In this document: piece after piece, positions 1 to 53,127 of the stretch
Layout: each line of letters begins with the position of its first letter
Numbering within the stretch: the stretch's first letter is position 1
Source of the DNA: Deltaproteobacteria bacterium
GTDB lineage: Bacteria; Desulfobacterota; GWC2-55-46; JADFVP01
DNA length: 53,127 nucleotides
Reading direction: 5' to 3'
NCBI GenBank assembly: GCA_024275045.1
Contig: JAJRZX010000153.1
Location: 1 to 53,127, forward strand
The notes under the pieces: model-generated
Seen by the model: the letters and a program-made list of their open reading frames with translations, nothing else
What the model was told of the DNA's origin: nothing
The model's database searches: none
Program-made: the position numbers and the translations under genes

Positions 1-297
1 AAACCGGGATGGGGACAAGTGTAAGTTCATTACACCTACCCACGATGCCCCACGTAACCAAAAAAAAAGAAACTAAGCAAAGAAAACCGGGATGGGGACA
101 AGTGTAAGTTCATTACACCTACCCACGATGCCCCACGTAACTAAAAAAAAAGAAAGTAAGCAAAGAAAACCAGGCTGGGGACAAGTGTAAGTTCATTGCA
201 CCTACCCCTATGCGCCCCACGTAACAAAATCAAAAAAAAGAAACCAAGATAGGTACAAATGCGGCTTCATTGCACCTACTCCTGGCGCCCCACGTAG
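1..297 (+). repeat. Tandem copies of the dispersed tail module
   Basis: About 3.5 tandem copies of a module of the form AAAACC..GGGGACAAGTGTAAG, then TTCATT(A/G)CACCTACC, then CCCCACGTAAC. The CC of each copy lies at 4, 87, 170 and 244, giving spacings of 83, 83 and 74 bp. The poly-A stretch before the third copy contains AAAGAAAGTAAG, the right arm of the 30-bp hairpin seen at 11941 and elsewhere. The array is cut by the window edge, so the hairpin that would start it may lie to the left. It lies downstream of ssb but in the opposite orientation, so it probably belongs to a plus-strand gene that ends before the window. Confidence 0.85.
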
Positions 298-327
298 CTG
301 AAAAGCTTCACAACTCCCGAGCCGCCG

Positions 328-426
328 CTAAAACGGCACGTCGTCAAGGTCGCCGGAAGATGACGGCGCAGAAGGCGAGCCGGCAGATGACGATCCGCCG
401 CCGCCGGAACCCTTGGAGCCCAGCAT
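328..426 (-). other. ssb: SSB C-terminal tail, in frame beyond an internal TAG
   Basis: Directly in frame after the TAG at 427-429, the minus strand encodes 32 more residues beginning MLGSKG. A Gly/Ser/Pro/Ala-rich linker follows, ending GDLDDVPF and a TAG stop at 328-330. DDVPF is the acidic partner-binding tip that ends nearly all bacterial SSBs (DDIPF in E. coli). In homologues MLG usually follows Gln in a TMQMLG-like segment, so the internal TAG most simply replaces a CAG codon. The codon after the TAG is ATG, but no ribosome-binding site is visible for a separate start. Confidence 0.85.
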
Positions 427-738
427 CTACATGGTATCAATGACTATCTCCGTCTTGTATTGCTTAACACCATCTTTATTTTCCCAGCTGCGGGTCTGAA
501 TCTTGCCCTCTACATATATCTGCTTACCCTTTGAGAGAAACTCGCCGCATATCTCACCAAGCCTTCTGTAGGCCACGATATTGTGCCACTCCGTCTTTGT
601 AACCTTCTCGCCGTCCTTGGTATAGGTCTCTGTTGTGGCAAGACTAAAATTTGCCACCGCAACGCCGCTCGGCAGATAACGTACCTCCGGGTCCGCGCCG
701 AGATTGCCTACAAGTATTACCTTATTTACACCGGCCAT
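427..738 (-). CDS. ssb: Single-stranded DNA-binding protein, OB-fold part (interrupted by TAG)
   Basis: SSB coats single-stranded DNA during replication and repair. The 103 residues from the ATG at 738 (ribosome site AAGGAG 7 nt upstream) form a complete OB fold beginning [20 protein letters not shown], with WHNIVAY and [11 protein letters not shown] strands typical of the family. Translation stops at TAG 427-429 after IVIDTM. The expected linker and acidic tail DLDDVPF continue in the same frame, so an intact gene would run 328-738 (136 codons counting the TAG). As written, the product would bind DNA but lack the tip that recruits partner proteins, a loss that is lethal in E. coli. Possible explanations are a sequencing error, a recent nonsense mutation covered by a second ssb, or amber suppression. 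Confidence 0.9.
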
Positions 739-850
739 AAGAAACTCCTTTTTTTTTACAATATTTTTGCCTCACCATCCCGGCCCTTAAGGCAAAGACG
801 AATGGCCTTAAGAGGAGTGTATATGGGGGGGCTGCAAGAGGCGTATAAAT

Positions 851-878
851 AATTTATCAGTATGGTCCGCAAAGTCAA
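851..878 (-). promoter_or_regulatory. Candidate sigma70 promoter of ssb
   Basis: On the minus strand TTGACT (878-873) is followed after 16 nt by TAAATT (856-851). Transcription would start near 844, giving a leader of about 105 nt. That leader holds an 8-bp hairpin, CTTAAGGC/GCCTTAAG (786-793 with 805-812). The -10 match is only fair. Confidence 0.4.
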
Positions 879-917
879 GATGATATTATATTTGAAGAAG
901 ACGGAGTAAAGTAAAAA

Positions 918-946
918 TTGACTTCCCCTTTGTAAAAAAGTAGAAT
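918..946 (+). promoter_or_regulatory. Sigma70-type promoter of plsC-rnj
   Basis: TTGACT (918-923), a 17-nt spacer and TAGAAT (941-946) sit about 50 nt upstream of the acyltransferase start. Both hexamers match the consensus at five of six positions and the spacing is ideal. Confidence 0.65.
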
Positions 947-994
947 ATTATCATCAAGTTAAGGGCTATTAACGCCTTAAAAACGCACAGGGGC

Positions 995-1729
995 ATGGAC
1001 GCCCGGGCAGTAAATCATCCATACGTTAAAATAATGTACTTAAGATCCATTCTGGTCTGGACAGCCGGGCTTCCCGTAACAGGCGTACTCTTCACCATAA
1101 TCCTGCTCTCGCTCCTTGTTGACAGAAGCGGGCGTTTTGTCCACGCCATAGGCGCCTTCTGGTGCAGGATTATCCTTGGACTTGCCGGCGTCAAGGTTCG
1201 CGTCATAGGCAGAGAGAACATTACAGGCGATGGGCCTAAGATATTTCTCTCCAACCATCAGGGGGCCTTTGATATACCTGTTCTGCAGGGTTATATACCG
1301 TCTCAATTCCGCTGGGTGGCAAAAAAAAGCCTCTTCAGCATCCCTGTTGTTGGCTGGAGTATGACCCTTGCCGGATACATAGGCATTGAGAGGGAAAACT
1401 CCAAGAAGGCCCTTAAAAGTCTGCTGCTGGCCGCAAAGAAGATAAAAGAGGGCACCTCGGTACTGGTCTTTCCCGAGGGCACAAGAAGCACCACGGGCAC
1501 ACTTCTGCCCTTTAAAAAAGGGGCTTTTTTGCTTGCCAGAAAGAGCGGCGCAGATATCGTGCCCCTTGCCGTGGATGGTACCAGGGATATAATGAAAAAA
1601 GGCTCTCTCATGATGGCCCCGGCTCGCGCTACGCTCTCCATAGGCAAACCCTTTTCCACAAAGGGCAAGACCGATGAGGAGCTTATGCAAAAAACACTGG
1701 AAGAGATACAAAACCTGCTGCGCCATTAA
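995..1729 (+). CDS. plsC: 1-acyl-sn-glycerol-3-phosphate acyltransferase (PlsC family)
   Basis: This membrane enzyme adds the second acyl chain to lysophosphatidate, giving phosphatidate for phospholipid synthesis. The 244-residue protein has a hydrophobic N-terminal segment (about residues 18-42). Its catalytic block I NHQGAFD gives the HX4D pair H88/D93, and block III FPEGTRS lies near residue 158. Length and motif spacing fit PlsC. Neither the ATG at 995 nor the in-frame ATG at 1034 has a good ribosome-binding site; the longer form is given, and a 231-residue product from 1034 is equally possible. RNase J follows 66 nt downstream on the same strand. Confidence 0.85.
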   Translation: MDARAVNHPYVKIMYLRSILVWTAGLPVTGVLFTIILLSLLVDRSGRFVHAIGAFWCRIILGLAGVKVRVIGRENITGDGPKIFLSNHQGAFDIPVLQGYIPSQFRWVAKKSLFSIPVVGWSMTLAGYIGIERENSKKALKSLLLAAKKIKEGTSVLVFPEGTRSTTGTLLPFKKGAFLLARKSGADIVPLAVDGTRDIMKKGSLMMAPARATLSIGKPFSTKGKTDEELMQKTLEEIQNLLRH

Positions 1730-1795
1730 GGACAGCTCGCCCTTGCAGGCGAAAAAATAATTACGCGAAGGAAATCAAGATAATGAAGGACAAAT

Positions 1796-3463
1796 ATGGA
1801 AGATGAGAAGGGAGTTTTAAGAGTAATACCCCTTGGCGGGCTCGGTGAGATTGGTCTTAACATGATGGTCTTTGAGTACGAAGACTCCATCATCGTTGTG
1901 GACTGCGGGCTTATGTTTCCCGAGGACTACATGCTGGGCATAGATTTTGTTATCCCGGATATAAGTTACCTCATAGAGAACAAAGAAAAAGTAAAGGGCT
2001 TCTTTATCACCCACGGCCATGAGGACCACACCGGGGCCCTGCCCTTTGTATTAAAAGAAGTAAACGCACCGGTATACGGCACAGCCCTCACGCTGGGGCT
2101 TATAGAGGCCAAACTAAGAGAACACGGCATGCTGGCGGATACTGTGTTTGAGATGGTGCGTCCAAGAGACAAGGTGGCTACAGGCCCCTTTGAGGTAGAA
2201 TTTCTTCGCGTCAGCCACTCCATTGTAGACGGCTGCTCACTTGCCATTACCACCCCTGCCGGGGTTGTCATACACACCGGGGACTTTAAGATAGACCAGA
2301 CCCCTGTTGACGGCGAGGTTATTGATTACGCCCGTTTCTCTGAGTACGGCGAAAGCGGGGTGCTTGCCCTCTTCTCCGACTCCACCAATGTGGAAAAAGC
2401 CGGTTACACATTATCGGAAAAAGAGATAGGCGCCAATATTGAAGAGATACTGCGCTCGGCCACGGGGCGCGTTATACTTGCGACTTTCGCTTCTCACATA
2501 CACAGGATGCAGCAGGTCTTTGATGCCTGCGTGCGCTGCAAACGCAAGGTAATACTTAACGGCAGGAGTATGGTCAATAACGTGGAGATAGCCATGAGGC
2601 TGGGTTATCTTAATGCGCCGGACGGGCTTATCGTTGATATGAAGCAGCTTAAGAACCTTGGCAAGGACAAATCTCTGCTCCTTACCACAGGGAGCCAGGG
2701 CGAGCCCATGAGCGCGTTGACACGCATGGCCATGAACAACCATAAACAGATAAAGGTAGAAGAAGGTGATACGGTTATCCTCTCATCCAAGCTTATCCCA
2801 GGTAACGAAAAAGCCATTACCGCCATGATGAACCACCTTTACAGGCGCGGCGCCACGGTGATATACGAGAAAGTCTCTGAGATACATGTCTCGGGGCACG
2901 CCAGCCAGGAAGAGCTGAAGATAATGCTCAATATGACCAAACCAAAATTTTTCGTACCTGTACACGGCGAGTACCGCCACCTTGTACTCCATTCAAGGCT
3001 TGCGCAGGGCGTTGGCATACCCGCAGAGAATATCATCGTCGCCGAAGACGGAGATGTGCTTGAGATAAGCTCTGACTCTGCCGAAAAAACCGGCACCGTT
3101 GACTCGGGACGCGTCCTTGTGGACGGCAAAGGACTTGGCGATACTGGTGATATGGTATTAAAAGACAGACGGCACCTTGCACGCGACGGCATGGTAATAG
3201 CACTGCTCTCCTTAAACGAGAAGACCGGTGAGCTTATCTACGGCCCTGATATAATCACACGGGGTTTTGCCTTTAAGGACGAGAGCCCCGAGCTCCTTGA
3301 TGGCGCCAGGACCCTTGTTGTAAAGACCCTTGATGAGCTGAACTCTGAGACAAAGAGCGAGCAGCTGGAGGTGGAAAAAGAGATTAAACGAACGCTTAGA
3401 AAGTTTTTCAACCGTACCATTGAGAGAAGACCCGTTATACTTCCTCTTGTTATCGAGATATAA
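1796..3463 (+). CDS. rnj: Ribonuclease J (beta-CASP metallo-beta-lactamase RNase)
   Basis: RNase J is a cytoplasmic endo- and 5'-exoribonuclease acting in RNA decay and maturation. The 555-residue protein starts with the family's RVIPLGGLGEIGLN segment. It carries the metal-binding motif HGHEDHTG (H73, H75, D77, H78) and further metal ligands in HTGDFK, ending in the beta-CASP and C-terminal domains (VHGEYRH region near residue 390, VKTLDELNSE near 515). The length is normal. It is probably co-transcribed with plsC. Confidence 0.95.
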   Translation: MEDEKGVLRVIPLGGLGEIGLNMMVFEYEDSIIVVDCGLMFPEDYMLGIDFVIPDISYLIENKEKVKGFFITHGHEDHTGALPFVLKEVNAPVYGTALTLGLIEAKLREHGMLADTVFEMVRPRDKVATGPFEVEFLRVSHSIVDGCSLAITTPAGVVIHTGDFKIDQTPVDGEVIDYARFSEYGESGVLALFSDSTNVEKAGYTLSEKEIGANIEEILRSATGRVILATFASHIHRMQQVFDACVRCKRKVILNGRSMVNNVEIAMRLGYLNAPDGLIVDMKQLKNLGKDKSLLLTTGSQGEPMSALTRMAMNNHKQIKVEEGDTVILSSKLIPGNEKAITAMMNHLYRRGATVIYEKVSEIHVSGHASQEELKIMLNMTKPKFFVPVHGEYRHLVLHSRLAQGVGIPAENIIVAEDGDVLEISSDSAEKTGTVDSGRVLVDGKGLGDTGDMVLKDRRHLARDGMVIALLSLNEKTGELIYGPDIITRGFAFKDESPELLDGARTLVVKTLDELNSETKSEQLEVEKEIKRTLRKFFNRTIERRPVILPLVIEI

Positions 3464-3559
3464 GAGAGTGTATAATAATAGAATCCCACCGGTAGTATAA
3501 AAAAAGGCAGAAGTTTAAGAGGCAGCAGTACAAGGGCACCTGCGTGGAGATAGATATAA

Positions 3560-3769
3560 TTTTGTCCTGGTTTCTTTTTCTCAAGGTTTAGCTGGAGGAC
3601 GCAAGTAAGTTTAAATGAACTGATACTCGTTCCCATATTGATTTTCTTTGTCTTGGTTTCTTTTTTTTGACTTTGACTAGTTGGAGACATAAGGCTGGTC
3701 CAATGAAGCCGCATTTATTCCCATATTGATTTTCTTTGTCTTACTTTCTTTTTTCCAAAAGAAAGTAAG
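3560..3769 (-). repeat. Dispersed hairpin/tail repeat upstream of the cytochrome gene
   Basis: Read on the minus strand, the element starts with the perfect 30-bp hairpin (3769-3740: arms CTTACTTTCTTTT and AAAAGAAAGTAAG around GGAA). About two and a half degenerate tail modules with ACAAAGAAAATCAATATGGG and TTCATT signatures follow. The hairpin lies 9 nt before the cytochrome ATG at 3779, and its last bases join the flank to give TAAGGAGG, the apparent ribosome-binding site. This repeat fills the whole 3464-3778 intergenic region together with about 95 nt in which I see nothing. Confidence 0.85.
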
Positions 3770-3778
3770 GAGGCAAGG

Positions 3779-4429
3779 ATGATAAAGGGTTTTTTACATA
3801 TTCTTTTCTTTTTTACGACTCTTACGGCCATTGGTGTTACGGCCGCTGAGAGGCCCATGATGCCCGCCCCTGTTGACAGGCCTGCAGAGCGTTACGAGGA
3901 GCAAAAGGGCTCTACCATCAAGCGGGATAAATGGGGTGTAATGGACCCCACGCCTTCTGTCATACCGCTTGAGTATCTGCCCACTGACAGGTACGGTTTT
4001 GTGGACTGGGCCAGGGCCATGAGAGAAGGCAAGATAACCCCTAAAGACTCTCTTCTGGGCGGCCCTCCGCCGTCGCCGCCGTCTTTTAATAAAGACGTGC
4101 TCATTAAGTCCAAGTTAAAATTCATGCCCGATGTTGTCTTTCCCCATTCAGCACACAACGCGTGGTTTAATTGCGCCCCATGTCACCCGAAGATGTTCAA
4201 GAAAAAGGCCGGTGCCTCGAAGATCTCCATGCTTGGCATCTGGGGGGGGCAATTCTGCGGCAGATGCCACGACAAAGTGGCCTTTCCCATACGCAACTGT
4301 TTCAAGTGCCACTCCGTAAAAAGCGTAGACCAGAGAAGGCATATGAGAACCAGGAGCATACAGGAGTACAGGCTTAGAGAAGAAAAAAGCCAGCCCTCTT
4401 TACAAAGACCTTTTTCAGGGGTAAAATAA
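3779..4429 (+). CDS. Periplasmic triheme c7-type cytochrome
   Basis: The 216-residue protein starts with a signal peptide (hydrophobic residues 4-21, TAA before E24), so it should be exported. It has three CXXCH haem-binding motifs: CAPCH (132-136), CGRCH (160-164) and CFKCH (174-178). H123 and H126 in FPHSAH are likely distal ligands. This is the pattern of the c(7)-type triheme domain used in periplasmic or extracellular electron transfer. A proline-rich stretch of about 100 residues precedes the haem domain and resembles nothing I recognise. The gene sits behind a dispersed repeat that supplies its ribosome-binding site. It lies 47 nt ahead of the LuxR pair on the same strand, so it may share their transcript. 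The electron donor and acceptor cannot be told from the sequence. Confidence 0.85.
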   Translation: MIKGFLHILFFFTTLTAIGVTAAERPMMPAPVDRPAERYEEQKGSTIKRDKWGVMDPTPSVIPLEYLPTDRYGFVDWARAMREGKITPKDSLLGGPPPSPPSFNKDVLIKSKLKFMPDVVFPHSAHNAWFNCAPCHPKMFKKKAGASKISMLGIWGGQFCGRCHDKVAFPIRNCFKCHSVKSVDQRRHMRTRSIQEYRLREEKSQPSLQRPFSGVK

Positions 4430-4476
4430 AAAGACATCGTTCTTTCCAAACACAACCGCCAAAGAGTAACGTTCCT

Positions 4477-5067
4477 ATGACGAACACAATAACCGGTTTT
4501 CCCAAAAAAGAACTTATCTCCATTCTTGAGCTCATAGACGACCTCAGTAAATGCGTAACTCATACAGAGGCGGCTGGTCTACTCATGAGGGTAAAAGACC
4601 TCCTGAACGCGGATTGCGCTGTATGCGGCACGGGTATTATTGATGCCAAGGGCGCTATAACCATTAACGACATCCTTGAATCAGGGTATCCCAATGAGTG
4701 GCTTAACCTTTACTTCAAGGAAGGTTTATACAGGCACGACCCCATAATCAGGCATCACATGAAGTTTTCCGAGCCCGAGCTCTGGTCCAACATACGGCAA
4801 AGTATTACCGATGAGAAGGCCCGTGCGGTTACGGAGTGGGCAGGCGAGTTTGGTCTTAAGTACGGTATCTCCTCAAGTCTATATATCCCTGCCACGGGGA
4901 TGTTCAGCCTTTTTTGTTTTGCTTCGGCTGAAGACGTATTCACCGAGCGCCACAAAGACCTTCTGGGGGCGCTTATACTGCACCTCAATATAGCCATCAC
5001 CGAGAGCTCAGTGAAGGACCCTTCGGGGAAAAAGCAACGAGCGGCAGAGAAACCATTGCTGCAGTAA
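4477..5067 (+). CDS. LuxR-family autoinducer-binding domain protein lacking the DNA-binding domain
   Basis: The 196-residue protein aligns along its length with the autoinducer-binding half of the next gene. It keeps the residues LuxR proteins use to hold acyl-homoserine lactone: W75, Y79, D88, P89, W103 and G130 (TraR W57, Y61, D70, P71, W85, G113). The GerE helix-turn-helix is absent. After NIAITESS comes a charged tail (KDPSGKKQRAAEKPLLQ) and a TAA. No remnant of an HTH follows in any frame before the next start 24 nt on, so the truncation looks settled. In known systems such proteins (for example TrlR) dimerise with the full regulator and block it. A decoy or ligand-buffering role is therefore an inference. 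It appears to be a tandem duplicate of the downstream gene. Confidence 0.85.
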   Translation: MTNTITGFPKKELISILELIDDLSKCVTHTEAAGLLMRVKDLLNADCAVCGTGIIDAKGAITINDILESGYPNEWLNLYFKEGLYRHDPIIRHHMKFSEPELWSNIRQSITDEKARAVTEWAGEFGLKYGISSSLYIPATGMFSLFCFASAEDVFTERHKDLLGALILHLNIAITESSVKDPSGKKQRAAEKPLLQ

Positions 5068-5091
5068 TCACACCCACACTTGGAGAGACAT

Positions 5092-5835
5092 ATGGGTTAC
5101 AGAGATTTTTCCAGAACTGAACTTAGCCTTATCCTTGAGATAATTCACTCAAGCCTTGCATGCAAGAACGACGGCGACCTCAAACGGCTGCTTACGATGA
5201 TAAAAGACCTTGTCTCCGCGGACCACGGCATATGCGGCATAGGGGCCATCAGGTCAGGGCAGCTCTCAAGCGTAAAAAAGATATTCAACCTTGATTATCC
5301 CGGCAAATGGATGGAGCTTTACGCCTCCAGGGAGCTATACAAGGTAGACCCCATTATACGCCACAAGATAAAGACAAAAGAGAGCTACTTCTGGAAAGAC
5401 GCTACTGAGCAGTTAACAAGCAAAGAGGACATCTCCTTCATGAATCTTGCCGGAGACTTTGGTCTGAGGTACGGTGTTGCCTCTGGTTTCATGGGCCAGT
5501 CCTCTGAGATGGCCAGCATATTCTCGTTCTCCGGAGGCGGAGACCGCTTCAGGGGGCACCACAAGAAGATACTGGACACTCTTGTGCCCCATATACACAT
5601 AGCCCTTGAGAGGATCTGCGCCATAGAGAGAAAAAAGGCCACGGGACTCTCCATAAGAGAGAGAGAGGTTCTTGCCTGGGTAAAGGAGGGTAAGACTAAC
5701 TGGGAGATATCAATGATACTTAGTATCAGCGAGAGGACGGTTAAGTTTCATGTTCAGAACATAGAGCACAAGCTAAACGCCGTTAACAAGGCCCATGCGA
5801 TAGCTCTTGCGATGGAACATGGTCTGGTTCAGTAG
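5092..5835 (+). CDS. luxR: LuxR-type quorum-sensing transcriptional regulator
   Basis: This is a cytoplasmic transcription factor expected to bind an acyl-homoserine lactone and lux-box DNA. From the ATG at 5092 (GGAGAG just upstream; a TTG at 5080 is less likely) it has 247 residues. An autoinducer domain (about 15-175) contains W73, Y77, D86, P87 and W101. A GerE helix-turn-helix (about 185-245) contains LSIREREVL, GKTNWEIS and SERTVKFHVQNIEHKL. The gene ends TAG TAA, two stops in frame. Its last 53 bp overlap the 3' end of the convergent luxI. Having a synthase and matching operators beside it, it is a cognate LuxR rather than a solo. Confidence 0.92.
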   Translation: MGYRDFSRTELSLILEIIHSSLACKNDGDLKRLLTMIKDLVSADHGICGIGAIRSGQLSSVKKIFNLDYPGKWMELYASRELYKVDPIIRHKIKTKESYFWKDATEQLTSKEDISFMNLAGDFGLRYGVASGFMGQSSEMASIFSFSGGGDRFRGHHKKILDTLVPHIHIALERICAIERKKATGLSIREREVLAWVKEGKTNWEISMILSISERTVKFHVQNIEHKLNAVNKAHAIALAMEHGLVQ

Positions 5836-6442
5836 TAACCCAGTAGTAAAACTCAGGGCTCTTGTATATGGCCACCTCCCTGAACTCATCAAGGTCCAGC
5901 CTGATGACAGCGGCCTGCACGCTATCTGGCATTACGATAAAGCTTCCCACCATCTTCACGGGGATACCGGTAAAACGCAGAAGACGATAATACCTCCTGT
6001 CAACTACCATGACAAGATGCCTTATCCCCATCTTAAGACTCCAGTGATATATACCCTTATATAAGAGGTTCGATACTCTCAGGATATAATCAGCCCTTCT
6101 CCCCTGCTTTCTCACGCATAAACGTGTTATCTCCGCCATGTCCCGGCTCTTTTTTATCCGCTCCTCACCTGTGGTAAGGCCGGCGAACTCCTTATCTATC
6201 ATAAAAGGTCTGGGTGAGGTAATAAAACGCGTGTAACCAATAAGCCTTTGCTCCATATCAAAGACCCCGAGACAGCTTGCAAAGCTGTCGTAGCGGTCCA
6301 CCTCTTTGCGGTCCTCTGATATAGGGGCCCACCGCAGCTCCTCGCTGAAGACCTCGTGTCTCAGGCGATAGCCCTGTTCCATCTCTTCGTAGGCAGAGAG
6401 GGTTTTTATCAAAAAGCCCTTCTCGCGCACCATCAGTTCCAT
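5783..6442 (-). CDS. luxI: Acyl-homoserine-lactone synthase (LuxI family)
   Basis: LuxI enzymes make acyl-homoserine lactone signals from S-adenosylmethionine and an acyl-carrier. The 219-residue protein has all eight invariant LuxI-family residues at the expected spacing: R28, F32, W38, D49, D52, R72, E104 and R107. They lie in YRLRHEVFSEELRW, EVDRYD, GYTRF and MAEITR. The acyl chain it uses cannot be read from the sequence. No ribosome-binding site precedes ATG 6442; an in-frame ATG at 6433 is an alternative. The 3' end overlaps the end of luxR by 53 bp in opposite orientation. Two lux-box-like sites lie upstream at 6476-6495 and 6534-6553, consistent with autoinduction. Confidence 0.92.
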   Translation of the reverse strand: MELMVREKGFLIKTLSAYEEMEQGYRLRHEVFSEELRWAPISEDRKEVDRYDSFASCLGVFDMEQRLIGYTRFITSPRPFMIDKEFAGLTTGEERIKKSRDMAEITRLCVRKQGRRADYILRVSNLLYKGIYHWSLKMGIRHLVMVVDRRYYRLLRFTGIPVKMVGSFIVMPDSVQAAVIRLDLDEFREVAIYKSPEFYYWVTTEPDHVPSQELSHGPC

Positions 6443-6475
6443 GTATATTTTTTAACAGGAACTGACTTTTCACGT

Positions 6476-6495
6476 AACTGACAGCCGTGACAGTT
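6476..6495. promoter_or_regulatory. Candidate lux box A
   Basis: AACTGACAGCCGTGACAGTT is an imperfect 20-bp inverted repeat (14 of 20 positions symmetric) with the CTG-N10-CAG core of lux boxes. It lies 34 bp upstream of the luxI start. Confidence 0.5.
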
Positions 6496-6533
6496 TAAAA
6501 AATAAACAAGACGTTATATTATATAAGGTTATC

Positions 6534-6553
6534 TACTGTACAATCGTACAGGG
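6534..6553. promoter_or_regulatory. Lux box B, close to the Vibrio fischeri operator
   Basis: TACTGTACAATCGTACAGGG has the CTG-N10-CAG core. By eye it matches the V. fischeri lux box (ACCTGTAGGATCGTACAGGT) at 15 of 20 positions. The central 16 bp are symmetric at 14. It lies between the divergent luxI and radC genes and is the likely binding site of the LuxR protein at 5092-5835. Confidence 0.75.
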
Positions 6554-6574
6554 GACAAAAAGCTTTTTTTCCTA

Positions 6575-6580
6575 TATAAT
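6575..6580 (+). promoter_or_regulatory. -10 element of a lux-box promoter facing radC
   Basis: A perfect TATAAT lies 21 bp beyond lux box B on the plus strand, close to the 20-bp gap of classical LuxR-activated promoters in which the lux box stands in for the -35 element. Transcription would start near 6587 and read into radC. In the luxI direction TATAAT occurs at 6523-6518, only 10 bp from the box. Confidence 0.55.
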
Positions 6581-6721
6581 ATAGACTATTATAGTGATTG
6601 TCCGAGTTTTCACATAAAGTGTGGCGTAGTATTTCAAGAGACGCCGGTGCCGTGGGCGGAGGTAAATTTTCATTTGAACGCCCCACTAAACTCAGATTCC
6701 CTTATGGAAAAGGACAAAAAA

Positions 6722-7450
6722 ATGACAGTAACGGCCTCCCCCGGAGAGAATAAAGAGCATCTGAAAGCCCGCTTTTTAAAGACCGCGCTGCGGGGCTTTC
6801 AAAAGCACGAGACCATTGAGTTTGCCCTTACCTTTGCCATGCCGAGAAGGGATGTATGCCCTGTGGCAAAGAGGCTGATAAAGACCTTCAAGGGCCTGCG
6901 GGGGGTCTTTGACGCGCCGCGAGATGAGCTTAAGGCCGTAGAGGGCATGACAGACAACGCCGTTGTGCTTATAGGATTTCTAAAAGAGATGGCCTCTCTT
7001 TATCTACGCGAGAGGATAATGGGTAAAGACGTAATCAGCTCAAAGAAAGACGTGCTTGAGTACCTGAACCTCTCGCTCTCAGGCGAGAGGGTGGAAAAAT
7101 TCATCGCCCTATTCTTAAACTCAAGAAACGAGCTCCTTGCCATTGAGACCCTGCACGAGGGAACCATCAATCAGACCGTGGTATACCCTAGAAAGGTAAT
7201 AGAGCGGGCATTTAAGAATAACGCCCACTCCGTGATCTTTGTCCACAACCACCCCAGCGGAGACCCCAGCCCCTCTGCCGTAGACCGGCAGCTCACGGGC
7301 ATACTCCACCGCGCCGCTGTTGCCGTAGACCTTGTGGTTCAGGACCACATCATCATAGGCAGAGACTCGCATTTCAGCGGACGCGAGAGCGGATGGTTTA
7401 ACGGCGGACCAAGACCCATTGGAAGCCGCGTAATAGCAAATAAATTCTAA
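6722..7450 (+). CDS. radC: RadC-family JAB/MPN domain protein
   Basis: This is a RadC/DUF2466 protein, a family once linked to DNA repair whose true biochemical role is unsettled. From the ATG at 6722 (AAAAGGA 7 nt upstream) it has 242 residues. An N-terminal helix-hairpin-helix-like part contains MPRRDVCPVAKRLIKTF. The C-terminal JAMM metalloprotease-like domain contains HNHPSGDPSPSAVD (H175, H177, D188). In-frame starts at 6647 (GTG), 6674 (TTG with GGAGG upstream) and 6704 (ATG) would add up to 25 residues. Its upstream region carries lux box B with a well-spaced TATAAT, so it may be under quorum control. It ends 20 bp from the convergent kinase gene. Confidence 0.85.
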   Translation: MTVTASPGENKEHLKARFLKTALRGFQKHETIEFALTFAMPRRDVCPVAKRLIKTFKGLRGVFDAPRDELKAVEGMTDNAVVLIGFLKEMASLYLRERIMGKDVISSKKDVLEYLNLSLSGERVEKFIALFLNSRNELLAIETLHEGTINQTVVYPRKVIERAFKNNAHSVIFVHNHPSGDPSPSAVDRQLTGILHRAAVAVDLVVQDHIIIGRDSHFSGRESGWFNGGPRPIGSRVIANKF

Positions 7451-7470
7451 GGCGAAAAACCCCGAAGAGC

Positions 7471-9645
7471 TTAAACGTCGCCTTTGATTACCGAGTCTAC
7501 GGCCTCAAGCAGGTCGGCCAGGGAGTAGGGTTTTTGCAGGAACCTGTACCCCCGCTCACTAATAACCTCCCAGCGTGACTTATCCCCCACATATCCGCTC
7601 GTAAGCAGCACCTTCTGAGCGGGTCTCTTTTCTATAATTTTCTCAACAAGCTCCACGCCGTTAATATCAGGGAGAACCACGTCGCTGAATATGAGGTCAA
7701 AGCCCAGGGGCTCGCCGTTAAAAACATCCATGGCGTCCCTGCCATTGGCAGCCTCTGAGACAATGTAGCCATGCTCTCTAAGGGCGTCCACTGCAACTGA
7801 GCGCACCCGCGTATCGTCCTCTATGAGCAGGACCCGTCTGTCCCTGCCGCCGAGGACCTCCTCTGATACCACCTCGGCCTCACCCAGCGCCTCGGCCTCC
7901 TCGGTCACGGCAGGTAAAAACACGCGAAAGACACTGCCCTCGCCCTCTGTACTTGTCACATCTATCCAGCCGCCATGCTGCTTTACCACACCATACACCA
8001 CGGCAAGCCCAAGCCCTGTTCCCTTGGCCGTCTCCTTGGTGGAGAAAAAAGGCTCGAAAATCCTCTGCAGAATATCTCTCTTAATACCCGTGCCCGTATC
8101 CCTTACGGTAAGGCATACCGAGCCCGGGGAACCGTCTTTGCCTGCCCCCGGGTGTGCCGCGCTCCCGGCTGGTACGTTCTCCGTGCTTATGGTAAGCCTG
8201 CCCCCGCCGGGCATGGCGTCACGGGCGTTCACCGAGAGGTTCAGAAGCACCTGCTCCACGCTGCTCTCATCAGCGCGCACAGTCCAGAGCCCCTCTGAGA
8301 GAGAGGTGGTGATTTCAATATCCTCTCCAAGAAGCCTCTTCATCATCATAAGAAGGCTCTCAACCGTAACGTTGAGATCTATGGGCAGGAGCTCAAAGGG
8401 ATGACCGCGGCTGAATATAAGGAGCTGGCGCGTGAGCTTGGCGGCATGGGCCACGGAGAGAATTATCTCGCGCAGGTTTGACTCCGCCTCCTCGTACTTT
8501 CCCACAAGCTCCATGGTAAGCTCTGCGTTGCCACGTATGGTAGTGAGTATATTATTAAAATCATGAGCAATGCCTCCGGCGAGTCTGCCTATGGCGTCCA
8601 TTTTCTGGGCCTGATGAAGCTGGAGCCGTATTATCTCCTTCTCCTCCTCGGCCTTTTTACGCTCTGTTATGTCACGGATGGTGCTGGAAAAAAAGACCCT
8701 CTCACCAAGGCTGAAGCTGTTTACCGTGAACTCCACGGGAAAGACATCTCCGTTTTTTCTCCGTCCCTCAAGCTCAAGAACCTTGCCGTGTATGCGAGAG
8801 ACACCGGTATCAAGAAACCTCTTAAAGCCCTCCTCATGGGCCTTCCTGTATTTTTCAGGCATAAGTTCAATGAGGCTAACACCGTTAAGCTCGCCATGGG
8901 GGTAACCAAAAGACTCTTCCGCCGCGGGGTCGCACTCGGTAACACGGCCGTTGCTGTCGGCTATAACTATGGCGTCAAAGGCAGTGTTGTGAATCAGACG
9001 GAATCTTGACTCACTCTCTTTAAGAAAAAGCTCTATGCGTTTGCGCTCCGTTATATCCTCACCGGAGACAAGGTCTCCGCGGATTACGCCCTGCTCCATC
9101 AAGGCCCTGTGATGCCAGAGCACTACCCTCTCCTCGCCGCCCCTTGTTACGATAATACCCTCGTAGGACTCCCCCGAGGCGTGACCTGAGACAAAGATCT
9201 CGTTAAAGGCGCCAAGGGCCTCTGCCCTGTATTTTTCGGGAATGTACTCATTGAAGAAATTAGTGCCCATCACCTCATCCTCGGTGTAACCCAGTATCTC
9301 ACAGCCCCGTCTGTTAATACGCCTTACCGTTCCATCACGATTAAGCACAACAAGCATTACCCCGGCAACGTCAAGGTAGCGCTGCACCCTGTCGCGCTCC
9401 TTTATGAGGTCACGCTCCACCTTCTGCCTGTCCCGTATATGGATAATCAAGGGACGGAATAAAAAGAGGAATAAAAAGGGCACCAGAAAAACAATAAGCA
9501 GGGTAGAGTCTACAAAGGCCTCGATAACAGGCGAGGAGGGGGCAAAGCGCTTCAGCACCATCATGACAAAAAATTCCACTACGTATATGGATATGGTCAT
9601 GATAATGACCATCCGCAGCGGTGACCTGTATGGGAGTATCTTCAT
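7471..9645 (-). CDS. PAS-containing hybrid sensor histidine kinase
   Basis: This is a membrane-anchored signalling kinase of 724 residues. Two N-terminal transmembrane segments (about 12-31 and 45-68) leave almost no periplasmic loop. Two PAS domains follow (about 85-202 and 210-332). The kinase core has H361 in AHDFNNILT, the N box NLSVNARDAMPGGG, the G1 box DTGTGI and the G2 box GTGLGLAVVYG. The C-terminal receiver domain (about 604-720) has the acidic pair in IEDD, phospho-acceptor D655 and K705. The order kinase then receiver is typical of hybrid kinases that pass phosphate internally or to a separate partner. No output regulator lies beside it. The PAS domains suggest a cytoplasmic or redox/small-molecule cue, which the sequence does not identify. 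Confidence 0.92.
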   Translation of the reverse strand: MKILPYRSPLRMVIIMTISIYVVEFFVMMVLKRFAPSSPVIEAFVDSTLLIVFLVPFLFLFLFRPLIIHIRDRQKVERDLIKERDRVQRYLDVAGVMLVVLNRDGTVRRINRRGCEILGYTEDEVMGTNFFNEYIPEKYRAEALGAFNEIFVSGHASGESYEGIIVTRGGEERVVLWHHRALMEQGVIRGDLVSGEDITERKRIELFLKESESRFRLIHNTAFDAIVIADSNGRVTECDPAAEESFGYPHGELNGVSLIELMPEKYRKAHEEGFKRFLDTGVSRIHGKVLELEGRRKNGDVFPVEFTVNSFSLGERVFFSSTIRDITERKKAEEEKEIIRLQLHQAQKMDAIGRLAGGIAHDFNNILTTIRGNAELTMELVGKYEEAESNLREIILSVAHAAKLTRQLLIFSRGHPFELLPIDLNVTVESLLMMMKRLLGEDIEITTSLSEGLWTVRADESSVEQVLLNLSVNARDAMPGGGRLTISTENVPAGSAAHPGAGKDGSPGSVCLTVRDTGTGIKRDILQRIFEPFFSTKETAKGTGLGLAVVYGVVKQHGGWIDVTSTEGEGSVFRVFLPAVTEEAEALGEAEVVSEEVLGGRDRRVLLIEDDTRVRSVAVDALREHGYIVSEAANGRDAMDVFNGEPLGFDLIFSDVVLPDINGVELVEKIIEKRPAQKVLLTSGYVGDKSRWEVISERGYRFLQKPYSLADLLEAVDSVIKGDV

Positions 9646-9728
9646 GCCTAAAGACCTTGTACCTTAAGAAACCCCTGAGTGCAGGGGTACGAGGGGCTCT
9701 TTCAATGGATGCGGGATTTTCTACAAAT

Positions 9729-9757
9729 ATTATACCGTAAAAGATCTGACCTGTGAA
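9729..9757 (-). promoter_or_regulatory. Sigma70-type promoter of the hybrid kinase
   Basis: On the minus strand TTCACA (9757-9752), a 17-nt spacer and a perfect TATAAT (9734-9729) precede the kinase ATG by about 85 nt. The remainder of 9646-9945 holds only a short 6-bp hairpin (CCCCTG/CAGGGG, 9672-9687); I see no gene or RNA there. Confidence 0.6.
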
Positions 9758-9945
9758 TTATAAAGGATGATGGCTCTCAAAAACCTCTACTGCGATTAAA
9801 TCATATGCTCTCTCTGCCAACAACACCGAAGTTACAGGTAATACGCAGCCACAGAGGCGCGGCCCTTACCCGCCCTCCCTGCCGCAAGAGAGCAGAAAGA
9901 CAAAACTCCCTGTAGCAGAGGCAGGCATGAGGATTTTTTTACACT

Positions 9946-9974
9946 TTGACATCACACCATAAAGCGTGTAGCCT
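9946..9974 (+). promoter_or_regulatory. Candidate promoter of hflK-hflC
   Basis: A perfect TTGACA (9946-9951) with a 17-nt spacer and TAGCCT (9969-9974) puts the start near 9981. That is just before the ribosome-binding site GGAGAGG (9983-9989) of hflK. The -10 element is weak. Confidence 0.5.
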
Positions 9975-9995
9975 ATTGGTTTGGAGAGGTATAAC

Positions 9996-11084
9996 ATGGA
10001 AAATGGAAATGGTAACGGAAACAATAACGGCCCCTGGGGGCACGGCACTCGTGGTCCTGGCGGAAAAAGGCCGGGCAACAGACCCCCTGACTTAGAGGCC
10101 GTACTTAAGAAATCAGGGGACTTCTTTAAGGACTTCAAGCAGCGGGTGCCGGCGCTTGGCATTGTAATCGTGGGCATCGCAATAGTATTTATCGCGGTAA
10201 ACTCCTTTTACACCGTAGCCCCTGAAGAGATAGGCGTCATAAGAAGGTTCGGCAAGGTAGTGAAGACCACATCACCGGGCCCGCACTTCAAGATACCTAT
10301 TGTTGATAACGTCTTAAAACCACAGGTCACCAAGGTGCACAGGATAGAGGTGGGTTTCAAGACCATTGATCCCGGACCTCCGGCCAGATACACCACCATA
10401 GACCAGGAAGCCCTCATGCTCACCGGCGATGAGAACATCGTGGCCGTGGAGTTCATAGTCCAGTTCAAGATAAAGGACGCCGTGGGTTTTCTCTTTAATG
10501 TAAGAGACCAGAGAAAGACCATACGTGACGCAGCAGAGGCCGCCATGCGCGAGGTAGTGGGCAAAACCTTCATCGGCGAGATACTCACCCAGGGCAGGCT
10601 CCAGGTGCAGCAGGAAACACGTATACTCCTTCAGAACATACTTGACACATACAACACCGGCATCAGCATAGTAGCCGTTCAGCTGCAGGATGTCCTGCCG
10701 CCAAGACAGGTGGTGGCAGCCTTTAAGGATGTTGCCAGCGCCAGAGAAGACCGTGAAAAAGCCGTAGAGCAGGCCCAGGGCTACAGAAACGATATTATCC
10801 CCAAGGCCAAGGGCGGCGCGGAGAAGATTATCAACGCGGCCATGGCATACAGAGAGGCCAATATCAACAAGGCCAAGGGTGATGTGAGCCGGTTTCTTCA
10901 GGTCCTGAAAGAGTACCGCAAGGCACGTGATGTTACACAAAAGAGGATTTATATAGAGACCATGGAAGATGTCCTTGGCAATGTTCAAAAATACATAGTG
11001 GACGAGGAGCTGCAGAAAAACCTCCTCCCCTACCTCCCCCTTGGTAATAAGGGCGCAGTATCCAGAGGAGGCACAAAAAAATGA
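9996..11084 (+). CDS. hflK: HflK, SPFH-family FtsH protease modulator subunit
   Basis: HflK with HflC forms a large inner-membrane cage around the FtsH protease and limits its access to membrane substrates. The 362-residue protein has a Gly/Asn-rich N terminus (MENGNGNGNNN, then GPGGKRPGNRPPD), one transmembrane helix (about 50-70) and the SPFH/band-7 domain starting TVAPEEIGVIRRFGKV. The start is ATG 9996 behind GGAGAGG; an upstream in-frame TTG at 9981 overlaps that ribosome site. Its stop overlaps the hflC start as ATGA, indicating translational coupling. Confidence 0.92.
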   Translation: MENGNGNGNNNGPWGHGTRGPGGKRPGNRPPDLEAVLKKSGDFFKDFKQRVPALGIVIVGIAIVFIAVNSFYTVAPEEIGVIRRFGKVVKTTSPGPHFKIPIVDNVLKPQVTKVHRIEVGFKTIDPGPPARYTTIDQEALMLTGDENIVAVEFIVQFKIKDAVGFLFNVRDQRKTIRDAAEAAMREVVGKTFIGEILTQGRLQVQQETRILLQNILDTYNTGISIVAVQLQDVLPPRQVVAAFKDVASAREDREKAVEQAQGYRNDIIPKAKGGAEKIINAAMAYREANINKAKGDVSRFLQVLKEYRKARDVTQKRIYIETMEDVLGNVQKYIVDEELQKNLLPYLPLGNKGAVSRGGTKK

Positions 11085-11938
11085 AAAAAGCCTCCAGCCT
11101 CATAATCATTGTAATCGTAGGTATTGTCATACTGGCCTCGCAGGCATTTTACAAGGTGGACCAGAGCGAGTCCGCCCTCATCATCCAGCTCGGTAAAGCC
11201 GTCCGCGCCGTAACCGCGCCCGGGCTATACATGAAGACCCCCTTTACCCAGAAGGTCATCTTCTTTGACAAACGCCTACTCATATACGATGCCACGCCAT
11301 CGGCCATTATCACGCGCGACAAGAAAAACCTTGTTGTAGACAACTACGCCAAGTGGAGAATAATAGACCCTCTCAAATACTACAAGAGCGTACGCAACGA
11401 GATGGGTGCGCAGTCACGCCTTGATGATATAATTTTTTCCAACCTCAGAGAAGAGCTTGGAAAACACAACCTTGTGGATATCGTCTCAAAGACGCGTAGC
11501 TCACTGATGAAGGCTGTTACGGAAAAGACCAATCTGGCCTCAGCGGCCTTTGGCATAGAGGTGCGCGATGTAAGGATAAAACGCGCGGACCTGCCGCCTG
11601 AGAACGAACGCGCTGTATTCGAGCGCATGAGGGCAGAACGCCAAAGAGAGGCCAAACGCTACCGCTCCGAAGGCGAAGAACGCGCGCTGGCAATTCGGGC
11701 CATAGCAGATAAGGACAAGACCGTAATAATCTCCGAGGCCGTCAGAAAGTCTCAGGTCTTTCGCGGCGAGGGCGATGCCATAGCAACAAAACTATATGCC
11801 GAGGCATATCAGAAAGACCCGGCCTTCTTTTACTTCCTGAAAACAATGGAGGCATACAAAAAAACCCTGGGAGAAAACGATACACTCATACTCACACCAA
11901 AAAACGAGTTCTTCAGGTACTTGAAAAAAAGCAAATAA
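11081..11938 (+). CDS. hflC: HflC, SPFH-family FtsH protease modulator subunit
   Basis: This is the partner of HflK in the membrane complex that regulates FtsH. The 285-residue protein has a single N-terminal transmembrane helix (about 5-25). The SPFH domain follows, with DQSESALIIQLGKAV, VDNYAKWRIIDPLKYY, DVRIKRADLPPENE and ERMRAERQREAKRYRSEGEE, all typical of HflC. It overlaps hflK by 4 bp. A dispersed hairpin repeat begins 2 bp after its TAA at 11936-11938, in the sense direction, and probably forms the transcript's 3' end. Confidence 0.93.
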   Translation: MKKASSLIIIVIVGIVILASQAFYKVDQSESALIIQLGKAVRAVTAPGLYMKTPFTQKVIFFDKRLLIYDATPSAIITRDKKNLVVDNYAKWRIIDPLKYYKSVRNEMGAQSRLDDIIFSNLREELGKHNLVDIVSKTRSSLMKAVTEKTNLASAAFGIEVRDVRIKRADLPPENERAVFERMRAERQREAKRYRSEGEERALAIRAIADKDKTVIISEAVRKSQVFRGEGDAIATKLYAEAYQKDPAFFYFLKTMEAYKKTLGENDTLILTPKNEFFRYLKKSK

Positions 11939-11940
11939 CC

Positions 11941-12320
11941 CTTACTTTCTTTTGGAAAAAAGAAAGTAAGACAAAGAAAACCAATAGGGGAACAAGTGTA
12001 AGTTCATTGCGCCTATCCCCTGCTACCCCACGAAACATACTAAAACAAAGAAAACCAATAGGGGAACAAGTGTAAGTTCATTGCACCTATCCCCTGCTAC
12101 CCCACGAAACATACTAAAACAAAAAACCAGCAAGGGAGAAAGTGTAAGTTCATTGCGCCTATCCCCTGCTACCCCACGAAACATACTAAAACAAAAAACC
12201 AGCAAGGGAGAAAGTGTAAGTTCACTGCGCCTATCCCCTGCTACCCCACGAAACATACTAAAACAAAAAACCAGCAAGGGAGAAAGTGTAAGTTCACTGA
12301 ACATACATCTTGGCTCCCCC
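11941..12320 (+). repeat. Dispersed hairpin plus five tandem tail modules after hflC
   Basis: This is the best copy of the repeat family. A perfect 30-bp hairpin (11941-11970; 13-bp arms, GGAA loop) starts 2 bp after the hflC stop. Tail modules follow with their CC at 11981, 12055, 12127, 12199 and 12271, giving spacings of 74, 72, 72 and 72 bp. The fifth module is cut short after AGTTCACTGAACATAC. Each module contains GTGTAA-GTTCA-TTGC(A/G)C, which can fold as a small stem. The 72-bp period is divisible by three, so repeated-peptide reading frames arise on both strands, but nothing else suggests they are genes. Confidence 0.95.
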
Positions 12321-12344
12321 GTTACCTTTGCCAAAAAACCGCCT

Positions 12345-13019
12345 CTAAACCGCGGAGCGCTCAGATCCTTTTTTTCCAAAGAGCAGGACAAACCTCTCAA
12401 AAATATCCTTCTCAAAATGACCAAGCAGCTCTTCTCTCATCAGCTTCAGCGCCTCATAGGAGCTTCGCGAGCTGTGATAGGATCGCTTTGAGGTAAGTGC
12501 GTCGTACACATCCGCCACGCTGCATATCCGCCCGTACTCATGTATCTCATCACCCTTGAGCCCCCGTGGGTAACCGTTGCCATCGGCCCTCTCATGGTGC
12601 TGCAAGACTATAAGCTCCGCCTCTTTTGTTAAAAAACCAGAGTTCTCAAGTATCTCATACCCCTTGTAGGGATGAGTGCGCATCTCACCCATCTCCTTCT
12701 CAGTGAGCCTGCCCCGTTTATTTATCACGGCATTGGAGACACTTACCTTGCCGAGATCGTGAAAAAAGAAACCCGCCCCAAGCTCCTGAAGCGTATGTTT
12801 ATCATCGCGGCCGTAAAGCACCTTGGCAAGGCTAACGGATAATACCCCTACGTTAACCGAGTGCGTATAAGTATAATAATCATGCGAGAGTATGCCCAGC
12901 ATCTGAAGGGCTACGGCGTTATCTGATAAGATAATATCAACTACATGGAATATCCCCTGCTTGGACTCTCCTATGGAGCTTGCCGTTGGGCTCTCAAAAA
13001 GCTTTCGCATGAGAGCCAT
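12345..13019 (-). CDS. HD-GYP cyclic-di-GMP phosphodiesterase domain (downstream part of a split gene)
   Basis: HD-GYP domains hydrolyse the second messenger cyclic di-GMP. The 224 residues from ATG 13019 carry HSVNVGVLS, FFHDLGK, the THP motif and the signature HHERADGNGYP, so the domain is complete. The usual N-terminal DUF3391 domain is encoded directly upstream in the same frame (13340-13059), separated only by a TAG at 13056-13058 and 12 codons. Read through, the two would give a normal 331-residue protein. Alternatively ribosomes may restart at ATG 13019, where GGTGAG lies 4 nt before the ATG. The 3' end (TAG at 12345) faces the hflC repeat array. Confidence 0.88.
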   Translation of the reverse strand: MALMRKLFESPTASSIGESKQGIFHVVDIILSDNAVALQMLGILSHDYYTYTHSVNVGVLSVSLAKVLYGRDDKHTLQELGAGFFFHDLGKVSVSNAVINKRGRLTEKEMGEMRTHPYKGYEILENSGFLTKEAELIVLQHHERADGNGYPRGLKGDEIHEYGRICSVADVYDALTSKRSYHSSRSSYEALKLMREELLGHFEKDIFERFVLLFGKKGSERSAV

Positions 13020-13055
13020 GGACTCACCGTATACAGCTCCCGCTTTTTTGGCAGG

Positions 13056-13340
13056 CTAGAGTTTGTTGTCCGTAACAAGGTCTTTGATGCGTTCCGTAAT
13101 GCCCGCCGAGGTATCCCACTCAGAAGGCGGAACCTCGCCGTGAAGAGGCTGAGACGCATTATCAACCCCCCTGACCGTATCAATACTCACCTCTTTTAAG
13201 GCAAGTCCCTCTATCTTACGGAGCTGCTCTTCTGTTTTAATAAGAAAATGGTTCTCAGGAAAGGTCTCTTCAGCCCAGAGGTTGGGAAGGATAACATACA
13301 TGCCTCTGCAAAGCTCTGATGTCTTTATACGTCTAATCAC
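13056..13340 (-). CDS. DUF3391 domain, N-terminal part of the split HD-GYP gene
   Basis: The 94 residues from the GTG at 13340 (AAAGGGAAAG upstream) begin MIRRIKTSELCRGMYV. They match the DUF3391 domain that normally precedes HD-GYP domains in a single protein. The frame stops at TAG 13056-13058 after TDNKL, then continues open as PAKKAGAVYGES into MALMRKLFES of the next entry. The stop lies in the linker between the two domains. As with ssb it most simply replaces one CAG or other single-step codon. It may be a nonsense mutation, a sequence error, a natural split with re-initiation, or suppression. Confidence 0.8.
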   Translation of the reverse strand: MIRRIKTSELCRGMYVILPNLWAEETFPENHFLIKTEEQLRKIEGLALKEVSIDTVRGVDNASQPLHGEVPPSEWDTSAGITERIKDLVTDNKL

Positions 13341-13472
13341 AGATACTTTCCCTTTACCGGGACATGGTTCAAGGGAAACTTATCAAGATGAGTCCGTTGT
13401 TTTTTATATTACCGTCTGCAAACCTCTCCAAGCCGCAGAGAGTTTATTATGCAAGTGCGGGGCCAGAACCCC

Positions 13473-13844
13473 CTACAGCTTAACCCTTACAACGGTCTTT
13501 ACGTTGCCGCGCACATTAAAATCACCTGTAACCTCAAGAGCTCTTGGGGACAGCAGGGCTGCAAGATCATTAAAAATCTTGTTGGTCACGGCCTCATGAG
13601 AGATGCGCTCATCGCGATAAGAGTTAAGGTAAAGCTTAAAAGACCGAAGCTCCACAAGGGTCTTATCCGGTGTATATTCCACATTAATGGTGGCAAAATC
13701 AGGGTACCCCGAACGTGGGCAGAGGCAGGTGAACTCGGGAAAACTTATCTCAACCTGATAATCCCGCTCCGGCTCAGGGTTCTCCCATGCCTCAAGTCTT
13801 ATCTCTGCTATCTCTTTTGCGCCATAGGCGTCTCTCTCTTTCAT
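13473..13844 (-). CDS. queF: QueF, NADPH-dependent preQ0 reductase
   Basis: QueF reduces 7-cyano-7-deazaguanine (preQ0) to preQ1 in the queuosine tRNA-modification pathway. The 123-residue protein is of the short, unimodular type. It contains [17 protein letters not shown], holding the active-site cysteine of the family's LCP motif, and [21 protein letters not shown], the QueF motif and catalytic region. Just after the first cysteine the usual Ser/Thr is replaced by a second cysteine (FTCLCP), so two cysteines lie at residues 40 and 42. It starts at ATG 13844 with no ribosome site; a promoter ends 6 nt before the ATG, so the mRNA may be leaderless. Other pathway genes, queD and folE2, lie at 30.4-31.6 kb. 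Confidence 0.9.
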
Positions 13845-13850
13845 GGCAAA

Positions 13851-13879
13851 ATCTTATCAATTAAGTCCTTATCTGTAAA
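13851..13879 (-). promoter_or_regulatory. Promoter of queF, predicting a leaderless mRNA
   Basis: On the minus strand TTTACA (13879-13874), a 17-nt spacer and TAAGAT (13856-13851) are followed by only TTTGCC before the ATG. The expected start point is the A of the initiation codon itself. Confidence 0.55.
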
Positions 13880-13928
13880 GGGCAAGAGGGTTAAGAGGGA
13901 TTTTATTTAAATTGACGACAAAAACAAT

Positions 13929-13956
13929 TTGTGAGTCAAGGATTTAGCGGTATAAT
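13929..13956 (+). promoter_or_regulatory. Candidate promoter of the TMTC-like gene pair
   Basis: A perfect TATAAT (13951-13956) lies 16 nt after TTGTGA (13929-13934). Transcription would start near 13963, leaving a leader of more than 200 nt. Confidence 0.4.
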
Positions 13957-13962
13957 GCAAGA

Positions 13963-14178
13963 CTAAGAAAAACCCGGCACAGCGGGTTATGTGAGAGATA
14001 AAAACAGAGCCCCGAAGGGACATGAAAAAAGGCATGGGCTGAGACCTGAGCTCTTCAGGCATGGGCCATTCTCGCCTGCCTCCGCAAGAGGCACGGTAAG
14101 AGAAAAACTTGAGAAGACAGACCAGGATATAAGAGAGAAGTTTTAAATACCTTAGCCCCATTCAAGGAGCCCCTCAAG
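13963..14178 (+). other. Long untranslated leader before the TMTC-like genes
   Basis: No convincing gene lies here. The stretch has a hairpin with 6-bp arms (AACCCG/CGGGTT, 13971-13988), a 9-bp direct repeat GGCATGGGC (14031-14039 and 14058-14066) and a second hairpin GCCTC-CGCAA-GAGGC (14078-14092). It ends with the ribosome site AAGGAG (14164-14169). I do not recognise a known riboswitch class. A structured regulatory leader is possible but unproven. Confidence 0.35.
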
Positions 14179-15804
14179 TTGGCCCAGCCCTTACATTCAA
14201 CTAAGACCGCCTCGTGGAGTAGGATACTCCTGCCCCTTATACCGGCCCTGCTTGCCTTTATTATCTATATACCCGCCATTGGCAACGGCTTTGTAAACTG
14301 GGACGACCCGGCCTATGTCTACGAGAACCTTCACATCCGCCACCTTGATATCAAGTGGATTTTCACCGCTGTAGTGGGCTCGAACTACCACCCCCTTACC
14401 ATGCTCTCACACACTCTTGATTACGCCATCTTCGGACTTAACCCCGCGGGGCATCACCTTACGAGTATTGTCCTGCACGCCTTTAACTCCGCACTTGTCT
14501 TTTTACTGGCAGATAAACTTATTGGCGCACTAAACTTAAAGGGTAACAGGGGAAGCGCAGTACCCGCCCTAATCGCGGGACTCTTATTCGCCCTTCACCC
14601 TCTGCACGTTGAGTCCGTGGTTTGGATTGCCGAGAGAAAAGACGTGCTCTCGGCCTTTTTCTTTCTTATCACCATACTTACATATATCAGGTACACGCAA
14701 AGCATGGGCAGGCGCGGATTTTACGCTCTTACTCTCATCTTTTTCCTCCTCGCCCTCTTAAGCAAACCAATGGCCATTACACTGCCCGCGGTACTGCTCA
14801 TACTCGATTACCATCCCTTAAAAAGACCACGTAAAAATACCGCAGAGCTCCTTATTGAAAAAATCCCCTTCTTCGCCCTCTCCATAACCTCGGCAGTTCT
14901 AACGCTCCTCGCGCAGAAATCCGGCGGGGCCGTAACGCTTATAAGCACTTACCCCCTGCACACGCGCCTCACAGTAGCCGTCAAGGGTTATATCTTCTAC
15001 CTGTACAAACTTATCCTGCCCATTACGCTTGCGCCCCATTATCCGCTGCCCTTGAACCCGGGGTTCAGCGACCCGGTTTTTATCCTCTCTCTATTGCTTT
15101 TTATTCTTATCAGCCTGTTATGCGTTCTCATGGCCGTAAAAGGCCGAAGAGCCCTGCCCGCGCTCTGGCTCTACTACGTCATAACACTGCTGCCTGTTAT
15201 CGGTATCGTGCAGGTGGGAAGCCAGGCCGCGGCGGACCGATACGCATATCTACCCACAATAGGGTTTATTATAACCGCGGGAGCTGGATTTAATTATCTA
15301 TACAAGAGATCCGGCAGCATAAAAATACTCGGCATCTCTCTCACACTCGTTGCTCTCGCGCTGCTTGCCGTTAAAACAAGCGCGGCCATACCTGTCTGGA
15401 AAGACTCCATTGGGCTCTGGTCACATGAGATTAATTTTCTAAACACTCTTAAGAGTAAAGACCGCCTCGCCTCCACCATAGCGCTCTACAACAGGGCAAA
15501 GGCATATGAGCTCCAGGGACGCAGCGCTGAGGCCATTACAGACTACAGCAGGCTAATAGAGATTAACCCCTCGTACATTAACGCATATCTGAACAGGGGC
15601 GTAATATACGGCAAGACCAATCGATACCGCGAGGCTGTAGAGGATTTTTCCCGTGCCCTGAAGATAGACCCCTACTCAGCGGCGGCCTTTCACAACAGGG
15701 CACTGGCCTACAAGGCCCTTGGAGAGATGACAAAAGCAGGAGAGGACTTTACTATGGCAAGGCGTCTCGGTAAAATAAAGGGCAAAAGCAGCGGTACACC
15801 CTGA
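14179..15804 (+). CDS. TMTC-like multi-span membrane protein with C-terminal TPRs (1)
   Basis: The 541-residue protein has about ten transmembrane segments followed by three or so tetratricopeptide repeats (from about residue 430, NRAKAYELQGRSAEAITDYSRLIEINPS onwards). Its first extracytoplasmic loop carries GNGFVNWDDPAYVYEN, and NYHPLTMLSHTLDY follows. This layout matches TMTC/DUF1736-type GT-C glycosyltransferases, in which an Asp pair in the first loop is catalytic; here WDD fits. The likely role is transfer of a sugar from a lipid carrier to protein or lipid outside the cytoplasm, but neither donor nor acceptor can be told. It starts at TTG 14179 with AAGGAG 9 nt upstream. A close paralogue follows 13 bp later. 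Confidence 0.8.
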   Translation: MAQPLHSTKTASWSRILLPLIPALLAFIIYIPAIGNGFVNWDDPAYVYENLHIRHLDIKWIFTAVVGSNYHPLTMLSHTLDYAIFGLNPAGHHLTSIVLHAFNSALVFLLADKLIGALNLKGNRGSAVPALIAGLLFALHPLHVESVVWIAERKDVLSAFFFLITILTYIRYTQSMGRRGFYALTLIFFLLALLSKPMAITLPAVLLILDYHPLKRPRKNTAELLIEKIPFFALSITSAVLTLLAQKSGGAVTLISTYPLHTRLTVAVKGYIFYLYKLILPITLAPHYPLPLNPGFSDPVFILSLLLFILISLLCVLMAVKGRRALPALWLYYVITLLPVIGIVQVGSQAAADRYAYLPTIGFIITAGAGFNYLYKRSGSIKILGISLTLVALALLAVKTSAAIPVWKDSIGLWSHEINFLNTLKSKDRLASTIALYNRAKAYELQGRSAEAITDYSRLIEINPSYINAYLNRGVIYGKTNRYREAVEDFSRALKIDPYSAAAFHNRALAYKALGEMTKAGEDFTMARRLGKIKGKSSGTP

Positions 15805-15817
15805 ATCAAGGCGGTTC

Positions 15818-17548
15818 ATGAGTAAGATAGAAAACACATATAAGACAAGAGAGAGCGGAGCCGCGGCCCTTGTCTTTATACTCGCGCTTATCGTCTTTCT
15901 ACCCGTGCTTGGCAACGGTTTTGTCAACTGGGACGACCCCTCTTACATCTACGAGAACGTGCATATCCGCAGCTTTGATCTAAGATGGATCTTTACCGCC
16001 GTAGTGGTTGGCAACTACCACCCTCTCACGCTTCTATCACACACCATTGACTACGCACTCTTTGGCCTTAACCCCATGGGGCACCACCTTGTAAACATCA
16101 TCCTGCACGCCCTTAACTCGGCCCTTGTTTTTGTACTGGCAAGGCGGTTAATCAAAACAACGAACCTGACTGATGTGAAAACAAGCGTAAACCCGCTGCT
16201 GCCGGCCCTGGCCGCTGCGCTGCTCTTTGCCGTACATCCGCTGCACGTTGGGTCCATTGCATGGGCCTCGGAGAGAAAAGACATGCTCTCTGCCTTCTTC
16301 TTCCTCCTTGCCCTGCTCTCTTATCTTCGTTACGTTGAACAAGGACGCAGGCCCCTTTTATACGCCTTATCGCTCTTTATATTTTTACTTGCCCTCTTAA
16401 GTAAACCAATGGCCATTACACTGCCCGTTGTGCTGCTCTTACTTGATTTTTATCCCCTTAAAAGAGTACCTGAAAATATTGGCAAGATCGGCAAAATCCT
16501 TCTTGAAAAAGCTCCCTTCTTCGCCCTCTCACTTGCCTCGGCCATAACCACGCTCTGGGCGCAAAGAGTTGACGGAGCGCTTCGCAGCCTTGATACACAC
16601 TCGCTGCCAAAACGCCTTTTTATAGCCGTACACGCCGTAGCATTTTATCTGCATAAACTAATATTGCCCGTAAACCTCTCGCCTTACTACCCAATGCCTT
16701 TCAGCACAAAGCTAACCTCCGCCACTTTCATAATCTCACTTATGGTTATTATTCTCATCACCCTCTTATGCCTCCTTGCCCTTAAGAAGAAACAAAAGTG
16801 GCCCATTACCATCTGGGCCTTTTACCTCGTAACCCTTCTTCCGGTATCCGGCCTTGTCACCGTAGGCGGTGAGGCCGTTGCCAACAGATACGCCTACATA
16901 CCCACTATGGGTTTTTTACTCCTCGCAGGGGTTCTTATCAGTAAAATCGCCGGACACGGTACAGTATTAAATAAATCAACCGCAACAGCAGGCGCCATAC
17001 TCCTTGCCGCCCTATCTCTGCTGACCTTTGCCACCATAAAACAAGAGGCCATATGGAAGGGTACCGTACCTCTCATGAGCCGTGCCATCAAACTCTATCC
17101 CTGGCAGGCCGCCATACCGTACAACAACAGAGGGTTTGTCTATGAGGCCGAGGGAAAGCTTCAGCTCGCCCTTGATGACTACAACAAGGCCATCACCATA
17201 ACCCCTAAATTTCACGATGCGTACAACAACAGAGGGATTCTCTACAGCAAGAGCTCGCTGCTGAACCTGGCCCTTGATGATTTCTCAAATGCCATCTCCA
17301 TAGACCCCTTAAGCGCAAAGGCATACAGCAACAGAGGGGCTGTATACATGAAGATGGGCGAGTACACCCTTGCCCTCAGGGACCTGAAAAAAGCCGTAGA
17401 GCTTGACCCGAAAAACATGAAGGCACTGTACAACCTGAGCCTTGTCTACCAGGAGCTCGGTAACAGCGCAAGCGCCTACCAGCACATGAGAAAAGCCGCG
17501 GGACTGGGTCTGCCCGAGGCCATTGAGTTTTTATCAGAGGGTAATTAA
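15818..17548 (+). CDS. TMTC-like multi-span membrane protein with C-terminal TPRs (2)
   Basis: The 576-residue paralogue of the preceding gene shares GNGFVNWDDPSYIYEN, NYHPLTLLSHTIDYALFGLNP and the HPLHV..ASERKD segment. It also shares the string LLSKPMAITLPVVLLLLD nearly unchanged, and its C-terminal TPR block is longer (about four repeats, residues 430-560). The two genes are clearly a tandem duplication that has since diverged. They are co-transcribed, with 13 bp between them. Function as for the first copy: a predicted GT-C fold transferase with a TPR region for partner binding. The two may use different substrates. The end converges with the amidotransferase gene. Confidence 0.8.
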   Translation: MSKIENTYKTRESGAAALVFILALIVFLPVLGNGFVNWDDPSYIYENVHIRSFDLRWIFTAVVVGNYHPLTLLSHTIDYALFGLNPMGHHLVNIILHALNSALVFVLARRLIKTTNLTDVKTSVNPLLPALAAALLFAVHPLHVGSIAWASERKDMLSAFFFLLALLSYLRYVEQGRRPLLYALSLFIFLLALLSKPMAITLPVVLLLLDFYPLKRVPENIGKIGKILLEKAPFFALSLASAITTLWAQRVDGALRSLDTHSLPKRLFIAVHAVAFYLHKLILPVNLSPYYPMPFSTKLTSATFIISLMVIILITLLCLLALKKKQKWPITIWAFYLVTLLPVSGLVTVGGEAVANRYAYIPTMGFLLLAGVLISKIAGHGTVLNKSTATAGAILLAALSLLTFATIKQEAIWKGTVPLMSRAIKLYPWQAAIPYNNRGFVYEAEGKLQLALDDYNKAITITPKFHDAYNNRGILYSKSSLLNLALDDFSNAISIDPLSAKAYSNRGAVYMKMGEYTLALRDLKKAVELDPKNMKALYNLSLVYQELGNSASAYQHMRKAAGLGLPEAIEFLSEGN

Positions 17549-17645
17549 AAAAAATAAAAGTGTACTCAGAAAAGATACTTCACATATAATCACAGGCCGC
17601 GGTACGCACTCTCCGCGCTCTTACGCCTTGGCACAGAGCCTTGCG

Positions 17646-18521
17646 CTACACAATGGGCCGCAGCTCAATATGCAGGTCCTCGCTGATGATAAGCACATTA
17701 TCGTCCGGCACCTTCATCCACGTGTCTTCATCTGTAAGAGGCTCTGATGCAACTATAACAGCGCTGCGGGGCCCTCCGGTCTTTATCAGATGAAGGTGGC
17801 GAAACGTACACTCGCAGCGTCCCCCGGCATGAAGATATAACGTATTGGCCTTGCCCCCTCCCTCACTTACATACCTTGAGATAACCGCTGTATGGCCGTT
17901 TGTTACGGCCAGATTCAAAAGAGAGGGCTCCGTGACTCCGGCCTCCTCCTTAAGCCTCTCTACCTCAGATATAGTGGCCATTAAGGCAGCGGAAAGCATA
18001 TCCTCCTCACTCTCATCTCCATGAGCCTCTGCGTTGTTTTTGTAATACTCAAAGAAATCAAGAAAAAGTCCGAATAAAAACTCCGAGTCCGTTGAACCCT
18101 CTACAGCGTTAAAGGCCCTGTCGCTAAGACTCTTCATAAGGGTACGGCGTATCTTCTGAAACCCGCCCACGCGGCCGTTATGCATAAAAGCAAAGGGCCC
18201 GCAGACAAAGGGATGGCAGTTAAGCTGAATAACAGGAAGCCCAGGTGTGGCGGCGCGCACATGGGCAAGGACGCAGGGGCTTCTGATGACGCGGGCAAGG
18301 TTAATGAGGTTCATATTGTTCCACGCCGGGGTAATGTCTTTAAATACCGCCGGCTCCGCAGAGACATGAGGCGCATACCAGGCAACTCCAAAACCATCTC
18401 CGTTAAGGGGCTCCTCGCGCTCATGGCTATGAAAACTCTGATGAATAATAGAGTTTTCAGGCTCTGTGACAAGAGAACTCAAGGGCACATCCTCGCCAAG
18501 ATACAGAACAAACCTGCACAT
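17646..18521 (-). CDS. Class II glutamine amidotransferase (YafJ/EgtC-like)
   Basis: The protein begins MCRFVLYLG, so removal of Met exposes Cys2 as the N-terminal nucleophile of an Ntn-type glutaminase. GDGFGVAWY, LAHVRAAT and FMHNGRVGGF are the substrate-binding segments of this family. At 291 residues it is a stand-alone amidotransferase domain with no attached synthase, as in YafJ. The acceptor of the ammonia is unknown. It ends in TAG at 17646. It is separated from the upstream DUF255 gene by 144 bp in which I see nothing. Confidence 0.85.
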   Translation of the reverse strand: MCRFVLYLGEDVPLSSLVTEPENSIIHQSFHSHEREEPLNGDGFGVAWYAPHVSAEPAVFKDITPAWNNMNLINLARVIRSPCVLAHVRAATPGLPVIQLNCHPFVCGPFAFMHNGRVGGFQKIRRTLMKSLSDRAFNAVEGSTDSEFLFGLFLDFFEYYKNNAEAHGDESEEDMLSAALMATISEVERLKEEAGVTEPSLLNLAVTNGHTAVISRYVSEGGGKANTLYLHAGGRCECTFRHLHLIKTGGPRSAVIVASEPLTDEDTWMKVPDDNVLIISEDLHIELRPIV

Positions 18522-18665
18522 GCTCTAACCCTCCATTATTTTAAAAGCCACTGGCCTGCCGTCCATCTTCACCCTCCCCCACAATATCATAGGCAGATAG
18601 CAGAAGCCCGGCACACTTAATCCCTGCCCCCTTTCTCTCTTCTCACTTTTCCAGCCCCTCGTCAT

Positions 18666-20453
18666 CTACGGCGTAAGAACGCTTTCCAACACACATAAGG
18701 CATAACCATGATACAGGGACTCCTCGGAGAGCGTGCCCATTGATCTAAGAACACTTACGGCAAGGGCCTCATCGTCTTTATCCCCTCTTGCCCTTCCCAA
18801 TTTCAGCAAAAATCCCGCCGCCGCAGAGCTGCCCGAGGGCACATCCGTATCAAATAAATCGCGCTCCCTTAAGAACAACCCCTCCGGCGCCTCACCCGTA
18901 TCATAAAAAAGCCCTGTTGCAGTATCGTAAAAAGTTTTTTTCATATAATCTGCAAGCAAAGTGGCCTCATCAAGGCACTCTGCCTTACCCGTTACCTTGT
19001 ATAAATCCAGAAGCGCGCCACCAAACAAGGCCACGTCCTCAAGCACAGCGCTTGGCCCGACCCGGCCATCTATGGAGTAACGGGCAAGGACCCCTGCCTC
19101 GTCCCGCGAGGTCTTTAATATAAACGCAGCCCCCCCAAGGGCCGCCTCCACCCAATCATCTCTTCCAAAAACCCTGCCCGCCCGCGCTAAAGCGCTAATG
19201 GTCAGACCGTTCCAGGCCGTAATGACTTTATCATCCCTTACGGGTTTTTCTCTCTTAAGGCGTTCTGCAAAGAGCGCCTCCTTCATGGCCCGCAGCTCCT
19301 GCACACCGGGCTCTGCGGCCTCCACTGAGGCCGGGTCTACTCTCAGAGTATTAGAGCCCTCAAAATTCCCCCCCGGCGTCATGGAAAAATACCTGCAAAA
19401 GACCTCGCCGCGCTCCTCGCCAAGTATCTGCTTAACCTCTTCCATGCTCCAGAGATAACAAGTACCCTCCTCGCCCCCCACATCAGCGTCCTCGGCAGCA
19501 TAAAACCCGCCTTCAGCACCTCGCATATCACGGAGCAGATACCCCACGCTCTCCTCAACCACTCTCTTATACAGCTCCGCCTCCTGTACCTCATATGCCT
19601 CTGAGTAAAGTTCTATAAGCAGAGCATTATCATACAACATCTTCTCAAAGTGCGGCACCGCCCAGCGCTCATCCACGGTGTAGCGGTGAAAACCGCCCCC
19701 AATATGGTCATACAAACCGCCCCGCGCCATGGCCAGAAGGGTATCACCCACCATGGCAAGGGCCTGCTCAGTACGGCTGCGTCTGTAATAGGCAAGGAGA
19801 AAACTCAGAAACATGGCGTGCGGAAACTTCATCCCCATACCAAAACCACCGTTTCGTGTATCATAAAGCTCAACGGCCTGATTAAAGGCCCCCTCGGAAA
19901 GAGACTCATCAACCTCCACGACCCTGCCCCCATCCCTGCCAACCCCCATGCCCTTTTGCAGCGTCTCTCTCAGCTCACGGATACGCCCCTTGTTCTCATG
20001 ATAGGCCTTACTTACGTTTACAAGTACACTCTTAAAGGACGGCACGCCATGAGAATCCACAGGGGGAAAATAAGTGCCCCCGTAAAATGGAGTGCCCTCG
20101 GGAGAGACAAAAACATTCAGAGGCCAGCCCCCCTGCCCGGTAATGGCCTGCACGGCTTTCATGTAAAGACTGTCCACATGAGGGTGCTCCTCTCTGTCTA
20201 CCTTTACGGGGATAAAAAACTCGTTCATGAGCCGAGCCGTGGCCTCGTCCTCGTAGGATTCCCTCTCCATAACATGACACCAGTGACACGTGGAGTAACC
20301 AATGCTCACAAGAATGGGCTTGTCCTCTTTTTTCTCAAGCTCAAATATTTCCTCAGACCACGGAAGCCAGTTTACAGGATTTTCCGCGTGCTGAAGAAGG
20401 TAAGGGCTCTTCTCATCCTTTAATGCGTTTGTGCCTCTTTTATCCTTTTCCAT
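18666..20453 (-). CDS. DUF255 thioredoxin-domain protein (YyaL/SSP411 family), C-terminally short
   Basis: The protein starts with the family's thioredoxin-like domain (about 1-165): [21 protein letters not shown], the redox-type motif CHWC, and GGWPLNVF. An alpha/alpha-barrel region resembling N-acylglucosamine epimerase or glycosidase folds follows ([34 protein letters not shown]). Family members usually have about 670-700 residues; this one has 595 and ends at LESVLTP with a TAG. The usual C-terminal segment is missing, and I could not find it in any downstream frame. The biochemical function of the family is unknown. A dispersed repeat sits directly before the start and contributes the ribosome site AAGGAGG. 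Confidence 0.85.
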
Positions 20454-20469
20454 AATTTATAACCCCCTC

Positions 20470-20540
20470 CTTACTTTCTTTTGGAAAAAAGAAAGTAAGA
20501 CAAAGAAAACCAGTATGGGAACTTCTTTAGTTCCATTTAA
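20470..20540 (+). repeat. Dispersed hairpin repeat upstream of the DUF255 gene
   Basis: The perfect 30-bp hairpin at 20470-20499 lies 16 bp before the minus-strand start at 20453. A short tail (ACAAAGAAAACCAGTATGGGAA) points away from that gene. Read with the gene, the hairpin end and flank form AAGTAAGGAGG, an apt ribosome-binding site. The tail degenerates by about 20540. Confidence 0.85.
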
Positions 20541-20629
20541 CTTAACTCTTGCCTCCATCTATACTTTAAAAAAAATAGAATTTCATTTTAGTATAGCATT
20601 TTTTCACAACACTACAGAGGACTCTCGTG

Positions 20630-20635
20630 TATAAT
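20630..20635 (+). promoter_or_regulatory. -10 element of the DJ-1 gene
   Basis: A perfect TATAAT lies 22 nt before the start codon. No good -35 element is at the right distance. The ribosome site AAAGGAG (20644-20650) follows. Confidence 0.4.
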
Positions 20636-20657
20636 ATGAATATAAAGGAGAAATAAC

Positions 20658-21206
20658 ATGAAAAAAGTCCTAATTCCACTTGCGCCGGGTTTTGAAGAAA
20701 TAGAGGCCCTGGCTGTTGTGGATATCCTACGAAGGGCCGGGGCAGAAGTTGTAATGGCAGGCACTGTAGAGGGCCCAATAAGAGGACGCAACAATATAAG
20801 AGTTCTTGCAGACAAGGACCTTGACGAGACCCTTGACGATGACTTTGATATGATAGTCCTGCCCGGAGGGGCCGAAGGCACAAGGCACCTTAAAGAAGAC
20901 AGACGTATTACCAGGATTCTTCATGACTTTCAAAAAGCAGAAAAACTCATCACCGCCATCTGCGCGGCCCCTACCGTGCTTGCTGCCGCCGGGCTTACAA
21001 AAGGCCGCGCCATCACAGGCCACCCCGGGGTACGTGAAGAGCTGAGAGCGGAAAACTTCTCAGAAAAACGCGTAGTGGTTGATGGTAATATCATAACAAG
21101 CCGGGGGCCGGGTACTGCCCTTGAGTTCGCCTTCTGCCTTGTTACCATACTCTTTGGAAAAGAAAAGGCCGAAGAGGTAAACGCAGGCGTACTTGCGCGC
21201 CTGTAA
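20658..21206 (+). CDS. DJ-1/PfpI family protein (YajL-like)
   Basis: This is a small cytoplasmic protein of the DJ-1 superfamily, whose members act as deglycases, chaperones or redox sensors. The 182 residues contain GFEEIEA with the conserved glutamate near position 14, the nucleophile elbow AICAAPTVLA with C102, and the following GHPG and SRGPGTALEFA segments. These features place it with YajL/ThiJ rather than with PfpI proteases. It starts at ATG 20658 behind AAAGGAG. It abuts the convergent antiporter gene with no gap. Confidence 0.88.
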   Translation: MKKVLIPLAPGFEEIEALAVVDILRRAGAEVVMAGTVEGPIRGRNNIRVLADKDLDETLDDDFDMIVLPGGAEGTRHLKEDRRITRILHDFQKAEKLITAICAAPTVLAAAGLTKGRAITGHPGVREELRAENFSEKRVVVDGNIITSRGPGTALEFAFCLVTILFGKEKAEEVNAGVLARL

Positions 21207-22460
21207 TCATCTGTCCTTACCCTTCAACCCCCTGAGGCGGCAGAACTCCGCGCTCTCATCACAGGCGCAGGCACGGCTGATTATCCACCGCAGCGATACT
21301 GGAGCCACGAAAGTTGTTATAAAGGCCATAAGTATTATGGCCGAGAACTGATCACCTGTAAGGAGCGGGCTCGTAATGGCCCCGGAGGCCGTAAGCTCGC
21401 CGCTGAGTTTCAGTGCAACGGCTGCTACGATAAGCTCAACCGCGCCCCTGCCGTTCATGCCAAACCCCACTATCAGAGACTCTGTCCTGCCCAGCCCCGC
21501 GGCGTAACCACCAAGAGCGCAGCCGAATACCTTTCCCGCCATAGCCGTTAATGTTATGGCAGTGGCAAGGATTATAAAAGAGAACGTCCAGCTGAAATCA
21601 AGGTGAAAGGAGAGGGACACAAAAAATATGGGGGCCAGAAAACCGTAACTCAGGACGTAAAAATTATTACTCACCCTCTCAAAAATTTCTTTGTCCTTTA
21701 CCTCTTTGCGCACGAACTGGCCTGCCACAAAGGCCCCTATTACAAGATGAAGTCCCGCGAGTACGGCGATATACCCCATAATAAGCGCCGTAATAAGAGC
21801 AAAGGTAAAACTCTTTGCACCGCTCATGTCAAGGCGCGCCATAATGCGTGGAAAGACAAAGTGGTTCAAAAGGATAACGCCTGCGAAAAACCCAATTACT
21901 TTTATTAAGACCATGAGCACGCCGCCAAAACTAATGGTACCCGTACCGGCAAGACCAAGAAGAATAGATAGCGTTATAAGGGCAAGGACATCATCGGCAA
22001 TGGCGGCACCGATAATAATATGACCCAGCCGCGTCTTGTGCACGTTCAGGTCGTGCAGTATGCGGGCCTGCACGGCAAGAGATGTCACAGATAGCCCCAT
22101 GCCGATAAAGAGCGCCTGATACATTGTGCCCCCAAAGACAAGGGCCACGAGCACGCCAAGGACAAAGGGCAGCACAAACCCTCCGGTGGCTACAAGCAGC
22201 GCCGGCCATATGTGCTCAATAAGCTCCTCGGGGTCCATCTCAAGCCCGGCATAAAACATGAGAAAAAATATCCCGAACTCCGCCATAAGCTCAAGGGGAG
22301 CCGTGGTGGAGACAAGGCCCAGAAGCGTGGGGCCAAGCACAAGCCCTGCAAGGAGCTCGCCAAGTATAACGGGAAAACCAAAACGCGCAAAGAGCGTGCC
22401 CATGAACCAGGCCACGGTGAGGATAAGTATTATATTTACGATAAGCCCTTCTGTAATCAA
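21207..22460 (-). CDS. Kef-type cation:proton antiporter (CPA2)
   Basis: The 417-residue protein has about 12 transmembrane helices and no C-terminal TrkA-N domain, so it is the membrane part only. Motifs include GELLAGLVLGPTLLG, AAIADDVLALITLSIL (with the ion-binding acidic residues typical of CPA2) and GFGMNGRGAVELIVA. It probably exchanges Na+ or K+ for protons. It starts at TTG 22460 with AGGGGGA 5 nt upstream. It belongs to a minus-strand run CDF transporter, helicase, antiporter. Confidence 0.88.
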   Translation of the reverse strand: MITEGLIVNIILILTVAWFMGTLFARFGFPVILGELLAGLVLGPTLLGLVSTTAPLELMAEFGIFFLMFYAGLEMDPEELIEHIWPALLVATGGFVLPFVLGVLVALVFGGTMYQALFIGMGLSVTSLAVQARILHDLNVHKTRLGHIIIGAAIADDVLALITLSILLGLAGTGTISFGGVLMVLIKVIGFFAGVILLNHFVFPRIMARLDMSGAKSFTFALITALIMGYIAVLAGLHLVIGAFVAGQFVRKEVKDKEIFERVSNNFYVLSYGFLAPIFFVSLSFHLDFSWTFSFIILATAITLTAMAGKVFGCALGGYAAGLGRTESLIVGFGMNGRGAVELIVAAVALKLSGELTASGAITSPLLTGDQFSAIILMAFITTFVAPVSLRWIISRACACDESAEFCRLRGLKGKDR

Positions 22461-22506
22461 AAAATCCCCCTGCCAAGCCCGTGCATCAGCGCCTCATTAA
22501 AGCGCC

Positions 22507-24171
22507 TCAATCAAAGAGCCCTTTCTGCACCGCTCTTCTTATATGTTTTTTAGGCGCCGAGTACGTGCTCTTTATAAGGACGTCGCCAAGCTCCTCTACA
22601 AAGGGCGAGGGCCGTGTCTCCAGCACCTTTCCGTAGAGCCGTCTTTTTTTGGCCCTTAGCAGCACAACCTCCTCGGCTGCCCGTGTGAGGCCCACATAAA
22701 AGAGCCTCCGTTCTTCCTCAGTAGAGCTGTCCTCTCTCTGAAGCGGTATAAGCCCCTCCTCAAGACCTGCGATAAAGACCCTCTTGAACTCAAGTCCCTT
22801 GGCCCCGTGCAGGGTCATGAGGTTTACCCTCTCGGCCACAACTTCAGGTACCTCTGTATCAACAAGCACCCTTGCCTCTTCTATAAAAATCTCAAGGCAA
22901 TTCAAGGTCTTGCCGTCCCCGTACTTTGCCCCAAGCCAGAGGAGCATCTCCCTCAGCCCCTCGCCAAGGTCCGCGGCATGACTCTCTCTTGTGATGAGCT
23001 CGGCCAGAGTGAGACCCTCCTTAAGACCACGCCCCTGCAGCCGCTCTAAAAACTCTGAGAGCGCAGGACCAGTGGGAGATACGAGATGAAAGGGCAGGTT
23101 CGATGCCCTGAATGCCTCCACAAGGCCGCGCGCAGAGCTCCTTGTGCGAAAGAGTACGGCAAAATCCGAGAACCTCAGAGACGATGTCTTGACCTCTGCC
23201 GTAAGGCTCGTAAGCCCGCCCATCTCTGTCTCTATCTCTTTTATTATACACGAAGAAATGCCCGCCTCGGTCTCGCACTCCACAAGACGGACTCTGCCGC
23301 CTGGCCTTACAGGCACCGATGAGAAATCAAAGCGTTTTTTATTATGTCTTATAAGGGACTGCGAGGCTCTCACAATACTGGAGGCAGAGCGGTAGTTGGT
23401 GCCAAGGTTTTTCACCACGGCCCCCGGCCAATCAGAGCTGAAAGAGAGAAAAAACCCAAGGCTCGCGCCTCGAAAGGAATAAATGGCCTGATCAGGGTCT
23501 CCTATGGCAAAGACATGCCCCTGCTCCCCTGCAAGGACCCGCAGAAGCCGCGCCTGCGCAGCGTTAATATCCTGATACTCATCTACCATTACATGGGCAA
23601 AACCAAGCCCATCGGTACCACCATCCTCAAGCGCCCTTGTACCCTCACGAATAAGGTCGTCAAGGTCCAGCGCCCCGCGTTCACTTAGATACCCCTCGTA
23701 TCTATTATAAATATCCGCAATTTCATCAGCAGGTTCGCCCCGGCCGTGAGCTGTGTTCTTAAAAAAAGAAATTCCCGCCGCAGCCCTCCCGGCCTTCTTA
23801 CCCTTAAGGCCAAGCGCCCCGAGTACCTCCAGCTGCTCTACTCTCCCCAGGACCCGCAGGGCAGGGTCACGCTTTTTAAGTATCCCAAGACAGAGTGAGT
23901 GAAAGGTCCCAATAAAGGCCCCGCCCATATCCTGTCCCGTGACTCGGGCAACCCTTGCGCTCATCTCAGCCGCGGCCTTCTCTGTAAAGGTAAGCGCGGC
24001 AAGTCTTGATATGGCCAGACCTTCGTTAAGGAGCCGTGCAAAACGAGAGGCCAGAACCCCGGTCTTGCCTGAACCCGGCGGAGCGGCAACAAGTATATAT
24101 TTAGCGCGGCAGCACACGGCATCTCTCTGCGCCCTGTCAAGAACCTCCATGAGACCATCCTCGGTTGTCAT
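22507..24171 (-). CDS. UvrD/Rep-family superfamily 1 DNA helicase, short form
   Basis: This is an ATP-driven 3'-5' DNA helicase of 554 residues. It has Walker A APPGSGKTGVLASRF (about 31-45), motif Ib TFHSL, Walker B DEYQDINAAQ, motif III GDPDQAIYSFRGA, and motifs V and VI in TLHGAKGLEFKRVFI and LFYVGLTRAAEEV. UvrD and PcrA have about 720 residues; here the 1B and 2B subdomains are reduced, so it is a compact relative rather than UvrD itself. Its start overlaps the stop of the CDF transporter as ATGA, an unusual coupling of a transporter and a helicase. Confidence 0.88.
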   Translation of the reverse strand: MTTEDGLMEVLDRAQRDAVCCRAKYILVAAPPGSGKTGVLASRFARLLNEGLAISRLAALTFTEKAAAEMSARVARVTGQDMGGAFIGTFHSLCLGILKKRDPALRVLGRVEQLEVLGALGLKGKKAGRAAAGISFFKNTAHGRGEPADEIADIYNRYEGYLSERGALDLDDLIREGTRALEDGGTDGLGFAHVMVDEYQDINAAQARLLRVLAGEQGHVFAIGDPDQAIYSFRGASLGFFLSFSSDWPGAVVKNLGTNYRSASSIVRASQSLIRHNKKRFDFSSVPVRPGGRVRLVECETEAGISSCIIKEIETEMGGLTSLTAEVKTSSLRFSDFAVLFRTRSSARGLVEAFRASNLPFHLVSPTGPALSEFLERLQGRGLKEGLTLAELITRESHAADLGEGLREMLLWLGAKYGDGKTLNCLEIFIEEARVLVDTEVPEVVAERVNLMTLHGAKGLEFKRVFIAGLEEGLIPLQREDSSTEEERRLFYVGLTRAAEEVVLLRAKKRRLYGKVLETRPSPFVEELGDVLIKSTYSAPKKHIRRAVQKGLFD

Positions 24172-25019
24172 ACAGGGTCTATGTGAACAAAGGTCTTCTG
24201 AATGGATTCCAGACCCTCAACCCTCTTTTCCACCTCCTCGCCAATATCATGTGACTCAATGGTAGGAAGCATCCTGTCCACCTCAACGTGTATCTCCACG
24301 TGTATGAAGTTGCCAACATAATGGGCGCGCACCGTATTAAAGGCCTTTACCCCCTTTACAGAGAGGGTCTTACGCTCTATCTCCCTTAAGAGCGCCGACT
24401 CCGGTGCTTTACCCATAAGGTAGTCTATATTCTCCATGCCGATGCTGTAACCCGTGTACATAATCCAGAGGCTTATGACAAGACCCGCGATGGGGTCAAG
24501 CACGGGGTGGCCAAACCACGCGCCAATGAGCCCGGCAAGGGCCGCGGCTGCAACGAATATATCCATTAACGAATCAACAGCCGTTGCGCGAAGAGCCGGG
24601 CTGTTAATGGCTTTACCCGTCTTCTTAAAATAAATGGTCATAAAGACCTTGACGATAATGGTAATAAGAGGCACAGACATGGCAAAGACCCCGAGTTTGG
24701 GGACTTGGGGATAGAAAAAGCGTGTTATTGATTCCTTCAGTATCTCAAAGCTGAGAATACCGGCGAGTATTGCGATAATAAGCCCTGCTACGGGCTCGGC
24801 GCGGCTGTGACCAAAGGGGTGCCCCTCATCAGCCTGCTGCTCAGAGATTCTCACGCATATAAAGGTAGCAACCGAGGAGACGATATCGCTTAGTGAATTT
24901 ATGGCCTCTGAGATTAGCGCGATACTCCCTGACTGCAAACCTGCCCAGAGTTTTATTATGAGAAGAGCAGTGTTGCCGATTATGTTTATAAAGGTTGCTC
25001 TAAAGGCTACAGGGGTCAT
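24168..25019 (-). CDS. Cation diffusion facilitator (CDF) transporter
   Basis: This is an inner-membrane metal/proton antiporter of 283 residues. It has six predicted helices. The metal site of helix II lies in SLSDIVSSVATF and that of helix V in AVDSLMDIFVAAAAL. A cytoplasmic C-terminal ferredoxin-like domain contains VEIHVEVDRMLP and the HDIGEEVEKR segment. HPFGHSRAEPV is a CDF signature. The metal (Zn, Fe, Mn, Co) cannot be assigned; the His/Asp pattern in HPFGH and D residues is compatible with several. It overlaps the helicase start by 4 bp. Confidence 0.9.
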   Translation of the reverse strand: MTPVAFRATFINIIGNTALLIIKLWAGLQSGSIALISEAINSLSDIVSSVATFICVRISEQQADEGHPFGHSRAEPVAGLIIAILAGILSFEILKESITRFFYPQVPKLGVFAMSVPLITIIVKVFMTIYFKKTGKAINSPALRATAVDSLMDIFVAAAALAGLIGAWFGHPVLDPIAGLVISLWIMYTGYSIGMENIDYLMGKAPESALLREIERKTLSVKGVKAFNTVRAHYVGNFIHVEIHVEVDRMLPTIESHDIGEEVEKRVEGLESIQKTFVHIDPV

Positions 25020-25117
25020 TGGGGGCCTTGGTTAGAAGGTATGAATCAGATCCTCTAAACTCCCATAAAAAAAGAGTCTCAAGGAGAACACGGGATAAAG
25101 GAGGCCGTAAAAAAACC

Positions 25118-26020
25118 TTAAAAAGTGAGACTTGCCGATGTAAGCACCTTAAGCCCTCTCTGTACGGTGCTTATCTTTATATCTCCTGTACACTCAAAGA
25201 CCTCGCCGTCAACATGGGCCACGGTTTTGCCCCCCCTTGGTATGACAAAATCCCTGCCTTTAATAGAGCGGAACCCCTTAAGAGAGGTTATGGTGCCGCC
25301 AAGGAGTTTTTTCCATACAACAGGGACAGTCAAGGGCCCTATGGCCGGCATAATGGAGAGCTCGATTAAGCCGTCAGCGGGGTCTGCCCCCGGAGCCATA
25401 AGAGCGGGCCCGCCGTAATTAGCCACATTGGAGGCCGTAAGAGATAAGGACTTTACCTTTACAAAGGCGTTATCTACCTTAATGGATATATCTTCCGTCT
25501 TGTGCCTTAGAAACTCGCGAAAGGCCCCTGGGTGACGCGTACAGAACTCACGGGGCCTTGAGGCAAAAAAGAGGCGGCTGTATTTACATGCAAAACCGGC
25601 GTCAAGGCCGAACCCCGCGGAGCCAAAGAAAAACTTGCCGCAAAAAACCCCCGCGTCTACGCCTCTGATGTTCCAGCCCTTTATAAGGGTAAGCGCTGCA
25701 TCGGCCTCAAGAGGAATTTGCAGCCCCCTTGCAAGAGAGTTGGCCCGTCCAAGGGGCAGGATACCAAGAACGCTTGGGCTGCCGACAAGAACACCGGCAA
25801 CCTCGTTAACAGTAGCATCACCGCCGCAGGCAACAACGCACTCAAAACCACGGTCCAGCGCCTCTTGTGCGAGGACTGCGCCGTGGCCCGGGCCGCTTGT
25901 TGTCTTAACGCGAAAAAACCCCTCCTCCCGCCCCAGAACGCTGCTCACGGCATTGTACACAAGGGCCGCGCTGTCGTGTCTGCCTCCGGCAAGGGGATTA
26001 ACTATAAAAAGCACTCTCAT
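25118..26020 (-). CDS. Diacylglycerol kinase-family lipid kinase (DagK/YegS-like)
   Basis: This is a soluble or membrane-associated lipid kinase of 300 residues. It has NPLAGG near the start, a CGGDATVNEVAG loop (about 79-90), and GILPLGRANSLARGL (about 100-114). A C-terminal beta-sandwich contains ANYGGPALMAPGADPADGLIEL. Two nucleotide-loop residues depart from the family norm: GGDGT reads GGDAT, and the GTxND-type turn reads GRANS. The enzyme could still be active, but these changes are worth noting. It probably phosphorylates diacylglycerol or a related lipid. It lies just upstream of the CDF gene on the same strand (98 bp gap). Confidence 0.87.
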   Translation of the reverse strand: MRVLFIVNPLAGGRHDSAALVYNAVSSVLGREEGFFRVKTTSGPGHGAVLAQEALDRGFECVVACGGDATVNEVAGVLVGSPSVLGILPLGRANSLARGLQIPLEADAALTLIKGWNIRGVDAGVFCGKFFFGSAGFGLDAGFACKYSRLFFASRPREFCTRHPGAFREFLRHKTEDISIKVDNAFVKVKSLSLTASNVANYGGPALMAPGADPADGLIELSIMPAIGPLTVPVVWKKLLGGTITSLKGFRSIKGRDFVIPRGGKTVAHVDGEVFECTGDIKISTVQRGLKVLTSASLTF

Positions 26021-26125
26021 GGAGAAGCTGCTCCTGTATTAAGGCTCAAAAAAATCATTTTCAAGGTCACAAAGACTTTTTTGAGTAAAGACCATCTAAG
26101 AACAAACTGTATTCTCAGTATAGCA

Positions 26126-26154
26126 AAAATATCTCTTCAGTACCGCTTTTTCAA
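26126..26154 (-). promoter_or_regulatory. Candidate promoter of the lipid kinase
   Basis: On the minus strand TTGAAA (26154-26149), a 17-nt spacer and TATTTT (26131-26126) lie about 105 nt before the kinase ATG. A TATACT at 26122-26117 is an alternative -10. The rest of the 26021-26508 gap holds only a doubtful small ORF (26356-26475). Confidence 0.4.
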
Positions 26155-26355
26155 GGTTTTTCCGCGGCAGACCCGCAAAAACCAAGAGACCTCTCATGCC
26201 TGCACTTATACAAAAGACCACCCGCAGGGAGGGCTCTTAGACTTCAGACCTGCCAAAGCTGTACTTGATACTTGCAAAAAAATATATTTCAGATATATTA
26301 TCAATACACCCGTACATTTTACCTCTATGATTCTTATATGACGGTAAGATGAGTT

Positions 26356-26475
26356 ATGGGTAAAGACCTTGCGGGGGGGCCTGTCACGCCGGTAATTAAG
26401 AATAAAAAGGCAGGCAGGCCGCGCAGAGGTATTGAGGCACATACGGCACCTGAGGCCAAAGGGTCTAAGGGGTAA
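26356..26475 (+). CDS. Possible 39-residue basic small protein
   Basis: An ATG at 26356 opens a 39-codon frame to TAA at 26473, encoding a basic, low-complexity peptide. Its middle KKAGRPRRG resembles an AT-hook (GRP core flanked by basic residues). There is no convincing ribosome-binding site (only TAAGATGAG upstream) and the peptide matches no family I know. It may be chance. It ends 33 bp before the cupin gene. Confidence 0.2.
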   Translation: MGKDLAGGPVTPVIKNKKAGRPRRGIEAHTAPEAKGSKG

Positions 26476-26508
26476 AATTATCACAAAAACACACTAAGGA
26501 GAGAACAA

Positions 26509-26847
26509 ATGCAGAGCGCGAACGTTACAGAGACTAAAGAATTTACAGATGATGCCGTAAAAAAAGTTACATATATCAAGACCGACAAACTCACAGAAGA
26601 TACCTATTACTTTAACGCCGGCCAGGTACTTGCCTATCACAAACACCCCACAGGGGATCAGGTCTTCTTTGTCAGCGAGGGCACGGGCACATATTATCTT
26701 GATGACGGCAAAGAAGAGACCACGGCTCTTAAACCAGGCGTAGTAGTGCTTGCCCCAAAAGACGTATGGCACAAGATTGTCGCTGATACAGAGATGGTAG
26801 TATCACAGGCAACGGTTCAGCCCGCAGGTCTTGTACAGAGGGATTAA
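26509..26847 (+). CDS. Small cupin-domain protein
   Basis: A 112-residue single cupin barrel. Motif 1 is AYHKHPTGDQVFFVSEGTGTYYL (two His and a Glu/Gln position for metal). Motif 2 is PGVVVLAPKDVWHKI with the last His. Such small cupins bind a metal and act as enzymes or sensors; the substrate is not evident. GGAGAG lies just upstream of the start. A strong terminator follows at 26912. Confidence 0.82.
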   Translation: MQSANVTETKEFTDDAVKKVTYIKTDKLTEDTYYFNAGQVLAYHKHPTGDQVFFVSEGTGTYYLDDGKEETTALKPGVVVLAPKDVWHKIVADTEMVVSQATVQPAGLVQRD

Positions 26848-26911
26848 TAGCCAAATACCCGGAACCTGCCCTTAAAGGCACGCTCTGAGGTAATCTTTAA
26901 ATAGGCATAAA

Positions 26912-26951
26912 CAAAGAAGAGGGGGGGAGCTGCATACCCCCTCTTCTTTTT
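26912..26951 (+). terminator. Rho-independent terminator after the cupin gene
   Basis: A GC-rich hairpin with arms AAAGAAGAGGGGG and CCCCCTCTTCTTT around a loop near AGCTGCAT runs straight into a T-rich end. It lies about 65 nt after the cupin stop and is the clearest intrinsic terminator in the window. Confidence 0.85.
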
Positions 26952-27039
26952 GTATTTTAAACTCCAGGCAAGGACCTCACAAAAAAAACCCTTGCATTTC
27001 AAGAGCTTTGAAAACCTCCTTTTTTCTCCTTTTTTTCCC

Positions 27040-27068
27040 TTGACAGCCACTACATATTGTGGTCTAAT
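27040..27068 (+). promoter_or_regulatory. Sigma70 promoter of nrdJ
   Basis: A perfect TTGACA (27040-27045), a 17-nt spacer and TCTAAT (27063-27068). The predicted start is near 27075, about 187 nt before nrdJ. The NrdR-type box fills the spacer exactly. Confidence 0.75.
27047..27062. promoter_or_regulatory. NrdR box in the nrdJ promoter spacer
   Basis: CCACTACATATTGTGG matches the NrdR operator form ACACWATATWTTGTGT at about 13 of 16 positions and lies between the -35 and -10 elements. A second, half-conserved box (ACACAAAATAAGCGAT, 27078-27093) starts 31 bp later, about three helical turns, the paired layout usual for NrdR. Binding of NrdR with ATP/dATP should block transcription when deoxynucleotides are ample. 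The nrdR gene is not in the window. Confidence 0.65.
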
Positions 27069-27156
27069 ACAAGCCGTACACAAAATAAGCGATTTTATCT
27101 TATATTTCAAAGACTTACACTGTGTCTTCCAACGGACTTTTTTCACCACTTAAAAT

Positions 27157-27237
27157 GCCCACGGGAGTACTTGGTTTTTTTCGATAAACCATGGGAGTCT
27201 CACTCCCCATGGGCGGGTTTAATTCATATTTTTTTTT
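27157..27237 (+). promoter_or_regulatory. Structured leader with mutually exclusive hairpins before nrdJ
   Basis: Segment D (ACTCCCCATGGGC, 27202-27214) can pair with segment C (CCATGGGAGT, 27189-27198) or with the earlier segment A (GCCCACGGGAGT, 27157-27168). AAACC (27186-27190) can pair back with GGTTT (27173-27177) or forward with GGTTT (27216-27220). A run of nine T follows at 27229-27237. Alternative pairings of this kind are what attenuators and riboswitches look like. I see no standard cobalamin-riboswitch B12 box, though nrdJ uses B12. The class is unknown. Confidence 0.5.
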
Positions 27238-27261
27238 ACCATTATAAGGAGAGCAGATATC

Positions 27262-29679
27262 ATGGAGCAGGAAGTTATTAATCGCCAGGCAGAGCCCGCC
27301 CGTAAGGAGACAACCATAACCGGGATTCCCGAGAAGACCATTGAGATTAGCGAGAACAGCCGCAAGGTCCTTGAGAGAAGATACCTTAAAAAGGGCAGCA
27401 ACGGAGAACCTGACGAGACTGTTGAGGATATGTTCCGGCGCGTAAGCCGCAATATCTCCATGGCAGAAAAACTATACGATGAGGGCGCTGATACAGAGGC
27501 TGTTGCGGCTGAGTTTTACGATATGATGGCCTCCCTTGAGTTCCTACCCAACTCGCCCACTCTAATGAACGCGGGGCGCGACCTGCAGCAGCTCTCGGCC
27601 TGTTTTGTCCTGCCAATAGAGGACTCCATGGAGAGCATCTTCGAGGCCGTAAAACACACGGCTCTCATACATAAATCAGGCGGCGGCACTGGTTTTTCCT
27701 TCTCCAGGCTCCGTCCCTCAGGCGATACCGTTGGCTCCACATCAGGCATCTCATCAGGGCCCCTCTCCTTCATGACCGTATTTGACGGTGCAACAGAGGC
27801 CATTAAGCAGGGCGGTACGAGAAGAGGCGCCAATATGGGCATCCTCCGTGTTGACCACCCCAATATAATGGATTTTATCGCCTGTAAAGAAGACAACAAC
27901 AAACTCAATAACTTCAACATCTCCGTCAGCCTTACGAAAAACTTCATGGAGGCCCTTGACGCAGGGGAAGATTACGAGCTTATAAACCCCAGAACAAAGA
28001 TGGCCGTAAAGCGCCTTAACGCGGTAGAGGTCTTTGAGGAGATAGTGCAGAGGGCCTGGGAGAACGGCGACCCCGGCATAGTCTTCATTGACCGTATAAA
28101 CGATGACAACCCCACGCCAAACGCAGGCGAGATTGAGTCCACCAACCCCTGCGGCGAGCAGCCCCTGCTGCCATACGAATCATGCAACCTCGGCTCCATC
28201 AACCTCAGCAAGATGGTAAAAAAGAGAGCCAACGGAGACGGAATAATCTGCGAGTTTGACGAGGAAAAACTAAAGGCAACTGTGAGAAAGGCCGTACACT
28301 TTCTTGATAACGTCATTGACATGAACTCCTACCCCATAGAGGAGATCGCCACCACGACACGGGCCAACAGAAAGATCGGCCTCGGCGTAATGGGTTTTGC
28401 CGACCTCCTTATAATGCTGGGCATCCCCTATGACTCTGATGAGGCCCTGAGCATGGCAGAGAAGGTTATGGGCATACTGCAGGACACCGGACACAAGGCA
28501 TCTGCGGAACTGGCCTTTAAAAGAGGGGTATTCCCCAACTACGAGGGCTCGGTATATGAGGCCAGGAATGAGCCTGTCCGTAATGCCACGATTACCACCA
28601 TCGCACCTACGGGCACTATCTCCATTATCTCATCGTGCTCATCAGGCATAGAGCCGCTCTTTGCCCTGGCCTATACAAGAACGGTTATGGACAACACGGC
28701 CCTCCTTGAGGTGAACCCGCTCTTTAAGGAGATAGCAGAGAGAAGAGGTTTTGACAGCGCGGAGATAATGAACGAGGTGGCGGAAAAAGGCTCACTCCAT
28801 GATATTGACGGCATACCAGACGATATCAAGAGGATCTTTGTAACATCCCACGACATTACACCGGAGTGGCACATAAAGATGCAGGGAGTCTTTCAGAAGT
28901 ACACGGATAACGCCGTAAGCAAGACCGTTAACTTCCCCAATGACGCTACCGTGGAAGACGTGGCAAAGGTATACACACTGGCCTATAAACTTGGATGCAA
29001 GGGCGTAACCGTGTATAGAGACGGCTCGCGTGATGTGCAGGTACTTACGCGGGGTAAAGACAGCACCGCTGCCGCCGCCGTACCTGAGATAATCGCTGAG
29101 AGTCCCGCAGTTGCCGCGGCGCCCACAGTAAGACCCAGAGGCGAGATAGCCTTTGGTATCACAAAGAAAATAAAGACCGGCTGCGGCAACCTCTATGTAA
29201 CCATTAACGAGGACGAGGAAGGCCGCCCCATAGAGATATTCACGCAGATAGGCAAGGCAGGCGGATGCGTGGCCTCTCAGTGCGAGGCCATGGGCAGGAT
29301 GACCTCACTGGCGCTTAGAAGCGGCGTAGCCCCCCAGGACATAACCAAACAGATGCGCGGCATAAGCTGTCACCTGCCCGTGGGTTACGGCGCAGGCAAG
29401 GTTACGTCCTGCTCCGACGCAATGGCAAAGGCCATGGAGTGGTACCTGCTCTTCAAGATGAACCGCAATAACTCGCCGCTGAACATGAACGAGGGGATGG
29501 CTGAGAGCGCGGCAAATGATATGGTTCTGGGTGTGTCGAAACACGCAGAGGCCAGGTCACAGGCATATGCCGCGCCTGCGGTGTTTCAGCGCGGGGCCTG
29601 TCCTGACTGCGGCGGCTCCGTAGAGCACGCCGACGGCTGCGTAGTATGCAGAGGCTGCGGTTACACCGAGTCCGGCTGA
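27262..29679 (+). CDS. nrdJ: Vitamin B12-dependent (class II) ribonucleotide reductase
   Basis: NrdJ makes deoxynucleotides using adenosylcobalamin and works with or without oxygen. The 805-residue protein has LEFLPNSPTLMNAGRDLQQLSACFVLPIEDS (C114), KQGGTRRGANMGIL, and the active-site loop NPCGEQPLLPYESCNLGS (from about 295). Further segments are APTGTISIISSCSSGIEP and TVYRDGSRDVQVL. A C-terminal zinc ribbon contains CPDCGG and CVVCRGCGY (about 782-803). The length and C-terminal extension are those of the long NrdJ subgroup. It starts at ATG 27262 behind AAGGAGAG. Regulation is predicted by an NrdR box in the promoter and by a structured leader. Confidence 0.95.
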   Translation: MEQEVINRQAEPARKETTITGIPEKTIEISENSRKVLERRYLKKGSNGEPDETVEDMFRRVSRNISMAEKLYDEGADTEAVAAEFYDMMASLEFLPNSPTLMNAGRDLQQLSACFVLPIEDSMESIFEAVKHTALIHKSGGGTGFSFSRLRPSGDTVGSTSGISSGPLSFMTVFDGATEAIKQGGTRRGANMGILRVDHPNIMDFIACKEDNNKLNNFNISVSLTKNFMEALDAGEDYELINPRTKMAVKRLNAVEVFEEIVQRAWENGDPGIVFIDRINDDNPTPNAGEIESTNPCGEQPLLPYESCNLGSINLSKMVKKRANGDGIICEFDEEKLKATVRKAVHFLDNVIDMNSYPIEEIATTTRANRKIGLGVMGFADLLIMLGIPYDSDEALSMAEKVMGILQDTGHKASAELAFKRGVFPNYEGSVYEARNEPVRNATITTIAPTGTISIISSCSSGIEPLFALAYTRTVMDNTALLEVNPLFKEIAERRGFDSAEIMNEVAEKGSLHDIDGIPDDIKRIFVTSHDITPEWHIKMQGVFQKYTDNAVSKTVNFPNDATVEDVAKVYTLAYKLGCKGVTVYRDGSRDVQVLTRGKDSTAAAAVPEIIAESPAVAAAPTVRPRGEIAFGITKKIKTGCGNLYVTINEDEEGRPIEIFTQIGKAGGCVASQCEAMGRMTSLALRSGVAPQDITKQMRGISCHLPVGYGAGKVTSCSDAMAKAMEWYLLFKMNRNNSPLNMNEGMAESAANDMVLGVSKHAEARSQAYAAPAVFQRGACPDCGGSVEHADGCVVCRGCGYTESG

Positions 29680-29726
29680 TGTGGGCGGCTGAATGAAGTA
29701 AGAGAGGGGCGAGGGGCATAGGGGGG

Positions 29727-29747
29727 AGCTACAAGGGGTATGTAGCT
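29727..29747 (+). other. Small hairpin after nrdJ
   Basis: AGCTACA and TGTAGCT form a 7-bp stem with a 7-nt loop about 50 nt after the nrdJ stop. No U-run follows, so it is a weak terminator candidate at best. I see nothing else in 29680-29952 apart from the ribosome site of the next gene. Confidence 0.3.
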
Positions 29748-29952
29748 AAAGTTGGATGGTAAGCTCAGGGGCGGGGGATATGAAGAAAGCAAACCCCTGC
29801 TCTATACCTAAGGGAGTATGGGTAAGAGCGACGTTTAAAAAAACCGCCTTACCTTAAAAGCTAAAGTCTGATGGTCTCACTATTTTAAGTACCCCCCAGC
29901 ATCACTACCACATATACACCGCCTGAGAGTGGGGAGGGAGGTGGAGTATCAC

Positions 29953-30186
29953 ATGGCAAGACTCAGCCCCAAGGGGCAAATCCTTGAACTCCATATACGT
30001 TGCAGGGTATGCAAAAAAAACTTTGATTCCCTCCTTGTATCAGGCAAACAAAACCTCATCATAACATGCCCATTCTGCTCCAACCTTGCTCTGGCCGTTA
30101 TAGAGGATTTTTCCATGCACCCCGTACACACGGCCTCAAAAGGGATAAAAGACTCTCTGGAGAACAAAAGAAAGTACAGGATCTAA
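29953..30186 (+). CDS. Small zinc-ribbon protein of unknown function
   Basis: From ATG 29953 (purine-rich GGAGGTGGAG upstream) the frame encodes 77 residues. CRVC and CPFC pairs about 22 residues apart should bind one zinc, followed by a basic C-terminal tail. A GTG at 29929 would add eight residues but overlaps the ribosome site. I do not recognise a named family; small zinc ribbons often bind nucleic acid or protein partners. It lies between nrdJ and queD on the same strand, 252 bp before queD. Confidence 0.6.
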   Translation: MARLSPKGQILELHIRCRVCKKNFDSLLVSGKQNLIITCPFCSNLALAVIEDFSMHPVHTASKGIKDSLENKRKYRI

Positions 30187-30437
30187 AACCTCTCCCTTAT
30201 AATAAAAGACGGGTCTGTTTTTTCATGAGACCTCATACCTGACTCACTCCCCTGCACCCTCTCTAATATCCATGCCGCCCCCTGATTACTCATACATCGG
30301 TGATATGATTTCCCGTAGCCGCATATTTGTGTTAAAATAATATACTTAACCGCAGATAGACATGTTAAGCAGTAAAACTACAAAAGGGCGCGCCGAACAG
30401 AGGCAGGGCCTGTACTTTATCCGGGAATTAATAAATC

Positions 30438-30824
30438 ATGTTTGAGCTGACAATAAAGACAGAGTTCTCAAGCGCCCATAAGCTTCGCGGCTACGAGGGG
30501 GCCTGCGAGAGGCTTCACGGCCATAACTGGCGAGTGGAGGTCTCCATAGAGGCTGCGTCCACCGGGCCAATGGGTTTTGTCATGGATTTTAAAGAATTAA
30601 AGAGAGCTACGGCCTCAATCATAGAGAGACTGGACCACAGGTACCTTAACGAGACCCCGCCCTTTACTGAGATAAACCCCTCGGCTGAGCTCATAGCAAA
30701 ATATATACACGAAGAGCTCTCCGGACTTGTAAAGGAAAAAAAAATAAGGGTATCAAAGGTCCTGGTCCGGGAATCTGATTCGGCCTCGGCCTCTTACAGT
30801 GAGGATAAAAAAGAAAATGAATAA
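30438..30824 (+). CDS. queD: QueD, 6-carboxy-5,6,7,8-tetrahydropterin synthase
   Basis: QueD converts 7,8-dihydroneopterin triphosphate to carboxytetrahydropterin, an early step of queuosine synthesis. The 128-residue protein has the zinc ligands H in SSAHKL and the pair in LHGHNW, the catalytic cysteine just before (GACERLHGHN), and LDHRYLNE with the catalytic His/Asp. The related 6-pyruvoyl-tetrahydropterin synthases share the fold, but the CxxxHGH spacing and the neighbour folE2 favour QueD. It overlaps folE2 by 8 bp. A TAAAAT at 30333-30338 may be its -10 element, without a good -35. Confidence 0.88.
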   Translation: MFELTIKTEFSSAHKLRGYEGACERLHGHNWRVEVSIEAASTGPMGFVMDFKELKRATASIIERLDHRYLNETPPFTEINPSAELIAKYIHEELSGLVKEKKIRVSKVLVRESDSASASYSEDKKENE

Positions 30825-31608
30825 AAAAGCAGTACTAAAAGACGTTCAGGCTGAGCCTGACTCAAGAAACCTCTATATCGACAAGGTTGGGGTAAAGGAC
30901 ATCAAGTACCCCATCATAGTCCTTGATAAGGTAAATAAGACCCAGCACACCACAGCCTCCATTAATATGTACGTTGACCTGCCGCACAGCTTTAAGGGCA
31001 CGCACATGAGCCGTTTTATTGAGATACTCAACGAGTACAGGGGCGAGATAACTGTCAACAACTTCTCGGAGATACTCAAGAGAATGCTCTACAGGTTCGA
31101 GGCCACAACCGCGCACCTTGAGGTGGAGTTCCCCTACTTTATTGAGAAGATGGCACCTGTATCAGAGGCCAAGGGGCTTATGGAGTACATGTGCAAGTAC
31201 AGCGGAACCCTTGGTGAGGGTAACAAAAAAGACCTTGTACTGCAGGTCATCGTGCCGGTATCAACGCTATGCCCCTGCTCAAAGGAGATAAGCGAACGCG
31301 GTGCCCATAACCAGCGCGGTCTCATAAAAGTGGCCTTCAGGTTCAAGGACTTTGTCTGGATTGAGGATATTATCACCAAGGTAGAGGGCTCGGCCTCAAG
31401 CCCGGTTTACTCTCTGCTTAAGAGGGTGGATGAAAAACACCTTACGGAGCAGGCATATGATAAACCAATGTTTGTAGAGGATATTGTGCGAGAGACAGCC
31501 CTTAACCTCATGAGCATGAGCGAGATAACGTGGTTCAGGATAGAGGCCGAAAACCTTGAGTCCATACACAATCACAGCGCCTATGCCTTTTTAGAGAGAA
31601 CCCTCTAA
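30817..31608 (+). CDS. folE2: GTP cyclohydrolase IB (FolE2)
   Basis: FolE2 opens GTP to 7,8-dihydroneopterin triphosphate, the substrate of QueD and the entry to folate synthesis. The 263-residue protein carries LPHSFKGTHMSRFIE near residue 60, VPVSTLCPCSKEIS with the conserved metal-site cysteine, and GAHNQRG. These are the signatures of the type IB enzyme. It starts at ATG 30817 (GAGGAT about 11 nt upstream), inside the end of queD, so the two are translationally coupled. In some bacteria FolE2 replaces zinc-dependent FolE under zinc limitation; no Zur site is visible here. Confidence 0.92.
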   Translation: MNKKAVLKDVQAEPDSRNLYIDKVGVKDIKYPIIVLDKVNKTQHTTASINMYVDLPHSFKGTHMSRFIEILNEYRGEITVNNFSEILKRMLYRFEATTAHLEVEFPYFIEKMAPVSEAKGLMEYMCKYSGTLGEGNKKDLVLQVIVPVSTLCPCSKEISERGAHNQRGLIKVAFRFKDFVWIEDIITKVEGSASSPVYSLLKRVDEKHLTEQAYDKPMFVEDIVRETALNLMSMSEITWFRIEAENLESIHNHSAYAFLERTL

Positions 31609-31819
31609 AGACCTTGAAATAAAAAAAAGGGCCCTCGGGACCTCTCTTCTTCACGTATTAATAAAACAACTCCGCCCCTTTTATGAAGAGGCAGAGGCAA
31701 ACCCCGCAAGGGCATTGCCTTATAAAGTAAAGCCCGGTGCTAACAGAATACACGGCTGCGCCCCCCCCCGTCGTCCCCGCCCCACTCTCAACTTAAGGCC
31801 AGGAGCAGCACCAAGCAGA

Positions 31820-32554
31820 TTAGCGCTTGGCGATTATATCCGTAACCTTAACCTTTAACTCATCTACCCAGAAGGGATTGCCTTTCTGGATAAAATCCTT
31901 AACATTAAAATTAAACCACTTGGGGTCAAGAGAGATATCGTCTACAAGCTCCTTGCCTGTAGTAACTATGGCAGGTATCTGCAGCTCCATACGCATGATC
32001 TCGCGCAAGACCTCTTCGCCGTCCATGAGAGAGCCCGGGTCATCCGGGTTTTTAAGGTACAGATCCACAACGAGCAGGTCCACGCTCTCATCCTTTAATA
32101 TCTGCATGGCCTCAGCCCCGTTCTTAACAAGAATAAGCCTCCTCTTATTATCCTGAAGAGTATTTTCCACCATTTTTCTTGATAAGGCATCGTCTTCAAC
32201 TACAAGGATAGTAGGCAGCACAGGAGGAGCGGCCTCAGGCGCGGGCTGCGCCCTTTCATCAGTGCTCATAAAGGGCGTTGGCTCTTCCGCGGAGTCATCA
32301 AGTACAAGGGGGCCTCTCTCCGTATGAGTATCAATGGCAAAAGCCCCGGTGCCGGTCTCTGAGCCCTCCTGCGCCGCGGCATTAACCTCAAAGCCCTCTT
32401 TGGTTTTTTTAACAATGTAATGAGCGCCGCACTTTATACAGCTTATAGCGGAGCCCTGCTCCCACTCATCAAGGTCTGCAAGGGGAATCCAAAGCCTGAA
32501 ACGAGCTTTGCAGCTTGTGCAATCAATGACAAGGGGTTCTTTTTTTTCTCTCAT
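31820..32554 (-). CDS. Zinc-ribbon protein with response-regulator receiver domain
   Basis: From ATG 32554 the protein has 244 residues. The N-terminal zinc-ribbon-like domain has CTSCKARFRL and CIKCGAHYIV (about 12-50). A Pro/Ala/Glu-rich linker of about 65 residues follows. A receiver domain (about 115-240) has the acidic pair in VVEDDALSRK, phospho-acceptor Asp in LLVVDLYLKN, VTTGKE and the Lys of FIQKGNPF. It has no DNA-binding output, so it probably acts through protein contacts. An upstream in-frame start at 32635 would add 27 residues without domain support. It is the last gene of the trp-to-lptD run on the minus strand; its kinase is unknown. Confidence 0.82.
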   Translation of the reverse strand: MREKKEPLVIDCTSCKARFRLWIPLADLDEWEQGSAISCIKCGAHYIVKKTKEGFEVNAAAQEGSETGTGAFAIDTHTERGPLVLDDSAEEPTPFMSTDERAQPAPEAAPPVLPTILVVEDDALSRKMVENTLQDNKRRLILVKNGAEAMQILKDESVDLLVVDLYLKNPDDPGSLMDGEEVLREIMRMELQIPAIVTTGKELVDDISLDPKWFNFNVKDFIQKGNPFWVDELKVKVTDIIAKR

Positions 32555-32693
32555 GGCAGTCTCTGCACCCGCATCGGGGTTAAGTGTGAGTTCATAAGAA
32601 AGGAGGAATCTCGGATAAATAAACTCAGCACACAATGTAACGTGATAAAAGAAGAAATGTCAATAACTGAAGGTTTTATGAGGGGCCTGGTGC

Positions 32694-34850
32694 TTACCTT
32701 GCCCTGAAGCCCATTATGTTGCCTATGCCCTTGAGGTTAAAGGAGAGATAGACAATAGTCTCCACAAGAGTTCTGGAAAATGTCAGCTCCGCGCCCCAGC
32801 ACTGGTGGTGATAAGCACCCACAAAAGTACGCTCAAGGGATCTGCCCTCATCCAGCGCATACCTCTCAAGGTATGAGAAATCAAAAGCCTTGCTCATATG
32901 CACTGTTAAAGAACCCTCGATAAAGTTAGTGTTGTCTCTGAGGAACCTCTGAGAGACAGTGAGTTTATCACCTCGCTTATCATAGATATCAAGGTAAACA
33001 TCATAACTTCTCGGCCTGTTGTCATACACATCATAACTCATCTTACCCGTAACAGAGGAGTTCAGCGTGGGCCGTAGAATGAGTTCTGCAACAACGTCGG
33101 AGAAAGGCTTTTTTTTGTCCGTGGAGCTCAGGCGGGACCTTGTTGCCTCGTGTATATTATAACTCTGCTTTAACTCAAGGTATATATAATCATGATAAGA
33201 GGTAAGCCCTTTCTTGAGACGCCTGCCCGTAAGTATGGAGTTAAGAGAATAGGTAACCGTGTTGCTCGCGGCAATAAAATCAACGGAATCAAAAGACGGC
33301 AGGGTATCCTGATTGGCCTCGGGTATATAGATGTAGCTTATCTTGGGCCGTATCGTATGCCTGAAGGCGTCTATGACTCCGCCGCGGTGGTAGGTTCTGC
33401 CAAAGGTGGTTGTAACCTCAGAGGCCAGCTTGTAGAGAAACCTGTCCACATAACGCCCTCCGGGGTTTTCCGTAAGCAGATAAAAAGTGCCTCTTGGCGT
33501 AACAGAGGTATTAAAATCAAAATAATTCCCCGGGCTGAGGGGAAGTGATATGGTGGGCTGCAGGTCCAGCCTCTGCCCGGCTATACCCGTGGACCTTGAA
33601 AAATTAATAAAGGAGGCTGAGAGGGAGCGGTACAGGGGCGTCCGGTTTATCTTTTTATCCGTAGCCGTAAGGCTTATCTCAGGCAGTTTTCTAAGCGTGG
33701 TGGCGTCGTCATCTATGAGCAGGTTATCGAATATCCTGAGCTGCGCCACAAGGCTGTAGACAGACCAGTTTTTGCTTATGGAGACATTACTCTCAACGCT
33801 CTCAATACTCTTATCCGCTGATTCTCCAAAATCCATAAAATACTCATCATCGCTTACAACATTGATATCGGCCCTCACGTTAAAGCCCGCGGAGAGTATC
33901 TCCGTGTGGTCCATCTTCAGCTGCCACCTGTTGTTTGAGGCGCTGGCCGGCCTTGCCAGGTTATTCAGACCTTTTCTAAACTCCCTTACTCTGTCAATAT
34001 CCTTTTCCATAAAATTATAATAATAAAAGCTGCCATAACTCGTGGGGGTGCGGATATACCTGTACTCCAGACCTCCGCCAAAACCACGCGCCGACTCTAT
34101 ATCAAGATAAAAAGTAGCGTCACGGTTGCGTGAGATGGCCCAGAAAAAGGCGTTGTCAAGAACAACTCCCCTGAGCTCGGAGTACCCTGGTTTTGGCATG
34201 AGAAAACCTGACTGACGCTCTCTCTGAAGTGCTATTCTGAGATAAGGGGTGTAGAGAAAGGGGCGGCCTTTTATCCTGAAGTAGGCGTTTTTGGCGCTGA
34301 GGTATCCGTCAAGGCTGAGGTTAGCCTCTGCTGCGGTAAAGCTCCATGCCCGGCTCTTGCCTTTTTTGGGACAATCGCAGGTAGAGTATAATATGCGTTT
34401 TGCCTCGTAGGAGTTTGGGCCTGTTTTTTTAAGAGGGTCGCCCTCAAGGTGTATATTGTCTTTTTTGTAAAATATCCTGCCGTTGGCTATTACGGCCGTA
34501 TTTTTTCTAAGGTCAATCCAGAGGTCCGTGCCTCGCACGGAGTTGCCTTCAGTATCGTATATATAAGTCTTGCCCGCGGTACGCGCCTTGCCTGCGGCAA
34601 CGTTCATTATAACGCCCTCGGTCTCCATGGTAACGCCTTCCTGCTTAACAACAACATTGCCGTTGGCATAATAAGTCTGGGCCGTCTTATCGTAACTCAA
34701 AAAATCAGCCGTTAACTCAACAGGAGCGTCTTTATTAAAAAAGCCCTTGTTTTTATCAAGGGCCCACGCAGAGGGGCCAAGACTAAGGATAAGCAGGCAG
34801 GTTATGGATAAGAGGCCAAGGGACCTCATGAAAATCTTCAATTCACTCAT
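32694..34850 (-). CDS. lptD: LPS-assembly protein LptD
   Basis: LptD is the outer-membrane barrel that, with LptE, inserts lipopolysaccharide into the outer leaflet. From ATG 34850 it has 718 residues. After a signal peptide (LLSITCLLILSLGPSAWA, about 14-31) comes the OstA/LptA-like jellyroll (VELTADFLSYDKTAQTYYANGNVVV onwards). The large barrel domain follows, with KAYF/RIKGRPFLYTPYLRI, KPGYSELRG and alternating aromatic strands. A CDC motif (residues about 159-161) may take part in the inter-domain disulphides known for LptD. Its presence establishes a Gram-negative envelope with lipopolysaccharide. It follows folC by 72 bp. Confidence 0.92.
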   Translation of the reverse strand: MSELKIFMRSLGLLSITCLLILSLGPSAWALDKNKGFFNKDAPVELTADFLSYDKTAQTYYANGNVVVKQEGVTMETEGVIMNVAAGKARTAGKTYIYDTEGNSVRGTDLWIDLRKNTAVIANGRIFYKKDNIHLEGDPLKKTGPNSYEAKRILYSTCDCPKKGKSRAWSFTAAEANLSLDGYLSAKNAYFRIKGRPFLYTPYLRIALQRERQSGFLMPKPGYSELRGVVLDNAFFWAISRNRDATFYLDIESARGFGGGLEYRYIRTPTSYGSFYYYNFMEKDIDRVREFRKGLNNLARPASASNNRWQLKMDHTEILSAGFNVRADINVVSDDEYFMDFGESADKSIESVESNVSISKNWSVYSLVAQLRIFDNLLIDDDATTLRKLPEISLTATDKKINRTPLYRSLSASFINFSRSTGIAGQRLDLQPTISLPLSPGNYFDFNTSVTPRGTFYLLTENPGGRYVDRFLYKLASEVTTTFGRTYHRGGVIDAFRHTIRPKISYIYIPEANQDTLPSFDSVDFIAASNTVTYSLNSILTGRRLKKGLTSYHDYIYLELKQSYNIHEATRSRLSSTDKKKPFSDVVAELILRPTLNSSVTGKMSYDVYDNRPRSYDVYLDIYDKRGDKLTVSQRFLRDNTNFIEGSLTVHMSKAFDFSYLERYALDEGRSLERTFVGAYHHQCWGAELTFSRTLVETIVYLSFNLKGIGNIMGFRAR

Positions 34851-34922
34851 ATTCCACATAGATTAACAGAACCTTTTTGTGAGGTCTCTATAAAAAAAAT
34901 AAAAGCCCCTCGCGCCCCGCAA

Positions 34923-36239
34923 TTACCCTGCGGCCTTGCGGGGCGATGGTGCTGAATTAAAAAACTCTCTTGCCTCGCCGGCAACAAATACCGAGCCTGC
35001 TATAAGCAGAACCTCGCCTCTTGCAAGCCCCTGCAGGGCAGAGGTTATGGCGCTTCGCACAGTGGGTCTACTCTCGCAGTCAGCCCTTATGGAGAGGGCT
35101 TTTTTCTGCAACATGGCCACCGGAGCGGCCCTCTCAAGAGCGGCCTCCGTAAGTATGACGCGCCGCGCCATGGGAAGCAGATGAGCTAATATGCCGCCAA
35201 TGTCCTTATCCTCTGATATGCCCGTTACAAGGGTTATGGGCGGCAGCTCCGTAAAGTACTCGCGAACCGCCGCGGCAAAGGCACTGGCTCCCGCGGGGTT
35301 ATGGGCGCAGTCCAGAATAACGGTAGGCGCAGCCGAGAGAGACTCGAACCTGCCCGGCCAGGTAACACGGCGAAGCCCCTCTCTCATGGCCTGCTCGGTT
35401 ATGGCGGGATAAGACTCTGATAAAATCTCAAGTCCCGCAAGGGCCACGGCAGCGTTCTTGTACTGATAGAGCCCGCAGAGCCCAAGCTCCACATCTTTTA
35501 TAACGGTCTTTTGCCCAAAATAATTAAATCCGCCCTGAGGACCCGGTTCATAGGTAAACTCATGGCCAAGCCTCTTAAGGACTCCGCACTTAACCTCACG
35601 TGCCCTCTGCGTTATTACAGCGGCGGCCCCTGAACCAAGCTCACCGCATATAAGAGGAGAACCTGCTTTTATGATACCGGCTTTTTCCCGCGCAATATGC
35701 TCCACCGTAGAACCAAGATGGGCGCTGTGGTCCACGTCTATATTCGTGATAATGGATAAGAGTGGGGTTACGGTATTGGTAGCGTCAAGGCGGCCCCCGA
35801 GACCTGTCTCAATCACCGCCAAGTCAGCCTTTTTGTCTCTAAAGTACAGCAGGGCCATAACGGTTGATACCTCGAAAAAAGTAGGCTCCCACCCCCTCTC
35901 CCGCTTAAGGCGCTCTCGCGCCTCTTTAACAACAGAGGCAACGTGGACAAAGTCATTGTCTGATATATGAGCCCCGCCAAGGGCTATGCGCTCATTAAAG
36001 CGGGTAAGATGGGGCGATGTGAAAAGCCCCGCACGATACCCCGCCTCTCTCAGGACGGACTCTATCATTGCAGCCGTAGAGCCCTTGCCGTTGGTTCCCG
36101 CTATATGTACAACAGGCAGGGCACTCTCGGGGTTGCCAAGCATCTCAAGCAGTGCTTCCGTACTCTCAAGGCCCGGCCTTATACCAAGCCCTGTAAGGGA
36201 GTAGAGGTAATCTATGGTCTCTTCGTATTGAAGGCTCAT
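34923..36239 (-). CDS. folC: Folylpolyglutamate/dihydrofolate synthase
   Basis: FolC ligates glutamate to dihydropteroate and to folates using ATP. From ATG 36239 (GGAGCC upstream) it has 438 residues. It contains the P-loop HIAGTNGKGSTAAMI, the Mg site in SPHLTRFNERI, TEVSTVMALLYF-type and TGLGGRLDATN segments, and DCAHNPAGASA in the C-terminal Mur-ligase-like domain. A 12-residue longer form from 36275 is possible but lacks support. The position after accD matches the deltaproteobacterial-style gene order. Confidence 0.92.
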   Translation of the reverse strand: MSLQYEETIDYLYSLTGLGIRPGLESTEALLEMLGNPESALPVVHIAGTNGKGSTAAMIESVLREAGYRAGLFTSPHLTRFNERIALGGAHISDNDFVHVASVVKEARERLKRERGWEPTFFEVSTVMALLYFRDKKADLAVIETGLGGRLDATNTVTPLLSIITNIDVDHSAHLGSTVEHIAREKAGIIKAGSPLICGELGSGAAAVITQRAREVKCGVLKRLGHEFTYEPGPQGGFNYFGQKTVIKDVELGLCGLYQYKNAAVALAGLEILSESYPAITEQAMREGLRRVTWPGRFESLSAAPTVILDCAHNPAGASAFAAAVREYFTELPPITLVTGISEDKDIGGILAHLLPMARRVILTEAALERAAPVAMLQKKALSIRADCESRPTVRSAITSALQGLARGEVLLIAGSVFVAGEAREFFNSAPSPRKAAG

Positions 36240-36349
36240 CTTATAACGGCTCCCGGCATTAAGTATGTAAAGCAATATTGCGAGGCGCGTCTCTAAGATT
36301 AAATATCAGGGAAAGGTTTTTTAACGAGGCACATATTTATCACGGGCCT

Positions 36350-37183
36350 TCAGCCCAGGTACTCAAGGAGCCTGCCCAGCGACTCCTTCATGTTTTTTCT
36401 CTCAACTATCATATCTATCATACCGTGCTCAAGTATATACTCGGCGCGCTGAAATCCCTCGGGAAGGGTCTGTTTGATGGTCTGTGCTATCACGCGCGGC
36501 CCGGCAAAACCAATAAGCGCGCCGGGTTCGGCCACTATGATGTCTCCAAGCATGGCAAAACTTGCCGTAACCCCGCCTGTAGTAGGGTCCGTGAGAACAG
36601 AGATAAAGGGCAGCCCCGCCTCCTTGAGCCTTCCGGCTGCTGCGGCCGTCTTTGCCATCTGCATAAGAGAGAGTATGCCCTCCTGCATCCTTGCCCCGCC
36701 AGAGGCGGTAAATGTAATAACGCCGCATCGCTTATCAAGGGCCCTCTCAAAGACGCGCGTAATCTTCTCGCCAACAACAGCGCCCATGGAGCCGCCCATA
36801 AAGGCGAAATCAAATACAGCAGTCATCACCTTGCGGCCGTTAATGCAACCCAGGCCCGATATAAGGGCGTCTTTTTGCCCTGTTTTTTTCTGATATGACT
36901 TTATCTTATCCTTGTATTTTTTTATATCCTTAAAACCCAGAGGGTCTGTTGGACCCACAAGGGGGTCGAACTCCTCAAATGTATCCTTGTCAAAGAGCAT
37001 ATTAATACGCTCAAAGGCAGGAAGCCTGAAGTGGTAAGAGCACTTGGGACATACCTCAAGGTCTCTTTCCAGCTCCTTTTTGTATATTATCTCTGCGCAG
37101 TGCTCACACTTCACCCAGAGCCCCTGAGGCACCTTTACGCTTTTACCCTCAACAGAAAAAAAACTGTTCTTAAACCAGCCCAT
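36350..37183 (-). CDS. accD: Acetyl-CoA carboxylase carboxyltransferase subunit beta
   Basis: AccD with AccA transfers carboxyl from biotin to acetyl-CoA, the first step of fatty acid synthesis; BirA-attached biotin is supplied by the pathway at 46-53 kb. The 277-residue protein starts with the zinc ribbon CEHC...CPKC (about 27-49). The crotonase-fold domain follows, with [57 protein letters not shown] and [11 protein letters not shown]. It has a likely promoter of its own at 37274-37302. It separates trpA and folC. Confidence 0.95.
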
Positions 37184-37273
37184 TTTTTACCTTTCTTATA
37201 TGAGAGACAGATATGGCGGCGGCTCTCATCCTCTCACCTGCTCGCGCTTGGTTATTGGCTTCTCTGCCAAATA

Positions 37274-37302
37274 ATTATACACTTTTTACGCCCCCGCACC
37301 AA
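37274..37302 (-). promoter_or_regulatory. Internal promoter before accD
   Basis: On the minus strand TTGGTG (37302-37297), a 17-nt spacer and a perfect TATAAT (37279-37274) lie in the 159-bp trpA-accD gap. This could let the essential accD-folC-lptD genes be expressed when trp is repressed. Confidence 0.5.
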
Positions 37303-37342
37303 GGCCACTTTCAGTACCCCAAGATTACGCAGGACACGGCCC

Positions 37343-38245
37343 TTAAGGGCGCAGAACGGCCTTTAATGAGGCCACGAACTTACCTACCTCGGTAAGAACC
37401 TTTCTCTTATTGGAAGTTTTCGCGATAATATCAATAATCGCGCTGCCCACGATGACTCCATCGGCATGGGCTCCAATGGCAGCGGCCTGAGAAGGGCTTG
37501 ATACGCCGAAACCAACACCAATGGGAAGTTTTGTGTATTTGCGGAGCTCCTTAATATGCTCGGCCACATGCGCTTTCATCTTCACCCTTGCACCGGTAAC
37601 ACCGGTGAGGCTTACAAAGTATATAAAACCCGAGCCCTTTTTGGCTACAAGCCTCATGCGTTTCTCATCGCTTACCGGGGTAAGCAAAAATACAAGGGCC
37701 AGCCCCGCGGCGCGAAGCTCCACCTCAAGCTCGCCTGACTCCTCCGGGGGCAGATCCACTACAAGCACACCGTCAACTCCGGCGCTTTTTGCCTCGGCTG
37801 CGAATTTACCGAGCCCGTAGGCGAACATTGGATTATAATAACCAAAGAGCACGATGGGGATCCCGCTCTTGCGGCGAACTTTTTTTACAAGGGTGAGGAC
37901 TTTTTTTATGGTTACGCCCTGCAAAAGCGCCCTCTCGGAAGAGGCCTGAATAGTAGGGCCATCTGCCATGGGGTCGGAAAAAGGTATGCCAAGCTCGATG
38001 ATATCCGCGCCCGCTGCCTCCATCTTAAGGATAAGCTCTTCAGTTACCTCAAGGGAGGGGTCCCCTGCCGTTACAAAGGGAATAAATGCCTTTTCCTTTA
38101 CCTTGGCAAGCTCACCAAAAACTCGCTCTATCCTCTCTGCGCCCCTGCCCCAGCAACGCTCCTCTGCCCCGCCGCAGCCGCACCTGCCCTTTGCCCCCTT
38201 TACCGCTCTTGCTGATTTATTTTTCATGGCCGTATTTTTTTTCAT
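37343..38245 (-). CDS. trpA: Tryptophan synthase alpha chain, with Cys-rich N-terminal extension
   Basis: TrpA cleaves indole-3-glycerol phosphate and passes indole to TrpB. The normal domain begins [26 protein letters not shown], with the catalytic Glu in [18 protein letters not shown], then [14 protein letters not shown] and [10 protein letters not shown]; the Gly-rich phosphate site is near the end. The protein has 300 residues, about 35 more than usual. The excess is an N-terminal basic stretch with three cysteines ([16 protein letters not shown]). The start at 38245 overlaps the trpB stop as ATGA, which supports translating the extension; ATG 38227 is an alternative that keeps most of it. 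Confidence 0.92.
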
Positions 38246-39447
38246 GAATTTTTCTCCAGCGCGTCTTTAAAATAACCGGAGACAGTATCAAGGTCTTTAT
38301 CGCCCCTTCCGGAGAGGTTGACTATTATGGTAGATTTTTTGTCCATCTTCGCCGCTGCCTTCATGGCGTAGGCCAGTGCGTGGGATGACTCAAGGGCGGG
38401 TATGATGCCCTCTTCCAGCGTGAGTTCGCGAAAGGCCTTGAGGGCCTCCTTATCCGTAATCGTAGTATACTCAACCCTGCCCGTATCATGAAGATAAGAG
38501 TGCTCGGGGCCCACTCCGGGGTAATCAAGCCCTGCCGATACAGAGTGAGTATGGCGGATCTGGCCGTACCTGTCCTGAAGCAGATAAGTCTTGCTGCCGT
38601 GAAGCACTCCCGGTGTGCCTGCCGTAATAGAGGCCGCGTGCCTGCCTGTGCGTATCCCCTCGCCAGCCGCCTCCACGCCTCTCATTGCAACGGATTTGTC
38701 ATTCAGGAATGGATAAAACAAACCCATGGCGTTACTTCCGCCGCCAACGCAGGCTACCAAAAGGTCGGGAAGCGCTCCTGTAATGGACTTAATCTGCGCC
38801 CTTGCCTCACGGCCTATGACAGCCTGAAAGTCACGCACTATCATGGGGTATGGATGAGGCCCGGCAACGCTGCCGATAATATAAAAGGTGTTGCGCACGT
38901 TTGTAACCCAGTCGCGTATGGCCTCGTTCATGGCGTCTTTCAGGGTACATGAGCCTGATGTAACGCTTCGCACCTTTGTGCCCAGTAATTTCATCCTGAA
39001 GACATTGGGGGCCTGGCGTTCAATATCCTCGCTGCCCATATAGACCTCGCAGGGAAAACCAAACATGGCCGCCACAGTGGCTGTTGCCACTCCGTGCTGA
39101 CCCGCGCCTGTCTCGGCGATAATGCGTGTCTTGCCCATCCTGCGTGCAAGAAGAATCTGGCCGATGGTATTATTTATCTTATGGGCGCCCGTATGACAGA
39201 GGTCCTCGCGTTTTAAATAAATTCGCGCTCCCCCCACCTTTTCAGATAACCTCTCCGCAAGGTAAAGCGGGGTGGGACGGCCCACGTATTCCTTGAAATA
39301 ATAAGCAAGCTCTTTAATAAAATCCGGATCTTTTTTCCAGTGTTTATACGCCTCCTCAAGCTCTATTACGGCAGGCATAAGGGTCTCGGAGATGTATCTG
39401 CCCCCGTAGGGACCGTAGTGACCAAGTTTATCGGGTTGTCTTTTCAT
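38242..39447 (-). CDS. trpB: Tryptophan synthase beta chain
   Basis: This pyridoxal-phosphate enzyme joins indole and serine to make tryptophan. The 401-residue protein from ATG 39447 (AAAGGTG upstream) has [13 protein letters not shown], the PLP lysine in [13 protein letters not shown], and [12 protein letters not shown]. It also has the phosphate-binding [10 protein letters not shown] loop and the C-terminal SGRGDKD. This is the common TrpB1 type. It overlaps trpA by 4 bp. Confidence 0.96.
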
Positions 39448-39467
39448 ATGTAACACACCTTTATTTA

Positions 39468-40103
39468 TTATAGTTTTTTTGCAGCCCTTACAAAGGCAAA
39501 GACCTTGTCTCTGTCTTTTACTCCCGGGCCTGACTCCACTCCCGAGCTCACATCAACGGCATAAGGTCTCACCCTCTTTACGGCATCGCTTACATTACTC
39601 GGGGTTAACCCGCCTGATAGAATCACAGGTGTTTTAAGGCCGTTGGCTACGGCCTTTACTGCGATATCCCAGTCAAAGACCTCGCCCGTGCCGCCAAGGG
39701 CCCCTTTTTTGTAAGTATCAAGGAGCAGTGCCGATACATTATAAGCGTGCATCTCGGCAATATCCTGCTCGCCGCGCACCCTCAGGGCCTTTATAACACT
39801 TTTACCCATGTTTTCGCAATAAGCCGGGGACTCTTGGCCATGAAGCTGAACCGTATTAAGCCCCGCCTCAGCGGTTATCTCCCTGACTCGCTTTGGTTTT
39901 TCATCAACAAAGACCCCCACCGTGGTAATAAAAGGCGGCAGTTGCGCGAGTATCGAGCCTGCCTCCTTTGGGGTGATATAACGTGGGGACTTCGGATAAA
40001 AGATAAACCCCAGGGCATCAGCGCCTGCTTCCACGGCCAGAAGCGCGTCCCCGGGGGTCGTTATACCGCATATCTTCACCCTTACGGGAGATTTAGGTTG
40101 CAT
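39468..40103 (-). CDS. trpF: Phosphoribosylanthranilate isomerase
   Basis: TrpF catalyses the Amadori rearrangement of phosphoribosylanthranilate, third step of tryptophan synthesis. The 211-residue TIM barrel has [11 protein letters not shown] with the catalytic cysteine, [24 protein letters not shown], and [10 protein letters not shown] with the phosphate-binding DVSSGVE near the end. It starts at ATG 40103, 64 bp after the tail of the repeat that separates it from trpC, and lies 20 bp before trpB. Confidence 0.94.
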
Positions 40104-40139
40104 CAGTTATATCTCGTTTTGGTAGGCAGAAACCACCCT

Positions 40140-40324
40140 ACAAATTACGCGGGAGACAAGAGGTATCTTTAATGAACTTATACTTCGCTGCCCCATTGAT
40201 TTTCTTTGTCTTACTTTCTTTTTTCCAAGTTACACGGGAGTCAAAAAGTAACTTTAATAAACTTATACTTCGCTGCCCCGTTGATTTTCTTTGTCTTACT
40301 TTCTTTTTTCCAAAAGAAAGTAAG
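40140..40324 (-). repeat. Dispersed hairpin/tail repeat between trpC and trpF
   Basis: Read in the trp direction, the perfect 30-bp hairpin (40324-40295) starts 8 bp after the trpC stop. A tail module follows, then the right arm of a second hairpin (AAAAAAGAAAGTAAG, near 40225-40210) and a second tail ending TCTCCCGCGTAATTTG at about 40140. The tails here have GTATAAGTT(C/T)ATTAAAG in place of GTGTAAGTTCATTGCAC. The element interrupts the trp operon between cistrons. Confidence 0.9.
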
Positions 40325-40332
40325 GAAGGTTT

Positions 40333-41121
40333 TTATTTAGCTTCAAGGAGTTCTCTCAGCTTCTTACCCACGTCTTTTTCCCGCGCAAGGGCCTCGCCTA
40401 TAAGAAAGGCGTTTACGCCTGAGGCCCTGAGCTGCCTGATGTCTTCGGCGGTATTAATACCTGACTCTGAGATTATTACATGTCCTTCCGGCACAAGGGG
40501 AGCAAGTGCGCCTGTTGTCTTTATATCTGTTTTAAAGGTCTTTAAGTTCCTGTTATTTATGCCTATGAGCCTTGCCCCTGCTCTTACTGCCGCATCAAGT
40601 TCGTCTCTCTCGTGAACCTCCACAAGAGGTGTCATGGAGAGGTCTTCGGCAAGGGCGATAAGGTCAACGAGGCGCTGCTGCTCAAGGATAGCCACGATAA
40701 GCAGAATGGCGTCAGCTCCCATGGCCCTTGATTCATATACCTCCAACTCGTCAAGGATAAAATCCTTTCTAAGTACGGGAATTTTTACGTGCTCTTTTAT
40801 AAGCCTGATGTAATCGAGTTTTCCGAGAAAAAACTTTTCTTCCGTAAGTACGGAGACGGCTGCGGCGCCGTTGTTTTCATAATCAAGGGCCATGGCAAGA
40901 GGGTCAAAGTCCGCGCGTATTACCCCCTTTGAGGGCGATGCTTTCTTTACCTCTGCTATTATCCGAAGATCGGGCCCGTCAAGGGCTGCGAAAAAATCCA
41001 GCGGCGCAGGCGCGGACATGGCGCGGGCAGCCATGGACTCAAGTAGCTCACCGTACTCCGTCCCTTTTCTGATGGAGGCAAGGGCCTGCTCTTTTTCTCT
41101 TAAGATCTCTTTTAAAGCCAT
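40333..41121 (-). CDS. trpC: Indole-3-glycerol phosphate synthase
   Basis: TrpC closes the indole ring in tryptophan synthesis. The 262-residue TIM barrel has FFAALDGPDLRIIAEVKKASPSKGVI with the catalytic Lys, PVLRKDFILDELEVYESRAMGADAILLI, GINNRNLKTF and SESGINTAEDI. It is a single-function protein, not fused to TrpF. It starts 14 bp after the trpD stop. A dispersed hairpin lies 8 bp after its TAA. Confidence 0.95.
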   Translation of the reverse strand: MALKEILREKEQALASIRKGTEYGELLESMAARAMSAPAPLDFFAALDGPDLRIIAEVKKASPSKGVIRADFDPLAMALDYENNGAAAVSVLTEEKFFLGKLDYIRLIKEHVKIPVLRKDFILDELEVYESRAMGADAILLIVAILEQQRLVDLIALAEDLSMTPLVEVHERDELDAAVRAGARLIGINNRNLKTFKTDIKTTGALAPLVPEGHVIISESGINTAEDIRQLRASGVNAFLIGEALAREKDVGKKLRELLEAK

Positions 41122-41135
41122 AACATCTGTACGCC

Positions 41136-42164
41136 CTACTCGGGCCTGCCTGATACCTCTATGAGTTTATCAAGTGTATTCAGAGCGCCGCCTGAGTCTA
41201 TGGCGGCTGCGGCAACGAGGCATGCGTCTTTTATTGAGGCGGTTCTACCGCCGGCAGTGATTGCAGCGGCGCTGTTAAGAACCACTATATCCCTTGCAGG
41301 GCCTTTTTTGCCCTTAAATATCTCAAGTATAATCGTGGCATTTTCCTCGGCGCTGCCGCCTGCAAGGTCCTTTGCGCCGCACCTTGCAAGTCCAAAGTCC
41401 TCAGGGGTTACATAATAGGTCTTTATCTCACCCTCATACAACTCCGTCACCTTTGTCCTATCCGTCAGGGTAAACTCATCAAGGCCGTCCTCGCCGCGCA
41501 CAACAAAGGCGCGCTCCGTGCCAAGGTTACGAAGCACCTCCGCCATAAGCTCCGTAAGAGACTCTGCGTATACGCCAAGTACCTGCGCTTTAGCTCCGGC
41601 CGGGTTTGTAAGGGGCCCCAGTATATTAAATATGGTCCTTATGCCGATGGCCCCCCGTACAGGGGCTGCGTACTTCATGGCACCGTGCAGGAGAGGGGCA
41701 AATAAAAAACCAATGCCCGCCTCACCAAGGCACTGCTCCATGCGCCGCGGCGTAACCTCTATATTGACTCCAAGGGCCTTTAGCACATCAGCGGAGCCGC
41801 ACTTTGAGGTTACGGCCCTGCCGCCGTGTTTTGCTACAATAAGACCTGCGGCCGCAGCAACAAAAGCAGAGGCCGTGGAGATATTAAATGTGCCCGAGGC
41901 ATCGCCGCCTGTGCCGCAGGTATCCACCACTACGGCACCCGGGGGAGTTGCTACCTTTGTGGCATGAGCGCGCATTACACGTGCCGCTCCCGTAACCTCG
42001 GCTACGGTCTCACCTTTCATGGAAAGGGCTGTTATAAAAGAGGCTATGGCAGCGTGGTCTGCCTCGCCGTCCATAATGGCGGACATAACAGAGCTCATCT
42101 CGGATTCACTGAGATTTGCTCCGCCAACTACCCTTTTAATCGCTTCTTTAATGCCAAAGTTCAT
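41136..42164 (-). CDS. trpD: Anthranilate phosphoribosyltransferase
   Basis: TrpD joins anthranilate and phosphoribosyl pyrophosphate. The 342-residue protein has the PRPP loop DTCGTGGDASGTFNIST (about 82-98), KHGGRAVTSKCGSADVLKALG, the GPLTNPAG segment and GEDGLDE. The length is typical and there is no fused TrpG domain. It ends in TAG, 14 bp before trpC, and lies 13 bp after trpG. Confidence 0.95.
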   Translation of the reverse strand: MNFGIKEAIKRVVGGANLSESEMSSVMSAIMDGEADHAAIASFITALSMKGETVAEVTGAARVMRAHATKVATPPGAVVVDTCGTGGDASGTFNISTASAFVAAAAGLIVAKHGGRAVTSKCGSADVLKALGVNIEVTPRRMEQCLGEAGIGFLFAPLLHGAMKYAAPVRGAIGIRTIFNILGPLTNPAGAKAQVLGVYAESLTELMAEVLRNLGTERAFVVRGEDGLDEFTLTDRTKVTELYEGEIKTYYVTPEDFGLARCGAKDLAGGSAEENATIILEIFKGKKGPARDIVVLNSAAAITAGGRTASIKDACLVAAAAIDSGGALNTLDKLIEVSGRPE

Positions 42165-42177
42165 AAGAAAAAACTCT

Positions 42178-42747
42178 TTAACGGTATTTTTGGAGAAAAT
42201 TATTCATAATACTCTTACCCGCCTCCGTTAGTATGGACTCGGGGTGGTACTGAAGACCCTCAAGGGGATATGAACGGTGACGGATACCCATTATCTCATC
42301 GCGGTCAGTCCATGCGCTTACCTCGAACTCTTGGGGCAGGTCTTCTCTACTCAGTATAAGCGAGTGATAGCGGTTAGCGCGAAATGGGTTCTCAATACCC
42401 TCGTAGATGGTCTTGCCGTCATGGTAGACCATTGAGGTCTTGCCGTGCATGAGTCGCTCTGCCCTTACAACCTTGCCTCCAAAGGCATAACCCAGACACT
42501 GATGTCCGAGACAGACCCCAAGTATGGGCAGCTTGTCGGCAAAATGCCTTATGACCTCAACGGAGATACCTGCTTTTAACGGGTCGCAGGGGCCCGGGGA
42601 TATGACAAGGCTCTTTGGCGCAAGCGCTTCTATGCCCTCTATTGTGATGGCGTCGTTTCTGTAAACCCGCACATCCTCGCCAAGCTCCATAAAGTACTGC
42701 ACGAGGTTGTAGGTAAAGGAATCGTAGTTATCTATCATTAATAACAT
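42178..42747 (-). CDS. trpG: Anthranilate synthase glutaminase subunit
   Basis: TrpG releases ammonia from glutamine for TrpE; the same protein may serve para-aminobenzoate synthase. The 189-residue class I amidotransferase has IDNYDSFTYNLVQYF, the oxyanion and nucleophile region SPGPCDP and GVCLGHQCLGYAFGG (Cys near 79), and YHPESIL with the His/Glu of the triad. It starts at ATG 42747, with the ribosome site GGAAGGGAGAG formed at the junction with a dispersed hairpin repeat. Confidence 0.94.
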   Translation of the reverse strand: MLLMIDNYDSFTYNLVQYFMELGEDVRVYRNDAITIEGIEALAPKSLVISPGPCDPLKAGISVEVIRHFADKLPILGVCLGHQCLGYAFGGKVVRAERLMHGKTSMVYHDGKTIYEGIENPFRANRYHSLILSREDLPQEFEVSAWTDRDEIMGIRHRSYPLEGLQYHPESILTEAGKSIMNNFLQKYR

Positions 42748-42760
42748 CTTCTCTCCCTTC

Positions 42761-42812
42761 CTTACTTTCTTTTGGAAAAAAGAAAGTAAGACAAAGAAAA
42801 CCAGGATGGGGA
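42761..42812 (+). repeat. Dispersed hairpin repeat between trpE and trpG
   Basis: The perfect 30-bp hairpin (42761-42790) lies 13 bp before the trpG ATG, with a short tail (ACAAAGAAAACCAGGATGGGGA) pointing towards trpE. In the trp direction the element is reversed relative to the trpC copy. The hairpin end and flank give AAGTAAGGAAGGGAGAG, a likely ribosome site of trpG. Confidence 0.88.
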
Positions 42813-42859
42813 TAATCTCTCTACCATTTTAAAAACATCCTTGCCCTGCTGAACTTATC

Positions 42860-44368
42860 TCAGAGAAAAAGCTCACGGGCAAGCTCTATGGCCTTTAATA
42901 AGCCGCGCGCCTTGTTCTCCGTCTCCTCGAATTCCTTATCAGCCTCAGAGTCCGCTACTATTCCCGCGCCTGCCTGCACGTAGACTACCTTGTCCTTTAT
43001 AATCATGGTCCTTATGGCGATACACATATCAAGATTGCCGCCAAAACCAATGTAGCCCACAGAGCCGCCGTATACGCCGCGCCTGCAGGGTTCAAGCTCC
43101 TCTATTATCTCCATGGCCCGTATCTTGGGGGCCCCGGATAACGTGCCCGCGGGAAAGCATGCAGAGAATGCGTCCAGTGCATCGGCTCCCTCTTTCATGC
43201 GGCCGTGCACGTCTGTTACAATATGCATAACATGAGAGTAGCGCTCAACGTTCATGAGATCAGAGACCTTAACAGTACCCGTACGTGAGACACGTCCTAT
43301 ATCATTACGCCCAAGATCCACAAGCATGATGTGCTCTGCCAGCTCCTTGGGGTCTGAGAGCAGTTCTTTTTCCAGCCGCAGGTCCTCGGCCTCATCGCAC
43401 CCACGCTTTCTTGTGCCTGCTATGGGTTTTACATTGACATCCCCATCCTCTACGCGCACAAGTATCTCAGGCGACGAGCCCACGATATGAAGGTCTCCGA
43501 GCCTTAGAAAAAACATATATGGCGATGGGTTAACTACGCGAAGCGCACGGTATATATCAAATGGCGATGTTGGCAGAGGCGTTGAGAACCTCTGCGAGAG
43601 CACGGCCTGAATCACATCGCCGCTCTTTATATACTCCTTTATGGAGTTTACGGCCTTCAGGTAATCCTCTCTCTTGAAATTCGAGCTAATGCCCTTCTCT
43701 ACCGCCTCATCAGGTATCTCAGCACCCTGCCCGCTCTTATCACCGCGATTTGCCGTACTACTCTGAAGCGTCCCCACAAGGGCCTCTATCTTTGCTATGG
43801 AATCATTATAAAGGGCCTCCACATCAGCGCCATCCTCTATAAAGGCGTTGGAAACGACTTTTATCTTATGCTCCACGTTATCAAAGACAAGCATGGTATC
43901 GGTAAAGATGAGATATATATCATCAAGGCCAAGGTCGTCCTCTGTTATCTCGGGGAGCTTCTCAATGTGGCGCACCACGTCATAACCAATGTATCCTATG
44001 GCCCCGCCAAGAAACCTTACCCCCCCCTCAACAGGGGCGGCGCGAAAACGGGCGAATGTCTTCTGCAGGACCTGAAGAGGACCCTTCTCGCGGCGCACCT
44101 TGCCATTTGGGCCGGTTATCTCCACAGAATCGCCCTTTGACCTTAATACCATACGCGGGGTCACGCCAAGAAAGCAGAACCTCCCCCACTTCTCGCCGCC
44201 CTCAACGCTTTCCAGTAAAAAAGCATCACCTCCGCTGTCTATCTTCATAAAGGCAGAGACAGGGGTCTCCGTATCAGCCAGTATCTCCCTGTACAGGGGG
44301 ATGACGTTGTATTTGCGTGATAAAAGCCTGAAATCAGCTAATGAGGGATAATATCTACTCTTTTTCAT
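42860..44368 (-). CDS. trpE: Anthranilate synthase component I
   Basis: TrpE makes anthranilate from chorismate and ammonia and is normally feedback-inhibited by tryptophan. From ATG 44368 it has 502 residues. The N-terminal domain has the LLES element (AFLLESVEGGEKWGRF) that binds tryptophan. The catalytic domain has SSPEILVRVEDGDVNVKPIAGTRKRG, LVDLGRNDIGRVS, FPAGTLSGAPKIRAMEII and YGGSVGYIGFGGNLDMCIAIRTM. No ribosome-binding site precedes the start, and a promoter ends 9 nt before it, so the mRNA may be nearly leaderless. A longer TTG frame from 44407 runs through that promoter and is unlikely. Confidence 0.94.
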   Translation of the reverse strand: MKKSRYYPSLADFRLLSRKYNVIPLYREILADTETPVSAFMKIDSGGDAFLLESVEGGEKWGRFCFLGVTPRMVLRSKGDSVEITGPNGKVRREKGPLQVLQKTFARFRAAPVEGGVRFLGGAIGYIGYDVVRHIEKLPEITEDDLGLDDIYLIFTDTMLVFDNVEHKIKVVSNAFIEDGADVEALYNDSIAKIEALVGTLQSSTANRGDKSGQGAEIPDEAVEKGISSNFKREDYLKAVNSIKEYIKSGDVIQAVLSQRFSTPLPTSPFDIYRALRVVNPSPYMFFLRLGDLHIVGSSPEILVRVEDGDVNVKPIAGTRKRGCDEAEDLRLEKELLSDPKELAEHIMLVDLGRNDIGRVSRTGTVKVSDLMNVERYSHVMHIVTDVHGRMKEGADALDAFSACFPAGTLSGAPKIRAMEIIEELEPCRRGVYGGSVGYIGFGGNLDMCIAIRTMIIKDKVVYVQAGAGIVADSEADKEFEETENKARGLLKAIELARELFL

Positions 44369-44377
44369 AAGAAAATA

Positions 44378-44407
44378 AGGGTAACACAGAGCGAGGATTT
44401 TAGTCAA
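44378..44407 (-). promoter_or_regulatory. Candidate trp operon promoter, very close to trpE
   Basis: On the minus strand TTGACT (44407-44402), an 18-nt spacer and TACCCT (44383-44378) are followed by nine bases and the trpE ATG. The expected start leaves two or three leader bases. I see no Trp-rich leader peptide or attenuator upstream. Confidence 0.4.
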
Positions 44408-44495
44408 TAGATGTACTCCCGCAAGAGCCCGCAGGGCCTGCTTCTTACATCAAAACCATTACACCCCGCAACCCGCCCGGACAGGGCTTTTATAT

Positions 44496-44524
44496 TTGAC
44501 TTTTTTCTTCAGCTCTTATATCCT
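44496..44524 (+). promoter_or_regulatory. Candidate promoter of aconitase
   Basis: TTGACT (44496-44501), a 17-nt spacer and TATCCT (44519-44524) lie about 115 nt before the aconitase start, in the divergent trpE-acn region. Confidence 0.45.
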
Positions 44525-44645
44525 TAATAATCCAACGAAATGTATATATCCCCGTCTACCGTGCATTTACAGATGCAGGCACGGATAAGGGTAACTCTCT
44601 TTAAGTAATCGTTCTCAACGGTTTGACCATCAAAAGGAGGAAAAA

Positions 44646-46580
44646 GTGGGTAAAAACGTCACGCAGAAACTCATTGACGGCCATATCATCTCAGGCCAGC
44701 CGGGTAAGGGAAATGAAATTTCGATTAAGATGGATCAGACCATTACGCAGGACGCCACGGGCACCATGGCCTGCCTGCAGTTCGAGGCCATGGGTGTTGA
44801 TAAGGTAAAGACAAAAAAATCCGTAAGTTACGTGGACCACAACACCCTGCAGTACGGCGGTTACGAGAACGCCGATGACCATAAGTACCTGCAGACAGTA
44901 GCTGCCAAACACGGCATATTTTTCTCAAGGCCCGGTAACGGTATCTGCCATCAGGTGCACCTTGAGCGCTTCGGCGTACCCGGCGATACGCTGCTTGGCT
45001 CTGACAGCCATACGCCCACGAGCGGCGGTATCGGCATGCTGGCCATCGGCGCGGGAGGTCTTGATGTAGCCGTAGCCATGGGCGGCGGTGCCTTTGGACT
45101 TACCTATCCCGAGGTAGTGCTTGTAAACCTCAAGGGTAAGCTCCAGCCCTGGGTATCGGCCAAGGACATAATACTTGAACTCCTTAGAAGGCTTACCGTA
45201 AAAGGCGGAGTGGGCAAGGTATTTGAGTACGGCGGCGAGGGTGTGAAAAGCCTCACAGTACCTGAGCGCGCCACCATAACCAACATGGGCGCGGAGCTCG
45301 GGGCCACCACCTCGGTATTCCCAAGCGATGACGTAACACGTGAATTCCTGAAGGCACAGGGCAGAGAGTCTGACTGGTCTGAGCTTACGGCCGATGCCGG
45401 GGCCGCGTATGACGAGACCGTGGAGATAGACCTTGATACGCTTGAGCCAATGATAGCGCTGCCCCACATGCCTGATAACGTAAAAAAAGTCACGGAGATA
45501 GCCGGTCTTAAAGTCGACCAGGTCTGCATAGGGTCCTGTACGAACTCATCCTACAGAGATCTTATGCTCGTTGCCGAAACCTTTGAAAAAGGCGGTCACA
45601 AGGTATGCCCTGAGCTGAATCTCACAATCTCACCGGGCTCCCGGCAGGTACTTGAGATGATATCCTTGAATAACGGCCTTGCCTCCCTCATAAAAGCAGG
45701 CGCAAGGATACTGGAGTCTGCCTGCGGCCCCTGCATAGGCAACGGCCAGTCCCCGCCATCAGGTGGAGTCTCCCTGCGTACCTTTAACAGAAACTTCAAG
45801 GGCAGGAGCGGAACCCCTAACGCACAGGTCTATCTCTGCAGCCCGGAGACAGCGGCGGCCGCTGCCATAAACGGCGTGGTAACTGACCCCAGAACCCTTG
45901 GGGAGTTCCCTGATGTTAAGATGCCCGAGACCTTTCTTGTGGACGACTCCATGGTCATAGCGCCCCCTGCAGACCCGTCAGGGGTAGAGGTTCTGAAGGG
46001 CCCCAACATTCAGGCCCTTCCCATTCAGCCCCCTCTTGGTGATTCGCTATCAGGTAAGGTGCTTATAAAACTGGGCGATGATATCACCACTGACGATATT
46101 ACACCCGCGGGAGTATGGCTGAAATACAGGAGCAACGTGCCCAAGTACTCGGAGAGCGTCTTCTCGGCCATTGACCCTGATTTTCACAAGAAGGCCCTTG
46201 AGGCCGGAGGCGGATTTGTCATAGGCGGGGAGAACTACGGACAGGGCTCATCGCGTGAGCACGCAGCGCTCTGCCCCATGTACCTTGGCATAAAGGCCGT
46301 TATCACAAAGAGCTTTGCAAGGATTCACAAGGCAAACCTCATTAACTTCGGCATACTGCCCCTTGTCTTTGATAACCCTGCGGACTTTGATGGTATTGAC
46401 GCAGGAGACGAGCTTGAGCTTAACGATCTAACAGCAGGGCTTGAGCCCGGAGTTACCCTTACACTTAAGAACATTACCAAGGGCAGGGAGATAAAACTTC
46501 GCCACGACTACGCCCCTATTCAGACGGCCATGATAAGGGCGGGCGGAAGGCTTAACTACACTGTCTCAGGCGGCGCCTGA
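44646..46580 (+). CDS. Aconitate hydratase (short, 'Aquifex-type')
   Basis: Aconitase interconverts citrate and isocitrate in the TCA cycle using a 4Fe-4S cluster. The 644-residue protein has GSDSHTPTSGGIGMLAIGAGGLDVA, the cluster cysteines in IGSCTNSS and ACGPCIGNGQSP, and the swivel domain with GDDITTDDITPAG and GENYGQGSSREHAAL. It is much shorter than AcnA or AcnB (about 890) and matches the compact mitochondrial-like aconitases of Aquificae and Deltaproteobacteria. It starts at GTG 44646 with AAAAGGAGG just upstream. Its terminator lies inside the 3' end of the convergent bioD. Confidence 0.93.
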   Translation: MGKNVTQKLIDGHIISGQPGKGNEISIKMDQTITQDATGTMACLQFEAMGVDKVKTKKSVSYVDHNTLQYGGYENADDHKYLQTVAAKHGIFFSRPGNGICHQVHLERFGVPGDTLLGSDSHTPTSGGIGMLAIGAGGLDVAVAMGGGAFGLTYPEVVLVNLKGKLQPWVSAKDIILELLRRLTVKGGVGKVFEYGGEGVKSLTVPERATITNMGAELGATTSVFPSDDVTREFLKAQGRESDWSELTADAGAAYDETVEIDLDTLEPMIALPHMPDNVKKVTEIAGLKVDQVCIGSCTNSSYRDLMLVAETFEKGGHKVCPELNLTISPGSRQVLEMISLNNGLASLIKAGARILESACGPCIGNGQSPPSGGVSLRTFNRNFKGRSGTPNAQVYLCSPETAAAAAINGVVTDPRTLGEFPDVKMPETFLVDDSMVIAPPADPSGVEVLKGPNIQALPIQPPLGDSLSGKVLIKLGDDITTDDITPAGVWLKYRSNVPKYSESVFSAIDPDFHKKALEAGGGFVIGGENYGQGSSREHAALCPMYLGIKAVITKSFARIHKANLINFGILPLVFDNPADFDGIDAGDELELNDLTAGLEPGVTLTLKNITKGREIKLRHDYAPIQTAMIRAGGRLNYTVSGGA

Positions 46581-46635
46581 TAAAGGCCAAAGCAGGATAA
46601 GGCACGATAGAAGAAAAAGCCAAGAACAAGGGAGG

Positions 46636-47409
46636 TCACCCTCCCTTTAAAAGTCCTCTAATAATGCCCCTTACGTTTACGTAAGGGGCATTATTTTCTT
46701 TACACGGTTTTTTGTAAGGCACTTCACCGAGTAGCTCTACCCCTGTGTGACGCTGCACCTCCAAAGCATTGGAAGAGAGGCTACGGTCAAGTGGGTCTGG
46801 CAATACAGGATGATTCAGCACTATCCCCGCTATACCAAGCCCTTTTTCACGGGCAGCGGATACTGTCAGCATACATTGATTAATAACACCGATGCGCGAT
46901 GGCGCTACAATTATAAGGGGTAAATCAAGATAAGCCGCCAAATCGGCTATAAAACGGTTTTTTCCTCTGCTACCCCCCAACATACCCCCATCCACTCCCT
47001 GTCCACCCATGCCTACCCCCCCTGCGCCTTCCCCAAGAGGCACAAGCAGCCCCCCTGCTCCCTCTACTATAACGAGATCGCTTTGCGAACTAATTTCTTG
47101 AAAAGCATCCCTTATGACCTTAAAATCTATCTCAACGCCTGTATTACGCGCCCCGAGTTCAGGGGAGATTGGAGGCACAAAGGAATAGGGGTTTATAAGC
47201 TCAAGGGGTGCTTCAGATGCGGCGGCCTCCCTGAGGGCCAGGGCATCATGACCCACAAGAACCCCATCTCTTAACTCACACCCCGACTCAAGGGGTTTCA
47301 TAACACCCACTTTCAGCCCCTCCCTTACAAAACCACGGGCAAGAGCAGCGCTTACGGCGGTTTTACCAACCCCGGTATCAGTGCCGGTTATAAACCAGGA
47401 CTTTTTCAC
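46636..47409 (-). CDS. bioD: Dethiobiotin synthetase
   Basis: BioD closes the ureido ring of dethiobiotin from diaminopelargonic acid, CO2 and ATP. The 257-residue protein has the P-loop TGTDTGVGKTAVS, the substrate residues in GVMKPLESGC, VEGAGGLLVPLG and APSRIGVINQ. A Gly-rich insertion of about 20 residues (GEGAGGVGMGGQGVDGGMLGG) after the VEGAGG loop is unusual. It starts at GTG 47409, overlapping the bioA stop as GTGA. The last codons coincide with the aconitase terminator. Confidence 0.92.
   Translation of the reverse strand: MKKSWFITGTDTGVGKTAVSAALARGFVREGLKVGVMKPLESGCELRDGVLVGHDALALREAAASEAPLELINPYSFVPPISPELGARNTGVEIDFKVIRDAFQEISSQSDLVIVEGAGGLLVPLGEGAGGVGMGGQGVDGGMLGGSRGKNRFIADLAAYLDLPLIIVAPSRIGVINQCMLTVSAAREKGLGIAGIVLNHPVLPDPLDRSLSSNALEVQRHTGVELLGEVPYKKPCKENNAPYVNVRGIIRGLLKGG
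46660..46695 (+). terminator. Perfect 16-bp hairpin terminator of aconitase, inside bioD
   Basis: AATAATGCCCCTTACG, loop TTTA, then CGTAAGGGGCATTATT and TTTCTTT form an intrinsic terminator about 80 nt after the aconitase stop. It lies within the last 20 codons of bioD (NNAPYVNVRGII), so one sequence serves both. A weaker GGGAGG/CCTCCC hairpin at 46630-46645 covers the bioD stop. Confidence 0.8.
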
Positions 47410-48767
47410 GGCAGAACCCTATTAAGACTTGCCCCTATGATATCCACCATCTCTCGAAGCTCACTCTCTGTTATGCTAAGGGGCGGCATGAGCACAATGG
47501 TATCGCCAAGGGGGCGAATAATAAGCCCGTATTGCCGCGTATCCATACAGACCCTGTGACCCGTTCTAAGGGCAGGCGCAAAAGGCTTTTTCGTCTTTTT
47601 ATCGGCCACAAGCTCCACCCCCGCCATAAGCCCTCTCTGCCTTACATCCCCCACATGTGCTGATTTTTTAAGGGTGCGCAGCAGTGTCCTCAGCAGCGCC
47701 GCCTTTTGAACAACCCCTTCAAGTACCTTCTCGTCCTTAAATATATCAAGGCTCGCAAGAGCGGCTGCGCATGCAAGGGGGTTACCCGTATAGGTATGAC
47801 CGTGCAGAAAGGCTTTCTTTGAGGTGGCGGCGCCAAGAAAGGCGTTGTAGATTTCTTCCGTAAATAACGTAACCGCAAGGGGCAGGTACCCGCCGGTAAT
47901 GCCCTTGGCAAGACACATAATATCCGGACGTACGTTCTCGTGCTCAGAGGCGAACATCTTACCTGTACGGCCAAACCCCGTTGCCACCTCATCGCATATA
48001 AGGTGGACGTTATATTTTTTCGTAAGCCTGCGCACGCCCCATAGAAAACCGCGAGGCGCGGTAATCATACCGGCAGCGCCCTGCACAAGGGGCTCGATAA
48101 TACAGGCGGCTATGCTCTCGGAGTGTTTTTTTAAGATACTCTCAAATTCCCCGAGGCAGGCCATGGAGCAGCCCTTTGGGGTACGGTCCAGCGGGCACCT
48201 GTAGCAATAGGGATATGGGGCGCGAAAGGCCTTGAATAAGAGGGGTTGGAATTTTTTCACAAATCCACTTATCTCCCCAACGCTCATGGCGCCCACGGTG
48301 TCGCCGTGATAAGCCCCTGTAAAGGCGATGAATTTTTTCTTTTTATTCTTTTCTTTCACCTGATCCCAGTACTGAAAAGATACCTTCAAGGCTATCTCCA
48401 CTGCGGTGGAGCCGCTGTCAGAATAAAAAACCCGTGTAAGCCCCTTTGGGGTTATCCCGGCAAGACGGGCGGCAAGGGCGGCAGAGGGCACGCTTGAGAG
48501 ACCGAGAAGCGTTGTATGAGCAACCTTATTAAGCTGTGCCCTGATGGCATCATTAAGCTCTTTTTTCCCATGGCCGTGCACCGTAACCCAGAGCGATGAT
48601 ACGCCGTCAAGGTAGGATTTTCCCTCTGTATCAATAAGGTAGTTGCCACGGGCCCGCTCTATCATGAGAACAGGTTCGTTATGCCACTCCTGCTCCTGCG
48701 TAAATGGATGCCAGAGGTGTTTTTTGTCCAGCTCAAGAAGACGTGTCCTCTCTTTAATACTCTTCAT
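47406..48767 (-). CDS. bioA: Adenosylmethionine-8-amino-7-oxononanoate aminotransferase
   Basis: BioA is a PLP enzyme that aminates KAPA to DAPA using S-adenosylmethionine. The 453-residue class III aminotransferase has KHLWHPFTQ near the start, SLWVTVHGH, YSDSGSTAVEIALK, AYHGDTVGAMSVG, and LICDEVATGFGRTGKMFA. The PLP lysine is in CLAKGITGGYLPLA, and HGHTYTGNPLAC follows. These are the BioA signatures rather than those of other class III members. It overlaps bioD by 4 bp and follows bioC by 23 bp. Confidence 0.95.
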   Translation of the reverse strand: MKSIKERTRLLELDKKHLWHPFTQEQEWHNEPVLMIERARGNYLIDTEGKSYLDGVSSLWVTVHGHGKKELNDAIRAQLNKVAHTTLLGLSSVPSAALAARLAGITPKGLTRVFYSDSGSTAVEIALKVSFQYWDQVKEKNKKKKFIAFTGAYHGDTVGAMSVGEISGFVKKFQPLLFKAFRAPYPYCYRCPLDRTPKGCSMACLGEFESILKKHSESIAACIIEPLVQGAAGMITAPRGFLWGVRRLTKKYNVHLICDEVATGFGRTGKMFASEHENVRPDIMCLAKGITGGYLPLAVTLFTEEIYNAFLGAATSKKAFLHGHTYTGNPLACAAALASLDIFKDEKVLEGVVQKAALLRTLLRTLKKSAHVGDVRQRGLMAGVELVADKKTKKPFAPALRTGHRVCMDTRQYGLIIRPLGDTIVLMPPLSITESELREMVDIIGASLNRVLP

Positions 48768-48790
48768 ACTCTGTAAAAGACTCCTTAAGG

Positions 48791-49663
48791 TTAAAGTTTC
48801 TTCTCCGCGATAATGTAAAGAACCTCATAGGTGGCAGGGATAGAGCCATCTGCGGCAGAGAATCTTTGCTCGTATATACGCATAACTCTCCTTAAAAATG
48901 TGCCCATGGAGAGGTTTCGCTCCATAATCTCACCCCGCGCGGAGGCCCCGGTCTGCTTAAGCGTTTTAAGTAGATGTAGTGGGTTATCGTAACTTCGCAT
49001 AATGATTTTTTTATCTATATCAATAAGCTGCAGCCCGCCATCCCCTAAAGCAGACTTAATATCAGCCTCAGAGGTAAAGGGAGTAAAGTTGAACCTGCCC
49101 CCGCCCGTCTCGGACTCGGCCTCAGAGAGTGAGCTTACAAGCTCATTAAGGGTTGCGGGACCAAGGGTAGAAAAGACAAAAGTACCACCCGGCAGCAGCA
49201 CCCTCCTTACATCGCTAAAGGCAGCAGAGAGGCTGCTAATCCACTGATAGGCAAGGTTAGAGATAACAAGGTCAAAGTGCCCGGATACAAAGGGAATGGC
49301 CTCGCAGGCTCCATTTACGAGCCCCCACCGGGTCTTACCCCCTATCTCCCCCTGCTCAACCCCAGTCATACCCCTATTACCCCCTGTATCACCCAGGGTC
49401 CCGGCAGCCTCAAAAAGCATGGGCAGGGCAATATCCAGACCAAAAAGATTAAATTCAGAGCCCTTAGCGAGCTCCCTCATGAGGCGGCCCGTACCGCAGC
49501 CCATATCAAGGATTTTTATAGGCCCGCTCTTTACATCTATGGGGGTAATTCTATGTATAAGGGCAAGTAGCTCTTCAGCCACCTCCTGCTGAAAATCAGC
49601 GCGTCCCTCGTAATCCGTGGCCGCGCGGCTGAACCTCTCTTTAACGGTCTTGCTGTATATCAT
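48791..49663 (-). CDS. bioC: Malonyl-[acp] O-methyltransferase BioC
   Basis: BioC methylates malonyl-ACP so that fatty acid synthesis can build the pimeloyl chain of biotin. The 290-residue protein has the family start VKERFSRAATDYEGRADFQQEVAEEL, the SAM motif ILDMGCGTGRLM and the LVISNLAYQWI segment. A Gly-rich insertion (TLGDTGGNRGMTGVEQGEIGG, about 110-130) interrupts the usual fold and resembles the insertion in bioD. It overlaps bioH by 4 bp (ATGA). Confidence 0.9.
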   Translation of the reverse strand: MIYSKTVKERFSRAATDYEGRADFQQEVAEELLALIHRITPIDVKSGPIKILDMGCGTGRLMRELAKGSEFNLFGLDIALPMLFEAAGTLGDTGGNRGMTGVEQGEIGGKTRWGLVNGACEAIPFVSGHFDLVISNLAYQWISSLSAAFSDVRRVLLPGGTFVFSTLGPATLNELVSSLSEAESETGGGRFNFTPFTSEADIKSALGDGGLQLIDIDKKIIMRSYDNPLHLLKTLKQTGASARGEIMERNLSMGTFLRRVMRIYEQRFSAADGSIPATYEVLYIIAEKKL

Positions 49664-50478
49664 TTACCTGCCCTGAGATTAGCCAGAAAACCTTTTACCA
49701 CCGTGACAAACCTCTCAGGCTCTGTAATAAAAGGCGCGTGGCCGGCTGAGGGAAACACTTCCAGCGTAGCGTTTTCTATCTTATCAGCCATAAACTCTGC
49801 GGCCCCAAGCGGCACAACATTATCGAGTTTTCCGTGGATAATTAACGTCGGAGTCTTTATCCTCCCCAATACCCCGCGGATATCCGTATTATTAAGCGCC
49901 TCAAGCGCGGTTGTAATATCCCTGTAATTAAAGGCCCTTCTGCATGCCTGAGCGCTTGGTTTGTTATCAGACCCGGACTGACAGATAATGGGGCCCGGCG
50001 GGGTGTAGCGCTCCATAAAAGAGGCCGTGGCCTCGGTGCCGAGCTCTGCTTCCGTAAAATTAAGAGGATAAAACCTCTTCAGCGTGGCCTCGGGGTTCTG
50101 CTTCATATCCATTATCATACGCCTTACAAGGGCCTTTGATTGACCATAAGGGAAGTCAGACCTGGCCGTAAAACAGGGCGTGGCACCGATTAATATAAGA
50201 GAAGAGAACCTCTCGGGGCTGGAGGCGGCCATAGTAAGCAGCACCTCTGCGCCAATGGACCAGCCGATTCCCGTAAGAGGACCCTTCTCAGCGGATAGCA
50301 CCTCTAAGAGAGAGGCCGCGGCAGGATTAAGCGAAGGCTCAAGCCACCTGCCCGCAGCACCATGCCCGGGAAGGTTGGGGATTATGGCATTATCTTTATC
50401 AGCGCCAAGGGCCGAGACTACGTCCCCCCATACCTCGCCATCTGTGGCCCATCCATGGATAAAGAGTTTCTTACTCAC
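49660..50478 (-). CDS. bioH: Pimeloyl-ACP methyl ester carboxylesterase (BioH-like)
   Basis: BioH removes the methyl group added by BioC, ending pimeloyl assembly. The 272-residue alpha/beta hydrolase has FIHGWATDGEVW, the nucleophile elbow GIGWSIGAEV, HGKLDNVVP with the Asp, and SAGHAPF with the His, so the triad is complete. It most likely starts at GTG 50478, overlapping the bioF stop (GTGAGTAA). The frame is open upstream to 50544, but that part lies inside bioF. The assignment as BioH rests on its place in a bio operon; sequence alone gives a generic hydrolase. Confidence 0.88.
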   Translation of the reverse strand: MSKKLFIHGWATDGEVWGDVVSALGADKDNAIIPNLPGHGAAGRWLEPSLNPAAASLLEVLSAEKGPLTGIGWSIGAEVLLTMAASSPERFSSLILIGATPCFTARSDFPYGQSKALVRRMIMDMKQNPEATLKRFYPLNFTEAELGTEATASFMERYTPPGPIICQSGSDNKPSAQACRRAFNYRDITTALEALNNTDIRGVLGRIKTPTLIIHGKLDNVVPLGAAEFMADKIENATLEVFPSAGHAPFITEPERFVTVVKGFLANLRAGK

Positions 50479-51685
50479 ACTCGTCCACACACCCGCCGCC
50501 CCCGCAGGCACGGCAGACCCCAAAAGTATCTTTCGTGCACTCACAGATGACCCTTACGGCCCTATTCATCTCTTCTTTTGAATGTACGGCGGAGACGGTT
50601 AGCCGCAGCCTTGCCCTGCCCTCGGGCACAGTAGGCGGCCTTATCCCCTGTATAAAAACCCCCTCGCTGAATATCAACTCGCTTAGCTCCATAACCCTTC
50701 TCGTATCACCGATAAGCACAGGGATTATCTGCGTGGTACTGCCCATAATATTCAGCCTTGCCGCCTCAAGCGCATCTCTCATATAAGCGGCGTTATCCTG
50801 CACCCGCCTTACAAGGGAAGGGTTTTCGTCAAGTATATCAATAGCTTTAATCGATGCCCCGCACTGTGCCGGAGGCAGGGCCGTTGTGTATATAAAAGAG
50901 CGGGCCTTTGTTGTAAGCAGAGTTTTTAAGGCTGAGCTGCCGGCCACATATGCACCGAAACTGCCGAAGGCCTTGCCCAGGGTGCCCATCTCGATAATAC
51001 GAGGGTTGCCTGTGGGAATTGCAAGGGCCTCCAGTGTGCCCCGCCCCGTAGCACCAAGCGCGCCTGTTGCGTGCGCCTCGTCAAGGAATAAATAGGCATC
51101 ATATGTCTCCAACAGGCTGATTATCTCACGAAGAGGAGCGAGGTCGCCATCCATGCTGAAGACCCCCTCGGTAATGATGAGCTTTTGCGGGGCCCGTGAG
51201 GAGCGCAGCATGTCTTCGAGTACATTCACGTCATTATGTGGATAACGCCTGAATTTAGCCCTGCTGAGGATAATGCCGTCTACTATGGAGGCGTGGTTCA
51301 GGCGATCGGAAAATATCTCCGTACTGCGGTGGGTAATTGCCGTAATAACCCCCATGTTGGCTGCGTAGCCCGAGTTGAATAACAGAACGGCCTCGGTTTT
51401 TTTGAAAGCCCTAATCCTCTCCTCAAGTTCCTCATGAAGGGCCGTGGTTCCTGATACAAGACGCGATGCACCGGCACCGGTACCGTAACGTTTTATAGCC
51501 TCAATAGCAGCATTTTTCACCTCCGCATTATTAGCAAGCCCCAGATAATCATTAGAGCAGAAAAGAAGTTTTTCCTCACCATTCATCAGTACGGTTGTGC
51601 CCACGGGCCCCTCTATACAGCGGGTCTGGCGCAGAAGGCCATCTCGGGTTAACCTCTTAAGTTCATCTGTAATAAAAGAAGGCAT
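50471..51685 (-). CDS. bioF: 8-amino-7-oxononanoate synthase
   Basis: BioF condenses pimeloyl-ACP with alanine to KAPA. From ATG 51685 it has 404 residues. It has FCSNDYLGLANN, GTGAGASRLVSG, HASIVDGIILS, FLDEAHATGALG and the PLP lysine in MGTLGKAFGSFGAY. The C terminus adds a short Cys-rich end (CRACGGGGCVDECE) beyond the usual fold, perhaps a metal site. The frame is open to a TTG at 51724, but those codons lie in the dispersed repeat, so the ATG is preferred. It overlaps bioH. Confidence 0.93.
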   Translation of the reverse strand: MPSFITDELKRLTRDGLLRQTRCIEGPVGTTVLMNGEEKLLFCSNDYLGLANNAEVKNAAIEAIKRYGTGAGASRLVSGTTALHEELEERIRAFKKTEAVLLFNSGYAANMGVITAITHRSTEIFSDRLNHASIVDGIILSRAKFRRYPHNDVNVLEDMLRSSRAPQKLIITEGVFSMDGDLAPLREIISLLETYDAYLFLDEAHATGALGATGRGTLEALAIPTGNPRIIEMGTLGKAFGSFGAYVAGSSALKTLLTTKARSFIYTTALPPAQCGASIKAIDILDENPSLVRRVQDNAAYMRDALEAARLNIMGSTTQIIPVLIGDTRRVMELSELIFSEGVFIQGIRPPTVPEGRARLRLTVSAVHSKEEMNRAVRVICECTKDTFGVCRACGGGGCVDECE

Positions 51686-51707
51686 ATTCACTCTATGTTT
51701 TTCCAAA

Positions 51708-51887
51708 GTTTCGCGGGTCGTCAAGGTATGTGCAATAAACTTAGACTAGTTCCCCTCTTGGTTTTCTTTATCTTACTTTCTTTTTTTAATATGTTTCGCG
51801 GGTCACCGGAGGCATGTGCAATGAACTTACACTCGTTCCCCCATTGGTTTTCTTTATCTTACTTTCTTTTTTCCAAAAGAAAGTAAG
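51708..51887 (-). repeat. Dispersed hairpin/tail repeat between bioB and bioF
   Basis: The perfect 30-bp hairpin (51887-51858) begins directly after the bioB stop codon TAA with no base between. Two tail modules follow in the bio direction; the second is preceded by the right arm only (AAAAAAAGAAAGTAAG, about 51790-51774). The tails keep GT(G/C)TAAGTT(C/T)ATTGCAC and end ACCCGCGAAAC. The element lies within the operon, just before bioF. Confidence 0.92.
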
Positions 51888-52880
51888 TTAATCATGGCAG
51901 GAGCCTTTGGGTCTAAGCCCCAGGTCAGTTATCATCTTAAGATCTTTATCCGCATCCCTTCCCGGCGTTGTGAGGTAGTCGCCTATCATCATGCCGTTAG
52001 CCCCTGCCGAAAATATTAGCGCCTGCAAATCCCGCAGGTTAATGTCACGTCCCCCGCAGACCACGATGTCCTTATCAGGCATAATAAGGCGCAGGAGCGC
52101 GATAATCATAAGGCATTCCCGGGGTGTAAGATTTTTGGCGTGCTCAAGGGGAGTGCCGGGACGTGGGTTAAGAAAATTAACGGGTATGGAGTCTACGTCA
52201 AGCTCTTGTAATGTAAGGGCAAGCTCCACGCGATGGGCCCAGGACTCGCCGAGGCCGAAAATTCCGCCTGAGCATACGTAAAGCCCAAGCTCCTTTGCAG
52301 TGCGCACGGCGGCAACATCATCGTCGTACTCATGGGTGGTGCATATATTGGGGAAAAAACTACGTGATGTCTCAAGGTTATGATGAAAGGACTCAAGGCC
52401 CGCGTCTTTAAGGCGCTTCAGGGTCTCGCGTCCCGTCATGCCGATGGAGGCGCAGCGCTCCATGTTTGAGGCCTCGCGCATGCCTGATAGAATTTCCTCA
52501 AGGCGTGAGACATCGCTCTCTTTTTCTATCTTTGTTCCGCTGGTTACAATGGAGAACTCGCGTGCCCCGCGAGCCTCGGCGGTAAGGGCGGCCTTTATCA
52601 CGGTATCGGGACCGGCAAGGGCAAAGGTCTCAACATCGGTATTGTACTTAACGGATTGGGAGCAGAATGAGCAGTCCTCGGCGCATAGACCGCTCTTGGC
52701 GTTCACTATGGAGCAGAGGTTGACCTCCGTGCCCTTGAATTTTCTACGAACTTTATCGGTAATGGAGAGAATCTCGTAGAGGTTATCCTTGTATGATGCC
52801 GTAAGGGCCAGAGCCTCTTTTTCGGTGATTCCCTCGCATGAAAGCCCCTTTTCAAGAACCGTCTTTAGTAAAGCTCTCAT
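51888..52880 (-). CDS. bioB: Biotin synthase
   Basis: BioB is a radical-SAM enzyme that inserts sulphur into dethiobiotin. From ATG 52880 it has 330 residues. It has the 4Fe-4S motif GLCAEDCSFCSQS, YNTDVETFALA, IVTSGTKIEKE, HNLETSRSFFPNICTTHEYDD and FLNPRPGTPLE. The 2Fe-2S ligand Arg lies in the usual C-terminal region. The longer frame from 52961 starts inside the promoter and operator and is unlikely. It is the first gene of bioB-F-H-C-A-D. Confidence 0.95.
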   Translation of the reverse strand: MRALLKTVLEKGLSCEGITEKEALALTASYKDNLYEILSITDKVRRKFKGTEVNLCSIVNAKSGLCAEDCSFCSQSVKYNTDVETFALAGPDTVIKAALTAEARGAREFSIVTSGTKIEKESDVSRLEEILSGMREASNMERCASIGMTGRETLKRLKDAGLESFHHNLETSRSFFPNICTTHEYDDDVAAVRTAKELGLYVCSGGIFGLGESWAHRVELALTLQELDVDSIPVNFLNPRPGTPLEHAKNLTPRECLMIIALLRLIMPDKDIVVCGGRDINLRDLQALIFSAGANGMMIGDYLTTPGRDADKDLKMITDLGLRPKGSCHD

Positions 52881-52918
52881 ATAACAAAACCTCACTTTAT
52901 GGAATTTTTTTAAGATTA

Positions 52919-52948
52919 AAAATAACATGAGAGCAGGGGTATTGTCAA
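52919..52948 (-). promoter_or_regulatory. Promoter of the biotin operon
   Basis: On the minus strand a perfect TTGACA (52948-52943) and, after 18 nt, TATTTT (52924-52919). The -35 element is embedded in one half of the BirA operator. Confidence 0.55.
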
Positions 52949-52975
52949 CCTGCGCCGCCACATCAGGTTAACAAT
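52941..52975. promoter_or_regulatory. BirA (biotin repressor) operator
   Basis: ATTGTCAACC (52941-52950), a 15-bp spacer and GGTTAACAAT (52966-52975) form an inverted repeat with one mismatch. It closely matches the known BirA box TTGTNAACC-N14/15-GGTTNACAA. It overlaps the -35 element of the bioB promoter, so biotin-loaded BirA should repress the whole operon. The birA gene is outside the window. Confidence 0.85.
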
Positions 52976-53127
52976 GGATCTTTGGGAATAGGTGCGCCGC
53001 GCCTCCTCACAGTGTCACATTGACCCTATTCACCAAAGATGTTAGATTTGTATAATTCGTGATCTTATCAGGATAAAATTGATTATTTATAAAATTAAGG
53101 GCTCTTCAATACCAGATGGTTTCACCG
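52976..53127 (+). other. Right edge: no gene seen; possible promoter reading out
   Basis: A perfect TATAAT at 53051-53056, with a poor TTCACC 16 nt before it, may start a plus-strand transcript leaving the window. No coding frame begins before the end. Confidence 0.25.

Follow-up and report, generated by a model that had tools for sequence, protein, structure and literature searches.

Why does a locus that encodes a complete LuxR-LuxI pair also encode a second LuxR-type protein that has a ligand pocket and no DNA-binding domain? The question arises from the window, i.e., the whole stretch of 53,127 nucleotides that we analyzed, which is contig C133 in a genome of 2.28 Mb and 156 contigs. The gene at issue, R1 (4477..5067, + strand), encodes 196 amino acids and was studied using Pfam, an alignment of 21 relatives and AlphaFold2. 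Its sole Pfam match is Autoind_bind (PF03472, 2.8e-16, residues 68-170), and the GerE helix-turn-helix (HTH) that defines a LuxR-type transcription factor is absent from R1 according to Pfam. The pocket is complete (W75, Y79, D88, P89, W103 and G130), and these six residues correspond to the six positions that line the acyl-homoserine lactone (AHL) pocket of TraR, namely W57, Y61, D70, P71, W85 and G113 (PMC11655674). With both Autoind_bind and the six residues, R1 has the ligand domain of a LuxR-type AHL receptor. The AlphaFold2 model of R1 (pLDDT 87.5) consists of the whole ligand domain followed by a 12-residue disordered tail. This model has a CviR-type fold and CviR is the structure closest to it; a PDB sequence search with R1 also finds CviR closest. 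The R1 stop codon lies 24 nt before the R2 ATG, so there is no space for an HTH remnant between the two genes of the window, and none is present. Nor did we find a remnant in any of the three forward frames within the longer R1-R2 gaps of three relatives (L049, L054 and L051). The initial annotation had described a full autoinducer domain with all canonical pocket residues, no HTH and no HTH remnant before the next gene, and these analyses bear out each part of that description.

The next gene, R2 (5092..5835, + strand), encodes a full-length CviR-like LuxR protein of 247 amino acids. As had been proposed, it has both domains, Autoind_bind and the GerE HTH, according to Pfam. Its PDB match is to CviR (3qp6, 5.1e-35), and it keeps all six pocket residues. 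CviR of Chromobacterium violaceum is thus the closest PDB match to both proteins, but it has the HTH that R1 lacks. An in-frame TTG occurs at 5080, upstream of the R2 ATG. The luxI gene (5783..6442, - strand) has an intact frame of 219 amino acids and matches Autoind_synth (PF00765, 1.3e-20), the domain that identifies an AHL synthase. It is convergent to R2, and the 3′ ends of the two genes overlap by 53 nt. Therefore, the earlier description of the locus as decoy, receptor and synthase was right about the neighborhood, but not about a shared direction, since luxI is on the opposite strand. Across the whole genome, there is no Autoind_bind gene besides R1 and R2 and no LuxI gene besides this one. 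The overlap between the coding ends of R2 and luxI (5783-5835) is kept in most related loci, at 50-71 nt, and could cause antisense effects between receptor and synthase. The R1-R2-luxI cassette is bordered on the left by a multihaem cytochrome c7-like gene (3779..4429, + strand) and on the right by a radC-like gene (6707..7450, + strand), both recognized by synteny. In the stretch from 5065 to 5091, R1 and R2 share a frame that is open except for one TAA. A readthrough fusion of R1 and R2 was considered and rejected, as the two genes are in frame in 7 of 23 loci, which is the level expected by chance.

We searched 63 genomes of the class and found Autoind_bind in 35 of them. In 22 of the 63, R2 is directly preceded by an HTH-less R1. 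More precisely, there are 23 open reading frames with Autoind_bind and no HTH: 22 are complete or nearly so (this count includes the R1 of L059, which runs off its contig), and one is a fragment near a contig edge (L051). All lie directly upstream of a full-length receptor and in the same direction. The spacing between R1 and R2 is -8 to 55 nt in most loci; two loci have wider gaps (113 and 129 nt), and the start given for R2 falls within R1 in L036 and L045. In 20 of the 22 R1 loci, luxI is on the same contig and convergent to R2; in L049, the contig stops after R2 and luxI was found on another contig of that genome, and in L047 neither R2 nor luxI is functional in sequence. The neighborhood of R1, R2 and luxI, which was searched for among relatives, is thus conserved. 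The named relatives' records are mostly metagenome-assembled genomes called “Deltaproteobacteria bacterium”, several of them from groundwater. Two cassettes contain a third LuxR gene with an HTH, besides R1 and R2 (L034, 2214-2939; L040, 5549-6280).

A full-length gene in relatives at the position of R1 would have suggested that the copy in the window is simply broken. We looked for such genes, but all 22 are HTH-less and form one clade. R1 is therefore not a broken gene, and a frameshift artefact is rejected on the same grounds. All 21 aligned R1 proteins have the same six pocket residues, at a mean column identity of 48%. In one relative (L047, 6184-7510), R1 is open, but the other two genes are disrupted, R2 by a nonsense codon and a frameshift, luxI by a frameshift; this locus is either a decaying cassette or partly the product of assembly errors.

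All R1 genes most likely go back to a single early loss of the HTH. When 58 ligand domains are placed in a maximum-likelihood tree, one branch (100/94) splits the 22 R1 proteins from the 36 R2 proteins. Two very divergent solos (L068 and L052) were left out of this tree. An earlier tree that included them required three HTH changes, but repeated independent losses were rejected, as the three changes were due only to these two sequences and one split remains without both. When the tree is rooted with CviR, the R1 clade (99/95) is nested within the full-length receptors (94/98), and it is because of this nesting that we regard the HTH as having been lost once. R1 was thus derived from a full LuxR protein by loss of the HTH, as is characteristic of antagonists of the TrlR and CerN type. 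At the edge between domain and linker, the R2-invariant P166 and the near-invariant H169, Q170 and R174 are released in R1, whereas H, A and L of that same edge helix are retained. Judging by the alignment, this is the pattern expected if R1 had lost just those contacts that face the absent HTH.

R1 is under purifying selection, with somewhat relaxed constraint. In close pairs, dN/dS is 0.18-0.37 for R1 and 0.08-0.22 for the ligand domain of R2, and the R1 value is the higher one in each close pair that could be computed for both. The longest branch among the R1 proteins is that of the window's own R1, at about 1.6-1.75 changes per site, and its pocket is intact. The long branch and the elevated dN/dS would fit a functionless, decaying duplicate. 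However, the 22 open frames that trace to a single ancient event, a dN/dS far lower than 1 and an invariant pocket largely refute this explanation, which we consider very improbable.

The distribution of the cassette ties R1 to luxI. The window shares the gene order RNase J, cytochrome, R1, R2, luxI, radC and kinase with most of its relatives in the family labeled f6. The cytochrome gene directly adjoins radC in G018 and in G001 and G003, which belong to the same family as the window, and because of this adjacency we conclude that the cassette can be present or absent as a unit. Partial loci also occur. In four genomes belonging to two lineages of the tree (L050, L061 and L063; L066), R2 is in place, but R1 and the luxI of the locus are both missing, and no strong luxI match was found elsewhere in these genomes. 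Weak LuxI-family matches in the genomes lacking luxI (E-values of 1e-7 to 1e-4) were set aside, as they are probably other acyltransferases. Relatives of the families f11 and f5 have R2 and luxI without R1. Since loci with R2 only and with R2 and luxI only both exist, R1 is an accessory to R2, and its occurrence is associated with production of the signal. In five genomes (L042, L045, L046, L056 and L059), R1 comes from one clade and the R2-luxI pair from another, i.e., a divergent pair lies beside an R1 of the resident type. Pairwise distances of R2 and LuxI are correlated with r 0.87, compared to 0.49 for R1 and R2 and 0.53 for R1 and LuxI.

The hybrid histidine kinase with a PAS domain is a conserved neighbor of the cassette. 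R1 could therefore sense AHL on behalf of a partner with a non-transcriptional role, such as this kinase or another protein, and the open R1 of L047, where R2 and luxI are disabled, would fit such a role. By contrast, the kinase and radC remain in genomes that have lost R1 (L050 and L066), and we regard this role as quite improbable.

Two lux-box-like dyads lie between luxI and radC. The proximal dyad, ACTGACAGCCGTGACAGT (6477..6494, unstranded), has the form ACTGN10CAGT and is present in nearly all relatives with luxI. Read on the luxI strand, it precedes the luxI start by about 52 nt, both here and in the majority of other loci (range 46-69 nt). The distal dyad, ACTGTACAATCGTACAGG (6535..6552, unstranded), is more symmetrical, resembles CCTGTACN4GTACAGG and lies about 110-129 nt from the luxI start. 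Since both dyads resemble lux boxes and R2 resembles CviR, whose box served as the reference, we infer that R2 binds them. Across the loci, the only lux-box-like dyad upstream of R1 or R2 is a single poor match, in L056. L066 and the other three genomes that keep R2 without R1 and luxI (L050, L061 and L063) retain the distal dyad, and in the latter three the proximal dyad is gone along with luxI and R1. Just past the distal dyad, a consensus scan found a possible -10 element, TATAAT (6575..6580, + strand), of a promoter directed toward radC, and relatives have a TATAAT-like hexamer at a similar position. Because the distal dyad is kept when luxI and the proximal dyad are lost, and because the TATAAT follows it, its function is probably on the radC side. 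This suggests that the radC-like gene is a quorum-sensing target. Elsewhere in the genome, perfect matches to CTGTNCN4GNACAG number only two, no more than with a reversed-pattern control; accordingly, we do not claim a genome-wide lux-box regulon. Judging by the translations of adjacent genes, one of the two sites has a MerR-type regulator as its neighbor, and the other is next to arginine-pathway-like genes.

The unequal quality of the two dyads upstream of luxI, together with the adjacency of R1 and R2, could indicate that R1 is a positive partner, which either stabilizes R2 or helps it to fold, or else forms a mixed dimer able to work on weaker sites or half sites, the degenerate proximal dyad being one example. 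However, the relatives without luxI keep R2 without R1, and those in f11 and f5 have R2, luxI and both dyads without R1. Since R2 occurs without R1 in both settings, R1 is not an obligate partner, and a positive role seems unlikely to us.

HTH-less LuxR proteins that antagonize a full receptor are known as isolated cases. TrlR, from octopine-type strains of Agrobacterium tumefaciens, resembles R1 in being a LuxR-type protein that lacks the DNA-binding domain and accompanies a full LuxR. It forms inactive mixed dimers with TraR and so blocks TraR (PMC13043044). TrlR is 88% identical to TraR (PMC11655674) and is thus a recent copy, whereas the clade of R1 proteins is ancient and its divergence from R2 is clear, and R1, unlike TrlR, is fixed beside R2 and luxI throughout an order. 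In Cereibacter sphaeroides, CerN is encoded in the cluster cerN-cerM-cerR-cerI and is like R1 in lacking the HTH, in having the six pocket residues and in its LuxR-LuxI neighborhood. It counteracts the full LuxR protein CerM in an AHL-dependent manner and is 31% identical to it (PMC11655674). However, CerM binds DNA without AHL, carries W57F and is distinct from CerR (PMC11655674), while the R1 locus has only one full receptor, which keeps all six residues. The authors reported no conserved synteny of cerN in the relatives that they compared (PMC11655674). The third precedent, from a survey of LuxR solos, is a set of proteins near such solos that, like R1, have an autoinducer-binding domain (ABD) only and lie beside LuxR genes. 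The passages of that survey on ABD-only proteins suggest sequestration of the ligand or interaction with LuxR, and call for further study (PMC4338825).

With moderate confidence, we lean toward R1 being an AHL-binding, dominant-negative brake on R2, based on the precedents of TrlR and CerN, the joint loss of R1 and luxI, and a tethered structural model. The initial annotation had suggested a built-in brake or ligand buffer, and the present results support that reading in part. R1 would bind the AHL made by the neighboring LuxI, as its pocket implies, and its ligand domain, which still folds like that of CviR, would pair with R2 in mixed dimers. With a single HTH in place of two, such a dimer would hold poorly to palindromic lux boxes. 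R1 would thereby raise the AHL level needed before R2 turns on luxI and the radC side. As the genes are adjacent, in one direction and without a lux box of their own, the R1:R2 ratio should be roughly fixed, and would set a threshold on the positive-feedback loop of luxI. We infer both that R1 and R2 are co-expressed and that the effect of R1 is negative. The tethered model of the two ligand domains, built by reading the TAA between the same-frame R1 and R2 as Q, has a pTM of 0.78 and a disordered linker, with the provisos that it has no negative control and that AlphaFold2 saw LuxR homodimers; it points to a defined mutual arrangement of the R1 and R2 ligand domains. A tightly co-evolving R1-R2 interface is disfavored by the lower R1-R2 distance correlation and by the five genomes with a divergent R2-luxI pair beside a resident R1. 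We also count against the brake that R1 of L047 is intact despite its disabled R2 and luxI.

The strongest rival to the brake is an AHL sink, in which an R1 homodimer binds AHL and stoichiometrically lowers the free signal in the cell, leaving R2 untouched. The joint absence of R1 and luxI fits this explanation equally well. The invariant pocket and the persistence of R1 beside diverged R2-luxI pairs also agree with it, the looser co-divergence of R1 and R2 favors it a little, and sequestration of ligand is what the survey of LuxR solos proposed for ABD-only proteins. On the other hand, a sink alone leaves the strict adjacency of R1 and R2 unexplained, and the C-terminal helix of R1 is fairly conserved, although homodimers could use the same helix. 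We consider the sink possible, if rather unlikely.

We found no earlier report of the R1-R2-luxI cassette in the open-access papers that we searched. Beyond TrlR and CerN, what was known comprises unexplained survey entries, and the main text of the survey mentions no Deltaproteobacteria, while its passages on ABD-only proteins give no lineage-wide history (PMC4338825). What the present data add is the single and ancient origin of R1, its retention across the order, and its absence together with that of luxI. Tentatively, the locus may represent an ancestral, order-wide two-receptor design, in which a DNA-binding receptor is joined by an HTH-less co-receptor that is kept while the cell produces a signal of its own and discarded once production ends, outlives replacement of R2 and luxI, and acts as a general threshold-setter for any AHL circuit at the locus. 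A lineage with a once-arisen, selected HTH-less receptor that is absent where luxI is absent makes “decoy receptors” a testable circuit element rather than a curiosity. Its natural variants, i.e., loci with R1, without R1, with R2 as a solo and with a swapped R2-luxI pair, are ready comparisons for effects on the quorum-sensing threshold.
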